A stretch of DNA of 64,000 bases. Source: Herbiconiux sp. Lineage in GTDB: Bacteria; Actinomycetota; Actinomycetes; Actinomycetales; Microbacteriaceae. Shown here in pieces: positions 1-64,000 of this stretch (the first letter of the stretch is position 1; each line of letters opens with the position of its first letter). The notes under the pieces are model-generated. The model was not told the origin of the DNA. It saw nothing but the letters and a program-made list of their open reading frames with translations, and ran no database searches. Where the stretch lies: the NCBI RefSeq assembly GCF_023264855.1, contig NZ_JAHFUW010000015.1, forward strand, positions 1 to 64,000. Reading direction: 5' to 3'. The position numbers and the translations under genes are program-made.

Positions 1-225
1 CGGAGCCGCGGTCGGGCTGCTCTGCGGGCGCGGGGTCGGGGTCGGGCCGGGGCCCTGCTGCGCCTGCTGCCCGTCACCGGTCAGGGCCTCGGCGGCGTTG
101 CGCACCATCGAGCGCCAGTCGGTGCCGCCCTGCGAGCCGGAACCATTCGCACCGGAACCGCCCGATGACGTCGTCTTGTCGAGAGCCTTCTGGGCCATCC
201 CGAGCAGTCGCGAGAAGCCGCTCAT
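1..225 (-). CDS. Partial Pro/Gln-rich hypothetical protein (N-terminus only)
   Basis: Only the first 75 codons lie in the window; the gene runs off its left edge. The start ATG (225-223) is preceded by a GGAGG-type ribosome binding site and overlaps the TGA stop of the upstream TerC gene (ATGA), so the two are probably translationally coupled. The protein opens MSGFSRLLGMAQKALDK, an amphipathic basic stretch, then a Gly/Ser linker, a short DWRSMVRNAAEAL helix and a Gln/Pro-rich tail (QQAQQGPGPTPTPRP). No signal peptide or membrane segment is visible. I do not recognise the family. Its place directly after a Mn-riboswitch-controlled TerC gene suggests it shares that regulation; its job is unknown. 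Confidence 0.7.
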   Translation of the reverse strand, partial: MSGFSRLLGMAQKALDKTTSSGGSGANGSGSQGGTDWRSMVRNAAEALTGDGQQAQQGPGPTPTPRPQSSPTAAP

Positions 226-1265
226 CGGTGATCCTCCTTCGTGTCGGTGGTGCGGGTGTGGGTCGCATCGGTATCCGGAGCACCGAGTGCCTGCCCCTTG
301 CGGGCGTCGCCGCGGGTCTTCGCGAGACTCGCGACCGTGGCCACCGTGATCGTGGCGCCGATGAACAGCAGCGAGAACCAGATCGGGATCTCGGGCACCC
401 ACTCCACGTGCTGCCCGCCGTTGATGAACGGCAGCTCGTTCACGTGCAGGGCGTGGAACACGAGCTTCACCCCGATGAAGGCGAGGATGACGGCGAGGCC
501 CTGCGAGAGGTACACGAGGCGTTCGAGCAGTCCGCCGATGAGGAAGAACAGCTGCCGCAGGCCCATCAGTGCGAAGGCGTTCGCGGTGAACACGATGTAC
601 GCCTCGTTGGTGAGCCCGTAGATGGCCGGGATGGAGTCGACCGCGAAGATCAGGTCGATGAAGCCGATCGCGATGATCGTGAGGAACATCGGCGTCACGA
701 AGCGCTTGCCGCTCTTCACGACGGTCAGCTTGTCTTTGTTGTACTCATCCGAGACCGGCAGGATGCGGCGCACGAGCTTCATGAAGCGCCCGTTGGCCGG
801 GTCGGACTCGTGCGAGCTGAACGCCTGGCGGTAGGCCAGGAACAGCAGCAGCGCGCCGAAGAGGTAGAAGATCCAGCTGAGGTTCTCGATCAGCGTGGCG
901 CCCACGGCGATGAACCCGCCGCGCAGGATGAGCGCGATCACGATGCCGATCATCAGCACCTTCTGCTGGTAGGCCTTGGGCACCGCGAAGGCGCCCATCA
1001 CCAGGAGGAAGACGAAGAGGTTGTCGATCGACAGCGCCTTCTCGGTGAGGTAGCCGGCGAAGTACTCGCCGCCGTAGGTCCATCCGGAGACCACGCCGAT
1101 ACCCACGCCGAACAGCAGCGCGAGACCGATATAGAACGCCGACCAGCGGGCCGACTCGGCAATGGTGGGCTCGTGCGGCTTTCGCACGTGCGCAAAGAAC
1201 TCGTAGACGAAGAACGCGATGGTGACGGCGATCGTGATGATCCACGTCAGGAAGGTGACCTGCAC
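222..1265 (-). CDS. TerC family integral membrane metal exporter
   Basis: A 347-residue TerC family protein with about eight to nine hydrophobic segments. Hallmarks are the acidic membrane motifs ALSIDNLFVFLLVMGAF (about residues 75-92) and FIDLIFAVDSIPAIYG (about 205-220), whose Asp residues are thought to bind the metal. TerC proteins are linked to Mn2+ export and metalation of exported proteins. A longer frame opens with TTG at 1277, but I chose GTG at 1265 because TTTGGAG lies 6 nt before it, whereas nothing resembling a ribosome binding site precedes the TTG. The leader carries a Mn2+ riboswitch (1301-1400), which supports a manganese role. The cytoplasmic C-terminal tail is charged and Thr/Asp rich. 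Family assignment is secure; the transported ion is inferred. Confidence 0.93.
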   Translation of the reverse strand: MQVTFLTWIITIAVTIAFFVYEFFAHVRKPHEPTIAESARWSAFYIGLALLFGVGIGVVSGWTYGGEYFAGYLTEKALSIDNLFVFLLVMGAFAVPKAYQQKVLMIGIVIALILRGGFIAVGATLIENLSWIFYLFGALLLFLAYRQAFSSHESDPANGRFMKLVRRILPVSDEYNKDKLTVVKSGKRFVTPMFLTIIAIGFIDLIFAVDSIPAIYGLTNEAYIVFTANAFALMGLRQLFFLIGGLLERLVYLSQGLAVILAFIGVKLVFHALHVNELPFINGGQHVEWVPEIPIWFSLLFIGATITVATVASLAKTRGDARKGQALGAPDTDATHTRTTDTKEDHR

Positions 1266-1300
1266 AGGGTGCTCCAAAGGGGTTGGCGAAACGATGACGC

Positions 1301-1400
1301 CAAGGTCTCCTCCGTTCTGACTTTCATCAGAACCGGCGGCCCGGGATGCGACTTCACATCCGTATTGACGGGCCGGCCGCAGCCGGGAGTACTCCCCTTG
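1301..1400 (-). promoter_or_regulatory. yybP-ykoY Mn2+ riboswitch upstream of terC
   Basis: Read on the minus strand, the 5' boundary has CAAGGGGAGTA (1400-1390), the conserved L1 signature of this class, and the 3' boundary has GGAGGAGACCTTG, containing the conserved GACC (1307-1304). CAAGG (1400-1396) pairs with CCTTG (1305-1301) to close P1. Between them are a GC-rich hairpin, the conserved CGTCAA segment (about 1371) and a CCGGGCCG arm. The order matches the Lactococcus and Xanthomonas riboswitches whose crystal structures are known. The class binds Mn2+ and turns on exporters such as TerC and MntP. The element ends about 35 nt before the chosen start. Confidence 0.9.
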
Positions 1401-1424
1401 TTGCCGACAAGTCTACCAGACGGA

Positions 1425-2672
1425 TCAGTAGCGGATGGCGTCGATCACCTTCACGCGCACGGCCACGAGTGCCGGCAGGAGGCCTGCGAGCGCCCCCACC
1501 ACGGTCGCCGCGAGCAGCCCGAGCAGTGCGGCCTCCGCGGGGAACGGCGGGAAGTCGCTCACCATCCCCTGGCCCACGAACTCCATCGTGACCGGGTTCT
1601 GCACCAGCAGGACGGCGGCCACGACCCCCACGGCGCCGGCCGCGATGGTGGCCACCACGCTCTCCATCATCACGGCGAAGAACACCCGCCCCGCGGTCGC
1701 CCCGAAACTGCGCCGGATGCCGATCTCCCGCACTCGCTGCTTCACCGTCACGAGCGCGATGTTCACCAACCCCAGGGCTCCGAGCAGCAGCACGAGCACG
1801 GCGATCCCGCCGACCACGAGCTTCGTGACGAGGAACGGGTCGTCGCCGAACTGCGCGTAGTCCTGCCGGAACACGTCGACCTGCGCCCCGTCGCCGAGCG
1901 CCGCCGTGAAGTCGCGCTTCAGCACCTCCGTCAGCTGGTCGGAGATCTCGGGCGGAACCCACATCTCGTACTGCGTCTGCCCGCCGCCGAAGCCCGAGGG
2001 GTCGACCGCGCTGCCTGCCGGATCCGCCTCCCGCATCGCCTGGTAGTCGCCGGCGAGCAGGTACATGGCGGGCTCGGTCTCCCAGCCGGCAGCGGGATAC
2101 ACGCCGACGACGACCGCGGTCGTGCCGTCCTCCCCGCCGAGCCTGACCACCGGATGCGTCTGCAGATCCGGGCGCCCCAGCCTGTCCCAGAACACCTCGT
2201 TCACCACCAGCGGTGGGGCGAGCAGCTCCTCGTCGCCGGGCGCGAACCACGAGCCCTCGCTCACCTTCACGCGGTGCATGTCGCCGTAGGGCTGATCGAC
2301 CGCCTGCACACCAACATTCGCGGCGCCGGTGACGAAGGGCACGAGCTCGCCGCCCTGCATCACGCGGCTGCCGTAGCGGATGTCGTAGCGGGCGAGCGTC
2401 TCGGCCCAGGTGGAGTCCATCGTCTCGGCGTCCACGGCCGATCCGTCGTTCGTGTACGCCGAGAGGTAGAGGGTGGCCGGCCGCCCGCTCGAACGCTCGC
2501 TGAGCTCTTCGTTGGCCTGCTGCACGATGCCGCCGAGCGCCACCACCGTGGTGAGCGAGCACACGGCCACCGCTACGCCGATCAGCGAGAGCAGCACCCG
2601 CGTGCGGTGCACGCGCAGCTCCTGCCAGGCCTCGAGCACCGCGCCGACGAAGCCGGTGAGCATCCGCTTCAT
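1425..2672 (-). CDS. MacB/FtsX-type ABC transporter permease
   Basis: A 415-residue permease with the MacB layout: one N-terminal membrane helix (about 15-40), a large extracytoplasmic domain (about 45-275), then three C-terminal helices (about 285-310, 335-365, 375-405) of the FtsX family. The motif REIGIRRSFGATAGRVFFAVMMES is the conserved cytoplasmic coupling loop. Its ATG overlaps the stop of the ATPase gene (ATGA at 2672-2669), and the ATPase in turn overlaps an adaptor gene, so the three form one translational unit. Such pumps move lipoproteins, peptides or drugs across the envelope; the substrate here is unknown. The leftward neighbour terC is separated by its own riboswitch, so the pump operon probably ends here. 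Confidence 0.9.
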   Translation of the reverse strand: MKRMLTGFVGAVLEAWQELRVHRTRVLLSLIGVAVAVCSLTTVVALGGIVQQANEELSERSSGRPATLYLSAYTNDGSAVDAETMDSTWAETLARYDIRYGSRVMQGGELVPFVTGAANVGVQAVDQPYGDMHRVKVSEGSWFAPGDEELLAPPLVVNEVFWDRLGRPDLQTHPVVRLGGEDGTTAVVVGVYPAAGWETEPAMYLLAGDYQAMREADPAGSAVDPSGFGGGQTQYEMWVPPEISDQLTEVLKRDFTAALGDGAQVDVFRQDYAQFGDDPFLVTKLVVGGIAVLVLLLGALGLVNIALVTVKQRVREIGIRRSFGATAGRVFFAVMMESVVATIAAGAVGVVAAVLLVQNPVTMEFVGQGMVSDFPPFPAEAALLGLLAATVVGALAGLLPALVAVRVKVIDAIRY

Positions 2673-3361
2673 GCCAGCACCTCCGCCCGGGTCAGCACGC
2701 CCCGGTCGAGCCGGAAGTGGTCGCGGGCGCGCCGGGCGATCGCCGGGTCGTGCGTGATCGTCACCAGCGCCGCGCCCGTTCCCGTCGCCACCTCGTCGAT
2801 CAGTTCCATCACACTCTGCCCCGTGTCGAGATCGAGCGCGCCGGTGGGCTCGTCGGCGAGGATGAGCCGCGGACCGCGCACGAGCGACCGGGCGATCGCC
2901 ACGCGCTGCTGCTCGCCGCCGGAGAGCCGGTCGGGCATGCTGTCGACCCGGTGTCCGAGACCCACCTGTTCGAGCATCCCGGCCGCCAGCGCCCGGCGAC
3001 GCCAGAACTGCCGGCCCTCGGCGTAGAGCAGCGGCATGGCCACGTTCTCGAGCGCGGTGCGCCCGGGCAGCAGGTTGAACTGCTGGAAGATGAAGCCGAT
3101 CTGCGCCCCGCGCACGCGGTCGCGGGCGGCTCCCGAGTACGACTTCACGGGCTTGCCGTCGAAGCTGAGCAGCCCGCTGGTGGGCACGTCGAGCAGGCCC
3201 ATCAGGTTGAGCAGGGTCGACTTGCCCGATCCGGAGCGCCCCACGATCGAGATGCGGTCGCCCGGCTCCACGGTGAGGTCGACGCCGTTCAGGATGGTGA
3301 GGGCCGGCTGATCCGGCGGAAGCACCGTGCGGGTCACGTCTTCGAGCTGCAGCAGGCTCAC
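2669..3361 (-). CDS. MacB/LolD-type ABC transporter ATP-binding protein
   Basis: A 230-residue nucleotide-binding subunit. Visible motifs are Walker A GRSGSGKST (about 42-50), Q-loop [11 protein letters not shown], signature LSGGEQQRVAIARSL, Walker [13 protein letters not shown] and the H-loop ITHDP. The QQFNLLPGRTALENVAMPLLYA segment is typical of the MacB/LolD branch. The start is GTG at 3361, in a GTGA overlap with the adaptor stop (3360-3358); a frame that continues far upstream opposes the adaptor coding sequence and is spurious. The gene ends in an ATGA overlap with the permease. It powers the adaptor-ATPase-permease efflux system encoded here. Confidence 0.94.
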   Translation of the reverse strand: MSLLQLEDVTRTVLPPDQPALTILNGVDLTVEPGDRISIVGRSGSGKSTLLNLMGLLDVPTSGLLSFDGKPVKSYSGAARDRVRGAQIGFIFQQFNLLPGRTALENVAMPLLYAEGRQFWRRRALAAGMLEQVGLGHRVDSMPDRLSGGEQQRVAIARSLVRGPRLILADEPTGALDLDTGQSVMELIDEVATGTGAALVTITHDPAIARRARDHFRLDRGVLTRAEVLA

Positions 3362-4425
3362 GCGCAGGCCATCGAGCCGTCGGGGAACGTGGTGCAGCCG
3401 TCGGCGCCCGGGGTCACGGCGAGCGCGCCGGGCGCGAACTGCAGGATCTCCTCGCCCTCGGCCAGGCCGCCGGTCACCTCCACCTGGCTGCCGTCGCTGA
3501 GGCCGAGGCCCACCGCGCGCTCCTCGGTCGCGCCATCCGCGGTGCTCACCCAGACGGTGCCGCTCTGCGCCGCTCCGCGCACGGCGGTGGTGGGCACCAC
3601 GAGCACGTTCTCGGCCTTTCCGCCGGCGATCGTCATTTCGGCCGCGAGGCCCGAGAACACGGTGACGCCGTCGGGCACCGGGCAGCTGACGGTCGTGGTC
3701 GAGCCGCCCGATCCGCCGCCGCCGGTCGCGCCGAGACCGGATGCGCCGCCCTCCGTGCCGCCTCCGCCCGATCCGCCGTCGCTGCCGGGCAGCGGGGTCA
3801 CGATCCGTAGCCCGGTGCAGGTGAACGGCGCGGGCCCACCGGTGATGGCGATCGAGGCCTCGGTGGGCTGGTCGATCAGCCGGTACTGCTGCTCGGGCAG
3901 CAGCGATCCCGAGACCGAGAAGGTGGGCGGCGCGACCTGGCCGGCCACCATGCCGATGGTCACGTCCTGTCCGGCGATCACGCCGAGGGCGCTGAGGGTT
4001 CCGGATGCCGGCGCCAGCACCTGCTCGTAGCGGAAGATCGCCGGCAGCGGCTTGCCTTCGGCGTCGACGGTCTCGGTGGGATCGCGCTCGATCTGCACCT
4101 TCACGTCGAACACCACGTCGCCGGCCGCGACGGGAGCGCCCTGGGCCACGAAGATCTCGTCGACCGTGCCGGCCGCGGTCGATTTCACCGGGATCGCGGG
4201 ATCGGCCGACACGGTGGCCTTCACCAGCACGTCGTTCACGATGGTGCCGAGCGTCGCAGCGGTGCGGGGCTCCACGATCTCGCCGGTCGGCACGGCCGGA
4301 TCGGCCTCCACCGCCTGATCGGGGAAGAAGGCCAGCTTGGCGAGGGCCACGGCGATCACCGCGATGATGACGATCCTGAGGATCGGGAACACCCATTTCC
4401 GGACGACGCCCACGTGACTCCTCAT
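3358..4425 (-). CDS. Efflux ABC transporter adaptor (MacA/HlyD family)
   Basis: A 355-residue membrane-fusion protein: one N-terminal signal anchor (VFPILRIVIIAVIAVALAKLAFF, about 12-34), a lipoyl/barrel-sandwich segment (TVSADPAIPVKSTAAGTV then QGAPVAAGDVVFDVKV), a second lipoyl half (APASGTLSALGVIAGQDV) and a beta-barrel with the usual VVPTTAVRG and GLSDGSQVEVTGGLAEGEEI signatures near the end. A Gly/Ser-rich insert (about 225-250) lies inside the barrel region. The long coiled-coil hairpin of Gram-negative MacA is missing, as expected for an adaptor with no outer-membrane partner. ATG at 4425 has no clear ribosome binding site; GTG at 4416 after AGGAG is a real alternative. It is first in a three-gene operon. 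Confidence 0.88.
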   Translation of the reverse strand: MRSHVGVVRKWVFPILRIVIIAVIAVALAKLAFFPDQAVEADPAVPTGEIVEPRTAATLGTIVNDVLVKATVSADPAIPVKSTAAGTVDEIFVAQGAPVAAGDVVFDVKVQIERDPTETVDAEGKPLPAIFRYEQVLAPASGTLSALGVIAGQDVTIGMVAGQVAPPTFSVSGSLLPEQQYRLIDQPTEASIAITGGPAPFTCTGLRIVTPLPGSDGGSGGGGTEGGASGLGATGGGGSGGSTTTVSCPVPDGVTVFSGLAAEMTIAGGKAENVLVVPTTAVRGAAQSGTVWVSTADGATEERAVGLGLSDGSQVEVTGGLAEGEEILQFAPGALAVTPGADGCTTFPDGSMACA

Positions 4426-4520
4426 CGCTCTACGACAGTGGTAGATCTACTCTCGCAGACCGATCGAACGCGTTCCCCTGGGCTCTGCAAAGGTGCCCCC
4501 GCTATGATCGGTCGCCATCC

Positions 4521-4526
4521 TAGACT
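4521..4526 (+). promoter_or_regulatory. -10 box of a leaderless promoter (acetyltransferase)
   Basis: TAGACT lies exactly 6 nt before the ATG at 4533, placing the expected transcription start at or next to the start codon. No Shine-Dalgarno sequence fits between. The same spacing recurs at many genes in this window. Confidence 0.55.
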
Positions 4527-4532
4527 CGGACG

Positions 4533-5123
4533 ATGAACGAGGATGCAACCCGCCCCGCCTCCGATGCCGGCCGGCCGGCAGCTGCCGGGCCGGGCCGTGG
4601 GTTCATCGTGCGGCGCACCGTCGAGGCCGACTGGCCCGAGGTGCGGGCGCTGCGTCTGGAGATGCTGGCCGATACGCCGATCGCCTACCTCGAGACCCGC
4701 GCTCAGGCGCTGCGGCGGCCGGAGGCGCAGTGGCGGGCCTGGGCGCGCGACGGCTCCTCGCAGGCCTCCATCACGGTGGTCGCGATCACCGACGAGGGGC
4801 GCTGGGTGGCCACCATGATGTCGAAGGTGCCGCTCGGCGCATCCGGGGCCTACCTCTACGGCGTGTACGTGGCGCCCTCGCACCGCGGCCGGGCGATCGG
4901 CGTGACGGATGATCTGCTCGGCGTGATCGAGGAATGGGCGGCGACCCGGGGCGGCTCGCTCAGCCTCGAGGTGAACGAGGACAACGCGCGCGCCGTGGCC
5001 GCCTACCGCTCCCGCGGCTTCGTGGAGACGGGCGTCACCCGCCCCTACCCGCTCGACCCCGCCCAGCGCGAGCTCGAGATGCGCAAACCGCTCACCCTCG
5101 CCTCCCCGCCCGGTTCCCGGTGA
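4533..5123 (+). CDS. GNAT family N-acetyltransferase
   Basis: A 196-residue Gcn5-related acetyltransferase. After a low-complexity Pro/Ala/Gly leader of about 22 residues, the fold starts at FIVRRTVEADWPEVRALRLEML. Motif A is YLYGVYVAPSHRGRAIGVTDDLLGVIEEWA (about 110-140), with the R/Q-x-x-G-x-G/A-like acetyl-CoA loop given here by HRGRAIG; motif B is SLEVNEDNARAVAAYRSRGFVETG. It should transfer acetyl from acetyl-CoA to an amine, perhaps a small molecule or toxin; the substrate cannot be read from sequence. The gene stands alone, divergent from the ABC pump operon and convergent with the MerR-type regulator. Expression looks leaderless. Confidence 0.9.
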   Translation: MNEDATRPASDAGRPAAAGPGRGFIVRRTVEADWPEVRALRLEMLADTPIAYLETRAQALRRPEAQWRAWARDGSSQASITVVAITDEGRWVATMMSKVPLGASGAYLYGVYVAPSHRGRAIGVTDDLLGVIEEWAATRGGSLSLEVNEDNARAVAAYRSRGFVETGVTRPYPLDPAQRELEMRKPLTLASPPGSR

Positions 5124-5145
5124 GGTGCGGGCGGGGAGGCGCGGG

Positions 5146-5919
5146 CTACGCGAGGTGCTCGGCCGCGTAGGCGGCGAGCGCGTCGCGCACGAAGGCGCCT
5201 CCGGTGAGGCCGCCGTAGTGGGCGGCGAAGCGCTCGTCGGTGGCGTAGAGGTCGCCGAGGCCCACGAAGTAGTCCCTCGCGGGGCCACCTGTGGGGGCGG
5301 TGGGTGTGCCGGGCACACCGGCGAGCCAGTCGTACTGGCGCTGGGCCAGCTGCTGCGCTTCGGCTCCCGACGGGTCGGCGCCGCGGGCGGCGGCCTCGCG
5401 CCAGTCGCTCTGCAGCGCCTCGAGGCGCTGCTGCCACCGGGCCTTCTCGGCCGGCGACTTCGCGCGCCACCAGGCGTCGCTCGTCGCGTACGCGTCGGCA
5501 CCCCAGCGCTCGGTCACCTCTTCTTTGTGAGCAGTGTGGTCGAAGCCGTCGAACATGGTGTCTGCCATCAGATCATCACCTCCTTCCATCATCTCGATCG
5601 TGGACTGCACGGAGGCGATCCGCCGTCCGAGCCGCTGCTGCTCGTCGCGCAGCAGCTCGAGGTGCCGGCGGAGCGCGGCCGGAGCATCCGTGTGCTTCTC
5701 GAGCACCTCGGCGATCGCCGGCAGCCCGAGGCCGAGTCCGCGCAGCAGCAGCACGCGCTGCAGCCGCACGAGCGCGGTCTGGTCGTAGTAGCGGTAGCCG
5801 TTCGCGCCGATCCGGCTGGGCTCCACGAGCCCGAGTTGGCCGTAGTGGCGCAGCGTGCGGCTCGTGACACCGGTAAGCCGGGCCACCTCCTGGATCGGCC
5901 AGTCGGTCGTCATGGTCAT
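5146..5919 (-). CDS. MerR family regulator with TipAS antibiotic-recognition domain
   Basis: A 257-residue protein. The N-terminal winged helix is IQEVARLTGVTSRTLRHYGQLGLVEPSRIGANGYRYYD (about 8-46), followed by a dimerisation coiled coil (about 75-115) with a Met-rich end, and a C-terminal TipAS domain (FDHTAHKEEVTERWGADAYATSDAWWR onward). TipAS domains bind thiopeptides and other bulky drugs and turn on their own promoter. Three in-frame ATGs cluster at 5922, 5919 and 5913; I chose 5919, which sits 5 nt after GGAGG. The gene carries a 19-bp-spaced promoter (5937-5967) typical of MerR control and is divergent from an aldo/keto reductase, a plausible second target. Confidence 0.93.
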   Translation of the reverse strand: MTMTTDWPIQEVARLTGVTSRTLRHYGQLGLVEPSRIGANGYRYYDQTALVRLQRVLLLRGLGLGLPAIAEVLEKHTDAPAALRRHLELLRDEQQRLGRRIASVQSTIEMMEGGDDLMADTMFDGFDHTAHKEEVTERWGADAYATSDAWWRAKSPAEKARWQQRLEALQSDWREAAARGADPSGAEAQQLAQRQYDWLAGVPGTPTAPTGGPARDYFVGLGDLYATDERFAAHYGGLTGGAFVRDALAAYAAEHLA

Positions 5920-5936
5920 CATCTCCTCCACAGGCG

Positions 5937-5967
5937 AGACTACGAGTTGACGTCGCGTCAATGTCAA
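5937..5967 (-). promoter_or_regulatory. MerR-type promoter with 19-bp spacer and dyad operator
   Basis: On the minus strand: -35 TTGACA (5967-5962), a 19-bp spacer (5961-5943), -10 TAGTCT (5942-5937). The spacer contains the perfect inverted repeat TTGACG-CGA-CGTCAA, the expected MerR dimer site. An overlong 19-bp spacer is the defining trait of promoters activated by DNA untwisting by MerR proteins. Autoregulation of the TipAS gene is therefore likely. The predicted start point is only about 11 nt before the chosen ATG. Confidence 0.85.
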
Positions 5968-6049
5968 GGCCGGCCTGCGGGCTCGTAGTAACGTCGATCG
6001 AAAGCGCAACACCGGCGAAGTGCAGTACCGACGAATTCAGGAGACCGCC

Positions 6050-7006
6050 ATGGCACGCATCGGATCGAGCGACCTCGAGGTGTTCCCGCTGTCACTCGGC
6101 GGAAATGTGTTCGGCTGGACGGCCGACCGTGACACCTCGTTCGACATCCTCGACGCCCACGCGGCCGGTGGCGGCAACTTCATCGACACCGCCGACACCT
6201 ACATGGCCAGCGCCCCCGGCAACGTCGGCGGCGAGTCCGAGACGATCCTCGGCGAGTGGTTCACCCGCCGGGGGTCGCGCGACGCGACCGTGATCGCCAC
6301 GAAGGTGGCGAAGCATCCGCAGTTCAAGGGACTGTCGGCCGCGAACATCGCCGCGGCGGCGGATGCCTCGCTGGGCCGCCTGCAGACCGACCGCATCGAC
6401 CTGTACTACGCGCACGCCGAAGACCCCGAGACGCCGCTGGAGGAGACCGCCGCGGCGTTCGACGCCCTGGTGCGGGCGGGCAAGGTGCGCTACCTCGGCC
6501 TGTCGAACTTCTCGCCCGAGAACACCGTGCGCTACCTCGAGATCGCCGACGCGAACGGCTTCGCGCGGCCCGTCGCCCTGCAGCCGCACTACAACCTCGT
6601 GCACCGCAACGACGTCGAAGACCACCTCGTGCCCATCGCGCTGCGCGAGAGCCTCGGCATCATGCCGTACTTCGCACTGGCGAGCGGATTCCTCACGGGC
6701 AAGTACCGCTCGAAGAGCGACTTCGAGGGCAGCACCCGGGCGGCGTCGGCCTCGAAGTACGTCAGCTCGCAGGGTCTCGCCATCATCGACGCGCTGGAGC
6801 AGATCGGCACGGCGCACGGCGTCTCGATCGCCACCACCGCTCTGGCCTGGCTGGTCGCCAAGCCCGGCGTCACGGCTCCGATCGCGAGCGCCAGCCGTCT
6901 CGATCAGGTCGCCGACCTTCTCGCCGTCGGCTCGACGCAGCTCACCGCCGACGAGGTGGCCCGGCTCGACGAGGTCTCCGCGTGGAATCCGGGCGGCACC
7001 GCATGA
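6050..7006 (+). CDS. Aldo/keto reductase
   Basis: A 318-residue NADPH-dependent oxidoreductase of the aldo/keto reductase superfamily (TIM barrel). Catalytic residues are readable: Asp and Tyr in NFIDTADTYMA (about 44-54), Lys in VIATKVAKHP (about 80) and the His in DLYYAHAEDPETP. The C-terminal cofactor signature is APIASASRLDQVADLLAV. The start at 6050 has AGGAG 6 nt upstream; an in-frame ATG at 6020 has none. The gene is divergent from the TipAS regulator and its stop overlaps the start of the next gene (ATGA at 7003-7006), so it is co-translated with the Tat-exported phosphoesterase. The substrate is unknown. Confidence 0.92.
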   Translation: MARIGSSDLEVFPLSLGGNVFGWTADRDTSFDILDAHAAGGGNFIDTADTYMASAPGNVGGESETILGEWFTRRGSRDATVIATKVAKHPQFKGLSAANIAAAADASLGRLQTDRIDLYYAHAEDPETPLEETAAAFDALVRAGKVRYLGLSNFSPENTVRYLEIADANGFARPVALQPHYNLVHRNDVEDHLVPIALRESLGIMPYFALASGFLTGKYRSKSDFEGSTRAASASKYVSSQGLAIIDALEQIGTAHGVSIATTALAWLVAKPGVTAPIASASRLDQVADLLAVGSTQLTADEVARLDEVSAWNPGGTA

Positions 7007-8859
7007 CTCCACCGTTCGGTCGCAAGAAGGTCGAGCCCACTCCGGCGGCTCCGGATGCCGCGGGGGCGGTGGCCTCGAGGCGCGCGTTCCTGAAGGCCGC
7101 CGCCGTCGGCGCGGCGGGAGCTGCCGCGGGCGGCGTGGCCGGTGCGGCCATCGGCGCGGGCGTCTACGCGCAGGAGTCCTCGCTCGACTTCGCACCCGAG
7201 ACGCCGGAGGCCGAGCCCGGCTTCGAGCACCTCGTCGTGGTGATGTACGAGAACCGCTCCTTCGACAACCTGCTCGGCTGGCTCTACAAGAACGAAGAAC
7301 TGAAAGACGGCCAGAGCTTCGAGGGGCTGCACCAGGGCGACCACTCGAACCCGGTGCCCGGCACCGACGAGGTGATCAAGGCGCACGCCTACACCGGCTC
7401 GACCGACGAGATCATGGGGAGCCCCAACCCCGATCCGGGCGAGGAGTACTCGCACGTGAACACGCAGCTGTTCCAGAAGGTCGACCCCGAAGGCAACAGC
7501 GACCTGCACGCCAACGGCCTGCAGTACCCCTACAACGCGCCCGGTCCGAACGAGAGCCCCACCATGAAGGGCTTCGTGCAGGACTACATCATCAACTACA
7601 AGCGGCTCACCAAGAACAAGAAGGAGCCCTCGCGCAAGGAGTACGAGCTGGCGATGGGCGGCTTCACGCCCGACATGCTGCCCGTGTTCAGCACGCTGGC
7701 CAAGAACTTCGCGGTCTACGACCACTGGTTCAGCGCGGTGCCCTCGCAGACCTTCTGCAACCGGGTGTTCTTCCACGCCTCCACCTCGCACGGCTACGTC
7801 ACCAACAAGGGCGACGGCGGCTACGACAAGTGGCTCGACGCCGCGAACGATGCGCCCACCATCTTCAACCGCCTCGAAGAGGCCGGCCTCAGCTGGCGGG
7901 TCTACTACGACGCCGCGCAGCTGGTGTCGATGACGGGCGTGCTGCACGCACCGGTGCTCGAGCCGTACTGGAAGACGAACTTCCGGGTGATGGAGCAGTT
8001 CTACGACGACGTGGCGAACGGCGACCTGCCCGACTACTGCTTCATCGAACCGCGGATGATCTACAACCACAACGACATGCATCCGCCGCACGGCACCCTG
8101 CGGGAGAGCGACGACGCGACGGATGACGGCGATGTCGTGATCGACGGTGCGGTGTCGGATGCGCGCGCCGGCGATGCGCTGCTGCACGCCATCTACTCGG
8201 CCGTGCGCTCCAGCGACAGCCCGACCGGATCGAACGCGATGAACACCATGCTGCTCGTCACCTTCGACGAGCACGGCGGCACCTACGATCACGTGCCGCC
8301 GCCTTCCGCCACGCCACCCCGAACCGGCGAGGCGGGCGAGATGGACTTCACCTTCGACCGCCTGGGCTGCCGCGTGCCGGCGATCGCGATCTCGGCCTAC
8401 ACCGCGAAGAACACCATCATCAACGAGCAGATGGACCACGGATCGGTGATCGCCACGCTCACCAAGCTGCATGGGCTCAAGCCACTGACGCACCGTGACG
8501 TGAATTCGCGCGACATGTTCGACGCGGTGAACCTGAAGAAGCCGCGCCCCGCATCCGAGTGGCCGCAGACGCTGCCGCAGTACACGCCGCCGAACCCCGA
8601 GGTGAGCTTCGACGCCACCTCCGAAGACCAGCGGGCGAAGCCGATCAGCAACCCGGCGAAGGGCCTGCTGGGTCTGGTCATCGCCAAGTACGGGGTGAAG
8701 GGCGAACCCGAACCCGACACCTACGGCGAGGCCTACGCAGCGCTGATGGAGACGCAGAACGTCAACGGCCAGCTCTTCGGCACGCTCGACTCGATCGACG
8801 GCACCCCGACGCCGAAGGCCACTCCCGATCCTTCGCACTCCCCGACGCCCGGCGCCTGA
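7003..8859 (+). CDS. Tat-exported phosphoesterase (phospholipase C / acid phosphatase AcpA-like family)
   Basis: A 618-residue protein. The N-terminus has a twin-arginine signal, SRRAFLKAAAVGAAGAAAGG (about 25-44), followed by a hydrophobic core. The mature part opens with FEHLVVVMYENRSFDNLLGW, where the Asn is part of the metal site of the phosphoesterase family that holds bacterial phospholipase C and AcpA. Other family blocks are YDHWFSAVPSQTFCNRVFFHAST, NDMHPPHGTL and LLVTFDEHGGTYDHVPPP (metal Asp/Glu/His). It should cleave phosphate esters outside the cell, of phospholipids or other organics; specificity is not readable. It starts in an ATGA overlap with the aldo/keto reductase. The tail (PTPKATPDPSHSPTPGA) is Pro/Thr rich. 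Confidence 0.92.
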   Translation: MTPPFGRKKVEPTPAAPDAAGAVASRRAFLKAAAVGAAGAAAGGVAGAAIGAGVYAQESSLDFAPETPEAEPGFEHLVVVMYENRSFDNLLGWLYKNEELKDGQSFEGLHQGDHSNPVPGTDEVIKAHAYTGSTDEIMGSPNPDPGEEYSHVNTQLFQKVDPEGNSDLHANGLQYPYNAPGPNESPTMKGFVQDYIINYKRLTKNKKEPSRKEYELAMGGFTPDMLPVFSTLAKNFAVYDHWFSAVPSQTFCNRVFFHASTSHGYVTNKGDGGYDKWLDAANDAPTIFNRLEEAGLSWRVYYDAAQLVSMTGVLHAPVLEPYWKTNFRVMEQFYDDVANGDLPDYCFIEPRMIYNHNDMHPPHGTLRESDDATDDGDVVIDGAVSDARAGDALLHAIYSAVRSSDSPTGSNAMNTMLLVTFDEHGGTYDHVPPPSATPPRTGEAGEMDFTFDRLGCRVPAIAISAYTAKNTIINEQMDHGSVIATLTKLHGLKPLTHRDVNSRDMFDAVNLKKPRPASEWPQTLPQYTPPNPEVSFDATSEDQRAKPISNPAKGLLGLVIAKYGVKGEPEPDTYGEAYAALMETQNVNGQLFGTLDSIDGTPTPKATPDPSHSPTPGA

Positions 8860-8868
8860 GAGTCCTGC

Positions 8869-10296
8869 TCAGCACTCCGGAACGTTCACGGCGAGGCCGC
8901 CGCGGGAGGTCTCGCGGTACTTGTCGCTCATGTCGGCGCCGGTCTGGCGCATCGTCTCCACCACCTGGTCGAAGCTCACGTGGTGGGCGCCGTCGCCGCT
9001 GACCGCCAGCTTGGCCGCCGTGATGGCGGTGACCGCGGCCACGCCGTTGCGTTCGATGCACGGGATCTGCACGAGGCCGCCGATCGGGTCGCAGGTGAGG
9101 CCGAGGTGGTGCTCCATCGCGACCTCGGCCGCGTTCTCGACTTGGGCGGCGTTCGCGCCGAGCAGTGCCGCGAGGCCCGCAGCGGCCATCGCCGAGGCGG
9201 ATCCCACTTCTCCCTGGCAGCCGACGTCCGCTCCGGAGATGGAGGCGCGCTGCTTGATGATGCCGCCGATGGCCGCAGCCGTGAGCAGGTAGACCTCGAC
9301 GTCGCGTCGCGCGTCTGCCGAATCGAACGCATCCGGATGGCGGCGCCCGAGGGCGTGGTAGAGCGCGGCCGGCACGATTCCCGCGGCCCCGTTGGTGGGG
9401 GCGGTCACCACGCGGTTGCCCGCGGCATTCTCCTCGTTCACGGCCATGGCCGCGATGGTGGCCCACTCGGGCGAGTTACCGGCGCCGTCGGCCACGAGCG
9501 CCCGCGCCAGCCGGGCCGCGCGCCGCGGAACCCGCAGCCCGCCCGGCAGTTCGCCCTCGGTCGACAGCCCTGCCTCGATGCACTCGCGCATCACCGACCA
9601 GATGCGCTGCAGCCCCTCACTCACACCCTCGGCGCCCTGCTGATGCCGTGCGGCCTCGTTCGCGAGCACCACCCCGGCCACGCTCAGCCCGCTCTCCCGG
9701 CACACCGCGAGCAGCTCAGCGCCCGAGGCGAACGGATGCGGCTCGGCGGCGGGCGGCACGGCGGCGGGTGACGGGTCGGCGCCCTCGCGGAGGATGAAGC
9801 CGCCGCCGATCGAGAAGAAGGTCGCCGCCTGCACGGTGTCGCCGAAGCGCGCCGAGAAGGCGATCTCGTTCGCGAAGCGGCCTCGAACGACCAGCGGATG
9901 CTTCGCGATGTCGACGGTGCCGAACCGGATGCCGGCCGCCGGCGAACCGGCCAGCCGCAGGGGCGCGCCGGCGTCGATCTCGTCCACGCGCATCCGCCCG
10001 GCCTCGGGATCGATGCTCTCGGGTTCACCGCCCTCCAGGCCGAGCAGCACCGCCCCGAACGTGTTGTGCCCCTTACCGGTCGCGGCGAGCGACCCGTAGA
10101 CGGCGACGCTCAGCGCGTCGGGAGCGACCCCCGGATGCGCCGCCGCGCACTCGAGGGCGAACTCGCGCGCCGCCCGCATCGGTCCCACGGTGTGCGAGCT
10201 CGAGGGCCCGATCCCGATCGAGAACAGCTCGAACACTCCCGCGATCCGCTCTCCGGAGGCGTCGGCGGCAGGAGCGGAGCGGGACGACAACGTCAT
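8869..10296 (-). CDS. sdaA: L-serine ammonia-lyase (iron-sulfur type)
   Basis: A 475-residue single-chain L-serine dehydratase, converting L-serine to pyruvate and ammonia with a [4Fe-4S] cluster. The N-terminal beta domain has [22 protein letters not shown] (about 25-46) and [15 protein letters not shown]; the C-terminal alpha domain has [15 protein letters not shown], the cluster cysteines in [16 protein letters not shown] and [18 protein letters not shown], and the usual C-terminal Cys as the last residue. Length and order match the bacterial one-chain enzyme. ATG at 10296 lies 6 nt from TAGGGT (10308-10303), so transcription is probably leaderless. It is convergent with the phosphoesterase gene, 9 nt apart. 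Confidence 0.96.
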
Positions 10297-10302
10297 CCCG
10301 CC

Positions 10303-10308
10303 ACCCTA
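10303..10308 (-). promoter_or_regulatory. -10 box of a leaderless promoter (sdaA)
   Basis: TAGGGT on the minus strand ends 6 nt before the sdaA ATG. No ribosome binding site is present between them. Confidence 0.5.
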
Positions 10309-10355
10309 ATCCGCTCGCATTCCGCCTCTGGAGCATCCTCCCGAACACGCAAGAA

Positions 10356-10425
10356 CTCCTCGCGATCCGTCGATTTCGGCCCTGAAAACCAGGGTTTAGG
10401 GCTGAAATCGACGGGTCGCGAGGAG
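10356..10425. repeat. 70-bp near-perfect intergenic palindrome
   Basis: Two 28-nt arms (10356-10383 and 10398-10425) are inverted copies differing at two positions, both of which give G-U pairs in RNA. The 14-nt centre (10384-10397) is itself palindromic (AAACC..GGTTT). The arms begin CTCCTCGCGA and end TTTCGGCCCT. It sits between glyS (ending at 10457) and sdaA (starting at 10296), both on the minus strand, so as RNA it would form a very long hairpin 3' of glyS. No T-run follows in that direction. It could be a terminator, an RNA stabiliser or a member of a dispersed REP-like family. Confidence 0.85.
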
Positions 10426-10456
10426 GAGGAAGAGAAGAGAGGAAGGGGAAGGGGCG

Positions 10457-11839
10457 TCAGGCTCCGACGAGCTTCTCGGCGAGGTAGCCGGTGAGGCGAT
10501 CGAGCGAGATGCGCTCCTGCGCCATGGAGTCGCGCTCGCGCACGGTCACCGCGTTGTCGTCGAGCGAGTCGAAGTCGACCGTGATGCAGAACGGGGTGCC
10601 GATCTCATCCTGCCGGCGGTAGCGACGGCCGATGGCGCCGGCGTCGTCGAAGTCGACGTTCCAGTTCTTGCGCAGGTCGGCGGCCAGTGTCTTGGCCAGC
10701 GGCGAGAGCGCCTCGTTCCGCGACAGCGGCAGCACGGCGGCCTTCACCGGCGACAGGCGCGGGTCGAGCTTCAGCACGGTGCGCTTGTCGACGCCGCCCT
10801 TGGTGTTCGGGGCTTCGTCTTCATGGAACGCGTCGACCAGGAACGCCATCAGCGAGCGGGTGAGTCCGGCCGCGGGCTCGATCACGTACGGCGTCCACCG
10901 CTCGTTCGTGGTCTGGTCGAAGTACGACAGGTCGGTGCCGGAGGCCTTCGAGTGCGTGGTGAGGTCGAAGTCGCCGCGGTTGGCGACGCCCTCGAGTTCG
11001 CCGAAGGCCGATCCGGTGAACCCGAACTTGTACTCGATGTCGACGGTGCGCTTGGAGTAGTGCGACAGCTTCTCGGCGGGGTGCTCGTAGAGCCGCAGGT
11101 TCGACGGGTCGATGCCGAGGTCGACGTACCAGTTGAAGCGCTCGTCGATCCAGTACTGGTGCCACTCTTCGTCTTCACCGGGCTTGACGAAGAACTCCAT
11201 CTCCATCTGCTCGAACTCGCGGGTGCGGAAGATGAAGTTGCCGGGCGTGATCTCGTTGCGGAAGCTCTTGCCGATCTGGCCGATGCCGAACGGCGGCTTC
11301 TGCCGCGAGCTGTTCAGCACCGCGTTGAAGTCGACGAAGATGCCCTGAGCGGTCTCGGGGCGCAGGTACGCCATCCCGCCCTCGTCGTCGACCGCGCCGA
11401 GGTAGGTCTTCATCAGGCCGGAGAAGTTCTTGGGCTCGGTCCACGAACCGGGCTGCCCGGTCTCGGGGTCGCGGATGTCGGCGAGGCCGTTGACCGGCGG
11501 ATGCCCGTGCTTCTCTTCGTACTGCTCGAGCAGGTGGTCGGCCCGGTAGCGCTTGTGCGTGTGCAGCGACTCGACCAGCGGGTCGGAGAACACCTCGACG
11601 TGGCCGGAGGCCTCCCACACCGTGCGCGGCAGGATGACGGCCGAGTCGAGGCCCACGACGTTGTCGCGGCCCTGCACCATGGACTTCCACCACTGGCGCT
11701 TGATGTTCTCTTTGAGCTCGACGCCGAGTGGCCCGTAGTCCCAGGCCGACCGGGTACCGCCGTAGATCTCTCCTGTCGGGAAGACGAAGCCGCGGCGTTT
11801 GGCCAGGGCGATGACGGAATCGAGACGGGATGCAGGCAT
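10457..11839 (-). CDS. glyS: Glycyl-tRNA synthetase (single-chain dimeric type)
   Basis: A 460-residue class II synthetase of the alpha2 (eukaryote/actinobacteria-like) type, charging tRNA-Gly. Readable landmarks are [28 protein letters not shown] at the N-terminus, motif 2 [26 protein letters not shown] (about 190-215), motif 3 [16 protein letters not shown], and the anticodon-binding domain from [27 protein letters not shown] to the end. GGAG lies 8 nt before ATG 11839. A candidate -10 box (TAGAGT, 11899-11894) is about 55 nt upstream, so unlike many neighbours this gene has a leader. It is followed by the long palindrome at 10356-10425. Confidence 0.97.
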
Positions 11840-12012
11840 GGTGTGATCTCCGGTTGTTCCGCGCGGCCGGCTGCTCGTGCGGGATCAGCCACAACTCTAC
11901 CGGGGCGGGCTGAAGCGCTCAGACGCCGTCGGTGCTCAGACGCCCTTCAGCTGGCCGGTGTGAGGATGGCGGCAGGCCCGGTCGACGCCGGCTCGCACCC
12001 AGCAGGAGGGGA

Positions 12013-13317
12013 ATGGACGTACCCGTCTGGCTACTCGCCATCCGCATCGACCACGGCCCCGCGATCTGGGCCATCCGTCTGATCGCCGTCGCGTTCGTGC
12101 TGGTGCTCGTCATCCGACGCCCCACCCGCCGCTGGCTGCTCACGGCTCCGCTCGCCCTGCTCGGCGGCGCGCTGCTGGCCCTCGCCGCCACCTGGCTGCT
12201 GCAAGACGTGCTCGACGTCTTCGACTCGCCGATGGAGCGTGACGTGCGCCTATGGATCGCCGCGACCGGCGCGGCCGTCGGCCTCGCGATCGCGAACCTG
12301 TGGCTCTCCCGGTGGTGGCGCAAACTCGTGGCCGTGTTCGCCATCGCCGTCTTCGCCCTCTGCGGTGCGCTCGGCGTCGCCTCGGCCTCTGGCATCGCCA
12401 AGAACGTCGGCGACCTACTGGACATGCCCGTGGAGCAGCCGCTGAACGTCTCGTCGCTAGCCCCGCACTCCACGAACCCGCCCGGCGCGCTCGCCGCATC
12501 CTGGACCGCCCCGCCCGGCATGCCCACCACCGGCACCGAGGGCACGGTGACCATACCGGCCACCGCATCCGGCTTCCCGGCCCGCGACGCCATCGTCTAC
12601 CTCCCGCCCGCCGCCCGGTTGCCGGATGCGCCGGCGCTTCCGGTGGTGGTCTTCATGAGCGGCCAGCCGGGAGCGCCCGACGTCTCCGACATCGGCGCGA
12701 GCCTGGACTCCTTCGCCGCCGAGCACGGCGGGCTCGCCCCCATCGTGGTGTCGGTCGACCAGCTCGGCGGAGACGGCGACGACAACCCGCTCTGCATCGA
12801 CGGCTACGAGGGCAACGCGCAGACCTACGTCAACGTCGACGTGCCCGCCTACATCGCCAAGACCTTCAACGTGCTGACCGGGCCGGCGAACTGGACCATC
12901 GCGGGCTTCTCGAACGGCGGGGGCTGCGCTATCCGCTTCGCCGCCGCCTTCCCTGAGCTCTGGGGGAACGTGATCGACATCGCCGGCGAGCTCGGACCCG
13001 ACCTCGGCAGCCCCGAGGAGACGATCGACGAGGGCTTCGGCGGCGACGTCAAGGCCTACGACCACGCGCAGGCCGGAGCGATGCTGGCCGCCGGGGCGCC
13101 CTTCGCCGACACCGACGCGATCTTCGCCGACGGCACCGACGACGAGCCCTTCCTCTCGGCCTCCCGCAGCGTCTCCGCGGCCGCCGCAGAGGCCGGCATG
13201 CGCACCTCGCTCTTCATCTCGCCCGGCACCGGGCACGACGTCGACACCATCGCCTACGGCTTCGATCACGCCTTCCCCCTGCTCTATCCGCGCTGGGGGC
13301 TCGCATCGACGGGCTGA
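12013..13317 (+). CDS. Membrane-anchored esterase (putative esterase / antigen 85-like alpha/beta hydrolase)
   Basis: A 434-residue protein. Four hydrophobic segments fill the first 135 residues (about 14-32, 38-62, 76-98 and 104-125), then a linker and an extracytoplasmic alpha/beta hydrolase domain (about 165-430). The nucleophile elbow is GFSNGGGCA (Ser about 301); FISPGTGHDVDT holds the likely catalytic His, and the region around FADGTDDEPF a candidate acid. The architecture matches actinobacterial esterases of the esterase-D/mycolyltransferase fold with an N-terminal membrane domain. Its natural ester is unknown; membership of a non-mycolic organism argues against mycolyl transfer. AGGAGG lies 3 nt before the ATG. 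It is divergent from glyS. Confidence 0.85.
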   Translation: MDVPVWLLAIRIDHGPAIWAIRLIAVAFVLVLVIRRPTRRWLLTAPLALLGGALLALAATWLLQDVLDVFDSPMERDVRLWIAATGAAVGLAIANLWLSRWWRKLVAVFAIAVFALCGALGVASASGIAKNVGDLLDMPVEQPLNVSSLAPHSTNPPGALAASWTAPPGMPTTGTEGTVTIPATASGFPARDAIVYLPPAARLPDAPALPVVVFMSGQPGAPDVSDIGASLDSFAAEHGGLAPIVVSVDQLGGDGDDNPLCIDGYEGNAQTYVNVDVPAYIAKTFNVLTGPANWTIAGFSNGGGCAIRFAAAFPELWGNVIDIAGELGPDLGSPEETIDEGFGGDVKAYDHAQAGAMLAAGAPFADTDAIFADGTDDEPFLSASRSVSAAAAEAGMRTSLFISPGTGHDVDTIAYGFDHAFPLLYPRWGLASTG

Positions 13318-13333
13318 AACGGCCGAGATCGGG

Positions 13334-13339
13334 TAGCTT
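13334..13339 (+). promoter_or_regulatory. -10 box before tandem micro-ORFs
   Basis: TAGCTT lies 6 nt before ATG 13346, the leaderless spacing seen elsewhere in the window. The main transporter ATG is 56 nt downstream of the box, with two micro-ORFs in between. Confidence 0.4.
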
Positions 13340-13345
13340 CGTGCC

Positions 13346-13381
13346 ATGGGGACGCACGAGATGACAGGACACCTCGGATGA
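13346..13381 (+). CDS. Candidate leader micro-ORF 1 (11 aa)
   Basis: ATG at 13346 follows a -10-like box by 6 nt and encodes MGTHEMTGHLG. Its TGA (13379-13381) overlaps the ATG of a second micro-ORF (ATGA). It could be the entry point for ribosomes that then reinitiate into the transporter gene. The start is inferred from spacing only; chance occurrence is possible. Confidence 0.35.
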   Translation: MGTHEMTGHLG

Positions 13382-13398
13382 CAGGCCACCAACGATGA
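13378..13398 (+). CDS. Candidate leader micro-ORF 2 (6 aa)
   Basis: Encodes MTGHQR, starting inside the stop of micro-ORF 1 and ending in TGA (13396-13398), which overlaps the transporter ATG at 13395. The chain of ATGA overlaps would couple all three. Both peptides share MTGH because the DNA holds a short tandem repeat (ATGACAGGNCACC at 13361 and 13378). Confidence 0.35.
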   Translation: MTGHQR

Positions 13399-14342
13399 CG
13401 CCCGACGAGATCTCCATCACCAACCTGCCGCTGGCCGGCATCGGGCTGGCCATCCTCGCCGCCGCCCTGCTGGCCATCGGCAACGAGCTGCAGTCACGCG
13501 GGGTGGCGAAGGTGCAGGCGCGCTCGGGTGCGGATGCCGCGCTCGGCGCCCGCCAGTTCACCCGGCTCCTGCGCAACCGGATCTGGCTGCTCGGCAGCGT
13601 CGCCTTCGCCCTCTCGATCATCGTGCAGCTGGCCAGCCTCTCGCTCGCGCCGCTGATCGTGGTGCAGCCCGTGGGCGTGACGGCGCTGGTGTTCGCGGCG
13701 CTGCTCACGGCGATCCTCACCCGGCACCGGCCCTCGCGGCGGGTGGCGCGCGCGATCCTGGTGAGCATCGTGGGCGTGGGCGTGTTCGTCACGGTGGCGG
13801 CGATCGTGGCCGAGCAGCACCCGATCGTCGAGACGCAGCTGGTCGCCATCCTGATCGTGCTCGCCGTGGTGCTTCTGCTGCTGGCCGGGGTCTTCGTGCT
13901 CTCGCGGGTGCGCGACCGCCCGGTGCATCCGATGGTCTACGTGCTCGCCGGCGGGCTGCTCACAGGGTTCGTGGCGACCCTCGGCAAGACCGTCATCCTG
14001 CGCGTGCAGACGGTGTTGAGCACGGAGTTCCACTTCGACGCCGCGACGGTGCTCACGCTGTTCTGCGTGCTGGGCATCCTGGTGGCCGGCGGGCTCTCGG
14101 TCTACTTCGTGCAGGTGGCGCACGCCTCGAACAACCCCGAGCTGGTCGTGGCGGGACTCACCGTGATCGACCCCGTGGTGGCGGTGGCGCTCGGCATCAC
14201 GATCCTCGGCGAGGCCGCGGGCGCCCCGATCTGGGCGGTGATCGCGTTCGTGCTGGCCGGTGCGGTGGCCGTGGGCGGAGTCTTCCTGCTCTCGGCCGCG
14301 CAGAACAAGGACGCGGTGGAGGCCTCCGCCGAAGCTCACTGA
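13395..14342 (+). CDS. DMT/NIPA-like multi-pass transporter
   Basis: A 315-residue inner membrane protein with about nine to ten hydrophobic helices arranged as in the drug/metabolite transporter superfamily. The GIGLAILAAALLAIGNELQSRGV start, the VVQPVGVTALVFAALLTA loop and the EFHFDAATVLTLFCVLG region resemble the DMT members annotated as magnesium transporter NIPA-like. The substrate is not readable. There is no ribosome binding site before ATG 13395; instead it is reached through two overlapping micro-ORFs. The 3' end overlaps the convergent substrate-binding protein gene by 7 nt. Confidence 0.8.
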   Translation: MTPDEISITNLPLAGIGLAILAAALLAIGNELQSRGVAKVQARSGADAALGARQFTRLLRNRIWLLGSVAFALSIIVQLASLSLAPLIVVQPVGVTALVFAALLTAILTRHRPSRRVARAILVSIVGVGVFVTVAAIVAEQHPIVETQLVAILIVLAVVLLLLAGVFVLSRVRDRPVHPMVYVLAGGLLTGFVATLGKTVILRVQTVLSTEFHFDAATVLTLFCVLGILVAGGLSVYFVQVAHASNNPELVVAGLTVIDPVVAVALGITILGEAAGAPIWAVIAFVLAGAVAVGGVFLLSAAQNKDAVEASAEAH

Positions 14343-15250
14343 TCCAGCGGCAGCAGGATGCCCTTCACCGTCGGGTCGGTCGCCAGGAACTCCTGCACGG
14401 CCGGGTCTTGGAACGCGGCGATCAGGTTCTTGATGTTCGGGGTGTCGAGGTAGTCGGTGCCCACGGTGAGCTGGCCGGCGAAGTCGTCGGGCGCGGTGGG
14501 GGCGAAGATCTGCTGCTCGATCGGGATGCCGGCAGCGAGGTAGTACTCGGTGTAGCCGACGGCCGCGTCGAGGTCGGGCAGCGCGCGCGACTGGGCGGCG
14601 AAGTCCAGCAGCACGAACTGCAGGTTCTTCGGATTCTCGGCGATGTCATCCTGAGTCGCGTACGACTTGTCGATGCCGTCCTTCAGCGTGATCAGGCCGG
14701 CGTTCTCGAGGATCTGCAGGCCCTGCGCCTCGTTGGCCGGGTCGGAGTAGAGCGAGACCGTGCCGCCATCCGGAATCTGCGAGACGTCGGTGTACTTCTG
14801 CGACCACAGTCCGAAGCCCCAGCGGAAGACGGGCGTCGCCGCCGTCTCCTTGAAGTCGGGGTTGGCCTCGAGAACCTGGCTCAGCCAGAGCTTGTGCTGG
14901 TAGATGGTGCCGGCGACCTCGCCCGAGCTGACCGCGCTGTTCAGGGTGGTGCTGTCGGAGAGGCCGCGGAACTCGACTTTGATGCCGTACTTGGGCGCGA
15001 CCTTCTCGGCCACGAACTCCACCAGCGCCTCCTCGGCCGCGTTGCCCTCGGCGGTGACGACGGTGAGGGTGGCGCCCTCGACCTCGTTGGCCGAGGTGGC
15101 GGGGCTCACCAGCGGGATCGTGATGGCGGCGGCGACACCGATCACCACGACCGCGCCGCCCGCGATCCAGGGCCAGCGGCGGCGCTTCTTCAGTTCGAAG
15201 CCGTGATCGGTCTCGGGCGAGGAGGAGGGAGGAGGGGTGGATGCGGACAT
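14336..15250 (-). CDS. MetQ/NlpA-family ABC substrate-binding protein (membrane-anchored)
   Basis: A 304-residue binding protein of the NlpA/MetQ family, which captures methionine or related sulfur compounds. The core runs from LTVVTAEGNAAEEALVEFVAEKVAPKYGIKVEF through NSAVSSGEVAGTIYQHKLWLSQ and VSLYSDPANEAQGLQILENAGLITLKDG to a C-terminal TDYLDTPNIKNLIAAFQDP. Instead of a lipobox it has a cytoplasmic Lys/Arg patch (KKRRRWPW) and one hydrophobic helix (IAGGAVVVIGVAAAITIPLV, about 28-47), so it is probably anchored by an uncleaved helix. The start ATG (15250) lies 34 nt after the permease gene. Last gene of the importer operon; ligand inferred from the neighbours. Confidence 0.87.
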   Translation of the reverse strand: MSASTPPPSSSPETDHGFELKKRRRWPWIAGGAVVVIGVAAAITIPLVSPATSANEVEGATLTVVTAEGNAAEEALVEFVAEKVAPKYGIKVEFRGLSDSTTLNSAVSSGEVAGTIYQHKLWLSQVLEANPDFKETAATPVFRWGFGLWSQKYTDVSQIPDGGTVSLYSDPANEAQGLQILENAGLITLKDGIDKSYATQDDIAENPKNLQFVLLDFAAQSRALPDLDAAVGYTEYYLAAGIPIEQQIFAPTAPDDFAGQLTVGTDYLDTPNIKNLIAAFQDPAVQEFLATDPTVKGILLPLDQ

Positions 15251-15284
15251 GGCTGTGCTGTGCCTTTCGGTGGGTGGGAGTGAT

Positions 15285-16052
15285 TTACGCCTGGACGGCG
15301 GTCTTGGTGCGGAGGGTGGTGGCGCGGCGGGAGCCGGCGCGGGTGGAGGTGCGCAGCTGGGGCGTGGTGAAGCGCACCAGGCGGTCACCGATCAGCTGCA
15401 CCGCGGCGACGGTGGCGACCAGGATGACGATCGTCACGCCCATCACGGTGTTGTCGAAGCGCTGGTAGCCGTAGGTCACGGCGACGTAGCCGATGCCTCC
15501 GGCGCCGATCGTGCCCGCGATGGCCGAGTACTCGATCATCGCGATGGTGTTGATGGTGAGGCCACCGATGATCGAGGGCACCGCCTCGTTCAGCTGCGCG
15601 GTGCGGATCACCTGCAGGTTCGAGGCGCCGGATGCTTTGGCCACCCGGGCGTAGGAGGGCGGGATGCTCCGCAGCGAGTTCTCGACGATCCGGGTGAAGA
15701 ACGCGATGCCCGCGATCGACATCGGCACGACGGCGGCCGGGATGCCGATGTTCGTGCCCGTCACGAAGCGGGTGAACGGGATGATCGCGGCCATCAGGAT
15801 CAGGAACGGCAGCGAGCGCCCGATGCTGATCACCCAGCTGAGCACGGTGTGCAGCGAGCGGTTCTCGAACAGGCCTCCCGGTGCGAGATTGAAGATGATC
15901 GAGCCGAGCGGGATGCCCACGATCACGACGATGGCCATGGTGATGCCCACCATGATCAGCGTCTCGCCGAGGGCCGGGAACACCAGCGCGGGTATCTCGT
16001 TCAGCGGCACGGTCTGGTTGGCGAGAACCCCGAACCCGGCGAGCGCGCTCAC
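15285..16052 (-). CDS. MetI-type ABC transporter permease
   Basis: A 255-residue permease with about five to six membrane helices. The conserved EAA-like loop is NSLRSIPPSYARVAKASGASNLQVIRTAQLNEAVPSIIGG (about 130-170), and SIGRSLPFLILMAAIIPFTRFVTGTNIG is typical of the MetI family. It starts with GTG in a GTGA overlap with the ATPase stop (16051-16049). The C-terminal tail is Arg/Thr rich. Together with MetN- and MetQ-like partners it forms a type I importer for a small sulfur compound. Confidence 0.9.
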   Translation of the reverse strand: MSALAGFGVLANQTVPLNEIPALVFPALGETLIMVGITMAIVVIVGIPLGSIIFNLAPGGLFENRSLHTVLSWVISIGRSLPFLILMAAIIPFTRFVTGTNIGIPAAVVPMSIAGIAFFTRIVENSLRSIPPSYARVAKASGASNLQVIRTAQLNEAVPSIIGGLTINTIAMIEYSAIAGTIGAGGIGYVAVTYGYQRFDNTVMGVTIVILVATVAAVQLIGDRLVRFTTPQLRTSTRAGSRRATTLRTKTAVQA

Positions 16053-17071
16053 GCGACCCGCTCCAGTTCGTCGATCTCGTCGCCGGCGCCCGCGCTCGCG
16101 CGCTCCGCTGCGAGCCCCAGTTCTTCGGCGGCGGCGACGACCCGGTGCGCCTCGATCGCCGGCAGGCCCACGGTCGCGTGGCCGACAGTGGCGCCGTTGA
16201 TCGTCTCGATCGAGGCGCCGAGAAGCGAGACGGGCACGCCGAGGCGCTCGGAGAGCTGCGTGATCCAGTCGGTCGGAACCGCTTTCGCGGCGTAGGCGAG
16301 CTGCCACGCGGTCTCGCCGGTCTCGGGCTCGGTGTGGCCCCGCCACGGGCGGAGTGCGCGGCCGAGATCGGAGGCCGGATCCTGCAGCAGGTCCACGATG
16401 CGGCCCGACTCCACGATGTGGCCGTGGTCGAGGCGCGCGACCGAGTCGGCCACCTTCAGGACGGTGTCCATCTCGTGCGTGATGAACAGGATCGACAGTC
16501 CCAGGTCGTCGCGCAGCTCTTTCAGCAGCGACACGATGGCCTCGGTCGACTGCGGGTCCAGGCCCGAGGTGGCCTCGTCGGAGAGCAGCACGGAGGGCTT
16601 CAGGGCGAGCGCGCGGGCGATGCCGACGCGCTGGCGCTGGCCGCCGGAGAGCTGGTGCGGGTAGTGGCCGGCCCGATCCGCCAGTCCGACCCGGTCGAGC
16701 AGCTCGGCGACACGGCGCCTGGTCTCGGCGGCGGTGACGCCGAGGTACTGCAGCGGCAGGGCCACGTTCTGTGCGGCGGTGCGGCGGGCGAACAGGCCGT
16801 CGGACTGGAAGATCGTGCCGATCCGGCGCCGGGCGACCTGGAGCTCGGCCTCGGAGAGATCGGAGAGCACCTCGCCGTTCACCACGACGGAGCCGGAGGT
16901 GGGGCGTTCCAGCAGGTTCACGCAGGCGGCGAGGGTGCTCTTGCCGGCACCGCTCGGCCCGACCACCGCGAAGATCTCGGCGGTGTCGACGCGGAAGTCG
17001 AGGTGGTCGAGCACCACGGTCGCGTCGGCGCCGTGGCCGTAGACCTTGGTGAGCTGCTGGAGGCCGATCAT
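16049..17071 (-). CDS. MetN-type ABC transporter ATP-binding protein with NIL domain
   Basis: A 340-residue ATPase. Walker A GPSGAGKSTL (about 38-47), Q-loop IFQSDGLF, signature LSGGQRQRVGIARAL, Walker B VLLSDEATSGLD, H-loop FITHEM. The C-terminus (about 265-335) is an NIL-like domain, the part that binds methionine and gives trans-inhibition in MetN. The Q-loop Phe-Gln pair is kept. It begins in an ATGA overlap with the flavin monooxygenase stop and ends in a GTGA overlap with the permease, so import and oxidation genes are translated together. The presence of the NIL domain supports a sulfur amino acid or related ligand. Confidence 0.92.
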   Translation of the reverse strand: MIGLQQLTKVYGHGADATVVLDHLDFRVDTAEIFAVVGPSGAGKSTLAACVNLLERPTSGSVVVNGEVLSDLSEAELQVARRRIGTIFQSDGLFARRTAAQNVALPLQYLGVTAAETRRRVAELLDRVGLADRAGHYPHQLSGGQRQRVGIARALALKPSVLLSDEATSGLDPQSTEAIVSLLKELRDDLGLSILFITHEMDTVLKVADSVARLDHGHIVESGRIVDLLQDPASDLGRALRPWRGHTEPETGETAWQLAYAAKAVPTDWITQLSERLGVPVSLLGASIETINGATVGHATVGLPAIEAHRVVAAAEELGLAAERASAGAGDEIDELERVA

Positions 17072-18459
17072 GTCGTGATCGCCTCGCCGATGGTGAAGCG
17101 GGCGCCGTGGTGCTCCGCGGGCAGGCGGTCGCCGCGGCCGTGCAGCTTGTTGCGCAGGGTGCCGGGCGCGTAGCCCTCGGGGTAGGCGCCGCGGCGGCGC
17201 AGCTCGGGGATGATGAACTCCACCACGTCTTCGAAGGTGCCGGGCGTGATGGCGTAGGCCAGGTTGAAGCCGTCCACATCCGTCTCCTCGACCCAGGCCT
17301 GCAGGTCGTCGGCGATCTCGCTGGGCGAGCCGACGATGAACGGGCCGAGCCCGCCGATCGCGCCCAGCTTGGCGATGTCGCGCACCTTCCATTCGCCGCC
17401 GTCGTCGTTCGCGGCCTGGAAGTTCGAGACCGCCGACTGGATGGCGTTGCTCTTGACGTTGCCGATCGGCTCGTCGAGGTCGTACTGCGAGAGGTCGACG
17501 CCCATCCAGCCCGACATGAACACCAGGGCGCCCTCCTCGCTGGCGTAGCTGAGGTAGTCGGCGTGCTTGGCGTGGGCCTTCTCGGTGGTCTCGTCGGTGA
17601 TGATCGTGATCAGCGTGTAGATCTTCGCCGAGTAGCGGTCGCGCCCGGCTTCTTCGAGGGCGTCGCGGATGTTCTTCACTACGCCCTTCAGCACCGTCTT
17701 GGTGGGCGCGGCCACGAAGATCGCCTCGGCGTTGCCGGCGGCGAAGGCGATGCCGCGGGGGCTCGCGCCGGCCTGGTAGATCACCGGGGTGCGCTGCGGC
17801 GAGGGCTCGGCGAGGTGGATGCCGGGAACCGTGTAGTGCTTGCCGTAGTGGCCGATCTCGTGCACCTTCGCGGGATCGGTGAACACGCCCGACACGCGGT
17901 CGCGGATGACGGCGTCGTCCTCCCACGAGCCCTCCCAGAGCTTGTAGAGCACCTCGAGGTACTCGTCCGCCACGTCGTAGCGCTCGTCGTGCTCGAGCTG
18001 GTCGTCGTGGCCCATGTTGCGGGCGGCGCTCGGCAGGTAGCCGGTCACGACGTTCCAGCCCACGCGGCCGCCGGTGAGGTGGTCGAGCGTCGACATCCGC
18101 CGGGCGAACGGGTAGGGGTGCTCGTACGCGGTGCCCGCGGTCACGCCGAATCCGAGGTTCTCGGTCACGGCGGCCATGGCCGAGATGAGCAGGATCGGGT
18201 CGTTCACGGGCACCTGGGCGCCGTGCCGGATCGCGGCCTCGTTCGAGCCGCCGTACACGTCGTAGGTGCCCAGCACGTCGGCGATGAAGATGCCGTCGAA
18301 CGAGCCGCGCTCGAGCAGTTTCGCGAGGCCCGTCCAGTACGAGAGCTCCTTGTACCGCCACGACTGGTCGTCGGGGTGGCGCCACATGCCGGAGGACTGA
18401 TGGGCGACGCAGTTCATGTCGAAGGCGTTGAATCGGATCTGCTTGGTCACGCCCGCCAT
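17068..18459 (-). CDS. NtaA/SnaA/DszA-family FMNH2-dependent monooxygenase
   Basis: A 463-residue class C flavin monooxygenase (bacterial luciferase-like TIM barrel). Signature blocks are FNAFDMNCVAHQSSGMWRHPDD at the N-terminus, FDGIFIADVLGTYDVYGG, GVTAGTAYEHPYPFARRMSTLDHLTGGRVGWNVVTGYL and PVIYQAGASPRGIAFAAGNAEAIFV. Relatives cleave nitrilotriacetate, dibenzothiophene sulfone, dimethylsulfone-type compounds or N-acetyl-cysteine conjugates with reduced flavin supplied by a separate reductase. None is seen here. First gene of an operon with a methionine-type importer, which points to uptake and oxidative release of sulfur from an organic compound. Substrate not determined. Confidence 0.9.
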   Translation of the reverse strand: MAGVTKQIRFNAFDMNCVAHQSSGMWRHPDDQSWRYKELSYWTGLAKLLERGSFDGIFIADVLGTYDVYGGSNEAAIRHGAQVPVNDPILLISAMAAVTENLGFGVTAGTAYEHPYPFARRMSTLDHLTGGRVGWNVVTGYLPSAARNMGHDDQLEHDERYDVADEYLEVLYKLWEGSWEDDAVIRDRVSGVFTDPAKVHEIGHYGKHYTVPGIHLAEPSPQRTPVIYQAGASPRGIAFAAGNAEAIFVAAPTKTVLKGVVKNIRDALEEAGRDRYSAKIYTLITIITDETTEKAHAKHADYLSYASEEGALVFMSGWMGVDLSQYDLDEPIGNVKSNAIQSAVSNFQAANDDGGEWKVRDIAKLGAIGGLGPFIVGSPSEIADDLQAWVEETDVDGFNLAYAITPGTFEDVVEFIIPELRRRGAYPEGYAPGTLRNKLHGRGDRLPAEHHGARFTIGEAITT

Positions 18460-18570
18460 GATTGCCGCCGCCTGCGGCCACGAAGGCGCTTATGACAGTT
18501 TGCGACGAAATCTCTCGTCGGATGAGGGCGACAGTGGAGGGCGTGGTGTTCGACGTGCGTCAAGGGGCGG

Positions 18571-18897
18571 GGGCGATGGCGGGCCAGCGGTCGGCGGCGT
18601 TAACGATGCCGGACGGGGCTGCAGAGGCGGACGGGGCCGTGACGGCGATCGCGGCGGCGGCCAGCCGGTGTGGTCGAGCACGGAGACTGCGACGGAGGCG
18701 AGGCCAGCCACGACGTCGCCGTCCTCCTCGGCGTAACCGCGGCGGCGAACGTCGTCGAGCAGGCGCTTCAGCGATCCGTAGTTCTGGGGACCGGTGTCGG
18801 TGCGGTGCGCGAAGGCGGTGCGGTCAAGGAAGAGCGCCCACAACTGCTTCGGGGGCAGGGCCGCGAGCATCGCGCGGCCAGTCGCCGTTGGGGGGCT
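18571..18897 (-). pseudogene. Truncated duplicate of the IclR regulator C-terminus
   Basis: This stretch aligns along its whole length with 19906-20224, the effector-domain part of the intact IclR gene downstream, in the same orientation. Shared peptide blocks on the minus strand are GRAMLAALPPKQL, AFAHRTD, YGSLKRLLDDVRRRGYAEEDGDVV and SVLDHTGWP. The copy lacks the DNA-binding domain and all of the N-terminal half, and the reading frame is lost after the HTGWP block. The homology stops abruptly at both edges: at 18897 next to the lower-GC gene and at about 18571. A fragment of a duplication, most likely non-functional. Confidence 0.88.
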
Positions 18898-18923
18898 AAC
18901 ATTTTCCTTCTGAAAGGGAGTCA

Positions 18924-19556
18924 ATGACCGACAAGCGAGGATTCTGGCTAGCAGTCGGCGTCGCCTCCTTAGCCGCACTCGGATTCATAGCAATTCAATT
19001 CGTACGATCGACAATGGCGGGCGAATCTGAAACATTGATCCTTCCAGCATTGATGGCGATTTCGTTCGTGCCAATCGTCTTTCTTATCGCTTTCGTCCTT
19101 AAGACGATGTCCGGATGGGGCGGCCGGGCTGACGCACTCCGGGCCAGGGGAACATTCGATGTAGTCGCACCCGTGATCAGGACTGAGCAAACGCTGCAGG
19201 AACTGAGAAGAGTCAGCCCCGGAGGTCAACGGACCATGCCGAGGACACTCACTCTTACCGCCGACAGTTCGGGTGTGGGATTTTGGTCTGGCCGGAAAAC
19301 CCCAGTCCTGGAAGTTTGGTTTCCGTGGAGCGACATCGTACAAATTCGGCCCACTATCACCAAGGACGTCTTCGAACGATACCGAGGGCTGGCTGTCACA
19401 TCTCGATGGGGCGAAGCCACTGTCGAACTACCGTTCGCCGTAACCGGATCCTTTCCGTTCGGGACGCGGATAGCGACGTCTTCGGCGATCCAGGAGTTGA
19501 TTGCCGATATCGAAAAGACCAATTCCGAAACCGGGTCAGCTGAAGGAACACCATAG
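18924..19556 (+). CDS. Hypothetical two-helix membrane protein with lower GC
   Basis: A 210-residue protein not recognised as a known family. Two N-terminal hydrophobic segments (about 7-28 and 37-60) are followed by a soluble domain rich in beta-strand-like runs (TFDVVAPVIRTEQTL, TLTLTADSSGVGFWSG, VLEVWFPWSDIVQIRPTI), reminiscent of PH-like bacterial domains, though this is a guess. AAGGGAG lies 3 nt before the ATG. Base composition is visibly poorer in G+C than the genes on either side and codon use is less GC3-biased, which suggests recent transfer. It lies between the truncated and intact IclR copies. The 270 nt after it (19557-19825) hold no convincing gene. Confidence 0.7.
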   Translation: MTDKRGFWLAVGVASLAALGFIAIQFVRSTMAGESETLILPALMAISFVPIVFLIAFVLKTMSGWGGRADALRARGTFDVVAPVIRTEQTLQELRRVSPGGQRTMPRTLTLTADSSGVGFWSGRKTPVLEVWFPWSDIVQIRPTITKDVFERYRGLAVTSRWGEATVELPFAVTGSFPFGTRIATSSAIQELIADIEKTNSETGSAEGTP

Positions 19557-19825
19557 AGGAACCGCACGAGTTTTTAGAGCCCAGAGAGTGACACAGCCTC
19601 TCCGTTTGCGAGGAGAGACTCTCATCACTCACAGTCAGGACGCCCCTCTGACTGGTTCGCGCTCTCAGGGGCGCTCTCCATCGCGCGCCGCATCGAGGAT
19701 GACCACCTCGGGGTCGAGACGGACGGCTGCCGGCTGAGCCCTGCGGATGACAGCCGCGACAACCGAAGTGCCTGGGATCCCGAAGCTGCTCAAGTGGGCC
19801 AGAACCCGCCCGAACGCTCCCGCTG

Positions 19826-20734
19826 CTACGGTTCGCGCGCGTCCGGGTCGCTCATCGGGCCGCGGATGCGGCGGCTGAGTTCGCGGGCCGAGGTGGCGAT
19901 CTCGTGGGCGATGGTGGGCCAGCGATCGGCGGCGACCGCATCGGCCGGGGAGGTGACCGCGATTGCGGCAGCGGGCCAGCCGGTGTGGTCGAGCACGGCG
20001 ACCGAGACCGAGACGAGACCCTCCACCACGTCGCCGTCCTCCTCGGCGTAGCCGCGGCGGCGGACGTCGTCGAGCAGGCGCTTCAGCGATCCGTAGTCCT
20101 GCGGGCCGGAGTGGGGGCCGGCGTCGGTGCGGTGCGCGAAGGCGGTGCTGTCGGGGAAGAGCGCCCGCAGCTGCTTCGGGGGCAGCGCCGCGAGCATCGC
20201 GCGGCCGCTCGCCGTGAGGTGGCTCGGCAGGCGCACACCGACCTCGGTGACCAGCGCCGGGCGGTGCGGCGCGCGCTCGTCGACGAGGTAGAGCACGTCG
20301 CGGCCGTGCAGGATGGCGAGGTGGGCGCTCTCACCGATGCGGTCGACCAGCGTGGCGAGCAGGGGCGCTCCCAGGCGGGCCAACGGGGTCTGACGGGAGT
20401 AGCCCGAGCTCAGCTCGAAAGCCGAGACGCCGAGCCCGAAGCGGCGCGCCTCGGGGAGGTGCAGTACGAAGCCCTCCTCCTCGAGCACGGCGAGGATCTT
20501 GTAGGTGCTGGAGCGCGGGAGGCCCAGCGCGGTGGCGATCGTGGAGGCGGCGACCGGGCCGCGCTGGGCGGAGAGGAAGCGCAGCACCTGCAGGGTGCGC
20601 CGTGCGGCGGGCACCTCGTCGGCGACGAATGCCGTGGTCGCGCCGAGAGCAGTAGGCGCGGGCCCGATGGACAGCGCCTCGGTCGCGGGCAGCTCGGCGG
20701 GTGAGGGCGCCGCTTCGCCCGATCCGTTCGCCAT
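19826..20734 (-). CDS. IclR family transcriptional regulator (likely regulator of histidine ammonia-lyase)
   Basis: A 302-residue regulator. A long Ala/Pro-rich N-terminal extension (about 1-42) precedes the winged helix (RTLQVLRFLSAQRGPVAASTIATALGLPRSSTYKILAVLEEEGFV, about 45-90) and the IclR effector domain (about 110-285; SAHLAILHGRDVLYLVDE, LTASGRAMLAALPP, RRRGYAEEDGDVVEGLVSVSVAVLDHTGWPAAAIAVT). It is divergent from a histidine ammonia-lyase gene with two palindromes in between, so control of histidine breakdown is the natural inference. A truncated copy of its 3' part lies 1 kb downstream. Confidence 0.92.
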   Translation of the reverse strand: MANGSGEAAPSPAELPATEALSIGPAPTALGATTAFVADEVPAARRTLQVLRFLSAQRGPVAASTIATALGLPRSSTYKILAVLEEEGFVLHLPEARRFGLGVSAFELSSGYSRQTPLARLGAPLLATLVDRIGESAHLAILHGRDVLYLVDERAPHRPALVTEVGVRLPSHLTASGRAMLAALPPKQLRALFPDSTAFAHRTDAGPHSGPQDYGSLKRLLDDVRRRGYAEEDGDVVEGLVSVSVAVLDHTGWPAAAIAVTSPADAVAADRWPTIAHEIATSARELSRRIRGPMSDPDAREP

Positions 20735-20750
20735 GGGGGCCGCCTCTCGC

Positions 20751-20766
20751 GTCTCGTATACGAGAC
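20751..20766. promoter_or_regulatory. Perfect 16-bp palindrome, candidate IclR operator
   Basis: GTCTCGTATACGAGAC reads the same on both strands. It lies 17 nt upstream of the iclR ATG and 55 nt upstream of the ammonia-lyase ATG. Its central TATACG could also serve as a -10 element, so binding there would block transcription of the regulator. Confidence 0.7.
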
Positions 20767-20788
20767 ACTAACCGCGCGGGCGGCCTGT

Positions 20789-20808
20789 TCGCCCGATCGA
20801 ACGGGCGA
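20789..20808. promoter_or_regulatory. Inverted repeat before histidine ammonia-lyase
   Basis: Seven-base arms TCGCCCG and CGGGCGA flank ATCGAA. It ends 12 nt before the ammonia-lyase start codon, over the region where its start point is expected. A second candidate site for the divergent IclR protein. Confidence 0.5.
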
Positions 20809-20820
20809 TTGCATGGGTGC

Positions 20821-22419
20821 ATGCCTGAATCCACCTCTGCAAGCACTGCTGCTGCCACTGCCGTTGCCACTGCGCCCGACCTCACGGCGGTCGTCGTCGG
20901 GGAGGGGCCTGTCTCGATCGACGAGGTCGTCGCAGTGGCCCGGAGAGGCGCGGCCATCACGATCGATCCCGCCGCCCTTGAGGCCGCAGCCCGCAGCCGT
21001 GCGGTGATCGAGGCACTGGCCGACGACCGCGATCCGCACTACGGCGTCTCGACCGGGTTCGGCGCGCTGGCGACCACATTCATCGAGCCCGAGCAGCGCA
21101 TCCGGCTGCAGCAGAGCCTCGTGCGCTCGCACGCCGCCGGATCCGGGCCCGAGGTCGAGCGCGAAGTCGTGCGCGCCCTGATGCTGCTGCGCATCTCGAC
21201 GCTCGCCACCGGCCGCACGGGCATCCGCCCGTCGACCCTGCAGAGCTACGCCGCCCTCCTGAACGCCGGCATCACGCCGATTGTGCAGGAGTACGGCTCG
21301 CTCGGCTGCTCGGGCGACCTCTCGCCGCTGGCCCAGTGCGCCCTCGCGCTGATGGGCGAAGGGATGGTGCGGGATGCCGCCGGCGAGGAGATGCCCGCGG
21401 CGACCGCCCTCGATGCGGCCGGCCTCGAGCCCGTGCTGCTGGCCGAGAAGGAAGGCCTCGCGCTCATCAACGGCACCGACGGCATGCTCGGCATGCTCTG
21501 CCTCGCCCTGCACGACCTCGACCTGCTACTGCGCACCGCCGACGTCTCCGCCGCGATGTCGGTCGAGGCCCTGCTGGGAACGGATGCCGCCTTCGCCGCC
21601 GATCTCGCCGCCCTGCGACCCCAGGAGGGGCAGGCGCAGAGCGCCGCCAACCTGCGCCGGCTGCTCGCAGGGTCACCGATCGTGGCGAGCCACAAGGGCC
21701 CCGATCACACCGTGGTCCAGGATGCGTACTCCCTGCGCTGCGCGCCCCAGGTGCACGGCGCGGCCCGCGACACGGTGTCGCACGCGCGGATGATCGCCGG
21801 GCGCGAACTGCGCTCGGCCGTCGACAACCCGGTGGTGCTCGCCGACGGGCGGGTGGAGTCGAACGGCAACTTCCACGGGGCGCCGGTGGGGTACGTGCTC
21901 GACTTCCTGGCGATCGCCGCCGCCGACGTGGCGAGCATGGCGGAGCGGCGCACCGATCGGATGCTCGACCGGGCCCGCAACCACGGCCTCCCGGCATTCC
22001 TCGCACACGACGCCGGCGTCGACAGCGGCCTGATGATCGCGCAGTACACCGCCGCCGGGATCGTCTCGAACCTGAAGCGGCTGGCCGTGCCGGCATCCGT
22101 CGACTCCATCCCGTCGTCGGCGATGCAGGAGGACCACGTGTCGATGGGGTGGCACGCCGCCCGCAAGCTGCGCTCGGCGATCGACGGGCTCGCGCGCGTG
22201 ATCGCGATCGAGGCCATGACGGCGGGCCGGGCGCTCGACCTGCGAGCGCCGCTGCAGCCGGGGCCGGCCACCGGCGCGGTGCTCGAGCGGCTTCGCGTCG
22301 ATGTCGCGGGGCCGGGGCCCGACCGGCACCTCTCCCCCGAGATCGAGGCGAGCGTGGCGCTCGTGCAGAGCGGGGAGCTGGCCGCGGCGGCGGAGTCGCG
22401 GGTCGGCGCACTCGACTGA
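20821..22419 (+). CDS. hutH: Histidine ammonia-lyase
   Basis: A 532-residue aromatic amino acid lyase that deaminates L-histidine to urocanate. The electrophilic MIO group would form from Cys163-Ser164-Gly165 in GSLGCSGDLSPLAQ; Cys in place of the usual Ala is also known in other actinobacterial enzymes. Further blocks are YGVSTGFGALATTFI, NGTDGMLGMLCLAL, DAYSLRCAPQVHGAARD and IPSSAMQEDHVSMGW. The first 20 residues are a Ser/Thr/Ala-rich extension. ATG 20821 has no Shine-Dalgarno. No other hut gene is adjacent. Phenylalanine/tyrosine lyase activity cannot be wholly excluded, but the sequence blocks fit HutH best. Confidence 0.92.
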   Translation: MPESTSASTAAATAVATAPDLTAVVVGEGPVSIDEVVAVARRGAAITIDPAALEAAARSRAVIEALADDRDPHYGVSTGFGALATTFIEPEQRIRLQQSLVRSHAAGSGPEVEREVVRALMLLRISTLATGRTGIRPSTLQSYAALLNAGITPIVQEYGSLGCSGDLSPLAQCALALMGEGMVRDAAGEEMPAATALDAAGLEPVLLAEKEGLALINGTDGMLGMLCLALHDLDLLLRTADVSAAMSVEALLGTDAAFAADLAALRPQEGQAQSAANLRRLLAGSPIVASHKGPDHTVVQDAYSLRCAPQVHGAARDTVSHARMIAGRELRSAVDNPVVLADGRVESNGNFHGAPVGYVLDFLAIAAADVASMAERRTDRMLDRARNHGLPAFLAHDAGVDSGLMIAQYTAAGIVSNLKRLAVPASVDSIPSSAMQEDHVSMGWHAARKLRSAIDGLARVIAIEAMTAGRALDLRAPLQPGPATGAVLERLRVDVAGPGPDRHLSPEIEASVALVQSGELAAAAESRVGALD

Positions 22420-22450
22420 GCTGACCGGCGGCCCGGCCGCATCCGTCGGC

Positions 22451-22537
22451 CTAGGAGGCTTTCGACGTCGCGGCCGGGGCCTTCTCGGCGATCACCCGGG
22501 TCGCTGACCGAAGACGCACCTGCGCGTCGACGGTCAC
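22451..22537 (-). CDS. Possible 28-aa ORF coupled to the dehydrogenase gene
   Basis: GTG at 22537 overlaps the dehydrogenase stop (GTGA, 22537-22534) and opens a frame for VTVDAQVRLRSATRVIAE and ten more residues, ending in TAG. The overlap geometry is that of real operon neighbours here, but the peptide is short, basic and unrecognised, so it may be chance. Confidence 0.2.
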   Translation of the reverse strand: MTVDAQVRLRSATRVIAEKAPAATSKAS

Positions 22538-23673
22538 GCGCCCGGAACCTCCGGGACGAGGGACACGACGAGCTTCGTCGAGGAGACGCCGCCGCGAAGC
22601 GCATCGAGCGCGCCCTGAACCGCGGGCAGGCCGCCCGGGATGACATGCGGTTCGGGGTAGAGCTGGTGGGTACCGGTGGCGAGCGCTTCGGGAAGGTAGG
22701 AGCGCCATACAGCCGGTCCGACGGGGGAACTCGCAATGGCGCTGCCCCAGATGAACGACGATCGCACCCCGGTGATGGGACTGCGCAGCTGCAGGAGCGC
22801 CGAACGGATTCCCAGCCGCAGGAACAGTCCGGTGCGTTCGAGGGAGAATCCCGCCCGGCGCGGCTGGTCGTAGAACGACACCGGCGGGCTCGCCATGGCC
22901 ACCTTCTTCGCGCCGGTGGCGCGCGCGATCTTCACGCTCGGGACTCCCGAGCCGACCGCGAGGGCGAGGACACCGGCGACCGGTGCCGCGTCCACCGCCC
23001 GCACGACCTGATCCACGACATCGGGGTCGTGGTAGTCGAACACTGATTCCGCTCCCAGGCGACGCATCCGGTCGTGGTTCCGGGCCGAGGCCGTCGTGAT
23101 CACGCGGTACCCGGCGGCGCGGGCGAGCTGGATGGCGTTGCCGCCGACGGATGTGGCGCCGCCCCAGATCACAACGATCTCAGCCCGTGGCTCGGCGTGC
23201 CCCAGTCGGCCGTAGTCCAAGCCGAGCTGCCGGGCCTCGAACAGGCCGGCGGCCGCCGTCGTGATCGCGAGTGGCAACACCGCCGCCTCCTCGAAGGCCA
23301 CCCCGTGCGGCAGCGGCGAGGCCAGCGCAGCGTCGACCGCCACGTAGTTCTGGAAACCGCTCTCCGTGACCGCGTCGCGCCCCTTCTCCAGACCGATCGC
23401 GTAGGCCACCACCCGGTCACCGACGGCGAACCCCGCCACACCGGTTCCGGTCTCGACCACGATCCCCGCGACGTCCTCACCGAGCACGACGGGGTAGGGC
23501 AGCCAGCCGTACATCACCCGTCCGTTGGACTGGATGATCGCATCCAGGGGGTTCACGGCCACCGCGCGGACCTCGATCACGAGCTGCTCCGATTTCGCCG
23601 TCGGCATCGGCGCGTCCCGAACGGTCACGTTTGCGTACGGCGCATCGATCCACGCTGCGCTGTTGTCCACCAT
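22534..23673 (-). CDS. Zinc-independent MDR family alcohol dehydrogenase / quinone oxidoreductase-like
   Basis: A 379-residue medium-chain dehydrogenase/reductase. The N-terminal GroES-like half has VNPLDAIIQSNGRVMYGWLPYPVVLGEDVAGIVVETGTGV; the Rossmann half has VIWGGATSVGGNAIQLARAAGYRVITTAS, an NADPH-binding loop of the quinone reductase/enoyl reductase branch. The structural-zinc Cys cluster of classical alcohol dehydrogenases is missing. The start was placed at 23673, with GGAG 5 nt upstream, over ATG 23676. It is divergent from a TetR gene with two matching operators between them, so it is probably induced by a small toxic carbonyl or quinone. Substrate unknown. Confidence 0.88.
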   Translation of the reverse strand: MVDNSAAWIDAPYANVTVRDAPMPTAKSEQLVIEVRAVAVNPLDAIIQSNGRVMYGWLPYPVVLGEDVAGIVVETGTGVAGFAVGDRVVAYAIGLEKGRDAVTESGFQNYVAVDAALASPLPHGVAFEEAAVLPLAITTAAAGLFEARQLGLDYGRLGHAEPRAEIVVIWGGATSVGGNAIQLARAAGYRVITTASARNHDRMRRLGAESVFDYHDPDVVDQVVRAVDAAPVAGVLALAVGSGVPSVKIARATGAKKVAMASPPVSFYDQPRRAGFSLERTGLFLRLGIRSALLQLRSPITGVRSSFIWGSAIASSPVGPAVWRSYLPEALATGTHQLYPEPHVIPGGLPAVQGALDALRGGVSSTKLVVSLVPEVPGA

Positions 23674-23699
23674 CATGACTCCGTCTCCCCGTGCGTGAT

Positions 23700-23742
23700 G
23701 ACACGCCGTGTCGTCACTGTACACGTCACGGCACGACGTGTC
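23700..23742. promoter_or_regulatory. Paired TetR operators between dehydrogenase and regulator
   Basis: GACACGCCGTGTC (23700-23712) is a perfect palindrome around one central base. GGCACGACGTGTC (23730-23742) is the same site with one changed base. Their centres are 30 bp apart, about three helical turns, and each is part of a longer inverted copy starting TGATGACACG. One lies by each divergent start codon, so one repressor could shut both genes. Confidence 0.8.
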
Positions 23743-23753
23743 ATCATGGCTCC

Positions 23754-24341
23754 ATGCCCAGATGGTCTCCTGATGCGGCGCTCCGCCTGGAGGCGGCAGC
23801 GCTGGACTCATTCGAGGAGCACGGTTTTACCGACACCACCGTGCCGCAGATCGCGGCCAGGGCAGGCTTGACGACGCGCACGTTCTTCCGGCACTTCGCC
23901 GACAAACGCGACTCGCTGTTCCTGAGGGACCGGGAGTTCCCGCAGGCGGTGCGCGACTTCCTCCGGTCCGTGCCGGCGGAGAGCACTCCCGTGGCCACGG
24001 TGCAGCTGGGCCTGGCCTCGGCGTGCCGCGGCGTGCAGGGATGGCGCCCGCAGATCGCCCGGCGGCAAGCCATCATCCGCAGCGAGCCCGCACTGCAAGA
24101 ACGCGACCTGCTCCGAAGTCACCGGCTCGGTCTCGCGATCGAGCAATCCCTGGTCGAGAGGGATGTGGCTCAGCCGCAGGCTCACACCCTGGCGGCCATC
24201 GCCGTCACCTGCTTCGATCTGGCGATCGCGCGATGGCTGGACGAACCACCGGACACCGACCTCGAAGAGAATCTCCTCGCCGTCTGGGACGATGTACGAG
24301 CGGTCATGGAGGAAGGGGCCGGTGACGGCCGAGGGCGCTAG
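23754..24341 (+). CDS. TetR family transcriptional regulator
   Basis: A 195-residue repressor. The N-terminal helix-turn-helix is AALDSFEEHGFTDTTVPQIAARAGLTTRTFFRHFADKRDSLF (about 14-55), followed by an all-helical ligand domain with the HRLGLAIEQSL and AIAVTCFDLAIARWLDEP segments. ATG 23754 begins just after the second operator; an upstream in-frame GTG (23691) would place the first operator inside the coding region, so it was rejected. It probably represses itself and the divergent dehydrogenase. It overlaps the convergent ku gene by 4 nt at the stops. Confidence 0.93.
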   Translation: MPRWSPDAALRLEAAALDSFEEHGFTDTTVPQIAARAGLTTRTFFRHFADKRDSLFLRDREFPQAVRDFLRSVPAESTPVATVQLGLASACRGVQGWRPQIARRQAIIRSEPALQERDLLRSHRLGLAIEQSLVERDVAQPQAHTLAAIAVTCFDLAIARWLDEPPDTDLEENLLAVWDDVRAVMEEGAGDGRGR

Positions 24342-25357
24342 GACGCGCGCGTGGCCTTCTTCGCCGGAGCCTTCGAGGTCGTCGACTCGGCAGCCGGAGC
24401 CTTCTTCGCCGCCGGCTTCTTCGCAGCGGGCTTCTTGGCAGCGGGCTTCTTCGCCGGAGCGGACGGTTCCTTGACCTTGGAGGTCACCCCGCCCGCGTCT
24501 TCGTCTTCGCCGTCGTCGTCGTCTTCCTTCTTCGAAGCCTTCGACTTCGAGCCCGAACCCGATCCGCCGCTCTTGCTCTTGTCGACCGAGCGCCGCAGCG
24601 CCTCCATCAGGTCGAGCACCTCCCCGCCGCCCTCGCCCTCGCCGGGCTCGCGGCCGAAGGTCTCGTCGGTGTCGATCGTGTCGCCCTGCTCGAGCTTGGC
24701 CTCGATCAGGGTGCGCAGCTGCTCCTGGTAGTCGTCGCTGAACTTCTCGGGGGCGAAGTCGGTGGCGAACTGGTCGACCAGCGAGAGCGCCATCTCGAGC
24801 TCCTGCGAGGAGACGCGCACCGGCTCGTCGAGGGCGGGGAAGGATGCCTCGCGCACCTCGTCGTCCCAGAGCAACGCCTGCAGCACCAGCACGTCGCCGC
24901 GCACGCGCAGGGCGCCGAGGCGGGTCTTCTGCCGCAACGCGTAGTGCACGATCGCGGTGCGATCGGTGGTCTCGAGGGTCTTGCGCAGCAGCGCGTAGGC
25001 CTTCGGCGACTTCGAGTCGGGTTCGAGGTAGTAGCTCTTGTCGAGCATGATCGGGTCGATCTGCTCGCTCGGCACGAACTCCACCACCTCGATCTCGCGG
25101 CTGCGCTCCTCGGGCAGCGACGCCAGATCCTCCTTGGTCAGGACGACCGTGCGCTCACCGTCGTCGTAGGCCCGCGCGATGTCCTGGTAGTCGACGATGT
25201 CGCCGTCGATCTCGCAGCGGCGCTGGTACCGGATGCGCCCGCCGTCTTTCTCGTGCACCTGGTGCAGCGAGATGTCGTGGTCCTCCGTGGCGCCGTAGAC
25301 CTTCACGGGCACGTTGACGAGCCCGAAGGTGATCGCGCCTTTCCAGATGGATCGCAT
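24338..25357 (-). CDS. ku: NHEJ DNA end-binding protein Ku
   Basis: A 339-residue bacterial Ku. The Ku core (about 1-260) starts MRSIWKGAITFGLVNVPVKVY and includes LHQVHEKDGGRIRYQRRCEIDG, YYLEPDSKSPKAYALLRKTLE and YALRQKTRLGALRVRGDVLVL. The tail has an acidic stretch (KKEDDDDGEDEDAGG) followed by a histone-H1-like Lys/Ala/Pro run with repeated KKPAA units, which in other bacteria helps DNA binding and end bridging. Homodimeric Ku threads onto broken ends and recruits LigD, whose gene lies divergently 321 nt away. ATG 25357 is the only start that keeps the canonical MRSIWKG opening. Confidence 0.97.
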   Translation of the reverse strand: MRSIWKGAITFGLVNVPVKVYGATEDHDISLHQVHEKDGGRIRYQRRCEIDGDIVDYQDIARAYDDGERTVVLTKEDLASLPEERSREIEVVEFVPSEQIDPIMLDKSYYLEPDSKSPKAYALLRKTLETTDRTAIVHYALRQKTRLGALRVRGDVLVLQALLWDDEVREASFPALDEPVRVSSQELEMALSLVDQFATDFAPEKFSDDYQEQLRTLIEAKLEQGDTIDTDETFGREPGEGEGGGEVLDLMEALRRSVDKSKSGGSGSGSKSKASKKEDDDDGEDEDAGGVTSKVKEPSAPAKKPAAKKPAAKKPAAKKAPAAESTTSKAPAKKATRAS

Positions 25358-25678
25358 GCCCCATTCAACCGCGAAATCTCGCCGCCAGGGCAGAAACTTG
25401 CGGCCGATCGGCGGATGGCGCGCCCGCCCGACCGTCGGATGCCCCACTCGCCCGCCCGCGGATGATCTGGCCGCCCGCCCCGCGGGTGGACTATCGAACG
25501 GATGGAGTTCTGGGCCAGGTGCGCGTGCGGATGGACTCAGCCTCCGTCGCTGCGTATCGGCTCCATCCGTTCGGCGGTCGGCGGGCGGCGGGCGGCAGCG
25601 CGGCGACTCGCGGATCGACCGCACCCGTGGCGCACGCCGGCTGCTCGCGGGAGGATGAGGGCGGGCGAGGAGGACCGG
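25358..25678. other. Divergent ku-ligD intergenic region with a 13-bp inverted repeat
   Basis: No gene is evident. A perfect inverted repeat, CGAACGGATGGAG (25495-25507) and CTCCATCCGTTCG (25561-25573), is spaced by 53 nt. Both divergent promoters must lie here. Runs of GCCCGCC and CGGCGGGCGG on either side are ordinary GC-rich spacer. The repeat could be two sites for one regulator. Confidence 0.6.
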
Positions 25679-28267
25679 ATGGCCGGCACGAGCAGCAGCA
25701 GAGGCAAGGGCACAAGCAGCGAGCAGACCGTCACGGTCGGCGGGCATCGCCTGCGCATCTCGAACCTCGAGAAGGTGATCTATCCCGCCACCGGCACCAC
25801 GAAGGCCGACATCCTGCGCTACTACGCCGAGATCGCACCCTTCCTCATCCCGCACGCGCGCAACCGGCCGGCCACCCGCAAGCGGTGGGTGCACGGTGTG
25901 GGTGACGACGAGCATCCGGGCGAGGTGTTCTTTCAGAAGAACCTCGGCGAGGGTACGCCGGAGTGGGTGCGGCGGGTGGAGATCCAGCACTCCGACCACG
26001 TGAACGTGTATCCGCTGGTCAACAACCAGGCCACGCTCGCCTGGCTGGCGCAGATCGCCGCGCTCGAGATCCACGTGCCGCAGTGGCGGGTGGATGCGCA
26101 CGGCCGCCCCAAGAACCCCGATCGCTTCGTGATCGACCTCGATCCGGGCGAGGGCGCAGGGCTGCCCGAGTGCGTGGAGGTGGCGAACGCGGCGCGCGAG
26201 ATCCTTACCGGTATGGGCCTGGAGCCGGTGCCCGTCACGAGCGGCAGCAAAGGCATCCACCTCTATGCAGCGCTGGACGGCAAGCAGACCTCCGACGAGG
26301 TGTCGGCCGTGGCGCACGAGCTGGCGCGCATCCTCGAGGCCGACCATCCGGATCTCGTCGTCTCCGACATGAAGAAGGCCCTGCGCACCGGAAAGGTGCT
26401 GGTCGATTGGAGCCAGAACAGCGCCAACAAGACCACCATCTGCCCGTACTCGCTGCGGGGGCGGTCGCACCCGACGGTCGCGGTGCCGCGCACCTGGCGG
26501 GAGCTCTCGGCGAAGAACCTGCGGCAGCTCGAGCTCGACGAGGTGCTCTCACGGATGCGCACGCGCGACGATCCGCTGGCCGTGAGTGCCGAAGCGCCCG
26601 GATCGGTCGAGGCGCCGGGCGGCGAGTGGCACTCGAACCGCGGGCCGCACGACCAGCCCGACCGCAACAGAGAGCCCGCAGCATCCGGCGGATCCGGCGA
26701 GCGCGACCGCCTCACCGTCTACCGCTCCAAGCGCGACCAGGCGAAGACGCCCGAGCCGGTTCCGGATGCCACGCCGCCCGCGTCGGACGGACGCTCCTTC
26801 GTCATCCAGGAGCACCACGCGTCGAGTCTGCACTGGGACTTCCGGCTCGAGCACGACGGCGTGCTCGTCTCCTGGGCGCTGCCGAAGGGCTTCCCGGTCG
26901 ACGCGGGCAAGAACCATCTGGCCGTGCAGACCGAAGACCATCCGATGGAGTACGGCACCTTCGAGGGACATATTCCCAAAGGCGAATACGGAGCCGGCGC
27001 GGTCACGATCTGGGACTTCGGCAGCTATCAGCTCGAGAAGTGGCGCGACGGCGAGGAGATCATCGCGACGCTGCACGGGCAGCAGTCGGGTGGTCTGGGC
27101 GAGGGCCGGCGCTTCGCGCTCATCCATACCGGTGGCAAGAACGGCAAGGGCGCGAACCAGTGGCTGATCCACCTGATGAAGGATCAGGCGCCGGTCGACT
27201 GGTCGGCCGAGCCGGGTTCGCCGGGCGGGCCGCCGCTGAAGAAGGCGAAGGTGCGCGCCTCGAACCCGCCGCAGCCCGTCAAGCCCGCAGAGCCCTCCAC
27301 CCGCGTGCCCAAGGCGATGCTCGCCACGCTCTCCGAGGCCGACACCCTGCCGGATCAGGAGGACTGGGCCTTCGAGATGAAGTGGGACGGCATCCGCGCG
27401 CTCGTGCGGGCGACCGCCGGCACCGTGACCCTCTTCACCCGCAACGGCAACGACGTGACCGCGGGCTACCCGGAGCTGGTCGAGGCGTTGGAGGAGGCAT
27501 CCGAGGGCCGGGAGATGGTGCTCGACAGCGAGATCGTGGCTCTGGATGCCCGCGGCCGCCCGAACTTCGGCCGTCTGCAACAGCGGATGGGCCTCACCCG
27601 CCCGCGCGACGTCGAGGCGGCGCAGCGCCAGGTGAAGGTCGATCTGATGGTGTTCGACGTGCTCGAGCTCGACGGGGCATCGCTGGAGAAGTCGTCGTAC
27701 GACGACCGGCGCGCGGTGCTCGACGAGCTGCTGCCGGCCTCGCGGGGCCCGCTGCACGTGCCGCCGGCGTTCGAGGGCGACCTCGCGCACGCGGTGCGGG
27801 CGAGCCGGGAGCTGGGCCTGGAGGGCGTGATGGCCAAGCGCCGTTCGAGCGGCTACGCGCCGGGCCGTCGCACGGGGTCGTGGCTGAAGATCAAGCACCA
27901 TCTCACGCAGGAGGTCGTGATCGGCGGCTGGCGCCCCGGCAAGGGTGCCCGCGCGCGGCAGATCGGCTCGCTGCTGATGGGAGTTCCGGATGCCGACGGC
28001 CGGCTCGTCTACGTCGGTCGCGTCGGCACGGGCTTCAGCGACCGCGAACTCGACGCCATCACGAGCCGCCTAGCAGCCCTCGAGCGCAAGACGTCTCCGC
28101 TCGAGGACGTTCCGGCCGCCGACGCCCGCGACGCCCGCTGGGTGACCCCGAAGCTCGTCGCCGAGGTCGAGTTCGCCGAGTGGACGGGGCCCGGCCGCCT
28201 CCGCCAGCCCTCCTGGCGGGGCTGGCGCCCCGACAAGTCCCCCGCCGAGGTCACCCGCGAGGGCTGA
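25679..28267 (+). CDS. ligD: NHEJ multifunctional ATP-dependent DNA ligase LigD
   Basis: An 862-residue three-domain repair enzyme in the actinobacterial order polymerase, phosphoesterase, ligase. The polymerase/primase domain (about 20-300) has FQKNLGEGTPEWVRR and the catalytic VIDLDPGEG (about 150). The phosphoesterase domain (about 370-520) has IQEHHASSLHWDFRLEHDG and HIPKGEYGAGAVTIWDFG. The ligase domain (about 545-855) has the adenylated lysine in FEMKWDGIRAL (about 567), DSEIVALD, EGVMAKRRSSGYAPGRRTGSWLKIK and an OB fold to the end. The chosen ATG has GAGGAGG 5 nt upstream; an in-frame ATG at 25655 (giving MRAGEEDR) is an alternative. It works with Ku to fill and seal double-strand breaks. 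Confidence 0.96.
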   Translation: MAGTSSSRGKGTSSEQTVTVGGHRLRISNLEKVIYPATGTTKADILRYYAEIAPFLIPHARNRPATRKRWVHGVGDDEHPGEVFFQKNLGEGTPEWVRRVEIQHSDHVNVYPLVNNQATLAWLAQIAALEIHVPQWRVDAHGRPKNPDRFVIDLDPGEGAGLPECVEVANAAREILTGMGLEPVPVTSGSKGIHLYAALDGKQTSDEVSAVAHELARILEADHPDLVVSDMKKALRTGKVLVDWSQNSANKTTICPYSLRGRSHPTVAVPRTWRELSAKNLRQLELDEVLSRMRTRDDPLAVSAEAPGSVEAPGGEWHSNRGPHDQPDRNREPAASGGSGERDRLTVYRSKRDQAKTPEPVPDATPPASDGRSFVIQEHHASSLHWDFRLEHDGVLVSWALPKGFPVDAGKNHLAVQTEDHPMEYGTFEGHIPKGEYGAGAVTIWDFGSYQLEKWRDGEEIIATLHGQQSGGLGEGRRFALIHTGGKNGKGANQWLIHLMKDQAPVDWSAEPGSPGGPPLKKAKVRASNPPQPVKPAEPSTRVPKAMLATLSEADTLPDQEDWAFEMKWDGIRALVRATAGTVTLFTRNGNDVTAGYPELVEALEEASEGREMVLDSEIVALDARGRPNFGRLQQRMGLTRPRDVEAAQRQVKVDLMVFDVLELDGASLEKSSYDDRRAVLDELLPASRGPLHVPPAFEGDLAHAVRASRELGLEGVMAKRRSSGYAPGRRTGSWLKIKHHLTQEVVIGGWRPGKGARARQIGSLLMGVPDADGRLVYVGRVGTGFSDRELDAITSRLAALERKTSPLEDVPAADARDARWVTPKLVAEVEFAEWTGPGRLRQPSWRGWRPDKSPAEVTREG

Positions 28268-28283
28268 CGGTGACGGCGGCGGT

Positions 28284-28320
28284 CGCTACGCTATTGAGAT
28301 GTTCTCAATTAAGCGTAGCG
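28284..28320. promoter_or_regulatory. 37-bp inverted repeat over the -10 box and start codon
   Basis: CGCTACGCT-ATTGAGA (28284-28299) is mirrored by TCTCAAT-TA-AGCGTAGCG (28303-28320): 16 paired positions interrupted by 2 unpaired bases around a TGT centre. The -10-like TACGCT (28287-28292) and the ATG (28299) both lie inside. As DNA it is a candidate repressor site; as RNA it would fold over the start codon. Confidence 0.75.
28287..28292 (+). promoter_or_regulatory. -10 box of a leaderless promoter (CWB2 surface protein)
   Basis: TACGCT ends 6 nt before ATG 28299 and no ribosome binding site is present. It lies within the left arm of the inverted repeat. Confidence 0.5.
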
Positions 28321-30299
28321 GTGCGGCTTTAGTAGCCGCGGTGGTTGTCAGCGTCGGGGTGATATCGCCTCTGGCCGCGCCGATTGCGTCGGCCTCCACC
28401 TTCGTCACCGCTACGATCCCGATCACATCGTCGACAAGACCAGATCCTGCTCCGGTCGATGTCGAGGTCGATCCCGCATCACGTCAGGCCTATGTCGCAA
28501 GCACGTTCGACGGGACGGTTTCGGTGATCGACACAGAGTCGAACCGCGTTACGGAGGTCATCCCGAATGGACCGACGAGCATCGGGGCCGGCCCATCCGG
28601 CGTTGCTCTGGACTCGGTGCACCATCAGGTCTTCGTCACCAACTACAACTCAGACACCGTCTCCGTGGTCGAAACAACGACCAACGACGTGACGGCGGTC
28701 ATCCCGCACGACAGCGCAACGGGTATCGGATCAGGACCCGATGGGATCGGTGTCGATCCCGATCGGCACCGTGCATACGTGGCGAATGTCAAGGCCGGCA
28801 CCGTCTCGGTGATCGACACCGACACGAACTCCGTCACGACCGTGCTCCCGCACGATTCCGCACACGGCATTGGGAAGTTCCCCCTCGGCGTCGCGGTCGA
28901 TACCGCGTTGCACCGGGCCTACGTCACGAACCTCGACGACGGCACCGTCTCGGTGATCGACACCTCCAGCGACTCGGTCATTGCAGTCATCGCTCATGAC
29001 AGCGCGACGGGCATCGGCAAAGCGCCGCGCCGGCTCGCGGTCGACAGCGTCGCACATCGCGCCTTCGTCACGAATGAGGGCGACAGCACGGTGTCGGTGG
29101 TCGACACCAACCGCAATTCTGTCATTGCGGTGATTCCGCACGACAACGTGAACGGCATCGGCGACGGCCCGGATGGCGTGGAAGTCGATCTGGCCAGCCA
29201 CCAGGTCTACGTCGGAACGGAGCTCACGATCACCGCGATCAACACCGTCACTCTCTCTGTGACTCGCATCATCCGCAAGGCGGACGTCGACTACGGCAGC
29301 GGCCTGCAGGGGATCGCGATGGACGCTGATCACCGTCAGGCCTTCATCACCGGCACGACCTCGAACACGATCTCCGTGATCGATCTCGACAGCACTGCGC
29401 CGCTGTCTCGCAGGGGCGGAGCCGACCGGTTCGAGGTGTCGGCCCGGAATTCTGCGGCCGAGTTCGCCCCCGCGGTACCGGTCGCGTACGTCGCGTCCGG
29501 CACCGCCTTCGCCGATGCGCTGTCCGGATCAGCGGCAGCGGGATCGCGCGGCGCGCCCGTGCTGCTGACCGCCTCAGACAGCATCCCCACCACCATCGGG
29601 GCCGAACTCGCGCGACTCAAGCCCAAGCGGATCATCATCCTCGGCGGCACCACATCCGTCAGCAACTCCGTTCAGCGCGCGCTCGCCGGCTACGCGCCGA
29701 CGGTCGACAGGCTGGGCGGCGCCGACCGGTATGCCGTCGCGGCCGCGGTGTCCCGGGACAACTTCTCACCCGGCATCCCGGTCGCCTACCTCGCCTCCGG
29801 GGCCGTGTTTCCTGACGCCCTCTCCGGATCGGCCGTCGCTGCCAACAACGGCGGGCCCGTGCTGCTCGCCACCCGAGACGCCATCCCACAGCCGACACTG
29901 GACGAGCTCGCCCGACTCAAGCCCGGCCGGATCGTCGTCCTCGGCGGCACCGACACCATTTCGGCCGCGGTCGAGAACCAGCTCAGGGCGTCGGTGCCCA
30001 CCACGCGCATCGGCGGCGCCGACCGGTTCGAGGTCTCGGCCAACGCATCTGCGAGCAACTTCACCGGCGGCGTGAACATCGCGTACGTGGCATCCGGTCA
30101 GGTATTCGCCGACGCGCTGTCCGGCTCACCGGCCGCAGCTGCCAACGGAGCCCCGGTGCTGTTGGTGGCGGCCGACTCGATTCCCGCCTCCGTCGCGCGC
30201 GAACTCGATCGGCTCAATCCCGTGCAGATCGTCGTGCTCGGCGGCCCGAACACCGTCAGCGATAACGTCTACGAGCAGTTGCGCAGCTACCTGCGATGA
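28299..30299 (+). CDS. Secreted YVTN beta-propeller protein with three cell-wall-binding (CWB2) repeats
   Basis: A 666-residue surface protein. A Sec signal peptide (SGAALVAAVVVSVGVISPLAAPIASA, about 7-32) is followed by about seven propeller blades of roughly 44 residues, each with a variant of HRAYVTNLDDGTVSVIDTSS (about 45-365), then three CWB2 domains opening with RRGGADRFEVS, RLGGADRYAVA and RIGGADRFEVS (about 368-666). CWB2 domains anchor proteins to cell-wall polymers in Firmicutes and actinobacteria. The propeller probably binds a ligand or partner outside the cell; no enzyme motif is visible. GC and codon use are slightly lower than in neighbours. It follows ligD by 31 nt but has its own start signals. 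Confidence 0.9.
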   Translation: MFSIKRSGAALVAAVVVSVGVISPLAAPIASASTFVTATIPITSSTRPDPAPVDVEVDPASRQAYVASTFDGTVSVIDTESNRVTEVIPNGPTSIGAGPSGVALDSVHHQVFVTNYNSDTVSVVETTTNDVTAVIPHDSATGIGSGPDGIGVDPDRHRAYVANVKAGTVSVIDTDTNSVTTVLPHDSAHGIGKFPLGVAVDTALHRAYVTNLDDGTVSVIDTSSDSVIAVIAHDSATGIGKAPRRLAVDSVAHRAFVTNEGDSTVSVVDTNRNSVIAVIPHDNVNGIGDGPDGVEVDLASHQVYVGTELTITAINTVTLSVTRIIRKADVDYGSGLQGIAMDADHRQAFITGTTSNTISVIDLDSTAPLSRRGGADRFEVSARNSAAEFAPAVPVAYVASGTAFADALSGSAAAGSRGAPVLLTASDSIPTTIGAELARLKPKRIIILGGTTSVSNSVQRALAGYAPTVDRLGGADRYAVAAAVSRDNFSPGIPVAYLASGAVFPDALSGSAVAANNGGPVLLATRDAIPQPTLDELARLKPGRIVVLGGTDTISAAVENQLRASVPTTRIGGADRFEVSANASASNFTGGVNIAYVASGQVFADALSGSPAAAANGAPVLLVAADSIPASVARELDRLNPVQIVVLGGPNTVSDNVYEQLRSYLR

Positions 30300-30528
30300 A
30301 GCGGGGTCGCTGAGTGTGCTCGGTTCGGCCGTGCGAGCCTCTTACGACGGCGCGGGTGAGCAGCGGGGGGGGGCGCAGCGGGGGGCAGCGCGGGCGATGG
30401 CGGGGCGCAGACTGCACATCCGTGCGGATCGGCCGCCGGGGCCTGGCTCGGGCAGGCGGCAGGGTGTACTTTCGCGACAAGAGCCGCGGCTCCCAGCGAC
30501 CACCGGCCAGACAATCGAGGAGGATCTC

Positions 30529-30651
30529 ATGACCGAGAAGAAGGCGCGCGACGAGCGCGACGGTGAGTACACCGACAAGGACGACGAAGACGTGTCGGGC
30601 CCCGAGCCCGAGGCGGGCGAGTACACCGACAGCGAGATCCCCGGAGAGTAA
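30529..30651 (+). CDS. Small acidic protein with repeated GEYTD motif
   Basis: A 40-residue protein too short for most gene callers. GAGGAGGA lies 5 nt before the ATG and a strong terminator follows 22 nt after the stop, so it forms a complete single-gene unit. The sequence is MTEKKARDERDGEYTDKDDE followed by DVSGPEPEAGEYTDSEIPGE: highly acidic, no Cys, no hydrophobic stretch, two GEYTD copies. It is probably disordered and cytoplasmic. Function unknown. The 230 nt before it (30300-30528) carry G-rich runs and a possible -10 (TACTTT, about 30467) but no other gene. Confidence 0.75.
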   Translation: MTEKKARDERDGEYTDKDDEDVSGPEPEAGEYTDSEIPGE

Positions 30652-30673
30652 CCGGAGACCACGCTCAGCAGAG

Positions 30674-30714
30674 GCGCCGCACGGCGTGCCGAGAGGCACC
30701 TGTGCGGCGCTTTT
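30674..30714 (+). terminator. Intrinsic terminator after the small acidic protein
   Basis: GCGCCGCAC (30674-30682) pairs with GTGCGGCGC (30702-30710), with an inner GTGCC/GGCAC stem, followed by TTTT. It separates the acidic protein gene from the K+ importer. Confidence 0.85.
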
Positions 30715-30769
30715 CGCGGTGCCGGAGGCGCCCCGATGTCGCGCGGGAATAAAACGGACCCCGGTCAAC

Positions 30770-30797
30770 TTGACAGTGGGTTGCCGCGGAGTAGTGT
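30770..30797 (+). promoter_or_regulatory. Promoter of the KimA-like importer
   Basis: -35 TTGACA (30770-30775), 16-bp spacer, -10 TAGTGT (30792-30797). The GTG start at 30806 is 8 nt after the -10 box, so the message should be leaderless. Best housekeeping promoter in the window. Confidence 0.75.
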
Positions 30798-30805
30798 TCT
30801 CACTC

Positions 30806-32839
30806 GTGGTCAATGAACCCCGCTCGGCGAAACGCTGGTTGATCGGTGATCCGCTGCCGAGCGACAAGCTCGAAGGGCAGCTGCTCCCGAAGCGTTTGGC
30901 GCTCCCCATTTTCGCCAGCGACCCGCTCTCCTCCGTGGCCTACGCGCCGCAGGAGCTGCTGATGATCCTGCTCATCGGCGGGCTCGCCTTCCTGAGCTTC
31001 GCACCCTGGGTCGCAGCGGCCGTCGTGTTGCTGCTGGTCGTCGTCGTCGCCAGCTACCGGCAGCTAGTGAAGGCCTACCCCTCCGGCGGTGGCGACTACG
31101 AGGTGGCGCACAAGAACCTGGGTGAGAAGGCCGGGCTGGTGGTGGCATCCGCTCTGCTGGTCGACTACGTGCTCACGGTCGCGGTGTCGGTGGCATCCGG
31201 AGTCGACAACATCATCTCGGCGCTGCCGGTGCTCAACCCCTATCGGGTCGAGATCGCGGTGGGCTTCGTCGTGATCCTGATGGCCGTGAACCTGCGCGGT
31301 GTGGCCGAGTCGAGCAAGGCCTTCGCCATCCCCACCTACCTGTTCGTCGCCAGCGTCGCGGTGATGATCGTCACCGGGCTCGTGCGCACCGTGCTCGGCG
31401 ACGCACCCGTCGCCGAGTCGGCCGGGTTCGATGTGAAGGCCGAGCAGCTCACGCAGGCGGCGATGATCCTGCTGCTGTTGCGCGCCTTCTCGAGCGGATG
31501 CTCCGCCCTCACCGGCGTCGAGGCCATCTCGAACGGCGTGCCCGCGTTCCGCACGCCCAAGGTGCGGAACGCCCAGCGCACCCTCGTGCTGATGGGTTCC
31601 ATCGCCATCTGCCTCTTCGCCGGCCTCACCGCCCTCGCGCTGATCTCGAACGTGCACTACGCCGAAGACGCCTGCCACCTCGTGGGCTTCACCGACTGCG
31701 CCACCACACCGCAGCGCAGCCTGATGGCCCAGGTGGCGGCGGCCACCTTCGGCAACAACTCGATCCTGTTCTTCGTCATCCAGGCGGCCACGGCGGCCGT
31801 GCTGCTGCTGGCGGCGAACACGGCGTTCAACGGATTCCCGCTGCTCGGATCCGTGCTCGCCAAAGACTCCTACGCCCCCAAGGCGCTGCTCACCCGCGGC
31901 GACCGCCTCGTGTTCTCCAACGGCATGATCGTGCTGGCGCTGTTCGCGATCGCGATCCTGGTGGTCTACCAGGCCAGCCTCACGCAGCTGATCCAGCTCT
32001 ACATCATCGGCGTGTTCGTCTCGTTCACCCTCGGCCAGTCCGGCATGGTCGTGCACTGGCTCCGGATGCTGCGCGAGGGCTGCAGCGACCGGGGGGCCGT
32101 GTACCGCGGCCTCGCCATCAACCTCCTGGGCGCCGTGTTCACCGCCGTGGTGCTCATCGTCGTCACCATCACGAAGTTCACGCACGGGGCATGGCTGGTG
32201 TTCGCGATCATGCCGATCCTGTTCATCCTGATGATGGGCGTGAACCGCTACTACCGCGACGTGAACACCGAGGTCGAGGTCGACCCGCACACCACGTTCG
32301 GGGCATCCGGCGACCACGCCATCGTGCTGGTGGGGCGCATGCAGAAGCCCGTGCTGAAGGCCCTCGACTACGCCATCGCCGCACGCCACGACTCGATCGA
32401 GGCGGTGCACCTCTCCATCGACGACGAGCAGACCTCGAAGCTCGAGGCCGACTGGCAGGAGATGAACATCGAGGTGCCGCTGAACATCATCGAGTCGCCG
32501 TACCGCGACGTGGCGGTGCCGCTGGCGAAATACATCATGAAGCACCAGGCCGAGCACGGATCCGAGGTCGTCACGGTCTACACGCCGATCTACATCGTGG
32601 GGCACTGGTGGGAGACCATCCTGCACAATCACAAGGCCCGTCGCATCCGCAAGAAGCTGATGCTGGTGCACGGGGTGACCATCGCGCTGGTGCCGTGGCT
32701 GCTGGATTCCTCGGAGCTGCTGTACGGCCGGCGCTCGCGACCGCTGCCCGGCCAGGAGCGTCGTGGTGAGCCGACGCGGCCGGTTCCGCGGCGCCCGCAT
32801 GCCGAGCCGATGAGCACGCACAAGCGCAGCCGCAACTGA
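30806..32839 (+). CDS. KimA-like APC/KUP family potassium importer
   Basis: A 677-residue transporter with about 12 membrane helices (about 35-450) and a C-terminal cytoplasmic domain (about 470-640). It matches Bacillus KimA (YdaO) in recognisable blocks: RWLIGDPLPSDK, LSSVAYAPQELLMIL, VKAYPSGGGDYEVAHKNLGEKAGLV, LLRAFSSGCSALTGVEAISNGVPAF, AANTAFNGFPLL and HWWETILHNHKA near the end. KimA is a high-affinity K+/H+ symporter inhibited by c-di-AMP. Start GTG 30806 was chosen because it follows a consensus promoter; upstream in-frame codons overlap the -10 box. No c-di-AMP riboswitch is visible. The last 40 residues are basic and unstructured. Confidence 0.88.
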   Translation: MVNEPRSAKRWLIGDPLPSDKLEGQLLPKRLALPIFASDPLSSVAYAPQELLMILLIGGLAFLSFAPWVAAAVVLLLVVVVASYRQLVKAYPSGGGDYEVAHKNLGEKAGLVVASALLVDYVLTVAVSVASGVDNIISALPVLNPYRVEIAVGFVVILMAVNLRGVAESSKAFAIPTYLFVASVAVMIVTGLVRTVLGDAPVAESAGFDVKAEQLTQAAMILLLLRAFSSGCSALTGVEAISNGVPAFRTPKVRNAQRTLVLMGSIAICLFAGLTALALISNVHYAEDACHLVGFTDCATTPQRSLMAQVAAATFGNNSILFFVIQAATAAVLLLAANTAFNGFPLLGSVLAKDSYAPKALLTRGDRLVFSNGMIVLALFAIAILVVYQASLTQLIQLYIIGVFVSFTLGQSGMVVHWLRMLREGCSDRGAVYRGLAINLLGAVFTAVVLIVVTITKFTHGAWLVFAIMPILFILMMGVNRYYRDVNTEVEVDPHTTFGASGDHAIVLVGRMQKPVLKALDYAIAARHDSIEAVHLSIDDEQTSKLEADWQEMNIEVPLNIIESPYRDVAVPLAKYIMKHQAEHGSEVVTVYTPIYIVGHWWETILHNHKARRIRKKLMLVHGVTIALVPWLLDSSELLYGRRSRPLPGQERRGEPTRPVPRRPHAEPMSTHKRSRN

Positions 32840-33001
32840 TCGCGCCGATGCGGTGGTGACGGACCGCGAAGATGAACGGATGCGCACACCCTCGACAACG
32901 GGTCGTGTGATGCCTGCGTGCTAAACTGACCCAAGTTTTCGTAGTTATTCGTCTCATCCGGGCGGCGTGATCCCCCGGCCCGAATCGTGAGGGGGTCTCG
33001 C

Positions 33002-33202
33002 ATGGGGCGTGGCCGTCAAAAAGCCAAGCACACGAAGGTCGCTCGCGAACTGAAGTACTTCAGTCCCGACACGAACTATTCGGCGCTGGAGCGTGAGCTC
33101 ACGAGCAGCAACTCGGATGAGCCCGACTACTCGAAGTGGATCGATGACGACGACGACTCCGACGAGGCGTTCGAGCCGACCGACGAGCAGAAGCTCGCCT
33201 GA
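33002..33202 (+). CDS. DUF3073 family small protein
   Basis: A 66-residue protein of the actinobacteria-specific DUF3073 family: the basic N-terminus MGRGRQKAKHTKVARELKYFSPDTNYSALERELT is nearly invariant, followed by an acidic tail (WIDDDDDSDEAFEP). Function is unknown; the basic half suggests nucleic-acid contact. A GAGGGGG-type ribosome binding site precedes ATG 33002, and a -10-like TAAACT lies at 32922-32927. In many relatives this gene neighbours purM; here purM is about 10 kb away. A terminator follows at 33218-33250. Confidence 0.93.
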   Translation: MGRGRQKAKHTKVARELKYFSPDTNYSALERELTSSNSDEPDYSKWIDDDDDSDEAFEPTDEQKLA

Positions 33203-33217
33203 CCGGCTGAGCGTTCG

Positions 33218-33250
33218 GGCCTGACTGCCGAAGGGCGGATCAGGCCTTTT
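33218..33250 (+). terminator. Intrinsic terminator after the DUF3073 gene
   Basis: GGCCTGA (33218-33224) pairs with TCAGGCC (33240-33246), with an inner GCC/GGC stem, then TTTT. The right arm overlaps the stop codon of the convergent membrane protein gene. Confidence 0.85.
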
Positions 33251-33638
33251 CGTCGTCGGCAGCGGGGGCGGCGGTTGCGACGGCCGACGGCGCAGTTGCG
33301 GGTGACGCAGCCGCCTCGGGCACGGCCTCGACGTCGTGTTCTTCGACGCGCTGGGCCTCGACGGTGCGAGCGCGTCGACGGCTCGCGCGGTCGATCGCGA
33401 TGGCCACGAGGGCGCCGAGCGCCACGGCGACCGCCACGATGAACAGTCCTGTGAAACCCAGCACCTGCAGGCGGCTGAAGTCCTCCTGCTCGGGGAACGA
33501 GAACGTCAGCGCGATCGACACCAGCACGCCGACGGCGGCTCCCACGGCCATGAAGCGGAAGTAGCGGGGCGCCCGCCGTACGGACACGGCTGCGCGGCTC
33601 TCACTGCTCGTGCGGGCCGGGTCGGGTTGATCACTCAC
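33240..33638 (-). CDS. Hypothetical two-helix membrane protein
   Basis: A 132-residue protein with a short polar N-terminus, RRAPRYFRFMAVGAAVGVLVSIALTFSF (first helix, about 25-48), a conserved-looking loop PEQEDFSRLQVLGFTGLF, a second helix (about 60-85) and a cytoplasmic Arg-rich then Ala/Glu/Pro-rich tail. The pattern resembles short actinobacterial proteins seen near purine genes, but the function is unknown. GTG at 33638 was chosen: GGAGGG directly precedes it and GACAAT lies 6 nt upstream as a possible leaderless -10. ATG at 33656 is an alternative. Confidence 0.75.
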   Translation of the reverse strand: MSDQPDPARTSSESRAAVSVRRAPRYFRFMAVGAAVGVLVSIALTFSFPEQEDFSRLQVLGFTGLFIVAVAVALGALVAIAIDRASRRRARTVEAQRVEEHDVEAVPEAAASPATAPSAVATAAPAADDEKA

Positions 33639-33721
33639 CCCTCCATTGTCGCGCATCCCGCTGAACACCGGATGCGCGTCTGCGCAGGTGGTCGACCACC
33701 TCGTCGGGGCGGGGTGCGGGG

Positions 33722-33727
33722 TAGCGT
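33722..33727 (+). promoter_or_regulatory. -10 box of a leaderless promoter (sterol-carrier-like gene)
   Basis: TAGCGT lies 6 nt before ATG 33734. The intervening GGAGGG would also be transcribed only if initiation were earlier. Confidence 0.5.
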
Positions 33728-33733
33728 GGAGGG

Positions 33734-34096
33734 ATGGGTAAGGCACGGATCGCGGATGCAGCGGGGCGGGCGGCCGTGGCCGACGCTGTGGGGGACTTCG
33801 AGGGGGCCGCGCGGGAGACTCGGGCTACCGCGGTGCGGTGGCTGCTGCAGGTGCTGGCGGATGCGGCGGAGGGGAACTCCGTGGAGGTGCGGGTTCCGCC
33901 GTTCGGTGCCGTGCAGTGCATCGAGGGACCCGGGCACACCCGGGGCACGCCGCCGAACGTGGTGGAAATGGACGCGGCCACCTGGATAGCCCTCGCCACC
34001 GGATCTCTGCCCTGGGACGAGGGCATCGCCACCGCCCGCATCCGAGCGTCCGGCCAGCGGGCCGACCTCTCGGCCCAGGTGCCCCTGACGCTCTGA
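33734..34096 (+). CDS. Sterol carrier family (SCP2-like) protein
   Basis: A 120-residue protein of the actinobacterial sterol carrier family: RTRGTPPNVVEMDAATWIALATGSLPW-like core is present here as TRGTPPNVVEMDAATWIALA (about 74-93), preceded by VRWLLQVLADAAEGNSVEVRVPPFGAVQCIEG. Members adopt an SCP2-like fold that may bind lipids, but no function is established. The gene is commonly found close to purine synthesis genes in actinobacteria, as here, 316 nt before purD. It is divergent from the membrane protein gene. Confidence 0.85.
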   Translation: MGKARIADAAGRAAVADAVGDFEGAARETRATAVRWLLQVLADAAEGNSVEVRVPPFGAVQCIEGPGHTRGTPPNVVEMDAATWIALATGSLPWDEGIATARIRASGQRADLSAQVPLTL

Positions 34097-34412
34097 GGCC
34101 CTCCGCCCCACAGCCAACGACCGGCCCGCCCGAAACCTCGTAAGGGACCGAGGCACAAAGTCTCAGGCCGTACTCGACGACCCAAAGTGAGCGCGTGGCC
34201 GGAGGATGCGACCGCAGGCCGCGTCCTCCGACCGCGCGCTCACATGTCGCCCTGCGCCGGGCAGGGACCGGCGCAGCCCGGTCACGCCGAGCAAAGCCCG
34301 GCGCGACCGGCAGCTAACCCAGCAAGTCTCCGGCCTGACGAGAAGCCTCCCCCGAAATCCACCCCCTCACGGGTGCGAACACCGTTTCCGGGTACCCCCG
34401 TAAACTACAAAA
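34097..34412 (+). other. Gene-free spacer before purD with an interrupted inverted repeat
   Basis: No coding frame with start signals is visible. At 34187-34243 GTGAGCGCG and CGGAGGA are mirrored by TCCTCCG and CGCGCTCAC, forming a long interrupted stem around a 17-nt centre. No T-run follows. A second Pro/Arg-coding-like GC-rich stretch (34260-34330) has no start. The -10 box of purD is at the right end. Confidence 0.6.
34401..34406 (+). promoter_or_regulatory. -10 box of a leaderless promoter (purD)
   Basis: TAAACT lies 6 nt before GTG 34413, separated by ACAAAA. No Shine-Dalgarno is present, and no good -35 is seen. Confidence 0.6.
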
Positions 34413-35729
34413 GTGAAAATCCTGGTCCTCGGTTCGGGCGCGCGCGAGCACGCCATCATCACGGCGCTCCTGCGGGAGGGTGACGCGCACGAGATCGTGG
34501 CGGCGCCCGGGAACGCGGGTATCGCGGCCGATGTGCCGACGGTGCAGCTGGATGCCGAAGACCCGCACGCGGTCGCCGAGTACGCGCTGAGCGAGAACGT
34601 GCAGTTCGTCGTGATCGGGCCCGAGGCACCCCTGGTCGCGGGCGTCGCCGATGCCCTGCGCACCCGCGGCATCCCGGTGTTCGGGCCCGGAAAGAAGGCT
34701 GCCGCCCTCGAGGGCAGCAAGTCGTTCGCCAAGCGCATCATGGAGGCGGCCGGCGTGCCGACCGGCCGGGCCGCGAACGCCTCCACGCTCGCCGAGGCCG
34801 AGGCCACCCTCGCCGAGTACGGCGCCCCCTACGTGGTGAAGGCCGATGGGCTGGCCGCCGGCAAGGGCGTGCTGGTCACCACCGATCTCGCCGAGGCCAC
34901 CGCGCACGCCGCGCACTGGCTGCAGCACGGCGAGGTGCTGATCGAGGAGTTCCTCGAAGGCGAAGAGGTCTCCCTGTTCCTGCTGAGCGACGGCCACTCG
35001 GTCGCTCCGCTCTCCCCCGCCCAGGACTACAAGCGCCTCGCCGACGGCGACGAGGGCCCGAACACCGGCGGCATGGGCGCCTACTCCCCTCTCCCCTGGC
35101 TCGACGAGCGCTTCGGCAGCGAGAAGGCCTTCGTCGACGAGGTGATCGACACCATCGCCCTGCCGACCGTGCGTCAGCTCGCCGCCGAGGGGACTCCCTT
35201 CATCGGCCTGCTCTACTGCGGCCTGATCCTCACGGAGAAGGGCATCCGGGTGATCGAGTTCAACGCCCGCTTCGGCGATCCCGAGACCCAGGTGGTGCTG
35301 CCGCGCCTCGAGACCCCGCTGAGCGGCCTGCTGCTGGCGGCCGCCACGGGCACCCTGGGTGAGCATCCGCGACCCGTGTTCGGCGACCAGGTGGGCGTCA
35401 CCGTCGTGCTGGCCAGCGAGAACTACCCCGGATCCCCGGTGACCGGCCGGGTCATCACCGGTCTCGAGAACACCACCGGCCTCGAGGGCGTGAGCGTGAT
35501 GCACGCGGCGACGGATCGCGACGGCGAGGTCATCCGCGCCACCGGCGGCCGCGTGCTGAGCGTCGTCGCCACGGCCGGCGACTTCGCCACCGCGCGCGAT
35601 CGCGTGTACGGGGCGCTGGCCGGCATCCACCTCGAGAATTCGCAGCACCGCACCGACATCGCCGCCCGCGTGGCGGGGGTTCCGGATGCCGCGGGCGCAG
35701 CATCCGGAACCGACGGGGCCTCCTCGTGA
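34413..35729 (+). CDS. purD: Phosphoribosylamine-glycine ligase
   Basis: A 438-residue ATP-grasp enzyme catalysing the second step of purine synthesis (phosphoribosylamine + glycine + ATP to GAR). Landmarks: MKILVLGSGAREHAIITAL, VVIGPEAPLVAGVADAL, PYVVKADGLAAGKGVLV, EEFLEGEEVSLFLLSDG, DYKRLADGDEGPNTGGMGAYSP and EFNARFGDPETQVVLPRL. The last 20 residues are an Ala/Gly-rich tail. The start is GTG 34413, apparently leaderless. Its stop overlaps the purC start (GTGA, 35726-35729), so two non-consecutive steps of the pathway are co-translated. Confidence 0.97.
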   Translation: MKILVLGSGAREHAIITALLREGDAHEIVAAPGNAGIAADVPTVQLDAEDPHAVAEYALSENVQFVVIGPEAPLVAGVADALRTRGIPVFGPGKKAAALEGSKSFAKRIMEAAGVPTGRAANASTLAEAEATLAEYGAPYVVKADGLAAGKGVLVTTDLAEATAHAAHWLQHGEVLIEEFLEGEEVSLFLLSDGHSVAPLSPAQDYKRLADGDEGPNTGGMGAYSPLPWLDERFGSEKAFVDEVIDTIALPTVRQLAAEGTPFIGLLYCGLILTEKGIRVIEFNARFGDPETQVVLPRLETPLSGLLLAAATGTLGEHPRPVFGDQVGVTVVLASENYPGSPVTGRVITGLENTTGLEGVSVMHAATDRDGEVIRATGGRVLSVVATAGDFATARDRVYGALAGIHLENSQHRTDIAARVAGVPDAAGAASGTDGASS

Positions 35730-36652
35730 GCGCCGTCGCCCCGCAGCCCGAGCTGACCGTGCCCGGCTGGCGTCACGTCTACAGCGGCAAGGTGCGCGAC
35801 CTGTACGTGCCCGGCGACACCGCTCAGGATGCCCGCCCCGCCGCCCTGCTGGTGGTCGCGAGCGACCGGGTGAGCGCCTTCGACCACGTGCTCGAGCCGG
35901 GCATCCCGGGCAAGGGCGAGCTGCTCAGCACGCTCAGCCGCTGGTGGTTCCAGCAGCTGAGCGAAGTGCCGAACCACCTCGTCTCACCGGCGGAGGCCAA
36001 GGCGCTCGGGCTTCCCGCCGTTCCGGCCGGGATCGCCGGCCGCTCGATGGTGGTGCGCTCCCTGGAGATGTTCCCGATCGAGTGCGTGGTGCGCGGCTAC
36101 CTCTCCGGCAGCGGCTGGAAGGAATACCAGGCGACGCAGAGCGTCTGCGGCGTTCCGCTGCCCAGCGGCCTCGCCGACGGCGACCGGCTGCCCGAGCCCA
36201 TCTACACCCCCGCCTACAAGGCGCCCCTCGGCGAGCACGACGAGAACATCAGCTTCGAGAAGACCGTCGAGCTGATCGGGGCCGAGGATGCCGAGAGCCT
36301 GCGCACGCTGTCGCTGGCGGTCTACGGGCGCGCCTCGCAGATCGCCGAGAGCCGCGGCGTCATCCTCGCCGACACGAAGTTCGAGTTCGGGCGTGACGCC
36401 GACAGCGGCGAGATCGTGCTGGCCGACGAGGTGCTGACCAGCGACTCCAGCCGGTACTGGGATGCCGCCGCCTACGACTCGGGAGACCGCACCGCGAGCT
36501 TCGACAAGCAGATCGTGCGCAACTGGCTGGCCGCGAACTGGGACCAGGTGGGCGTGCCGCCGACGCTCCCGCACGAGATCGTGGAGCAGACCGTTCTGCG
36601 CTACCGCGAGCTGCTCGAGCGGGTGACCGGAGGACAGGCGCCCGGGCGGTAG
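35726..36652 (+). CDS. purC: SAICAR synthase
   Basis: A 308-residue phosphoribosylaminoimidazole-succinocarboxamide synthase, joining CAIR and aspartate with ATP. Landmarks: WRHVYSGKVRDLYVPGD, VVASDRVSAFDHVLEPGIPGKGELL, VRSLEMFPIECVVRGYLSGSGWKEY, EPIYTPAYKAPLGEHDENISFE and ILADTKFEFGRD, then EVLTSDSSRYWD. The N-terminus and length fit the actinobacterial/fungal-like type of about 300 residues. It starts with GTG in an overlap with purD. Next comes a structured leader and a drug exporter 114 nt away, which could receive read-through transcription. Confidence 0.97.
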   Translation: MSAVAPQPELTVPGWRHVYSGKVRDLYVPGDTAQDARPAALLVVASDRVSAFDHVLEPGIPGKGELLSTLSRWWFQQLSEVPNHLVSPAEAKALGLPAVPAGIAGRSMVVRSLEMFPIECVVRGYLSGSGWKEYQATQSVCGVPLPSGLADGDRLPEPIYTPAYKAPLGEHDENISFEKTVELIGAEDAESLRTLSLAVYGRASQIAESRGVILADTKFEFGRDADSGEIVLADEVLTSDSSRYWDAAAYDSGDRTASFDKQIVRNWLAANWDQVGVPPTLPHEIVEQTVLRYRELLERVTGGQAPGR

Positions 36653-36662
36653 CGCGATCCGG

Positions 36663-36668
36663 TAGGCT
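36663..36668 (+). promoter_or_regulatory. Possible -10 box before the exporter leader
   Basis: TAGGCT fits a -10 element but has no matching -35. If used, transcription would begin near 36675, after the first CTGGAGG. Confidence 0.3.
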
Positions 36669-36763
36669 GGAGGCCTGATCGACCCCGTCTGGTCGGGGAG
36701 GCCGGTTCTGCCGGTCCGAGGCTTGAAACCTCCAGCACCTTCGCACAGAAGCCTGGAGGTTTC
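36667..36763 (+). promoter_or_regulatory. Structured leader with SD-sequestering hairpin before an MFS exporter
   Basis: GAAACCTCCAG (36725-36735) pairs perfectly over 11 bp with CTGGAGGTTTC (36753-36763), and the loop adds an inner CTTC/GAAG stem. The right arm contains the exporter's GGAGG ribosome binding site, 7 nt before its ATG, so the hairpin would block translation. CTGGAGG also occurs at 36667-36673 and could compete for the CCTCCAG arm. Two small hairpins lie between (CCCCG/CGGGG at 36683-36698; CCGG/CCGG at 36703-36714). The layout is that of a translational switch; no known riboswitch class is recognised. Confidence 0.7.
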
Positions 36764-36766
36764 TTC

Positions 36767-38251
36767 ATGTCCGGATCCACCCCCACATCCGCCACCGGAG
36801 CATCCGTCTCCCCCGCATCCGGCCGCCGGTGGTGGACGCTTGCCGTTCTCGCCCTGACCCAGCTCGTGGTGGTGCTCGACGCCACCATCGTGAACATCGC
36901 GCTGCCCCAGGCACAGGCCGAGCTCGGCCTGACCGACGGCCAGCGGCAGTGGGTGATCACCGCCTACGCGCTCGTCTTCGGCGCCCTGCTGCTGCTCGGC
37001 GGCCGCGTGGCCGATTACTGGGGCCGCAAGCGCAGCTACCTCGTGGGCATGGTCGGCTTCGGCGTGGCCTCGGCCTTCGGCGGACTGGCGCAGAACGGCA
37101 CCGAGCTGATCGTGGCCCGCGGTTTCCAGGGACTGTTCGCGGCGCTGCTCGCGCCCGCCGCCCTGGGCCTGCTCACGGTGACCTTCCCCTCGGGGCGCGA
37201 CCGCAACACCGCCTTCGCCGTGTTCGGCGCGATCGGCGGCAGCGGTGCGGCCGTGGGCCTCGTGCTCGGCGGCGTGCTCACCGAGTTCGCCGACTGGCGC
37301 TGGTGCCTGCTGGTGAACGTCGTCTTCGTGATCGTGGGCCTGATCGGCGGCCTCCTGCTGCTGGCCGAGAGCCGCGCCGAGGGCGACAACCGCTACGACG
37401 TGTGGGGCGCGGTCACGGCCTCCCTCGGTCTCGGCGCGCTGGTGTACGGCTTCACGCTCGCCGAAGACGGCTGGGGATCGCCCAGCACCATCGGGTTCCT
37501 CGCTCTCGGCGCGGGCCTGCTCGCCCTGTTCGTGTGGATCGAGTCGCGCGTGGCCCAGCCCCTGCTGCCGCTGCGTGTGGTGCTGAACCGGGTGCGCGGT
37601 GGCGCGTTCCTCATCCAGGCCGTCGTCGGCAGCGTGCTGCTCGGATCGACGCTCTACCTCACCTTCTACTTCCAGCTCGTGCTCGGCATGGAGCCGCTGG
37701 TCTCCGGGCTCGCCAACGTGGCGATGACCGTGGTCATCTTGATCTGCGTGCCGATCCTCACCAAGCTGCTGCCGCGGGTCGGACCGCGCCCGCTGATGAT
37801 CGCCGGGCCGCTGATCTCGGCCGCCGGGCTGTTCCTGCTGGTGCGCATCACGGTCGACGGGAACTACTGGGTGCAGGTACTGCCCTCCCTGGTGCTGCTG
37901 GGCATCGGCCTGTCGATGCTGTTCGTGCCGCTGCAGAACCTCGCGCTGTCGGGCGTCGCCCCGCACGACGCGGGCGCGGCGGCGGCCACGGTGAACTCGG
38001 CGATGCAGATCGGCGGATCGATCGGGCTGGCCGTGTTCACCGTGCTCTACGCGGGCGCCTTCGAGGGGTCGATGGAGAGCGGATCGGGCCAGCTGGCCGC
38101 GTTCACCGACGGCTACGTGGCCACCTTCGTGGGGGCCGGGGTGGCGATGCTGATCGCCGCGGCCATCGCGGTGTTCTTCATCCGCGGGCCCAAGTCGGCT
38201 CTGCTGCCGCAGGGTGCGGGCGACGAGCGGGCGATGGTGCACCTGGGCTGA
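36767..38251 (+). CDS. MFS drug exporter, DHA2 (14-TM) family
   Basis: A 494-residue major facilitator with 14 predicted helices of the QacA/EmrB type. Motif A is LLLLGGRVADYWGRKRSYLVGM (about 65-86); the first helix has the DHA2 motif LVVVLDATIVNIALPQAQ, and motif C-like GGSGAAVGLVLGGVLTE follows. Proton-driven export of lipophilic drugs or dyes is expected; the substrate is unknown. GGAGG lies 7 nt before the ATG but inside a strong hairpin, so translation is probably conditional. The Ser/Thr/Ala-rich N-terminal 20 residues are cytoplasmic. Confidence 0.93.
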   Translation: MSGSTPTSATGASVSPASGRRWWTLAVLALTQLVVVLDATIVNIALPQAQAELGLTDGQRQWVITAYALVFGALLLLGGRVADYWGRKRSYLVGMVGFGVASAFGGLAQNGTELIVARGFQGLFAALLAPAALGLLTVTFPSGRDRNTAFAVFGAIGGSGAAVGLVLGGVLTEFADWRWCLLVNVVFVIVGLIGGLLLLAESRAEGDNRYDVWGAVTASLGLGALVYGFTLAEDGWGSPSTIGFLALGAGLLALFVWIESRVAQPLLPLRVVLNRVRGGAFLIQAVVGSVLLGSTLYLTFYFQLVLGMEPLVSGLANVAMTVVILICVPILTKLLPRVGPRPLMIAGPLISAAGLFLLVRITVDGNYWVQVLPSLVLLGIGLSMLFVPLQNLALSGVAPHDAGAAAATVNSAMQIGGSIGLAVFTVLYAGAFEGSMESGSGQLAAFTDGYVATFVGAGVAMLIAAAIAVFFIRGPKSALLPQGAGDERAMVHLG

Positions 38252-38267
38252 TGTCGGGGGTGGGGCG

Positions 38268-38273
38268 TACTGT
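38268..38273 (+). promoter_or_regulatory. -10 box of a leaderless promoter (hydrolase)
   Basis: TACTGT lies 7 nt before ATG 38281, favouring this start over the upstream ATG at 38251. Confidence 0.45.
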
Positions 38274-38280
38274 CTTGGCC

Positions 38281-38985
38281 ATGGACGTCGTACTCATTGC
38301 AGGATTCTGGTTGCAGGGCGATTCGTGGAGCGCGGTCGCACCCGCCCTCCGCGAGGCCGGGCACACCGTGCACACACCGACACTGGCCGGGTTGCACTCG
38401 GTCGAGGAGGATCGCAGCGAGGTCACGCTCGCCTCACAGACCGCCGAGGTGATCGCGCTGCTCGATGCGCTGGATCCGTCGCGGCCGGTGGTGCTCGTCG
38501 GCCATTCGGGAGGCGGCGCGATCATCCACGGGGCGGTCGACGCCCGGCCGAACCGGGTGGCGCGGGCGATCTACGTCGACAGCGGGCCGACACCCGACGG
38601 GGTGGCCATCAACGAGCAGCTCGAGAGCGTGGGCTCGGATGTGCCGCTGCCGCCGTGGGACGAGTTCAGCGACACCGACCTGCGTGATCTCGACGACGAC
38701 CTGCAGGAGCGCGTTCGGACGGCGGCGATCCCCGAGCCCGCGCGGGTGGCGCGCGATCCGCAGCGCCTGTCCGACGCGGCGCGCTACGGCGTGCCGATCA
38801 CGCTCATCAGCTGCACCTTCAGCCGCGACGAGATCGCCGAGGCGATCGCGGCCGGCGTGCCGTACTTCGCCGAGGTCCCGTTGATGCTGAGCTCGAGCAT
38901 CATCGAGCTACCCACCGGGCACTGGCCGCAATTCACCAAGCCCGACGAGCTGGCGGCGGCCATCCTGGAGGCCATCGGGGCCTGA
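38281..38985 (+). CDS. Alpha/beta hydrolase (salicylate esterase-like)
   Basis: A 234-residue compact hydrolase. The fold starts at once with MDVVLIAGFWLQGDSWSAVAPALREAGHTVHTPTL; the nucleophile elbow is VLVGHSGGGAI (Ser about 78) and the likely catalytic His is in LPTGHWPQFTKPDELAAAI (about 217). Size and layout match small plant-type or MtaD-like esterases; the substrate is unknown. ATG 38281 was chosen because of the -10 box 7 nt upstream and because the hydrolase core starts there; an in-frame ATG at 38251 overlaps the exporter stop (TGATG) and would add ten residues. Confidence 0.88.
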   Translation: MDVVLIAGFWLQGDSWSAVAPALREAGHTVHTPTLAGLHSVEEDRSEVTLASQTAEVIALLDALDPSRPVVLVGHSGGGAIIHGAVDARPNRVARAIYVDSGPTPDGVAINEQLESVGSDVPLPPWDEFSDTDLRDLDDDLQERVRTAAIPEPARVARDPQRLSDAARYGVPITLISCTFSRDEIAEAIAAGVPYFAEVPLMLSSSIIELPTGHWPQFTKPDELAAAILEAIGA

Positions 38986-39064
38986 GAGCTTTCTGGGCAT
39001 CGGGGTTCGCCGGCCGGCTCAGCGGAAGGGTTGACGGAGGACAAGACCGATAGAAGGAGGCATC

Positions 39065-39364
39065 ATGCCTGAACTCTCCGCGCTCTTCCCCATCCTCTTC
39101 GTGATCGTGGCGGCCGTCATCGTCGTGGTCTTCGTGGTGGTCATCGTGCAGGTGGTCGCCAACATACGGCGCGTGCGCGCCTCGGGTCACAACCCACTGA
39201 CCCTGCAGAGCGATCTCGCCACCAAGCTGCTCGACAGCGAGATGCTGAGCGCCGGGCGCTCCACCGAAGAGCGGCTCGGCGAGCTCGACCGCCTGCACGG
39301 CAGCCGCGCGATCAGCGACGAGGAGTACCGCACCGCGCGGGCGCGCGTGCTCGCCGACCACTGA
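39065..39364 (+). CDS. Small membrane protein with SHOCT-like C-terminal domain
   Basis: A 99-residue protein: one strongly hydrophobic helix (ALFPILFVIVAAVIVVVFVVVIVQVVANI, about 6-34), a basic linker, and a C-terminal RSTEERLGELDRLHGSRAISDEEYRTARARVL (about 65-96), which is the SHOCT (short C-terminal oligomerisation) pattern of a Leu-rich helix followed by an Ile-Ser-Asp/Glu-Glu-Glu-Tyr turn. AAGGAGG lies 5 nt before the ATG. SHOCT proteins often tether to a membrane and self-associate; no specific role is known. It is convergent with the next hydrolase gene, 10 nt apart. Confidence 0.85.
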   Translation: MPELSALFPILFVIVAAVIVVVFVVVIVQVVANIRRVRASGHNPLTLQSDLATKLLDSEMLSAGRSTEERLGELDRLHGSRAISDEEYRTARARVLADH

Positions 39365-39374
39365 GCCGGCTGGG

Positions 39375-40223
39375 CTACGACGAGACCGGGGTGTCGATCG
39401 CGGTGGCCACCACGCGGGCCATGGGCTTGCGGATCATGTGGTCGCTCGCGTTCACCACGTGGGTGGTGACGTTGCGCATCTTCTCGACGATGGCGAGGTT
39501 CTCGGGCACCAGGAACTCGTCGAAACGGCCATAGACGACCTCCACGGGGATGTCGACGCGCGAGAGGTCGCTGATCACGGTCTGCTGCTCGATGCAGTTC
39601 TCCAGCGACAGCACGAAGGGCGTCCAGTTCTGCTCGGTGACCTCCATCACGTGTTCCACGGGGAGCAGGCGGGACACGATCGCCGCGTGGGCGAGGGTGA
39701 AGTCCTTGTTCTTGCGGAAGTACTGGTACGCCTGCAGATAGCCGGCCATCTTCAGCCGTGCGCGGGGGTCGCCGATCTCCGACGGCGCCAGGTAGACGGG
39801 CGGGCTCACCAGCACCAGCTTCTGCACGTGCGACTCATGGGTGGCGGCGTAACGGGTGGCGATCAGGCAGCCCAGCGAGTGCCCCACCAGCACGAAGGGG
39901 CGCGTGAGGTGCAGCGAGCGGACGGTGTGGGCCAGCGCGGCGACGTGTTCTTCGAGGGTGTACTTCGCGTTCTCCGGCTGCGGTGATCCGCCGAAGCCCA
40001 GCAGCTCGATCGCGATCACGCGATGGGTGGGCTCGATCAACGGCCGCACGAAGGTGAAGGTGGCCGCCGAGGAGGCGATGCCGTGGATCATGACGACGAT
40101 CGGATGCTCGGCGGCCTCCCCGGAAGGCGCCGCCTGTTCCGGCGCGCCCGAGTCGTACGCGACGTGCAGCAGGGGGGCGTGCGGATCGCGCAGGCCTTCG
40201 ATCACATCGGTGAGCCGTGACAT
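39375..40223 (-). CDS. Alpha/beta hydrolase
   Basis: A 282-residue alpha/beta hydrolase of the lipase/haloperoxidase-like group. Oxyanion-hole motif VVMIHGIASSAATF (about 42-55), nucleophile elbow VLVGHSLGCLIATRYA (Ser about 113), acid in VVYGRFDEFLVPEN, and the terminal His in VNASDHMIRKPMARVVATAI. No signal peptide, so cytoplasmic. CAGAGT lies 6 nt upstream of ATG 40223, so the start is probably leaderless. The substrate is not readable. Confidence 0.9.
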   Translation of the reverse strand: MSRLTDVIEGLRDPHAPLLHVAYDSGAPEQAAPSGEAAEHPIVVMIHGIASSAATFTFVRPLIEPTHRVIAIELLGFGGSPQPENAKYTLEEHVAALAHTVRSLHLTRPFVLVGHSLGCLIATRYAATHESHVQKLVLVSPPVYLAPSEIGDPRARLKMAGYLQAYQYFRKNKDFTLAHAAIVSRLLPVEHVMEVTEQNWTPFVLSLENCIEQQTVISDLSRVDIPVEVVYGRFDEFLVPENLAIVEKMRNVTTHVVNASDHMIRKPMARVVATAIDTPVSS

Positions 40224-40292
40224 GGGTCCACTCTGCCGCCTGCATCGACATCTGTCACGCGCGCCGGAGGGACCGGCGGCTGATCGCCGCCG

Positions 40293-40835
40293 TCAGCTGC
40301 CGCTCTGCGAGGCGGCCCACTCGGCGACCCGTCGGGCACCCTCCTCGGGTGACAGGTCTTCCACGCGGGTCATGATCGACCAGCGGATGCCGAAGGGGTC
40401 GAGCACCGAGGCGAAGCGGTCGCCCGACACGAACGTGGCGGGCTGCTCGCGCACCGTGGCCCCGGCCTTCTCGGCGGCGGCGGTGACCGCGTCGACGTGC
40501 GGAACATAGACCGCGAGCGAGTACGGATGCCCGGCGTCCGGGCTCAGCGCCACCAGGCCGTAGGGCTCGAGCGGATCGCTCAGCGTCATCATGCCGCTGC
40601 CGAAGTCGAGCACCGCGTGGGCCACGAGCTCGCCGCCGCCCTCGGCGGGGAAGCGCGTGACGTCGATCACGGTGGCGCCGAAGACGTCGCGGTAGAAGGC
40701 GATCGCGTCTTCGGCGGGGGTCACGACGATGTGCGGCGTGAGGGAGGTGGAGCCGTGCGGCAGGCCGTTCGTGGTGTGCGCGCCGGTGGCGGGTTCGATG
40801 GCGGATGCTGAGGGCGATTCGGTTTCGGATGTCAT
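40293..40835 (-). CDS. VOC family (glyoxalase/PhnB-like) protein
   Basis: A 180-residue protein. After a 30-residue disordered leader (MTSETESPSASAIEPATGAH) comes a vicinal-oxygen-chelate fold of the PhnB/bleomycin-resistance type: TPHIVVTPAEDAIAFYRDVFGATVIDVTRFP, AHAVLDFGSGMMTLSDP and GDRFASVLDPFGIRWSIMTRVEDLSPEEGARRV. The WSIMTRVEDL ending is typical of PhnB-like members. The role may be binding or detoxification of a small molecule. The ATG follows TAGCAT (40847-40842) by 6 nt. It is divergent from an AraC-type gene, 76 nt apart, that may control it. Confidence 0.9.
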   Translation of the reverse strand: MTSETESPSASAIEPATGAHTTNGLPHGSTSLTPHIVVTPAEDAIAFYRDVFGATVIDVTRFPAEGGGELVAHAVLDFGSGMMTLSDPLEPYGLVALSPDAGHPYSLAVYVPHVDAVTAAAEKAGATVREQPATFVSGDRFASVLDPFGIRWSIMTRVEDLSPEEGARRVAEWAASQSGS

Positions 40836-40841
40836 GAGCCC

Positions 40842-40847
40842 ATGCTA
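40842..40847 (-). promoter_or_regulatory. -10 box of a leaderless promoter (VOC protein)
   Basis: TAGCAT on the minus strand ends 6 nt before ATG 40835; no ribosome binding site lies between. Confidence 0.55.
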
Positions 40848-40911
40848 GAAAGACCCCGGGCGTGCGTCTTGAACTTTTGCGACAGCGGCGCCGCGAGCGG
40901 AAGGAGCAGCG

Positions 40912-41754
40912 ATGACGGCATCCGAACCCGTGTCGCTCGGGCACCTCAACCCGGGAGCCGACGGCGTGGCCTTCGACCGCTTCGAGCTCGGTTCCGGCGT
41001 GGGCGACCTGGTGCGGCACGTCTGGGTCGTGCGCTGGAGCGTGCCCGAGGGCGAGTCGCGACCGCAGCGCACGCTGTCGTATCCGGCCTTCAACGCGATC
41101 CTGCAGCCGGCCGGTGGGTCCGAGGCGAGCGGCACCCTGGGCGGGGCGGCGCTGGCGGGGCCCGATCCGAAGCTGTCGGTGGTGTCGCTGCGCGGGCGGT
41201 CGTGGGCGGTGGGCGTGCTGTTCCGGCCTGCGGCGGGGCCGCTGCTGCTGGGCGGAACGGATCCGCGATCACTCGCGGGTCGCGAAATGCCGCTGCCCGG
41301 CGCGCCCGAGAGCGCGGTCGAGGCGGCGATGACCCGGCTGCCGAGCGGCGACGTGGCCCGGCGCGCCCTGGTGGGAGCGCTGCGCGGTTGGCTCGCTCCG
41401 ATCGCTGCGCGGGTCGACGACCGCGGCCGGCTGATGAACGAGGTGGGGCGGCTGGCGGAGACCGATCCGGAGATCCTGCGCGCGGCCGAACTCGCCGATC
41501 GGGCCGGACTCGGGGTGCGTTCGCTCGAGCGGCTCGTGCGCGAGCACGTGGGGGTGAGCCCGAAGTGGCTGATCGAGTGCCGCCGGCTTCAGGCCGCCTC
41601 CACCGCGCTCTACGCGCATCCGGAGACCGACCTCAGCGGGCTGGCCGCCGCACTCGGCTACGCCGACTACCCGCACTTCTCACGGCGCTACGCGCGCTTT
41701 CTGGGCGAGACGCCCGACGAGACCCGCCGAAACGGTTCACTCCAGCGAGCCTGA
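40912..41754 (+). CDS. AraC family transcriptional regulator
   Basis: A 280-residue regulator with an N-terminal cupin-like sensing domain of the DUF6597 type (RHVWVVRWSVPEGESRPQRTLSYPAFNAILQPAG, about 25-60; AVGVLFRPAAGPLLLGG) and a C-terminal double helix-turn-helix (ELADRAGLGVRSLERLVREHVGVSPKWLIECRRLQAASTAL, then LSGLAAALGYADYPHFSRRYARFLGETPDE). AAGGAG lies 5 nt before the ATG. The last codons form the left arm of a nested palindrome (41735-41807). It probably controls itself and/or the divergent VOC gene; the inducer is unknown. Confidence 0.92.
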   Translation: MTASEPVSLGHLNPGADGVAFDRFELGSGVGDLVRHVWVVRWSVPEGESRPQRTLSYPAFNAILQPAGGSEASGTLGGAALAGPDPKLSVVSLRGRSWAVGVLFRPAAGPLLLGGTDPRSLAGREMPLPGAPESAVEAAMTRLPSGDVARRALVGALRGWLAPIAARVDDRGRLMNEVGRLAETDPEILRAAELADRAGLGVRSLERLVREHVGVSPKWLIECRRLQAASTALYAHPETDLSGLAAALGYADYPHFSRRYARFLGETPDETRRNGSLQRA

Positions 41755-41807
41755 CGCCGAGCTCCGCCACTATGGCGGAGGTGGGCCCCAGAATCGCTGG
41801 AGTGAAC
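41735..41807. repeat. 73-bp nested palindrome at the end of the AraC gene
   Basis: The outer arms are perfect over 14 bp: GTTCACTCCAGCGA (41735-41748) and TCGCTGGAGTGAAC (41794-41807). Inside them sits CTCCGCCA-CTA-TGGCGGAG (41762-41780), a perfect 8-bp hairpin. The left outer arm lies in the last codons of the AraC gene. The two-level symmetry resembles a mobile or REP-like palindromic element more than a terminator, as no T-run follows in either direction. Confidence 0.8.
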
Positions 41808-41826
41808 GGGAAAGGTGAGCCGGCGC

Positions 41827-42054
41827 TCAGCGTTCGTCGTACTTGCCCTCGTTGAGGATCTCGGAGACCTCGCCGAAGCGGTACTGGGCGGTGGCGGGGC
41901 CCTCGGAGTCGTCCGATCCGTCGGAGACGAGCTTGTAGACGAGCTGGCCCTCGCTGTACGGGAGGACGAGCTCTTCGGGGGCTCCGTCGTCGAGGGGGAT
42001 GGTCTGGGCGTCGAGCGGGCCGCCGCTCAGGTGCGCAAGAGCAGGTGTAGTCAT
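41827..42054 (-). CDS. Small hypothetical acidic protein
   Basis: A 75-residue cytoplasmic protein: LSGGPLDAQTIPLDDGAPEELVLPYSEGQLVYKLVSDG then TAQYRFGEVSEILNEGKYDER. It has an alternating polar/hydrophobic pattern suggesting a small beta fold. GGPLDAQ-x-x-P motifs also occur in phage and actinobacterial small proteins, but I cannot assign a family. The ATG follows TAGCCT (42066-42061) by 6 nt, with GGGGAG in between. It is divergent from alkA. Confidence 0.75.
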   Translation of the reverse strand: MTTPALAHLSGGPLDAQTIPLDDGAPEELVLPYSEGQLVYKLVSDGSDDSEGPATAQYRFGEVSEILNEGKYDER

Positions 42055-42060
42055 CTCCCC

Positions 42061-42066
42061 AGGCTA
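42061..42066 (-). promoter_or_regulatory. -10 box of a leaderless promoter (small acidic protein)
   Basis: TAGCCT on the minus strand ends 6 nt before ATG 42054. Confidence 0.5.
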
Positions 42067-42151
42067 CCCGGCGCTGGCGGATGTCGGCGGCATCCCGCAG
42101 GATGAACCCAGCGCACTCGGATGCTCCGGTGCCCGCCTCGAGGAGGCCCTG

Positions 42152-43114
42152 TTGAACGACGCCCGGGAGACCGCCTCCGCCGCATCGCGGGGCACGTTCA
42201 CGATCGACCCGCGGGGGCCGTTCTCACTGGCGTCGAGCATCCGCTTTCTCGAGGGGTTCGCGCCGGCGGCGTACGAGGCCGCGTCCTCGGCCACACTCGA
42301 CTTCGCCTTCTCCCTGGAGGGGTCGTGGCAGGTGGTGGGGGTGAGCCTCGAACAGGTGGGTACACAGGTGCGCGGCAGGCTGCATGCTTCTCGAGCCCTG
42401 AAGCGCGCCGAACTGTCGGCCGCGCGCACCCAGGTCGAGCGCATCCTCTCGCTCGACGTCGACGGCACCGCGTTCACGGCCGTGGGTGAGCGCGACGAGG
42501 TGGTGGCGGGCATGCAGCAGCGCTATCCGGGCCTTCGTCCGGTGTGCTTCTGGTCGTGGTACGAGGCGGCGGCCTGGGCCATCATCGGGCAGCGCATCCG
42601 CATGACGCAGGCGGCGCAGATCAAACAGCGGATGGCCGGCGAACTCGGCGAGACCGTGGTGGTCAACGGCGGCGCCCGGTCGGCGTTCCCGGCGCCCGCC
42701 GTGCTGGCCGGGCTCGAGGGGTTCCCCGGGCTCGTCGGCCCCAAGGTCGAGAGGCTGCGGGCGCTCGGCGAGGCCGCCCGGCGCAATGCGTTCGACAGCG
42801 AGTCGCTTCGCGGGATGCCGCGCGACGAGGCGCTCGAGGCGCTGAAATCGATGCCCGGCATCGGCCCGTTCTCGGCCGAGCTGATTCTGCTGCGCGGGGC
42901 GGGCGATCCCGATCATGCCCCGCTGCACGAGCCCCGCTTCATCACGGCGCTCACCCACGCCTACGGGCTGCCGTCGGCTCCGGATGCCGCGTCCCTCGAC
43001 GAGATCACGGCCGCCTGGGCGCCGTTCCGCACCTGGGTCACCCTGTTGCTGCGCGTGCAGCTGGAGGACGACACGCACGAGAACGCGGGCTCTGCCGGCG
43101 GCGACGGCGGCTGA
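42152..43114 (+). CDS. DNA-3-methyladenine glycosylase II (AlkA-like)
   Basis: A 320-residue base-excision repair glycosylase of the HhH-GPD superfamily. The catalytic core has EAAAWAIIGQRIRMTQAAQIKQRM (about 180-203), the helix-hairpin-helix LKSMPGIGPFSAELILLRGAGDPDHAP (about 232-258), with the catalytic Asp expected in GDPDHAP, and FITALTHAYGLPSAPD. It removes alkylated purines. No upstream ATG is well placed; TTG at 42152 has GAGGAGG 5 nt before it and was chosen. It is divergent from the small acidic protein and ends 1 nt before the convergent TfoX-like gene. Confidence 0.88.
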   Translation: MNDARETASAASRGTFTIDPRGPFSLASSIRFLEGFAPAAYEAASSATLDFAFSLEGSWQVVGVSLEQVGTQVRGRLHASRALKRAELSAARTQVERILSLDVDGTAFTAVGERDEVVAGMQQRYPGLRPVCFWSWYEAAAWAIIGQRIRMTQAAQIKQRMAGELGETVVVNGGARSAFPAPAVLAGLEGFPGLVGPKVERLRALGEAARRNAFDSESLRGMPRDEALEALKSMPGIGPFSAELILLRGAGDPDHAPLHEPRFITALTHAYGLPSAPDAASLDEITAAWAPFRTWVTLLLRVQLEDDTHENAGSAGGDGG

Positions 43115-43453
43115 TCAGCGGGCGCGCACGAATTCGACGGCGGCGAGCGCGAAGCGGATCCACTGGTCTGGAGCGCTCGGAGGGATGCTCACCCAGTCCT
43201 TGAACGGATGCCCCTTCTCTGACGGGTCGAACAGCTCGGCCTCGGGTATCCGCAGCGCCTCGGCGTGCTCGGGCGTGGTCGCGCCCAGCTTCAGCCCGAG
43301 CAGCTCGCCGTTCAGGCAGGCGAACATCGTGCCCTGCAGGGTCAGGATGGGCCGGCCCATCATCCGCCCGCGCACGATCGCCGGGTCACCGAGCTCGGCC
43401 ACCACGAGGTCGAGGCGCTCGAGTGCGTCCTCCGAGGGAACCGGTGCCGCCAT
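43115..43453 (-). CDS. TfoX N-terminal domain-like protein
   Basis: A 112-residue protein resembling the N-terminal domain of TfoX/Sxy: VRGRMMGRPILTLQGTMFACLNGELLGLKL (about 27-56) matches the R-x-M-F/M-G-x-x-x-L-x-x-x-G-K-x-F-A pattern, and the C-terminal half keeps the KGHPFKDWVSIPP-x-x-x-x-x-W block. In actinobacteria such stand-alone proteins have no established link to competence. AAGGAGG lies 5 nt before the ATG. It sits downstream of purM on the other side of a short gap, same strand. Confidence 0.82.
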   Translation of the reverse strand: MAAPVPSEDALERLDLVVAELGDPAIVRGRMMGRPILTLQGTMFACLNGELLGLKLGATTPEHAEALRIPEAELFDPSEKGHPFKDWVSIPPSAPDQWIRFALAAVEFVRAR

Positions 43454-43492
43454 CCCGACCTCCTTCAGCTCTCCTGAGCCGGTGGACTCAGC

Positions 43493-44602
43493 TTAGGAGG
43501 CGTAGGTTCCGACGAGGCGGACGGCTCCGCCGTCGACGCCCTTGGCGCCCTGCTCGAAGCCCTCGAGGGACTCCGGGGAGCGGGGGGTGGTGGAGACGGT
43601 GCCGACCTGCCAGGTGCGGATGCCCTCCGCCTGGATCGCGGCGGTGACGCGGGCCGCGGCGGCGGCGTCCACCACGGCGAAGAAGCCGATGCTGAGGTTC
43701 CAGGTGCCCTCCGCGCTCTCCAGCGTGGAGCCCGCGATCGAGGAGAGCACGCGGAACACGGGAGCCGGCGACCACGTGGAGCGGTCGACCTCCACCCACG
43801 ATCCGCGGGGCAGCACGCGCGCGAGGTTCGCCGCGATGCCGCCGCCGGTGACGTGCGAGAGCGAGTGGATGGCGCCGTTCAGCGCCGGGATCGCGAGCAC
43901 GCGCACGAGCGGCCCGCTGTAGAGACGGGTGGGCTCGAGCAGCACCTCGCCCACCGTGCCGCCGAAGTCGTCGGAGTGCGAGGCGTAGTCCAGCGACGCC
44001 GACGCGAGGATGTGCCGCACGAGCGAGTAGCCGTTGGAGTGCAGTCCCGAGGATTCCAGCGCGAGCACGACGTCGCCGTCGCGCACCCGCTCGGCGCCGA
44101 GCACGGCATCCGCTTCGACGGCGCCCACCGCGGCACCCGCCACGTCGTAGTCGTCTTCGCCCATCAGGCCCGGGTGCTCGGCGGTCTCCCCGCCGACCAG
44201 TGCCGTACCCGTCTCGGAGCAGGCGCGCGCGATCCCCGCCACGATGGTGGCGATGCGCTCGGGAACCACCTTGCCGCAGGCGATGTAGTCGGTCATGAAC
44301 AGCGGCTTCGCGCCCACCACGACGATGTCGTCGACCACCATGCCCACGAGGTCTTGACCGATGGTGTCGTGCTTGTCGAGGGCCTGCGCGATGGCGATCT
44401 TGGTGCCCACGCCGTCGGTCGAGGTGGCGAGCAGCGGATGCTCGAACGCTGTGAGCGCCGAGGCGTCGAACAAGCCGGCGAAGCCGCCCACCCCGCCCAG
44501 CACCTCGGGGCCGTGGGTGCGCTGCACCGCCGCCTTCATCAGCTCGACGGCGCGGTCGCCCGCCTCCGTGTCGACTCCGGCCTCGGCGTAACTGTTGCTC
44601 AT
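43493..44602 (-). CDS. purM: Phosphoribosylformylglycinamidine cyclo-ligase
   Basis: A 369-residue AIR synthetase, catalysing ATP-driven closure of FGAM to AIR in purine synthesis. Landmarks: YAEAGVDTEAGDRAVELMKAAV, LLATSTDGVGTKIAIAQALDKHDTIGQDLVGMVVDDIVVVGAKPLFMTDYIACGK, ALVGGETAEHPGLM, VLALESSGLHSNGYSLVR and HVTGGGIAANLARVLP. The ATG follows GAGAAT (44614-44609) by 6 nt, so transcription is probably leaderless. purF and purL are not adjacent, so the purine genes are scattered in this genome. Confidence 0.97.
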   Translation of the reverse strand: MSNSYAEAGVDTEAGDRAVELMKAAVQRTHGPEVLGGVGGFAGLFDASALTAFEHPLLATSTDGVGTKIAIAQALDKHDTIGQDLVGMVVDDIVVVGAKPLFMTDYIACGKVVPERIATIVAGIARACSETGTALVGGETAEHPGLMGEDDYDVAGAAVGAVEADAVLGAERVRDGDVVLALESSGLHSNGYSLVRHILASASLDYASHSDDFGGTVGEVLLEPTRLYSGPLVRVLAIPALNGAIHSLSHVTGGGIAANLARVLPRGSWVEVDRSTWSPAPVFRVLSSIAGSTLESAEGTWNLSIGFFAVVDAAAAARVTAAIQAEGIRTWQVGTVSTTPRSPESLEGFEQGAKGVDGGAVRLVGTYAS

Positions 44603-44616
44603 GCGTCCATTCTCGC

Positions 44617-47061
44617 CTACCAGGCACAGGCGGTGAGCCCGGCGACGGCCGGGTTGAGCGAGTTCGGCCCGCCGAGCAGTACCACCTTCGACGCTTTCAG
44701 CTTCGTGATGTCGGCCAGCACGCCGCGCGGCACGCAGTCGGTCGGCACCACGTAGAGCGGCGATCCGTCTTTGCCGGCCAGCACTCCCCCGGCGAGCGCG
44801 TCGGGGAAGTTGTAGCCGGTGGCGAGATAGACGGTGGGGGCAGTCGTGAAGGCTGCGCGGTTGAGCGCGATCGAGGCCTGGAAGCGGTCGGCTCCGGCCA
44901 CCCGGTTCACCGTGGCCGGGATGCCGCTCCCGAGCGAGTTCGTCACCGCATCCGACACCGAATTCACGCCGCCTACCACTGTGACCGAGGAGGTGCCGAG
45001 GGTCTGGAACAGCGAGAGCGTCGGCTTGTCGGCCGAGGGCGCGCCCCCGTTCACCAGCACGACAGGCTCTCCTTTGGAGCCGGCGGCGCCGCCTGCGGAG
45101 AGGGCATCCGGGAAGGTGCCGCCCGTCGCGGTGTAGGCGTGGGCGGCACCGCCCGTGCCGAAGGCGGACTCGACCACGGCACGGCTGGCCGCATAGCGGT
45201 CGGCCCCGGAGAGTCGCTCGACGGAGGCACCGGGCACGAGACCCTGCAGCGATTGCAGCACGGAGCCGCTCACCGAGTTGGGTCCGCCCACCACCACGAT
45301 GCGCTGTGGTGCGAGCTGCTGCAGCTTGGCGGCGACCGCGGCGGGCACGGAATCACTCAGCACGAGCAGGAGAGGCCCGCCCTGCTCGACGGCCGCGGGG
45401 CCGGCGCTCAGCGCGTCCGGGTAGTTGTACCCGGTGGCCACGTACACCACGGGCACCCCCGCCGTATAGCCGCCCCGATTCGCCACCTCGACAGCAACAT
45501 CGAAACGCGTGTCGCCCGTGATGCGGTCGACCGCGGGACGATCGGCCACCGTGAAGGTTCCGGTGACCTCGGCGGACTGCTGGATGCCCGACCGGTAGAT
45601 GGTGTACATCGAGAAGGTGTGTGAACCGTTGGAAAGCGCCGAGCCGAGGCTCGCCGTCCAGGTGCCGTTCGCCGCGACCGGGATCACGTAGTGCTGGTCG
45701 GGGTCGCCGTCGACGGTGATCACGACGGTATGCCGCTTGCCACCGCCCAGAACGGTTCCGGTGGCCGGGGAACCACGGTACAACGGAGCGCCTCCGCCGA
45801 GTGTGGCACTGGCGGGAACGGCGACGTCGACGTCGAGCTCCCACTGCGTCTGCACGTCGAGCACGTCTTCGTACTTCGCGTCGATCGGGAACAGACCCGT
45901 GCGCGCACCGGGCTCGTTGCAGGTCTTCTGGAACGTGCCGAGCGACACGATGCCGAGAGCGTTCGACCCGGAGACCACCGATCCGCCGCTGTCTCCGCCG
46001 AGAGCGCAGATATCGCTCACGAAGACATTGATCATGGTTCCGTCGACGTTCGCAGCGGCGTCGAGCTCGAGCACCGTTCCGCAGGTCCAGCCGGTGGTGC
46101 GGCCGGACTTGCAGATCGGCTGCCCCACGATGGCGCGGGAGTAGTCGCGCACGGTGACGGATGACCCCGAGGTGACCGATCCCTGGTTGTTGTTCCAGGT
46201 GCCGACGGCGGGCTTCGCGTCCCAGCCCGTCAGTTCCTTCCAGTACAGGCTGGTGTCGTAGTAGTTCCCCAGGAAGGTGGAGCCGTAGGAGGGATAGCCG
46301 ATGGCGTCGCCCGCCCGCGAGGGATCCTGATTCGGGCGGGACTGGCCGGTGTCGTAGATCTCGCCGCTGTTCTCGCCGCCCGGGATCGCGCAGTGACCAG
46401 CGGTGAGCAGCTGCGACGACCACGACGAGCCCGTGCTGATGCCGTTGAATCCGACCGAGCAGTAGTAGATGTAGGAACCGGCCACCGTGTAGAAGCCCTG
46501 GCCACCCACGAGGTCGCGCAACAGGGCCGCGCCCTCGAGGTCGGCGCTGCCGCGCTCTCCCTCTCGCTGCGTCTCAACCTCGCCGTCGAGCTCGGCCGTC
46601 GCACCGACCTCTTCGACCGCAGCGACATCCGCTTCCGTACCGACGTTCACGATCAGCCGGGTGCCCTCCACGCGAGAGTCGAGTACTGCGATCCCGGAGG
46701 CCTCCAGCCCGTCCACCACGTCGACGGCTACGGCTGCGGCGTCGGCCTGCGCGTAGTACTCCTCGGGCGTGATCCCGAGGTCGGACTGCAGAGCGGCGGT
46801 CAGCTCAGGCGGGGTGGCGGCGGCCTCCTCGACGTAGAACTGCGGATCGAAGTCGCCCATCACAGCGCGCTCGGTGGGTTGGGTCGGTTCGGGTGCCTCG
46901 TCCGCGCCGGCTGCGATGGGGGCGACGACCAGAGAGGCTGCCACCAGGGCGGAGACGGTGATTGCGCCGAGGAGGCCACGGCGGCGACGGGGATTCGACA
47001 AGCGAGGAGCCTCTCGGTCGGACCGAGAGCGCGGGTCGCCATCCGGGAGACGCATCGGCAC
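44617..47061 (-). CDS. Secreted S1-family (chymotrypsin-like) serine protease with three CWB2 repeats
   Basis: An 814-residue protein: cytoplasmic Arg-rich start, signal peptide (RRGLLGAITVSALVAASLVVAPIAAGADE, about 28-55), a pro-region (about 60-185), and an alpha-lytic/streptogrisin-like protease domain (about 190-405) with catalytic His in LLTAGHC (about 222), Asp in YYDTSLYW (about 268) and Ser in LGGDSGGS (about 357). A beta-sandwich-like linker (about 410-515) precedes three CWB2 repeats (RITGDTRFDVA, RLSGADRYAAS, RVAGADRFQAS) that should hold it on the cell wall. The pro-region suggests self-activation. GTG 47061 was taken as start; ATG 47055 is equally possible. Confidence 0.92.
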   Translation of the reverse strand: MPMRLPDGDPRSRSDREAPRLSNPRRRRGLLGAITVSALVAASLVVAPIAAGADEAPEPTQPTERAVMGDFDPQFYVEEAAATPPELTAALQSDLGITPEEYYAQADAAAVAVDVVDGLEASGIAVLDSRVEGTRLIVNVGTEADVAAVEEVGATAELDGEVETQREGERGSADLEGAALLRDLVGGQGFYTVAGSYIYYCSVGFNGISTGSSWSSQLLTAGHCAIPGGENSGEIYDTGQSRPNQDPSRAGDAIGYPSYGSTFLGNYYDTSLYWKELTGWDAKPAVGTWNNNQGSVTSGSSVTVRDYSRAIVGQPICKSGRTTGWTCGTVLELDAAANVDGTMINVFVSDICALGGDSGGSVVSGSNALGIVSLGTFQKTCNEPGARTGLFPIDAKYEDVLDVQTQWELDVDVAVPASATLGGGAPLYRGSPATGTVLGGGKRHTVVITVDGDPDQHYVIPVAANGTWTASLGSALSNGSHTFSMYTIYRSGIQQSAEVTGTFTVADRPAVDRITGDTRFDVAVEVANRGGYTAGVPVVYVATGYNYPDALSAGPAAVEQGGPLLLVLSDSVPAAVAAKLQQLAPQRIVVVGGPNSVSGSVLQSLQGLVPGASVERLSGADRYAASRAVVESAFGTGGAAHAYTATGGTFPDALSAGGAAGSKGEPVVLVNGGAPSADKPTLSLFQTLGTSSVTVVGGVNSVSDAVTNSLGSGIPATVNRVAGADRFQASIALNRAAFTTAPTVYLATGYNFPDALAGGVLAGKDGSPLYVVPTDCVPRGVLADITKLKASKVVLLGGPNSLNPAVAGLTACAW

Positions 47062-47132
47062 CGACGCCTTGGCCCCCCTGGCTCGGATCGGCTACATCCT
47101 ATCCGCAACGCATGTCGGATTCGGCTCCCGCG

Positions 47133-47824
<692 letters not shown>

Positions 47825-47828
<4 letters not shown>

Positions 47829-50317
47829 GCGCCGACCGCCCCGGAGGAGACCGCGCTCAGGGTGACCACCATCGTCGACCCGCCGAGCGGGGTCTCCTCG
47901 AACTCGAGCGTTCCGTTCATTCCTTCGACGAATCCTTTCGAGAGGGCGAGGCCGAGGCCCAGGCCCGTGGTGTTGTCGGTGTCGCCCAGGCGCTGGAACG
48001 GCACGAAGATGTCTTCCCGCCGGTCATCCGGCACACCCATCCCGCGGTCGATGATCCTGATCTGCACCGTGTCGTGGAACGCGGATGCGGCGATCACCAC
48101 CTTCTGGTCGGCCGGCGAGTACTTCAGGCCGTTGGAGAGCAGGTTCACCAGCACCCGTTCCAGCAGCACGGGATCGGCCTCGATCTGCGGCAGCCCGGCC
48201 GGGATCTCGAGGTCGACGGCCTCGGGCCCCACCCCCAGCTCTTCGAGCGTCGCCGGCACGAGGTCGACCAGATCGACGCTCTCCAGCGCCACCGCGAGGG
48301 CCCCGGCCTGAACGCGACTGACGTCGAGCAGGTTGGTCAGCAGGTCGGTGAGCTGCTTGAGCGCGGTCTCGGCGGTGTCGAGCAGTTCCTCGCGGTCGTC
48401 GGCGGAGAGCTGCGGGCCCGAGGCGTGCAGCCCGGTCACCGCGGCGGTGGCGGCGGCCAGCGGGCGGCGCAGGTCGTGCCCGACGGCGGCGAGCAGCGCG
48501 CTGCGCACCTTGTCGGCCGCAGCCAGCGGCGCCATCTCGCGGGCGGTCTCCTCGAGGTCGGCGTGCTCCAGCGCGTTCGCGAGCTGCAGCACGATCACGC
48601 CGAGAAGCCGCCGGTCCGAGCCGTGCAGGGCGCGGCCGTGCAGTTCGAGCACGGCCTCGTCGTTGATCGGCACCCGGTCGAGGGAGTCGTCGCCCGCCGG
48701 CTCACCGTCGGAGGCGAGCAGGCGGTCGCCGATCAGGATGCGCACGCCCGTGAGCCCGAAGGCCTCCCGGGTGCGGGTCACGAACGCCTGGAAGGCGTCC
48801 TGCCCTCGCAGCACCTCGCCGGCGACCCCGACGATCAGCTCCGACTCCGCCGCGGAGCGCCGGGCGGCCCGGCTGCGGCGGGCGGCCTGGTCGACGACGA
48901 TGCTCACGAGCACCGCGATCAGCACGTAGAGGAACAGGGCGAGCAGATGCAGCGGCTCGTCGACGGTGACGGTGTAGAGCGGATCGACGAAGAAGAAGTC
49001 GAGGGTGAAGCCGCTGAGCACGGCGGCGAACAGGGCCGGCCAGATGCCACCGACCAACGCGACGACCACCACGAGCAGCTGGTAGCTGAGCACGTCGGAG
49101 GTGATCGAGTCCTCGTTGCGGAACGACGCCAGCAGCCAGGTGAGCAGCGGCCCGCCGGCGAGCGCGAGCACGAAGGCGTAGATGCGGCGCCGCACGGTGA
49201 GCGAGCCGTGCGGGTGCGGGAGGGAGAGCCGTGAACCGCCGGCTGCGGCGTGGTTGACGATGTGCACGTCGATGTCGCCCGACTCGCGGATGACCGTGGC
49301 CCCGATCCCGGGGCCCGTCGCGGCGGCCAGGCGGCTGCGCCGGCTCACCCCGATCACCAGCTGGCTGGCGTTGGAGGCCTTGGCGAACTGCACCAGCGCC
49401 TGCGGGATGTCAGCGCCCACCACCTGATGGAAGCTGCCGCCGAGGCTCTCCACGAGCGAGCGCTGCGCGTCGAGGGCACCGGGGGCCGCCTGGCGGAGTC
49501 CGTCCTGACTGGTGACGTGCACGGCGAGCAGCTGGCCGCCGGCCGAGCGGGCGGCGATGCGCGAACCGCGCCGCAGCAGGGTCTCGCCCTCCGGCCCGCC
49601 GGTGAGGGCCACCACGACCCGCTCGCGGGCCTCCCACTTCTGTCCGATGCCGTGCTCGGTGCGGTACTTCTGCAGCGAGGAGTCGACCTCGTCGGCCAGC
49701 CAGAGCAGGGCCAGTTCGCGGAGGGCCGTGAGGTTGCCGAGCCGGAAGTAGTTCGACAGGGCCGCGTCGATCCGCGCCTCGGGATAGACGACGCCCTCGG
49801 AGAGGCGGTCGCGCAGGGCCTGCGGGGCCAGGTCGACGACCTCGATCTGGTCGGCGTCGCGCAGCACGGCATCCGGGATCGTCTCGCGCTGCGGCACCCC
49901 GGTGATCTGCTGCACGACGTCGTTGAGCGACTCGATGTGCTGGATGTTCACCGTCGAGATCACGTCGATGCCGGCGTCGAGCAGGGTCTCGACGTCACGC
50001 CAGCGCTTCTCGTGCGCGAGGCCGGGAGCGTTGGTGTGGGCGAGCTCGTCGACCAGGGCCACCTGAGGCGCCCGGGCGATCACGGCGTCGAGGTCCATCT
50101 CCTCCAGCTCAACGCCACGGTGCGAGACGCGGGTGCGCGGCACGATCTCGAAGCCGAGCGTCATCGCCCTGGTGGCCGTGCGGCCGTGGGTCTCCACCAC
50201 GGCCACGACCACGTCTTTGCCCTGCGAGCGCAGCCGCCGGCCCTCCTCGAGCATGGCGTAGGTCTTGCCCACGCCCGGGGCGGCCCCGAGCAGTACCCGG
50301 AGCCGCCCCTGCTTCAT
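47825..50317 (-). CDS. kdpD: KdpD sensor histidine kinase
   Basis: An 830-residue K+-sensing kinase. The N-terminal KdpD domain carries a Walker A-like GAAPGVGKTYAMLEEGRRL (about 11-29) and GRTATRAM; a universal-stress-like domain follows (about 230-360), then four closely spaced membrane helices (about 380-485), a GAF-like region, the phosphoacceptor His in LLAAVGHDLRRPLAAATAAV (about 610) and a C-terminal ATPase domain (NLLSNGLKYSP, DRGMGVPDDRREDIF, GLGLGLALSKGF). Order and length agree with full-length KdpD. GGAGG precedes the ATG; the stop overlaps kdpE. Confidence 0.96.
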
Positions 50318-50345
50318 CGCGCCTCCCGGGCGGATCGGCGCACCA

Positions 50346-50948
50346 TCAGCTGCCGAGCTGCGCGAGCGCGACGTTCAGCTGCAGCACGTTGACGGTCGGC
50401 TCGCCGAGGTAGCCGAGGTCGCGGCCCTGCACGAAGGCGTCGACGAGACCGGTCACCTCGCTCTCGTCGAGGCCACGGGCATCCGCCACCCGGGCGACCT
50501 GCTCGTAGGCGTACTCGGGGCTGATGTGCGGGTCGAGCCCGGAACCGGACGTGGTGAGCGCGTCCACCGGGATGTCTCCCACGGCCACGCCGTCGCTGTC
50601 GGCGATCGCGGCCTGACGGGCCTGGATCTCGGCGATGAAGTCCTCGTTCTCGGGCCCGTAGTTCGAGCCCGCCGAGGCGCCGCCGTCGTAGCCGGCCGCG
50701 GAGGGCCGCGACTGGAACCACTCGGGGAGGGCGTTGCCGTCGTCGTCGGTGAACGACTGGCCGATCAGCGAGGAACCGACGGGCTCCCCGTCGACGGTCA
50801 CGACGGATCCGTTGGCCTGGGCCGGCAGCGCGAGCTGACCGATGCCGAGGATCGCGACGGGGTAGGCGATGCCGAGCACGACCGTGGCGACGATCATGTA
50901 GCGGATCGCGACCCAGTAGGGGCGGGCGAACCCGCGATTGGTAGCCAT
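50346..50948 (-). CDS. kdpC: Potassium-transporting ATPase subunit C
   Basis: A 200-residue KdpC: one N-terminal membrane helix (YMIVATVVLGIAYPVAILGIGQL, about 13-36) and an extracytoplasmic domain with GSSLIGQSFTDD, WFQSRPSAAGYDGGASAGSNYGPEN, LTTSGSGLDPHISPEYAYEQVARVADARGL and FVQGRDLGYLGEPTVNVLQLN. It stabilises the KdpFABC pump. AGGA lies 8 nt before the ATG. A pentanucleotide tandem repeat separates it from kdpB. The gap to kdpD is 28 nt. Confidence 0.96.
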   Translation of the reverse strand: MATNRGFARPYWVAIRYMIVATVVLGIAYPVAILGIGQLALPAQANGSVVTVDGEPVGSSLIGQSFTDDDGNALPEWFQSRPSAAGYDGGASAGSNYGPENEDFIAEIQARQAAIADSDGVAVGDIPVDALTTSGSGLDPHISPEYAYEQVARVADARGLDESEVTGLVDAFVQGRDLGYLGEPTVNVLQLNVALAQLGS

Positions 50949-50962
50949 GTGCGTTGTCCTGT

Positions 50963-50990
50963 TCTGGTCTGGTCTGGTCTGGTCTGGTCT
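50963..50990. repeat. Pentanucleotide tandem repeat between kdpB and kdpC
   Basis: TCTGG is repeated five times perfectly (50963-50987), with a partial sixth. On the coding strand this is CCAGA starting right after the kdpB stop codon and ending about 10 nt before the kdpC ribosome binding site. Slippage would change the spacing between the two genes without altering a protein. Confidence 0.85.
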
Positions 50991-53166
50991 AGAAGCCGGG
51001 GATGAGGCTGACGAGGAGGTCGATGATCTTGATGCCCACGAAGGGCGCGATCACCCCGCCGAGGCCGTAGATGAGGATGTTGCGGTTGAGGATGCGCGAG
51101 GCCGACATCGGCCGGTACTTCACGCCCCGCAGGGCGAGCGGGATGAGCACCACGATCACCAGCGCGTTGAAGATCACCGCCGAGAGGATGGCCGACGACG
51201 GCGAGTGCAGGCCCATGATGTTGAGCAGGCCGAGGCCCGGGAACACCGCGGCGAACATGGCCGGGATGATGGCGAAGTACTTCGCCACGTCGTTCGCGAT
51301 CGAGAACGTCGTCAGGGCTCCGCGGGTGATGAGCAGCTGCTTGCCGATCGCCACGATGTCGATGAGCTTCGTGGGGTCGGAGTCGAGGTCGACCATGTTG
51401 CCGGCCTCCTTCGCGGCGCTCGTGCCCGTGTTCATGGCCACGCCGACATCCGCCTGGGCCAGGGCCGGGGCGTCGTTGGTGCCGTCGCCGGTCATGGCGA
51501 CCAGCCGGCCGCCCTCCTGCTCCTTCTTGATCAGCGCGAGCTTGTCCTCGGGGGTGGCCTCGGCGAGGTAGTCGTCGACACCCGCCTCCTCGGCGATGGC
51601 CTTCGCGGTGAGCGGGTTGTCGCCCGTGATCATGACGGTGCGGATGCCCATCGAGCGCAGCTCGGCGAAGCGGGACGCCATGCCCTCCTTCACGATGTCC
51701 TTGAGGTAGACGACGCCCAGGATCTGGGCCGGCTTCCCGGGTTCGCGCGTCGCCACGACGAGCGGGGTGCCGCCCAGCCCGGCGATCGCGTCGGTCTGCT
51801 CCTGCAGCTCGTCGAACAGCGAGCTGCCCGCCGTGCCGCTCTCGCGCGCCCAGGCGGTGACGGCCGAGCCGGCGCCCTTGCGGATCTGGCGGCCGTCGGC
51901 GAAGTCGATCCCGCTCATCCGGGTCTGCGCGGTGAAGGGCACGATCTCGCCGTCGACCGTCGACGGGCGGCGGAAGCCCTGCTGCTCAGCCAGGTCGACG
52001 ATCGACTTGCCCTCGGGGGTGGGGTCGGAGAGGGACGACAGCGCGGCCGCGTCGCGGAGAGCGATCCCGTCGACACCGGTCAGGGCGCGGAACTCGGAGG
52101 CGCGGCGGTTGCCGTAGGTGATCGTGCCCGTCTTGTCCATCAGCAGGGTGGTCACGTCGCCGGCGGCTTCGACCGCACGGCCCGACATCGCGAGCACGTT
52201 GCGCTGCACCAGCCGGTCCATGCCGGCGATGCCGATGGCCGAGAGCAGCGCGCCGATGGTGGTGGGGATGAGGCACACCAGCAGGGCGACCATCACGGCG
52301 ATCGAGGGCGCAGCATCCGAATACCCGGCGATCGGGCCGAGGGTGAGCACCACGATCAGGAAGATGATCGACAGGCTCGCGAGCAGGATGTTGAGCGCGA
52401 TCTCGTTCGGCGTCTTCTGGCGCGACGCGCCCTCGACGAGGCGGATCATCCGGTCGACGAAGGTCTCGCCGGGCTTCGAGGTGATCTTCACCACGACGCG
52501 GTCGGAGAGCACCCGGGTTCCGCCGGTGACGGCGCTGCGGTCGCCGCCGGATTCCCGCACCACGGGCGCGGACTCGCCGGTGATGGCCGACTCGTCGATG
52601 GAGGCGATGCCCTCGATGATGTCGCCGTCGCCGGGAACGAGCTCCCCGGCCACGACCACCACCACGTCGCCGAGTTTCAGATCAGCGGATGCCACGGCGG
52701 CGGTGCCGGCCTTCAGCGCCGCCGGGTCGCCCGCAGCGTCGTAGCCCACCACCCGGGCGGCCATCGTGCTCGTGCGGGTGGCCCGGAGCGTGGCGGCCTG
52801 CGCCTTGCCGCGGCCTTCGGCCACCGACTCGGCGAGGTTCGCGAACAGCACGGTGAGCCAGAGCCACACGGCGATGGCCCAGGTGAACGCCAGCGAGGTG
52901 GCCTGCGGCCCGGTCTCGGCGGGCAGGAAGGGCTGCGCGATGGCGATCACCGTGGTGAGGGCCGCGCCCACCTCCACGAGGAACATGACGGGGTTGTGCC
53001 ACATCTCGCGCGGGTCGAGTTTGCGCACGGCGCCGGGCAGGCCCTTCGCCAGTTGGGCGAGGCTGAAGGTGCGCGCGCCGGGCGCACGCTGTTGTGCGGC
53101 TGAGTCGGCGGCGGCGGCGGGTCGGGTTGACGGCTCAGGTGAGCTGGTCGGGGTGAGTGTGGACAT
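50989..53166 (-). CDS. kdpB: Potassium-transporting ATPase subunit B (P-type)
   Basis: A 725-residue P-type ATPase. After a Ser/Thr/Ala-rich start of about 38 residues come the usual helices and the motifs [22 protein letters not shown] (actuator), [15 protein letters not shown] (membrane site), [13 protein letters not shown] (phosphorylated Asp about 344), [10 protein letters not shown] (nucleotide site), [14 protein letters not shown] and [22 protein letters not shown]. It powers K+ uptake by KdpA. The ATG shares one base with the kdpA stop (TAATG). The stop codon adjoins a pentanucleotide repeat before kdpC. Confidence 0.97.
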
Positions 53167-54839
53167 TACTGAAGCCCTTCGGCGAGCGGTCCGAGTGCGA
53201 GCACGGGGAAGTAGGTGAGAGCGACGACGATGAGAACAACGCCGACGAGGAGGCCCACGAACTGCGGGCGGTGGGTGGGCAGGGTGCCGGCGGTGACGGG
53301 CACCTTGCTCTGCGCGGCCAGCGAGCCGGCCAGGGCGAGCACGAACACGATCGGGATGAAACGGCCGAGCAGCATCGCCACGCCGAGCGCGGTGTTGAAC
53401 CACGGGGTGTTGGCGGTGATGCCGGCGAACGCCGATCCGTTGTTGTTGCCGGCCGAGGTGAACGCGTAGAGCACCTCGGTGAAGCCGTGCAGGCCCGGGT
53501 TCCAGATCGAGGTGCCCTCGACGTCCTCCCGGATGGCCGGGATCGCGAAGCTGAGCGCGGTGCCGACGAGCACGATCGTGGGCGTGGCCAGGATGTAGAG
53601 GCTCGCCAGCTTGATCTCGCGCGGGCCGAGCTTCTTGCCCAGGTACTCCGGGGTTCGGCCGACCAGGAGGCCCGCGATGAACACGGTGATGATCGCGATG
53701 ATCAGCATGCCGTAGAGACCCGATCCGACACCGCCGGGGGCGATCTCGCCGAGCATCATGTTGAACAGCGTCATCATGCCGCCGAGCGACGTGAAGCTGT
53801 CGTGCATCGAGTTCACTGCACCCGTGGAGGTGATCGTGGAGGTCGTCGCGAAGAGCGTCGACGCGGCGATGCCGAACCTCTGCTCCTTGCCCTCCATCGC
53901 CCCGCCGGCGAGCTGCGTGCCCGTTCCGGAGCCGATGATCTCGAACGTGGTGAGCGCGGCGAGCGAGACGAGGAACAGCGTGCCCATCGCGGCGAGGATC
54001 GCGAAGCCCTGGCGGGTGTCGCCGACCATCTTGCCGAAGGTGCGGGGAAGCGAGAACGGGATGGCGAGCATCAGCACGATCTCGAACAGGTTCGTCCAGG
54101 GGGTGGGGTTCTCGAACGGATGCGCCGAGTTCACGTTGAAGAAGCCACCACCGTTCGTGCCGAGCATCTTGATGGCCTCCTGCGAGGCCACGGGTCCGCC
54201 GGGAACGGTCGCGGTACCGCCGGTCAGCGACGTGACCTCGGTGAAGCCGTTGAAATTCTGGATCACCCCGCCCGCGATCAGCACGATGCTCGAGATCACC
54301 GCGAGCGGCAGCAGGATGCGGAACGTGGCGCGGGTCAGGTCGACCCAGAAGTTGCCGAGCGTGCCCGTGCTGCGGCGGGAGAAACCGCGGATGAGCGCGA
54401 CGGCCACGGCGATGCCGACACCGGCCGAGACGAAGTTCTGCACGGCGAGGCCGGCGATCTGCACGGTGTAGCCCATGGTCACTTCGGGCGAGTACGACTG
54501 CCAGTTCGTGTTCGTCACGAACGAGACCGCCGTGTTGAACGAGAGCCCTTCGGGAACGGCGGGCAGGCCCAGCGAGTAGGGCAGCACCGCCTGCAGCCGC
54601 TGCAGGGCGTAGACGAACAGCACGCCGATGAGCGAGAAGGCGAGCACACCGCGGAGGTACGCGCCCCAGGTCTGCTCCCCGGCGGAATCGACGCCGACGA
54701 CACGGTAGAGGCCGCGTTCGACCTTCAGGTCTTTGGCGGAGGTGAAGGTCCACGCCATGTAGTCGCCGAGGGGGCGGTGGATCACCGCGAGGATGATCGC
54801 GAGGGTCGCCAGTTGGGCGACCAGAAGCCAGGCTTCCAT
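53166..54839 (-). CDS. kdpA: Potassium-transporting ATPase subunit A
   Basis: A 557-residue K+-channel-like subunit of the Kdp pump, with about ten membrane helices and four selectivity-filter-like loops, for instance [53 protein letters not shown] and [16 protein letters not shown]. It starts [29 protein letters not shown] as expected of the family. A 1-nt gap separates its start from the kdpF stop. Confidence 0.97.
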
Positions 54840-54840
54840 G

Positions 54841-54930
54841 TCAGAACTTCTCCGGCTTCACGAGGGCGACGATCAGGTAGGCCACGCCGGCCACCCCGAG
54901 TACCGCGGCGACGAGTTCGAGAACGATCAC
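54841..54930 (-). CDS. kdpF: Potassium-transporting ATPase subunit F
   Basis: A 29-residue single-helix peptide, [20 protein letters not shown] followed by VALVKPEKF, with the conserved Leu-Val-x-Pro-Glu-x-Phe end of KdpF. It stabilises the KdpFABC complex. GTG 54930 overlaps the stop of the preceding small gene (GTGA), and GGGAAG lies just upstream. It is too short for standard gene calling but is clearly real by position and sequence. Confidence 0.92.
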
Positions 54931-55025
54931 AGCTTCCCGACCCCCCAGGCGACCAGAGCGACCACGCCGAAGACGGCGAGGATCGCGACGATGTAGACGA
55001 CGTCGAGCACGGTGATTTTCTCCAT
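54927..55025 (-). CDS. Extra single-helix peptide at the head of the kdp operon
   Basis: A 32-residue peptide, MEKITVLDVVYIVAILAVFG followed by [12 protein letters not shown]: one membrane helix with a charged N-terminus and a Lys at the end. It overlaps kdpF by GTGA and so is translated together with the pump. It is not KdpF itself (no P-E-x-F end), though the size is alike. It may be a second regulatory or assembly peptide of the pump. No clear ribosome binding site precedes ATG 55025. Confidence 0.65.
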   Translation of the reverse strand: MEKITVLDVVYIVAILAVFGVVALVAWGVGKL

Positions 55026-55097
55026 CCGACAGGCACCCGGAGTGGGTGCGGGGGTACGGATGACGATCATGCTCGCCCGATCGGCCCCGATCGGCGG

Positions 55098-55235
55098 TCC
55101 TAACGAGTTCCTGACGCCGGCGGGCCGCGAACGGCGAAAACCCATACGGGATCCTGTCGCGCACCCGGCCGTCGACCCCCGGGGAGGAGGATTCCCGTCA
55201 GGATTCGGGGCGTGGCCGCTCGTATCCCGTTAGGA
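55098..55235. promoter_or_regulatory. Cluster of CGTYAGGA boxes in the kdp divergent spacer (candidate KdpE sites)
   Basis: CGTYAGGA occurs four times between the divergent starts: on the plus strand at 55196-55203 and 55228-55235 (within TCCCGTYAGGA, 32 bp apart), and on the minus strand at 55105-55098 and 55116-55109 (11 bp apart, one helical turn). A fifth site with one mismatch is at 55152-55159. Tandem sites one turn apart are typical of OmpR-family regulators. The minus pair would sit just upstream of the -35 of a kdp promoter with -10 CATGAT (55071-55066); box 55228-55235 sits at the same place for the rightward gene. Confidence 0.6.
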
Positions 55236-55261
55236 GTGGCCCATCGCCCTCGCGAGCGGCG

Positions 55262-55267
55262 TAGACC
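55262..55267 (+). promoter_or_regulatory. -10 box of a leaderless promoter (kdp-divergent gene)
   Basis: TAGACC lies 7 nt before GTG 55275. No consensus -35 is present; a CGTTAGGA box lies where an activator would bind. Confidence 0.45.
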
Positions 55268-55274
55268 TTCTCTC

Positions 55275-55747
55275 GTGACTCTCACCAGCATCCTCCCCAC
55301 CCTCCGTGCCTCGATCCCCGACCCCCTCGCCATCGACCGGTGGCCCGAGTGGACCCACCCCACCACCACCGACGTCGTCGTCTCCGGCGTCTCGATGCTC
55401 CGCCTGGTCGGGATCTGCGACCCCCGTGCGTGCACATCGCCGCCGCCGTCATCCCGGGCACCCACGGCCGGCCCTCCGACCGGGAGCAGGCCTCCGTCGT
55501 CGTCGCCCGCGTCACCTCCCGTGAGAGCTCCGGTGCGCTGACGCTGGACGCCGACCTCGGCGCGGTCCCCGCACACCTCGACGAGGTGCGGATGATCGGG
55601 CGCGCGTCGACCAGGCGAATCCGCCCGTTCGAGATCGGCGGCGTGACCGTGACGCTGCCCGAGGATCTCGCCGTGGGCGACCTCGTGGCGGTGCCCTGTG
55701 CCGGGTCGGTCTGCTGCCGGCAGCTGCGCGCGGCGGTTGCGTCGTGA
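55275..55747 (+). pseudogene. Frameshifted paralog A of unknown function, divergent from kdp
   Basis: Two overlapping frames together give one protein of about 157 residues. The first frame runs VTLTSILPTLRASIPDPLAI to LRLVGIC; the second resumes at PPCVHIAAAVIPGTHG and continues to the stop at 55747. They join at a run of five C (55421-55425), where one extra C would restore the frame. The joined product aligns with the next gene: shared pattern V-x-x-x-G-x-S-M (near residue 40), a PC pair, a long strand region, IGRAS, and a late GDLVA. It may be a true pseudogene, a sequencing error or a slippery site. Function unknown. Confidence 0.7.
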
Positions 55748-56262
55748 GCATGATCCACACCCTGAACTGGTACCGGCGCCATCACATCGAGCACCCGGAT
55801 CTCGCGCTGTGGCCCCGAGCCGCCGCGGTCACCCGCGACGACGTGACGATCGCCGGCGAATCGATGACGGGCCTGGCCCGAGCCGTCGGCACCCCCTGCA
55901 CCCGCGTCTCGGAATCGGCCGCGCACTCCTGGTCGGCGGCCGCCGGGGAACGCCATTGCGCGATCGTCGTGACCGCGGTGGAGGCGGTGACCGTCTCGCC
56001 CGAGGGCGAGGGCTACGACCTGTGGGTCGACGCCGAGCTCGACGGCTGCGAGCCGCTGGAGAGCACCTTCCGGTTGATCGGCCGGGCCTCACGAGCGCAG
56101 GATGCCCTGTTCGTGGCGCGGCCGTGCCGACGCTACGGTGACCTGCAGTGCATCCTGCCCGTCGACGTGCACGCCGGCGACCTCGTCGCCTTCGTGATCG
56201 CCCGCCCGGTCGCACTCCACGACATCCGCCGCCGCCCGCACCACCCGGAGCGGCTGAACTGA
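55744..56262 (+). CDS. Paralog B of unknown function, kdp-linked
   Basis: A 172-residue protein with no signal peptide or membrane helix, overlapping the previous gene (GTGA). Blocks shared with paralog A are VTIAGESMTGLARAVGTPCT (about 35-54), VDAELDGCEPLESTFRLIGRAS and DVHAGDLVAFVIARPV. The strand-rich pattern with conserved Gly-Asp-Leu-Val suggests a small beta fold. Several Cys residues (TPCT, HCA, DGC, RPC, LQC) could bind a metal. The C-terminus is Arg/His rich. No family recognised. Operon with paralog A and a shared box cluster with kdp suggest a role in potassium or osmotic response. Confidence 0.75.
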   Translation: MSMIHTLNWYRRHHIEHPDLALWPRAAAVTRDDVTIAGESMTGLARAVGTPCTRVSESAAHSWSAAAGERHCAIVVTAVEAVTVSPEGEGYDLWVDAELDGCEPLESTFRLIGRASRAQDALFVARPCRRYGDLQCILPVDVHAGDLVAFVIARPVALHDIRRRPHHPERLN

Positions 56263-56286
56263 CCTGTGAGGGCGCGGGCGGTCGCC

Positions 56287-58482
56287 CTACTGGGTGGGCG
56301 GGCCTTGGAAGGTGGTTCCGGTGCCGCCGCTGGGGAAGCTGGGGAAACCGGTGCCACCCGTCGTGGTGGAGGTGGACCCGCCGAGGCCGGTGAGGCCGGT
56401 GCTGTCGGAGGACTCGGTGTCGGAGTCGAGCACGTCGGAGTTCAGGTCGGCGAGCACGACCACGTCGCCCTCGGCGAGGCCGGAGGTGATCTCGGTGCGC
56501 TCCGAGCCCATGGCGCCGATCTCGACCGTGACGGGCTCGGATGATCCGCTCTGCAGAACGTCGACCGTGTAGGCCGAACCCTCGCGGTGCACCGCCGAGG
56601 TGGGCACGGTGAGCACCGCGTCCTGCGCGGCCACCGAGACGGCCAGCTGGGCCGAGGCGCCGTTCAGGACGGCCGCATCCGTGGGGTCGACGGCGATCGT
56701 GACGTCGTAGGACGGCGTGGCCGAGTCGCTCGAGACGTCGAGGATGCCGATCGAGCTGACCACACCGGTGAGCTGCGTGTCGGTGGAAGCGAGGGTGATC
56801 GCCGTGCTCTGGCCGACCGCGAGCTTCGCGACGTTCGCCAGGGTCACCGTGGACGAGACGACGTACCCGTCGTCGCCGATGATCGTGATGACGGCGGTGG
56901 TGGAGGCCGCGGTGACCGTGTCGCCCGCGGCGATCGAGACCGCCGCGACCGTTCCCGCGATGGGGCTGGTGAGCGTGGCGAGCGTCAGCTGCTGCTCGGC
57001 GATGGCGAGCTCGGCGGTCGCGAGGTCGATCTCGGCCTGGTCGGCCACGATCGTCTCCGCCGTGATGGTGGCGGACGTGCCCACGCCCGCCGCGCCGGTG
57101 CCGGTGCTCGTGCCGCCGGTTCCCGTGCCGCTGTCGGTGGCCGTGACGGCCGCGGCGAGGACGATCGTGGAGGAGGTGCGGGTCGAGGTGGTCTCGGCGG
57201 AGGCCTCAGGAGTGGCGGTGGGGGTGGGGGTCGCGGCCGGCGTGGGGGTGGGGGTGGAGCTGCCGCCGGTGTCAGAGCCGGTGGACGCGGCGACCGCGTC
57301 GGCGACGGCGGTCTGCAGGGCCGTGACGGCCTCGTCGAGCTGCGCCATCAGCGCGAGCACGGCGCTCTGCGCGTCGTTCGCGGTGGACTGCTCGGACTGC
57401 ACCTCGGTGATGGCGCTCTGGCAGGCCGCCAGCTGAGCCTTCACGGTGTCCAGCTGCGCGTTCGGGTCGGTGGTGGCGCCGTCGTCGGTCGCGGATGCGT
57501 CGGTTCCGGATGCGTCGGTTCCGGATGCTTCGGCCGGGTCGGCCTCGGTGGCGCCGGAGTCAGTGGTTCCGGATGCGGGGTCGCCCGATCCGCCGGTCAG
57601 GTCGTCGAGGGTGGCTTCCAGAAAGGGCTGGCAGGTGGCGTCGGACGTGGCGATGGTCTCCTGGGTGGCCGCGACGGCCGCCGACGCGGTGGAGTACTGG
57701 GCGAGGAGGGCTTCCTGGGCCGACTTCACGGCGGCCACCGCGGAGTCGATCGCCGTGGTGTCGAGGGGGGTGCCGGAGCCGGAGCCGGTTCCCGTGCCCG
57801 GGTCTGTGCCCGTGCCCGTGCCGGAGCCGCTCCCGGAGTCCGCACCCGTGCCGCCGGCCGCCCCCGATCCCGTGCCGCCCGCGGCGCCGTCGGTCCCGGT
57901 GGCACCGCTGCCGGAGGGCGCGGATCCCGTCGCGCCGGTGGCGCCGGACGCATCCGTGCTCGTGGTCGAGCTGCTCGACGTGGACGACTGCGCGTCGAGG
58001 TCGCTCTCGAGCTGCTCCTCGGCGGTGGTGACGGCCTCTTGGGCCGTGTCGACGGCATCCTGCAGGTCGGAGGTGTCGAGGGCCGCGAGCTGCTGACCCG
58101 CGGTGACGGTGTCGCCGAGCGCGACCGAGACCGACGCGACCGTTCCGCCCACCGCGAATGCCGTGTCGCGGCGGGTGGCCGAGGCGAGCGTGCCGGTGAG
58201 GGCGAGGGTCTCGTCGACGGAGCCGAGCTCGGCGACCGTGGTGCGGTAGGAGCCGCCCGAGCCCTGCGAGAGGGCCAAGGCCGCTCCCGTGCCGGCCGCG
58301 CAGAGCACCGCCGTGGCCACGACGCCCGCGAGGATGCGCTTGGTGCGCCGCCGCCGGGCCTTGAGCTTCTTGGCGGTGAGCGGCTCGGGCGTCACCGGGG
58401 CCACCGCGCCGTCGGAGGTGGAGGCCACGACCGCAGCCGTCGGCTCGGCCGCGGAGGCGTCGTCGTTCGTGCGCTTCGCCAT
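56287..58482 (-). CDS. HlyD-family efflux adaptor with long low-complexity inserts
   Basis: A 731-residue adaptor, about twice the usual size. A basic segment ([12 protein letters not shown]) and one helix ([22 protein letters not shown], about 50-71) are followed by a first lipoyl half ([29 protein letters not shown]), a helical hairpin broken by Ser/Thr/Gly/Asp-rich runs (about 155-245, 295-345 and 415-490), the second lipoyl half ([27 protein letters not shown], about 530) and a barrel ending [18 protein letters not shown]. Two Cys (SDATCQPF and LAACQSA) lie in the hairpin and could form a disulfide. The disordered inserts may span the cell wall. The Gly/Pro tail follows. Confidence 0.85.
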
Positions 58483-58483
58483 C

Positions 58484-59434
58484 TCAGCTTCCGCTCGTGG
58501 AGGTGCCGGTGCCGCTGTCGGCGCCCGGACGCTGGCCGGTGCCGGGGCCGCCGCCCATGCCGCCGCCGAAGCCGGTGGAGCATCCGGAGTCGCCGGCCTC
58601 GGAGACCGCGAGGGAGGTGGCCGCGACCGCTCCGCTGTCGTCGGACTCGCCCAGGGCCGTCACGCAGGCGCCCACCACGAGGGCCGAGGAATCGGCCGAG
58701 ACCGTCTTCGTGTAGGTGGTGGAGTCGTCGACCGTGATGTCGCTGGTGGCGCTGGTGGCGCTGGCGCCGTCGGCATCCGTCGTCTGCACGGTGATGGTGC
58801 TGCCGCTGACCGCCGTCACCAGGCCGCTCGCGAAGCCGCCGAAGCCGCCCGCGCCACCGGCCGCCGCACCGTCGCCGGGCGCACCGGAGGGCATCACGCC
58901 GTCGGGCGCATCCGTCGGGATGGCGCCGCCGTCGGGGAGGTCGGTCGGCGGGGTGCCGCCGCCGGGCAGCCCACCCCCTGCGCCGCCGAAGCCGGTGCTG
59001 CACGCTCCGTCGACCGCGGTGCTGATCACCACGCTCGTGGCGGCGGAGGAGGCGGCATCGGTGGAGTCGGACGACGACGAGTCGCCCGATCCGGAACCGC
59101 CGCCGAACCCGCCGCTGATCGACGTCACGCACACGCCGGCGGTGACGTCGGACAGCGCCGCCGCCACGCTCTGCGTGATGGTGGTGGAGTCGCTGTAGCT
59201 CACGGCGGTCTGCGAGTCGGTGGCCTGCACCTGCAGGGTGGTGCCCGAGATCGCCGCGATCTCGCCGGAGGTGCCGCCGCCTCCCATCTGCTGCGGGCTG
59301 GGGGCGCTGGTCGCCGCCGCGGTCGAGCCGGCCGACTCCGACGAGGCGCTGGAGGAGCAGGCGCTCAGCGTGAGCACGCCGGCCGCGGCGAGCACGAGGC
59401 CGAGGCGGAGGGGGAGGGTGCGGGAGAGGGTCAT
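58484..59434 (-). CDS. Secreted lipoprotein with two DUF5666-like repeats
   Basis: A 316-residue lipoprotein. The signal peptide ends in the lipobox LSAC (Cys about 26). Two similar beta units follow: [34 protein letters not shown] with CVTSI (about 58-105), and [20 protein letters not shown] with [14 protein letters not shown] and CVTAL (about 200-260), separated by Gly/Pro/Asp-rich runs. The pattern of a Gly-x-V/I-x-x-I/V-x-G-x-T opening and a T-x-I/Y-T strand fits DUF5666. Each unit ends with a Cys pair (CVTS..CSTGFGG). AAGGA lies before the ATG. It sits 1 nt before the large adaptor, so it probably belongs to the efflux module; its role is unknown. Confidence 0.82.
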
Positions 59435-59479
59435 GGTGTCATTCCTTGGTTCGGGTGGGATGTCGAGGAGGGGCTGCGG

Positions 59480-60712
59480 CTATTCGCTGCGCAGTGCGTC
59501 GATCGGGGCGAGCCGTGCCGCCCGGGTGGCCGGGTACACCCCGAACACCAGGCCGATCGCGATGGCCACGCCGATGGAGAGGGCGACCGCGGCGGGCGCG
59601 ATGACGATGGAGGAGCCGATCACGCCGGGGAGGAGCAGCGCCGCCCCGCAGCCGAGCACCGCGCCGAGCACGCCGCCGGTGAGGCCGAGGATCGCCGCCT
59701 CCACCAGGAACTGCCGCCGGATGGCCCACGGCGGCGCCCCGAGCGCTTTGCGCAGGCCGATCTCGCGGGTGCGCTCGGTGACCGACACCAGCATGATGTT
59801 CATCACGCCGATGCCTCCCACCAGCAGCGACAGCGCGGCGATGCCGGTGAGCAGCACGGTGAGCGTCTGGTAGATCGAGGTGGCCGTGTCGACCAGCGCG
59901 TTCTGCGAGCTGATGGTGAAGTCGGCGTCGTCGGCCGAGCCGATCGAGTGCAGGTTCAGCAGCACCGTCTGCGCCTCCTGGTAGGCCGCCGCCAGCTGGG
60001 TGTCGGAGGCCGCCTTCACGTAGATGGTCGACACCGAGGCGGAGTCGGTTCCCCCGATCAGCTGGGTCGCCGCCGTCGAGAGCGGCACGATCGCCAGGTC
60101 GTCGAGGTTCGAGGAGGAGTCGGAGCCGGCGGATGCCAGCACGCCGACGATCTCGAAGCTGCGGTCGTCGATGGTGACGGTCTGGCCCACCACGTTCGTG
60201 GTGCCGAACAGCTCGGTGGCGGTCTCGGAGCCGAGCACGGTGACGGCGGCCGAGGAGGCCTCGTCGTCGTCGGTGATGAACTCGCCGGAGACGAGCTCGC
60301 GGGAGCGCACGTCCAGCCAGGAGGGCGTGGTGCCGGTGACGGTCGTGGTCCAGTTGGTGTCGTTGGCCTCGAGCGCGAGCGAGGTGCTCTTCTCGGCGGC
60401 CACGCCGGCGACATCCGGCGCGTTCACGTCGGAGTCGAGCGCCGTGGCATCCGCGGCCGTCAGCGTGGCGCTGGTGCCGAAGCCGCCGCGCACGCCCGAG
60501 CTGTCGGTGCTGGAGCCCGGCGAGACGATCAGCAGGTTGCTGCCGAGCGAGCTGATCTGCGAACTCACGTCTTTCTGGGTGCCGAGGCCGAGGCCCACGG
60601 TGAGGATGACCGCGGCGATGCCGATCAGGATGCCCAGCACGGTCAGCAGCGAGCGCAGGCCGTGCGAGCGCACGGCCGCCCAGCTGGTGCCGAGCGTTTC
60701 GGTCCAGTTCAT
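59480..60712 (-). CDS. MacB/FtsX-type ABC transporter permease (second system)
   Basis: A 410-residue permease: one N-terminal helix ([22 protein letters not shown], about 21-42), a large extracytoplasmic domain rich in Ser/Thr/Asp, then three C-terminal helices with [30 protein letters not shown] (about 310-340) as the coupling loop. It opens with the MacB-like [28 protein letters not shown]. It overlaps the ATPase by ATGA. Compared with the system at 1425-4425 it keeps a more typical MacB form. Confidence 0.93.
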
Positions 60713-61488
60713 GCGGCCGCGCCTCCGCCCGGGCCGGCGTGCCCGATCGCGCGGGCCGTCTCGGCCGGATCGGCGATCACCCCGTCGCGCACCCAGACGA
60801 TCCGCCGGGCGCGTTGGGCGACCTCCAGCTCGTGCGTGATCAGCACGATCGTGCGGCCGAGCTCGTGCAGCTCGTCGAAGAGGCCGAGCACGTCGCGCGT
60901 GGAGACCGAGTCGAGGTTCCCCGTGGGCTCGTCGGCCAGGATCATCGTGGGCTCCGCCACCAGCGCCCGGGCCACGGCCACGCGCTGCTGCTGGCCGCCG
61001 GAGAGTTCGCCCGGCTTGTTGGCCAGGCGCGACCCGAGGCCCACCCGCTCGAGGGCGCGCTCGGCGCGGGCCCGTCGCTCGTGGGACGGCACACGGCCGT
61101 ACATCAGCGGCAGCTCGACGTTGCGCCAGGCCTCGAGCGAGGGCAGCAGGTTGAACTGCTGGAAGACGAAGCCGATCTCCTTGTTGCGGATCTCGGCCAG
61201 CTCGGCCTCGTCGAGATCGTCGACGTCGTGACCTGCGAGCCGGTAGTGCCCGGTGGTGAGGGTGTCGAGGCAGCCCAGGATGTTCATCAGCGTCGACTTG
61301 CCCGACCCCGACGGCCCCATGATCGCCACGTATTCGCCCTGACGGATCTCGAGGTCGACGCCGCGGAGTGCCTCGAACTCGATCGTGCCGCTGCGGTAGA
61401 CCTTGCGGGCGGCGGTGAGCTGGATGACCGGCTCGCCGTATTCCCCTTCGGGCATATGCGGCTGCACGGTCGGTGCGAGGGCGCTCAT
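60709..61488 (-). CDS. MacB/LolD-type ABC ATPase (second system)
   Basis: A 259-residue ATPase: Walker [19 protein letters not shown] (about 57-74), Q-loop [22 protein letters not shown], signature [16 protein letters not shown], Walker [15 protein letters not shown]-loop LITHELEVA. These are textbook MacB/LolD motifs. It shares one base with the stop of the adaptor (TGATG at 61490-61486) and overlaps the permease. An N-terminal extension of about 20 residues is unusual but harmless. Confidence 0.95.
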
Positions 61489-62765
61489 CAGTTGCCGCCC
61501 GTCTGGCCGGTGGGGGCCTGCCCGCCGCCGAAGCCGCTGGGGAGCTGGCTCGGGTCGAAGCCCTCGGGCAGGGTGCCCGTGCCGCCGCCCGGGAACGTTC
61601 CGGTGCCGCCGGTGCCGGAATTGCCGCTGCCCGGAGTGAACACGGTGACCTTCACGAGGTCGCCCTCGGCGAGGCCCTCGGTGATCTCGGTCAGGGTTCC
61701 GACGGTCTCGCCGACCGTCACCGTGGTGGTGGTCTCGTTCCCGTCGGCGTCGACCAGGGTCACGGTCGAGGCGCCGTCGGCATCCGTGGTCACGGCCGCG
61801 CTCGGCACGGTGAGCACGTCGGTGCGGCGCTCGTAGACGATGGAGGCGGTCACCGAGGTGCCGTCGTACAAGCCCTCGGGGCTGCCGGTCACGGCGACCG
61901 TGACGGGGTACGCGGCGGCGCCCGACGTGGTGGAGGGCAGCAGGCCTACCTCGCTGACGGTGCCGAAGATGGAGTCGCCGTCATCGGTCGACAGCTCGAC
62001 CTGGTCGCCGGCAGCCACGTTCGCGACGTCGGTCTCGCCGACCGAGAGGCTGACCTCCCACGAGTCGGTGCTGACGATGGTGAAGGCCGCCGTGGAGGCG
62101 GTGCTGGTGGAGCCGGTGCCCGTGCCGGTCGCGCCGGTTCCGGATGCGGTCGAACCCGAGCCGCTCGAGCTGGAGGCCGATCCGCTCGTCGTGTCGCCCA
62201 CCTCGAGGTTCACGGCCGTCACCAGGCCTGCGACCGGCGCCACCAGGGTGGCATCGGCGATCGCGGCGGTGGCTTTGTCGGAGGCGGCCTGGGCCACGGC
62301 CACCGCGGCCGCATCGGCGGCGATGGTGGCGGCCGATTCGTCGGTGCCGTCGTCGTCGGCCTCGGCCGAGGCGAGTGTCGCCGCCGCCTTGGCCAGCGTG
62401 GCCTGCGCCGAGAGCGCCTCGGCCTGCACGGTGAGGGTGTCGACGGCAGCCAGCACGTCGCCCGCGGCGACCGTCTGACCCGCCTGCACGTTCACGGCCG
62501 TGACGGTTCCGGCGACCGCGAAGTCGACGTCCTCCTGCACCGTCGGCGTGAGGGTGCCGCTCGTGTCGACGGTCTTCTCGAGCGTCTCCAGGCTCGCGGC
62601 CACGCTCTGCGAGGTGCTCGCCCGCTGCGCTTCGGCCGAAGCCGACGCCGAGGAGGTGCCGAGCACCGCCCAGGTCACCCCGCCCCCGACGATGACGACG
62701 GCGGCCGCGCCGGCGATGACCCAGGTGCGCGGGCGCATCCGTTTGATTCTCTTGGCGATCTTCAC
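61488..62765 (-). CDS. HlyD/MacA-type efflux adaptor (second system)
   Basis: A 425-residue adaptor. A basic start (VKIAKRIKRMRPRT) and one helix (WVIAGAAAVVIVGGGVTWAVLG) precede a first lipoyl half (FAVAGTVTAVNVQAGQTVAAGDVLAAVD), a helical hairpin (about 110-180), the second lipoyl half (TLVAPVAGLVTAVNLEVGDT) and barrel/membrane-proximal domains ending GLAEGDLVKVTVFTPG, with a Gly/Pro-rich tail. The start is GTG 62765, 7 nt from TAGCGT (62778-62773), so probably leaderless; a TTG at 62795 would lie upstream of this promoter. It is first in the operon that continues through the ATPase, permease, lipoprotein and large adaptor. Confidence 0.88.
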   Translation of the reverse strand: MKIAKRIKRMRPRTWVIAGAAAVVIVGGGVTWAVLGTSSASASAEAQRASTSQSVAASLETLEKTVDTSGTLTPTVQEDVDFAVAGTVTAVNVQAGQTVAAGDVLAAVDTLTVQAEALSAQATLAKAAATLASAEADDDGTDESAATIAADAAAVAVAQAASDKATAAIADATLVAPVAGLVTAVNLEVGDTTSGSASSSSGSGSTASGTGATGTGTGSTSTASTAAFTIVSTDSWEVSLSVGETDVANVAAGDQVELSTDDGDSIFGTVSEVGLLPSTTSGAAAYPVTVAVTGSPEGLYDGTSVTASIVYERRTDVLTVPSAAVTTDADGASTVTLVDADGNETTTTVTVGETVGTLTEITEGLAEGDLVKVTVFTPGSGNSGTGGTGTFPGGGTGTLPEGFDPSQLPSGFGGGQAPTGQTGGN

Positions 62766-62772
62766 GCCCCCG

Positions 62773-62778
62773 ACGCTA
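62773..62778 (-). promoter_or_regulatory. -10 box of a leaderless promoter (second efflux operon)
   Basis: TAGCGT on the minus strand ends 7 nt before GTG 62765. It faces the divergent cysteine hydrolase promoter 34 bp away. Confidence 0.5.
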
Positions 62779-62811
62779 GGGACGGGGCTTATCAAGACCT
62801 TGGCGCGAACC

Positions 62812-62817
62812 TATGAT
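62812..62817 (+). promoter_or_regulatory. -10 box of a leaderless promoter (cysteine hydrolase)
   Basis: TATGAT, close to consensus, lies 6 nt before ATG 62824. TTATCA (62789-62794) at 17 bp is a weak -35. Confidence 0.65.
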
Positions 62818-62823
62818 GCGACT

Positions 62824-63471
62824 ATGAATGCCATGACGACACCCCGCCGCGCTCTCGTGATCATCGACGTGCAGCAGCAGTACTTCGACGGCCTGCTCGA
62901 GATCCAGTACCCGCCGCACACGGAATCGCTGCCGAAGATCGTGCAGGCCGTGGATGCCGCCGCGGCGGCGGGCATCCCCGTCGTCGCCGTGCAGCACTCC
63001 AGCGGCAGTGGTGCACCGGTCTTCGACCCCGACTCCCCCGAGTTCGAGCTGCACCCCGAGATCGCCGGCCGCGCATCCGCCGACTGGAAGCACCTCACGA
63101 AGTCGTACGGCTCCGTGTTCGCCGGCACCGACCTCGCCGAGTGGTTGCGCGAGCGCGAGGTCGACACCGTCACCCTGGTCGGCTACATGACGAACAACTG
63201 CGTGCTCGCCTCGGCCGTCGAGGCCGAGTACGCCGGCTTCGCGATCGAGGTGCTGTCGGATGCGACGGGGGCGATCCACCTCACCAACGACGCGGGATCC
63301 GCCGATGCCCGCACCGTGCACGAGACGCTGATGGCGCTGCTGAACTCCAACTGGGCCGCCGTGATCGACACCTCCGGCTGGGTCGCCGCCGTCGAGGCCG
63401 GGACGGCCGTGGCCGGGAGCGACCTCGGCAGCTCGGCCGCCGCGGGTGCCGAACGCAACCGCGCGTCGTGA
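62824..63471 (+). CDS. Isochorismatase-like cysteine hydrolase
   Basis: A 215-residue isochorismatase-fold hydrolase. The triad is visible: Asp in ALVIIDVQQQYFDG (about 15), Lys in DWKHLTKSYGSVFAGTDL (about 97) and Cys in VGYMTNNCVLASAVEAEYAGF (about 128). Such enzymes act on amide or ester bonds of compounds such as nicotinamide or N-carbamoyl derivatives; several actinobacterial members of this group are annotated only as cysteine hydrolase. The first codons (MNAMTTPRRA) hold two ATGs; 62824 was chosen for the 6-nt spacing from TATGAT. The tail from about 190 is Ala/Gly rich. Confidence 0.92.
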   Translation: MNAMTTPRRALVIIDVQQQYFDGLLEIQYPPHTESLPKIVQAVDAAAAAGIPVVAVQHSSGSGAPVFDPDSPEFELHPEIAGRASADWKHLTKSYGSVFAGTDLAEWLREREVDTVTLVGYMTNNCVLASAVEAEYAGFAIEVLSDATGAIHLTNDAGSADARTVHETLMALLNSNWAAVIDTSGWVAAVEAGTAVAGSDLGSSAAAGAERNRAS

Positions 63472-63481
63472 GGGCAGCGGG

Positions 63482-63506
63482 TGGGCCGCGCCGGCAGCGC
63501 AGCCCA
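63482..63506. terminator. Hairpin between convergent genes
   Basis: TGGGCCGCGC pairs with GCGCAGCCCA around CGGCA, with one mismatch. It lies between the convergent hydrolase and sugar permease genes and could stop transcription from both sides. No T-run is present. Confidence 0.45.
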
Positions 63507-63514
63507 TCCGGGCA

Positions 63515-64000
63515 CTACTCCTTCGTGCCGCCCGCCGTGAGCCCGCTCACGAGGAAGCGCTGCGAGAACAGGAAGATGATCAGCACCGGCGCCACCGAGA
63601 GCAGGGTCGCCAGCGCCAGCACGGGCAGCGAGATGGTGACCGACCCCGCCGTGGTGGGGTTGAACAGCGGCACGTTCGACAGCAGCTCCGCGAGGCCCAC
63701 CTGGATGGGCGACTTGCGCCCGGGTACCATCACGAACGGCAGGAAGTAGTTGTTCCAGTTGCCCACGAGGCTGAAGAAGCCCACCAGCGCGATCACCGGT
63801 GTGGCCAGCGGCATCGCCACCTGCGCGAACACCCGGAACTCCCCTGCGCCGTCGATCCGCGCCGCGTTCAGCAGGTCGCGCGAGACCGCCGTCGAGAAGT
63901 AGATGTAGGTGAGGTACACCCCGAACGGGAAGAACGAGAACGGCAGGATGACCGACAGCGGGGTTCCCACCAGCTTCAGCGAGCTCAGCTCGAGGAAGAT
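63515..64000 (-). CDS. Carbohydrate ABC transporter permease, MalG-type (partial)
   Basis: The C-terminal 161 residues of a binding-protein-dependent sugar permease; the 5' end lies beyond the right edge, and the frame stays open to the last base. The EAA loop is visible as LLNAARIDGAGEFRVFAQVAMPLATPV, followed by VGNWNNYFLPFVMV and a C-terminal LLSVAPVLIIFLFSQRFLVSGLTAGGTKE, the usual end of MalG-like subunits. The sugar is unknown, as the ATPase and binding protein are outside the window. Confidence 0.93.
   Translation of the reverse strand: MFLELSSLKLVGTPLSVILPFSFFPFGVYLTYIYFSTAVSRDLLNAARIDGAGEFRVFAQVAMPLATPVIALVGFFSLVGNWNNYFLPFVMVPGRKSPIQVGLAELLSNVPLFNPTTAGSVTISLPVLALATLLSVAPVLIIFLFSQRFLVSGLTAGGTKE

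Follow-up and report, generated by a model that had tools for sequence, protein, structure and literature searches.

Comparative analysis shows that a conserved core of three predicted hairpins (P1, P2 and P3) exists at the RNA level in front of a drug exporter gene of Herbiconiux sp., and that it is tied to one exporter clade. The leader that carries this core is apparently a structured RNA element new to description and common to many actinobacteria. In our opinion it is probably a cis-acting RNA switch of riboswitch type, one that likely turns the exporter on, probably in response to a toxic compound. The window is the whole stretch of 64,000 nucleotides that was analysed (contig NZ_JAHFUW010000015.1), and the features of its leader are collected in Table 1.

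Table 1. Features of the exporter leader, with positions in the window
Feature	Position	Strand	Remarks
-10 box TAGGCT of the leader's own promoter	36663..36668	+	TANNNT conserved in leaders
CTGGAGG, alternative partner proposed in the first-pass annotation	36667..36673	+	shares two bases with the -10 box
Conserved core (candidate sensor)	36674..36736	+	62.1 bits with model R2, by construction (the window leader is one of its 55 rows)
Proposed closing helix P0, CUG 36675-36677 with CAG 36733-36735	36675..36677 (5' strand)	+	tentative
Hairpin P1, 36678-36684 with 36691-36697	36678..36697	+	six of seven pairs formed in the window
Hairpin P2, 36700-36705 with 36711-36716	36700..36716	+	3' strand is the conserved GRUC
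Hairpin P3, GAGG 36718-36721 with CCUC 36729-36732	36718..36732	+	C36722.A36728, loop UUGAA; proposed antisequestor
SD hairpin, left arm GAAACCTCCAG = GAAACCUCCAG	36725..36735	+	11-bp inverted repeat; CCUC common with P3, CAG common with P0
SD hairpin, right arm CTGGAGGTTTC = CUGGAGGUUUC	36753..36763	+	contains the ribosome site GGAGG 36755-36759
DHA2/EmrB-type MFS drug exporter, 494 aa	36767..38251	+	14 hydrophobic segments

The leader, its promoter and its hairpins

The first-pass annotation had described the gene as a 14-TM exporter, which agrees with its hydrophobic segments and with TIGR00711 (DHA2/EmrB) as its best family, at 221.1 bits and below the curated cut-off of 230.2. An alpha/beta hydrolase gene (38281-38985) follows. 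In 26 longer loci, no neighbour gene is conserved beside the exporter beyond groups of 3-4 loci; sbcC/sbcD-like genes, recognized by eye in Microbacterium, are among these groups. Two further observations concern the surroundings. A perfect 12-bp inverted repeat around GGATGC/GCATCC lies at the purD end (35678-35711), and GCATCC also recurs in the 5' end of the exporter. On the minus strand, a 752-codon open frame (35984-38242) runs antisense to purC and the exporter; it is most likely a mere consequence of the high G+C content.

The sequence TANNNT stands at the expected place for a -10 box in 85 of 88 distinct leaders, as against a mean of 24.9 and a maximum of 35 in mononucleotide shuffles. 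In the window it lies directly after the end of purC (36652), and no good -35 box was seen by eye in this copy. We infer that transcription starts at about 36674-36676, some 6-8 nt past the -10 box, with the RNA beginning just before P1. The segment CTGGAGG, for which the first-pass annotation had foreseen absence from the RNA if the TAGGCT promoter is used, would indeed be left out. The same annotation had made this segment the alternative partner of the left arm CCTCCAG, a proposal that we rejected, since CTGGAGG overlaps the -10 box and such a partner occurs in only 2 of 87 leaders; the conserved competitor is the GAGG of P3. Read-through from purC, which would have included the segment, is not a general rule because the -10 box is conserved and purC is missing within roughly 1.5 kb upstream of the five homologues first compared.

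Three alignments were used for the core. The first (A1) holds 50 of 62 leaders, two being left out because P1 lies beyond the stretch cut (L018, L019), plus ten near-identical rows; the second (A2) excludes rows more than 90% alike, and the third (A3) takes 100 of 117 loci, 96 of them distinct. In A3, 92.6% of cells pair, two-sided changes are found in 268 cells versus 93 in shuffles, and the pairing score is 0.419 versus 0.201 when shuffled and at most 0.091 when slid. As A3 was fitted to a model with P1, P2 and P3, which favours its pairs, a phylogenetic null of 100 structure-free alignments simulated on the maximum-likelihood tree was added. In this simulated-phylogeny test, the nine best scores among all pairs of columns belong to pairs in P1 and P2. 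P1 has two-sided changes in all seven pairs, both in the 50 full leaders and again in the 96 distinct ones, and five of the seven are beyond the phylogenetic null at E 0.01 or less. For P2, 87.6% of cells are paired in A3, with two-sided changes in three inner pairs; against the null these three give E 0.49, 2.7 and 9.7, and the outer four are far from significance. The two small hairpins that the first-pass annotation had seen ahead of the SD hairpin are P1 and P2. In P0, 94% of cells pair among the 96 distinct leaders, with no covariation beyond the null (E above 300). With R2, the core is the only convincing match in the window and in the genome, where the next best matches reach 15.5 and 26.2 bits (L338), respectively. 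An H-type pseudoknot AGGCUU:AAGCCU, which fits the window, was discarded as it is missing from other leaders, e.g., L117 (by eye). Two leaders (L315, L317) have a very long G+C-rich extension in place of P2 and retain P1 and P3.

P3 follows the consensus GAGG-CUNRAAA-CCUC with a nearly fixed loop, which presumably resembles a T-loop, and it pairs in every A3 cell lettered on both sides; its variation is too small for covariation to be assessed statistically against the phylogenetic null. Several variants are found. The second pair changes from A-U to G.U in four distinct rows; GGGG/CCCC occurs in two genera (L283-L291); and GGG/CCC, in which one pair is co-deleted, occurs in six genera of four families (L200, L293-L297, L299, L306, L324, L343-L346, L348, L349). 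AGG/CCU is found in L298 and GGG/CCU in L347. In L319 and L342, U.G takes the place of the closing C.A, an exchange that we take to preserve the wobble shape. Judging from these variants, the predicted pairing of P3 is retained while its letters change. The inverted repeat GAGG/CCTC would also suit a repressor that binds the near-palindrome GAGGCTNGAAACCTC as DNA, and exporters are often controlled by TetR-type repressors. We consider such an operator very unlikely, given that what is conserved in P1 is its pairing rather than its sequence, and that the element is situated well past the promoter.

The SD hairpin has 11 bp without mismatch and a 17-nt loop, as the first-pass annotation had stated, and GGAGG is indeed within its right arm. 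Folded alone, positions 36721-36769 reach -22.6 kcal/mol versus a shuffled mean of -9.1 (z -5.6), and none of 200 shuffles equals this value. The window holds eight inverted-repeat hits of such size in five clusters, and eight Markov-shuffled windows hold 0 to 6; thus, the hairpin is unremarkable by length alone, and repeat length was dropped as evidence, not being significant against the shuffled windows. It is conservation, on our comparative reading, that marks the hairpin as real. The right arm is present in 85 of 88 leaders, which had been gathered with a pattern containing the left arm. Covariation, named in the first-pass annotation as a check on the leader, is present in P1, whereas most of the SD hairpin does not vary and a single pair covaries clearly in A1 (columns 92-117: G-C 30, A-U 15, G-U 2). 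In the window, a TTG reading frame runs across the left arm, and translation of a short upstream ORF might control the hairpin by erm-type attenuation. We find this scarcely credible: the TTG is CTC, CTG or CTA in other leaders, and a search for conserved upstream ORFs (at least 4 codons, ending in the leader) gave no start position common to more than 10 of 88 leaders.

Distribution and linkage to the exporter

In a DNA search of 40 relatives, nine gave a match. One is the window itself; five (L002-L006) are true homologues, whose leaders precede exporters 69-78% identical; and three weak ones (L007-L009) were dropped as they are not upstream of the exporter. Within Microbacteriaceae, the core pattern CCGAGGCTNGAAACCTCCNGC with up to two mismatches is found in 67 of 398 genomes (11 for the reversed control); several two-mismatch places were left out of the locus set. 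The window's own leader excluded, at least 63 distinct leaders lie upstream of exporters 53-78% identical. Searching with R2 at E up to 0.05 gave 69 of the 398 family genomes and 28 of 85 genera. Among 25 R2 places examined, mostly new or weak, 17 precede an exporter of the family, one another gene (L292) and seven are chance-like (L300-L305, L307) and were dropped. An order-wide search of 233 genomes (E up to 0.02) gave matches in 12; four were known already, and the eight new leaders are all upstream of exporters 54-68% identical, in four further families. A class-wide search with the first model matched 14 of 394 genomes, with 11 of the 14 loci preceding the exporter and three chance-like (L201-L203). 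Among the named hosts are Microbacterium, Leifsonia, Subtercola, Agreia, Pseudoclavibacter, Naasia, Herbiconiux, Streptomyces, Prescottella, Nocardioides and Aeromicrobium.

The linkage was followed within genera as well. In Microbacterium, the pattern matches 36 of 247 genomes, and 28 of 30 examined loci precede the exporter; the other two, with 1-2 mismatches, were dropped. In the genus of G454, taken as Streptomyces because its leaders are like named ones, the pattern occurs in 18 of 246 genomes, and of 18 loci examined all six exact matches precede the exporter and all 12 others (1-2 mismatches) do not. When R2 was applied to the best exporter matches in 40 relatives, a leader was found at all 15 exporters at least 70% identical (L308-L322, window included) and, at 32.2 bits, in another family of the order at an exporter 56% identical (L324). 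R2 found no leader at L323 (63%) or at the paralogue L332 (60%), nor, at E up to 0.01, in any of 12 loci with exporters at most 51% identical. These absences are not firm because the genomes were sampled and the filters were strict. By eye, a TetR-like regulator gene in divergent orientation apparently lies in the DNA upstream of the exporters of L323 and L332.

Chance has to be considered for weak matches. In unrelated bacteria, chance core-pattern matches reach up to 30.8 bits with R2 among the matches listed (L093), and L220, one of the dropped loci with 1-2 mismatches, has 30.0 bits, precedes another gene and was judged chance. Therefore, five loci at 29.5-32.5 bits (L306, L324, L347-L349) were accepted for their position before an exporter and not for their score. 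In a wider pattern scan, with at least 117 loci listed, 27 precede the exporter and two (L086, L094) other genes; the other 88 among the matches listed, with at most 30.8 bits, were taken as chance. In the plasmid collection, a leader-like query had no match at E 0.1 and the exporter none at E 1e-80. The viral collection gave one exact core-pattern match, rejected at 20.7 bits with R2, which is antisense within a 2069-codon phage-tail-like frame.

Proposed switching mechanism

P3 and the SD hairpin are mutually exclusive because both require CCUC 36729-36732; the candidate P0 would occupy CAG, the rest of CCUCCAG. Thus, the first-pass annotation was right that the leader of the exporter can hide the SD sequence and has two folds excluding each other, although the partner is the GAGG of P3 and not CTGGAGG. 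In the window, the computed energy is -48.9 kcal/mol for the SD fold and -36.9 kcal/mol when P3 is forced, so that the SD fold is favoured by 12.0. Among 14 leaders computed, the SD fold is stabler by 3.3-12.5 kcal/mol in the 12 usable ones; two comparisons were discarded as artefacts, the forced fold lying below the minimum free energy. In L006, the minimum free energy fold is neither of the forced folds. Since the SD fold is stabler than the P3 fold, the leader would be off by default and would require help to open.

We think that the switch could work as follows. In the absence of a signal, the stronger SD hairpin would form and GGAGG would be hidden. When a compound removed by the exporter binds to the core, P3 would be held, perhaps together with P0; CCUCCAG would then be tied up, GGAGG would be free and the exporter would be translated. 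Ligand binding, the ON direction and translation as the controlled step are all inferred here, and a leader that is off by default fits an exporter induced by its own substrate. Two features of riboswitches are found here: the sensor part of the 5' leader is structured and conserved (five of seven P1 pairs; 96 distinct leaders), and a platform is predicted that excludes the sensor fold (shared CCUC; 12 usable of 14 energies).

The signal could be a protein or a small RNA instead of a compound. A protein that binds the core might switch the same two folds, with no small molecule sensed by the RNA; the P3 region is short and highly fixed, and P1 is a fixed hairpin, as protein sites can be. However, we regard this as unlikely, because the product of the regulated gene is a transporter rather than an RNA-binding protein, the 26 loci compared have no conserved regulator gene beside the exporter, and the core has some 60-70 nt with several helices.

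The part downstream of the core is less constant. The core is retained with a different downstream part in L113, L176, L283-L291, L293-L297, L299 and L306, which would be the behaviour of a sensor joined to variable platforms, typical of riboswitches. In the GGG/CCC-core leaders L293-L297, L299 and L306, the SD hairpin is lost; for L294, L299 and L306, pairing is predicted between the P2/P3 strands and the segment just before the SD sequence. These leaders also bear on whether the SD hairpin, U-rich on its 3' side, is mainly an intrinsic terminator of a transcription-level switch. The spacers after the hairpin are mostly T/C-rich, with a run of at least five T in 27 of 85 leaders, and the run is also missing in most hairpin-less leaders (L283-L289, L293-L297, L299, L306). 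Nevertheless, L290 and L291, without the hairpin, still keep TTTCTTT; the window run is merely TTTCTTC, and its first U bases pair with GAAA; moreover, the hairpin loop is long, and the stem contains GGAGG at proper spacing to the ATG. A terminator seems to us an unlikely main function, and hiding of the ribosome site is our preferred reading.

Candidate ligand and comparison with known systems

A few leaders stand before something other than the usual exporter. In L298, the following gene is an exporter paralogue at 47.5%. In Glaciihabitans sp. dw_435 (L017 and L086, which are one site; the core is near 1500 and 2287, respectively, once the locus is turned), it encodes a pentapeptide-repeat protein, with a clear pentapeptide match and weak similarity to Qnr and MfpA below the cut-offs. 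In three genomes of one Microbacteriaceae genus (L175, L177, L292), the leader precedes a weakly antibiotic-biosynthesis-monooxygenase-like gene; the next gene in L177 encodes a DNA glycosylase similar to AlkA, below the curated cut-off. In Microbacterium rhizomatis (L094, 1372-1436), the leader is followed by a 12-codon frame overlapping a RuvA-like gene; no ruvB was noticed by eye in this stretch. A DNA-damaging ligand is a candidate because gyrase protection, base-excision repair and junction processing, the putative roles of these genes, point to DNA damage. With so small a sample, these three kinds of non-exporter gene give a hint in this direction. It is conceivable, if rather doubtful, that the leader represents a new actinobacterial riboswitch class that senses a DNA-damaging or gyrase-poisoning natural product and answers mostly with export and rarely with protection or repair.

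What the analysis offers is an orphan riboswitch candidate that is well bounded and for which about 100 examples have been aligned; its two-state model is clear, and its output is a drug exporter. Thanks to the rare non-exporter genes, the candidate ligand can be guessed and put to the test. Its discovery would give a lead on what this widespread clade of exporters has as its substrate, and it would show how environmental actinobacteria use RNA to sense a toxin.

The first-pass annotation had recognized no known riboswitch class, and Rfam 15, with its guanidine and yjdF classes, bears this out: the window has no match at the gathering score, and in five leader loci at E up to 1 there are seven matches of microRNA type, none inside the leader. 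We found no description of such a leader in the literature, although an entry in the large 2017 candidate-RNA survey or in supplements is possible; the accessible part of PMC8632094 makes no mention of one. The motifs described in the accessible parts of PMC11109978, PMC2864571, PMC7266159 and PMC9788692 differ from the exporter leader. The dauA and livJ motifs of Streptomyces, like our leader, are actinobacterial candidates at transporter genes with the SD sequence inside the structure; they belong to STAS-type transporter and LIVBP genes, and their structures, going by the descriptions in PMC11109978, appear to differ. The yjdF motif is listed for Firmicutes in a table of PMC2864571, and the leader has no Rfam match to it; it is alike in being a conserved RNA whose association is almost exclusively with a single gene. 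As far as the available part of PMC4793209 goes, yjdF is an azaaromatic riboswitch thought to sense toxic compounds in a protective role, with an uncertain natural ligand. The guanidine riboswitches (ykkC classes, guanidine-IV and Gd4v) are treated in PMC9788692. There, guanidine-IV and Gd4v, the latter found in Actinobacteria too, consist of two hairpins, a pseudoknot and a terminator, whereas the exporter leader consists of P1, P2, P3 and the SD hairpin; the likeness lies in the function, the guanidine riboswitches being leaders that switch exporters on.
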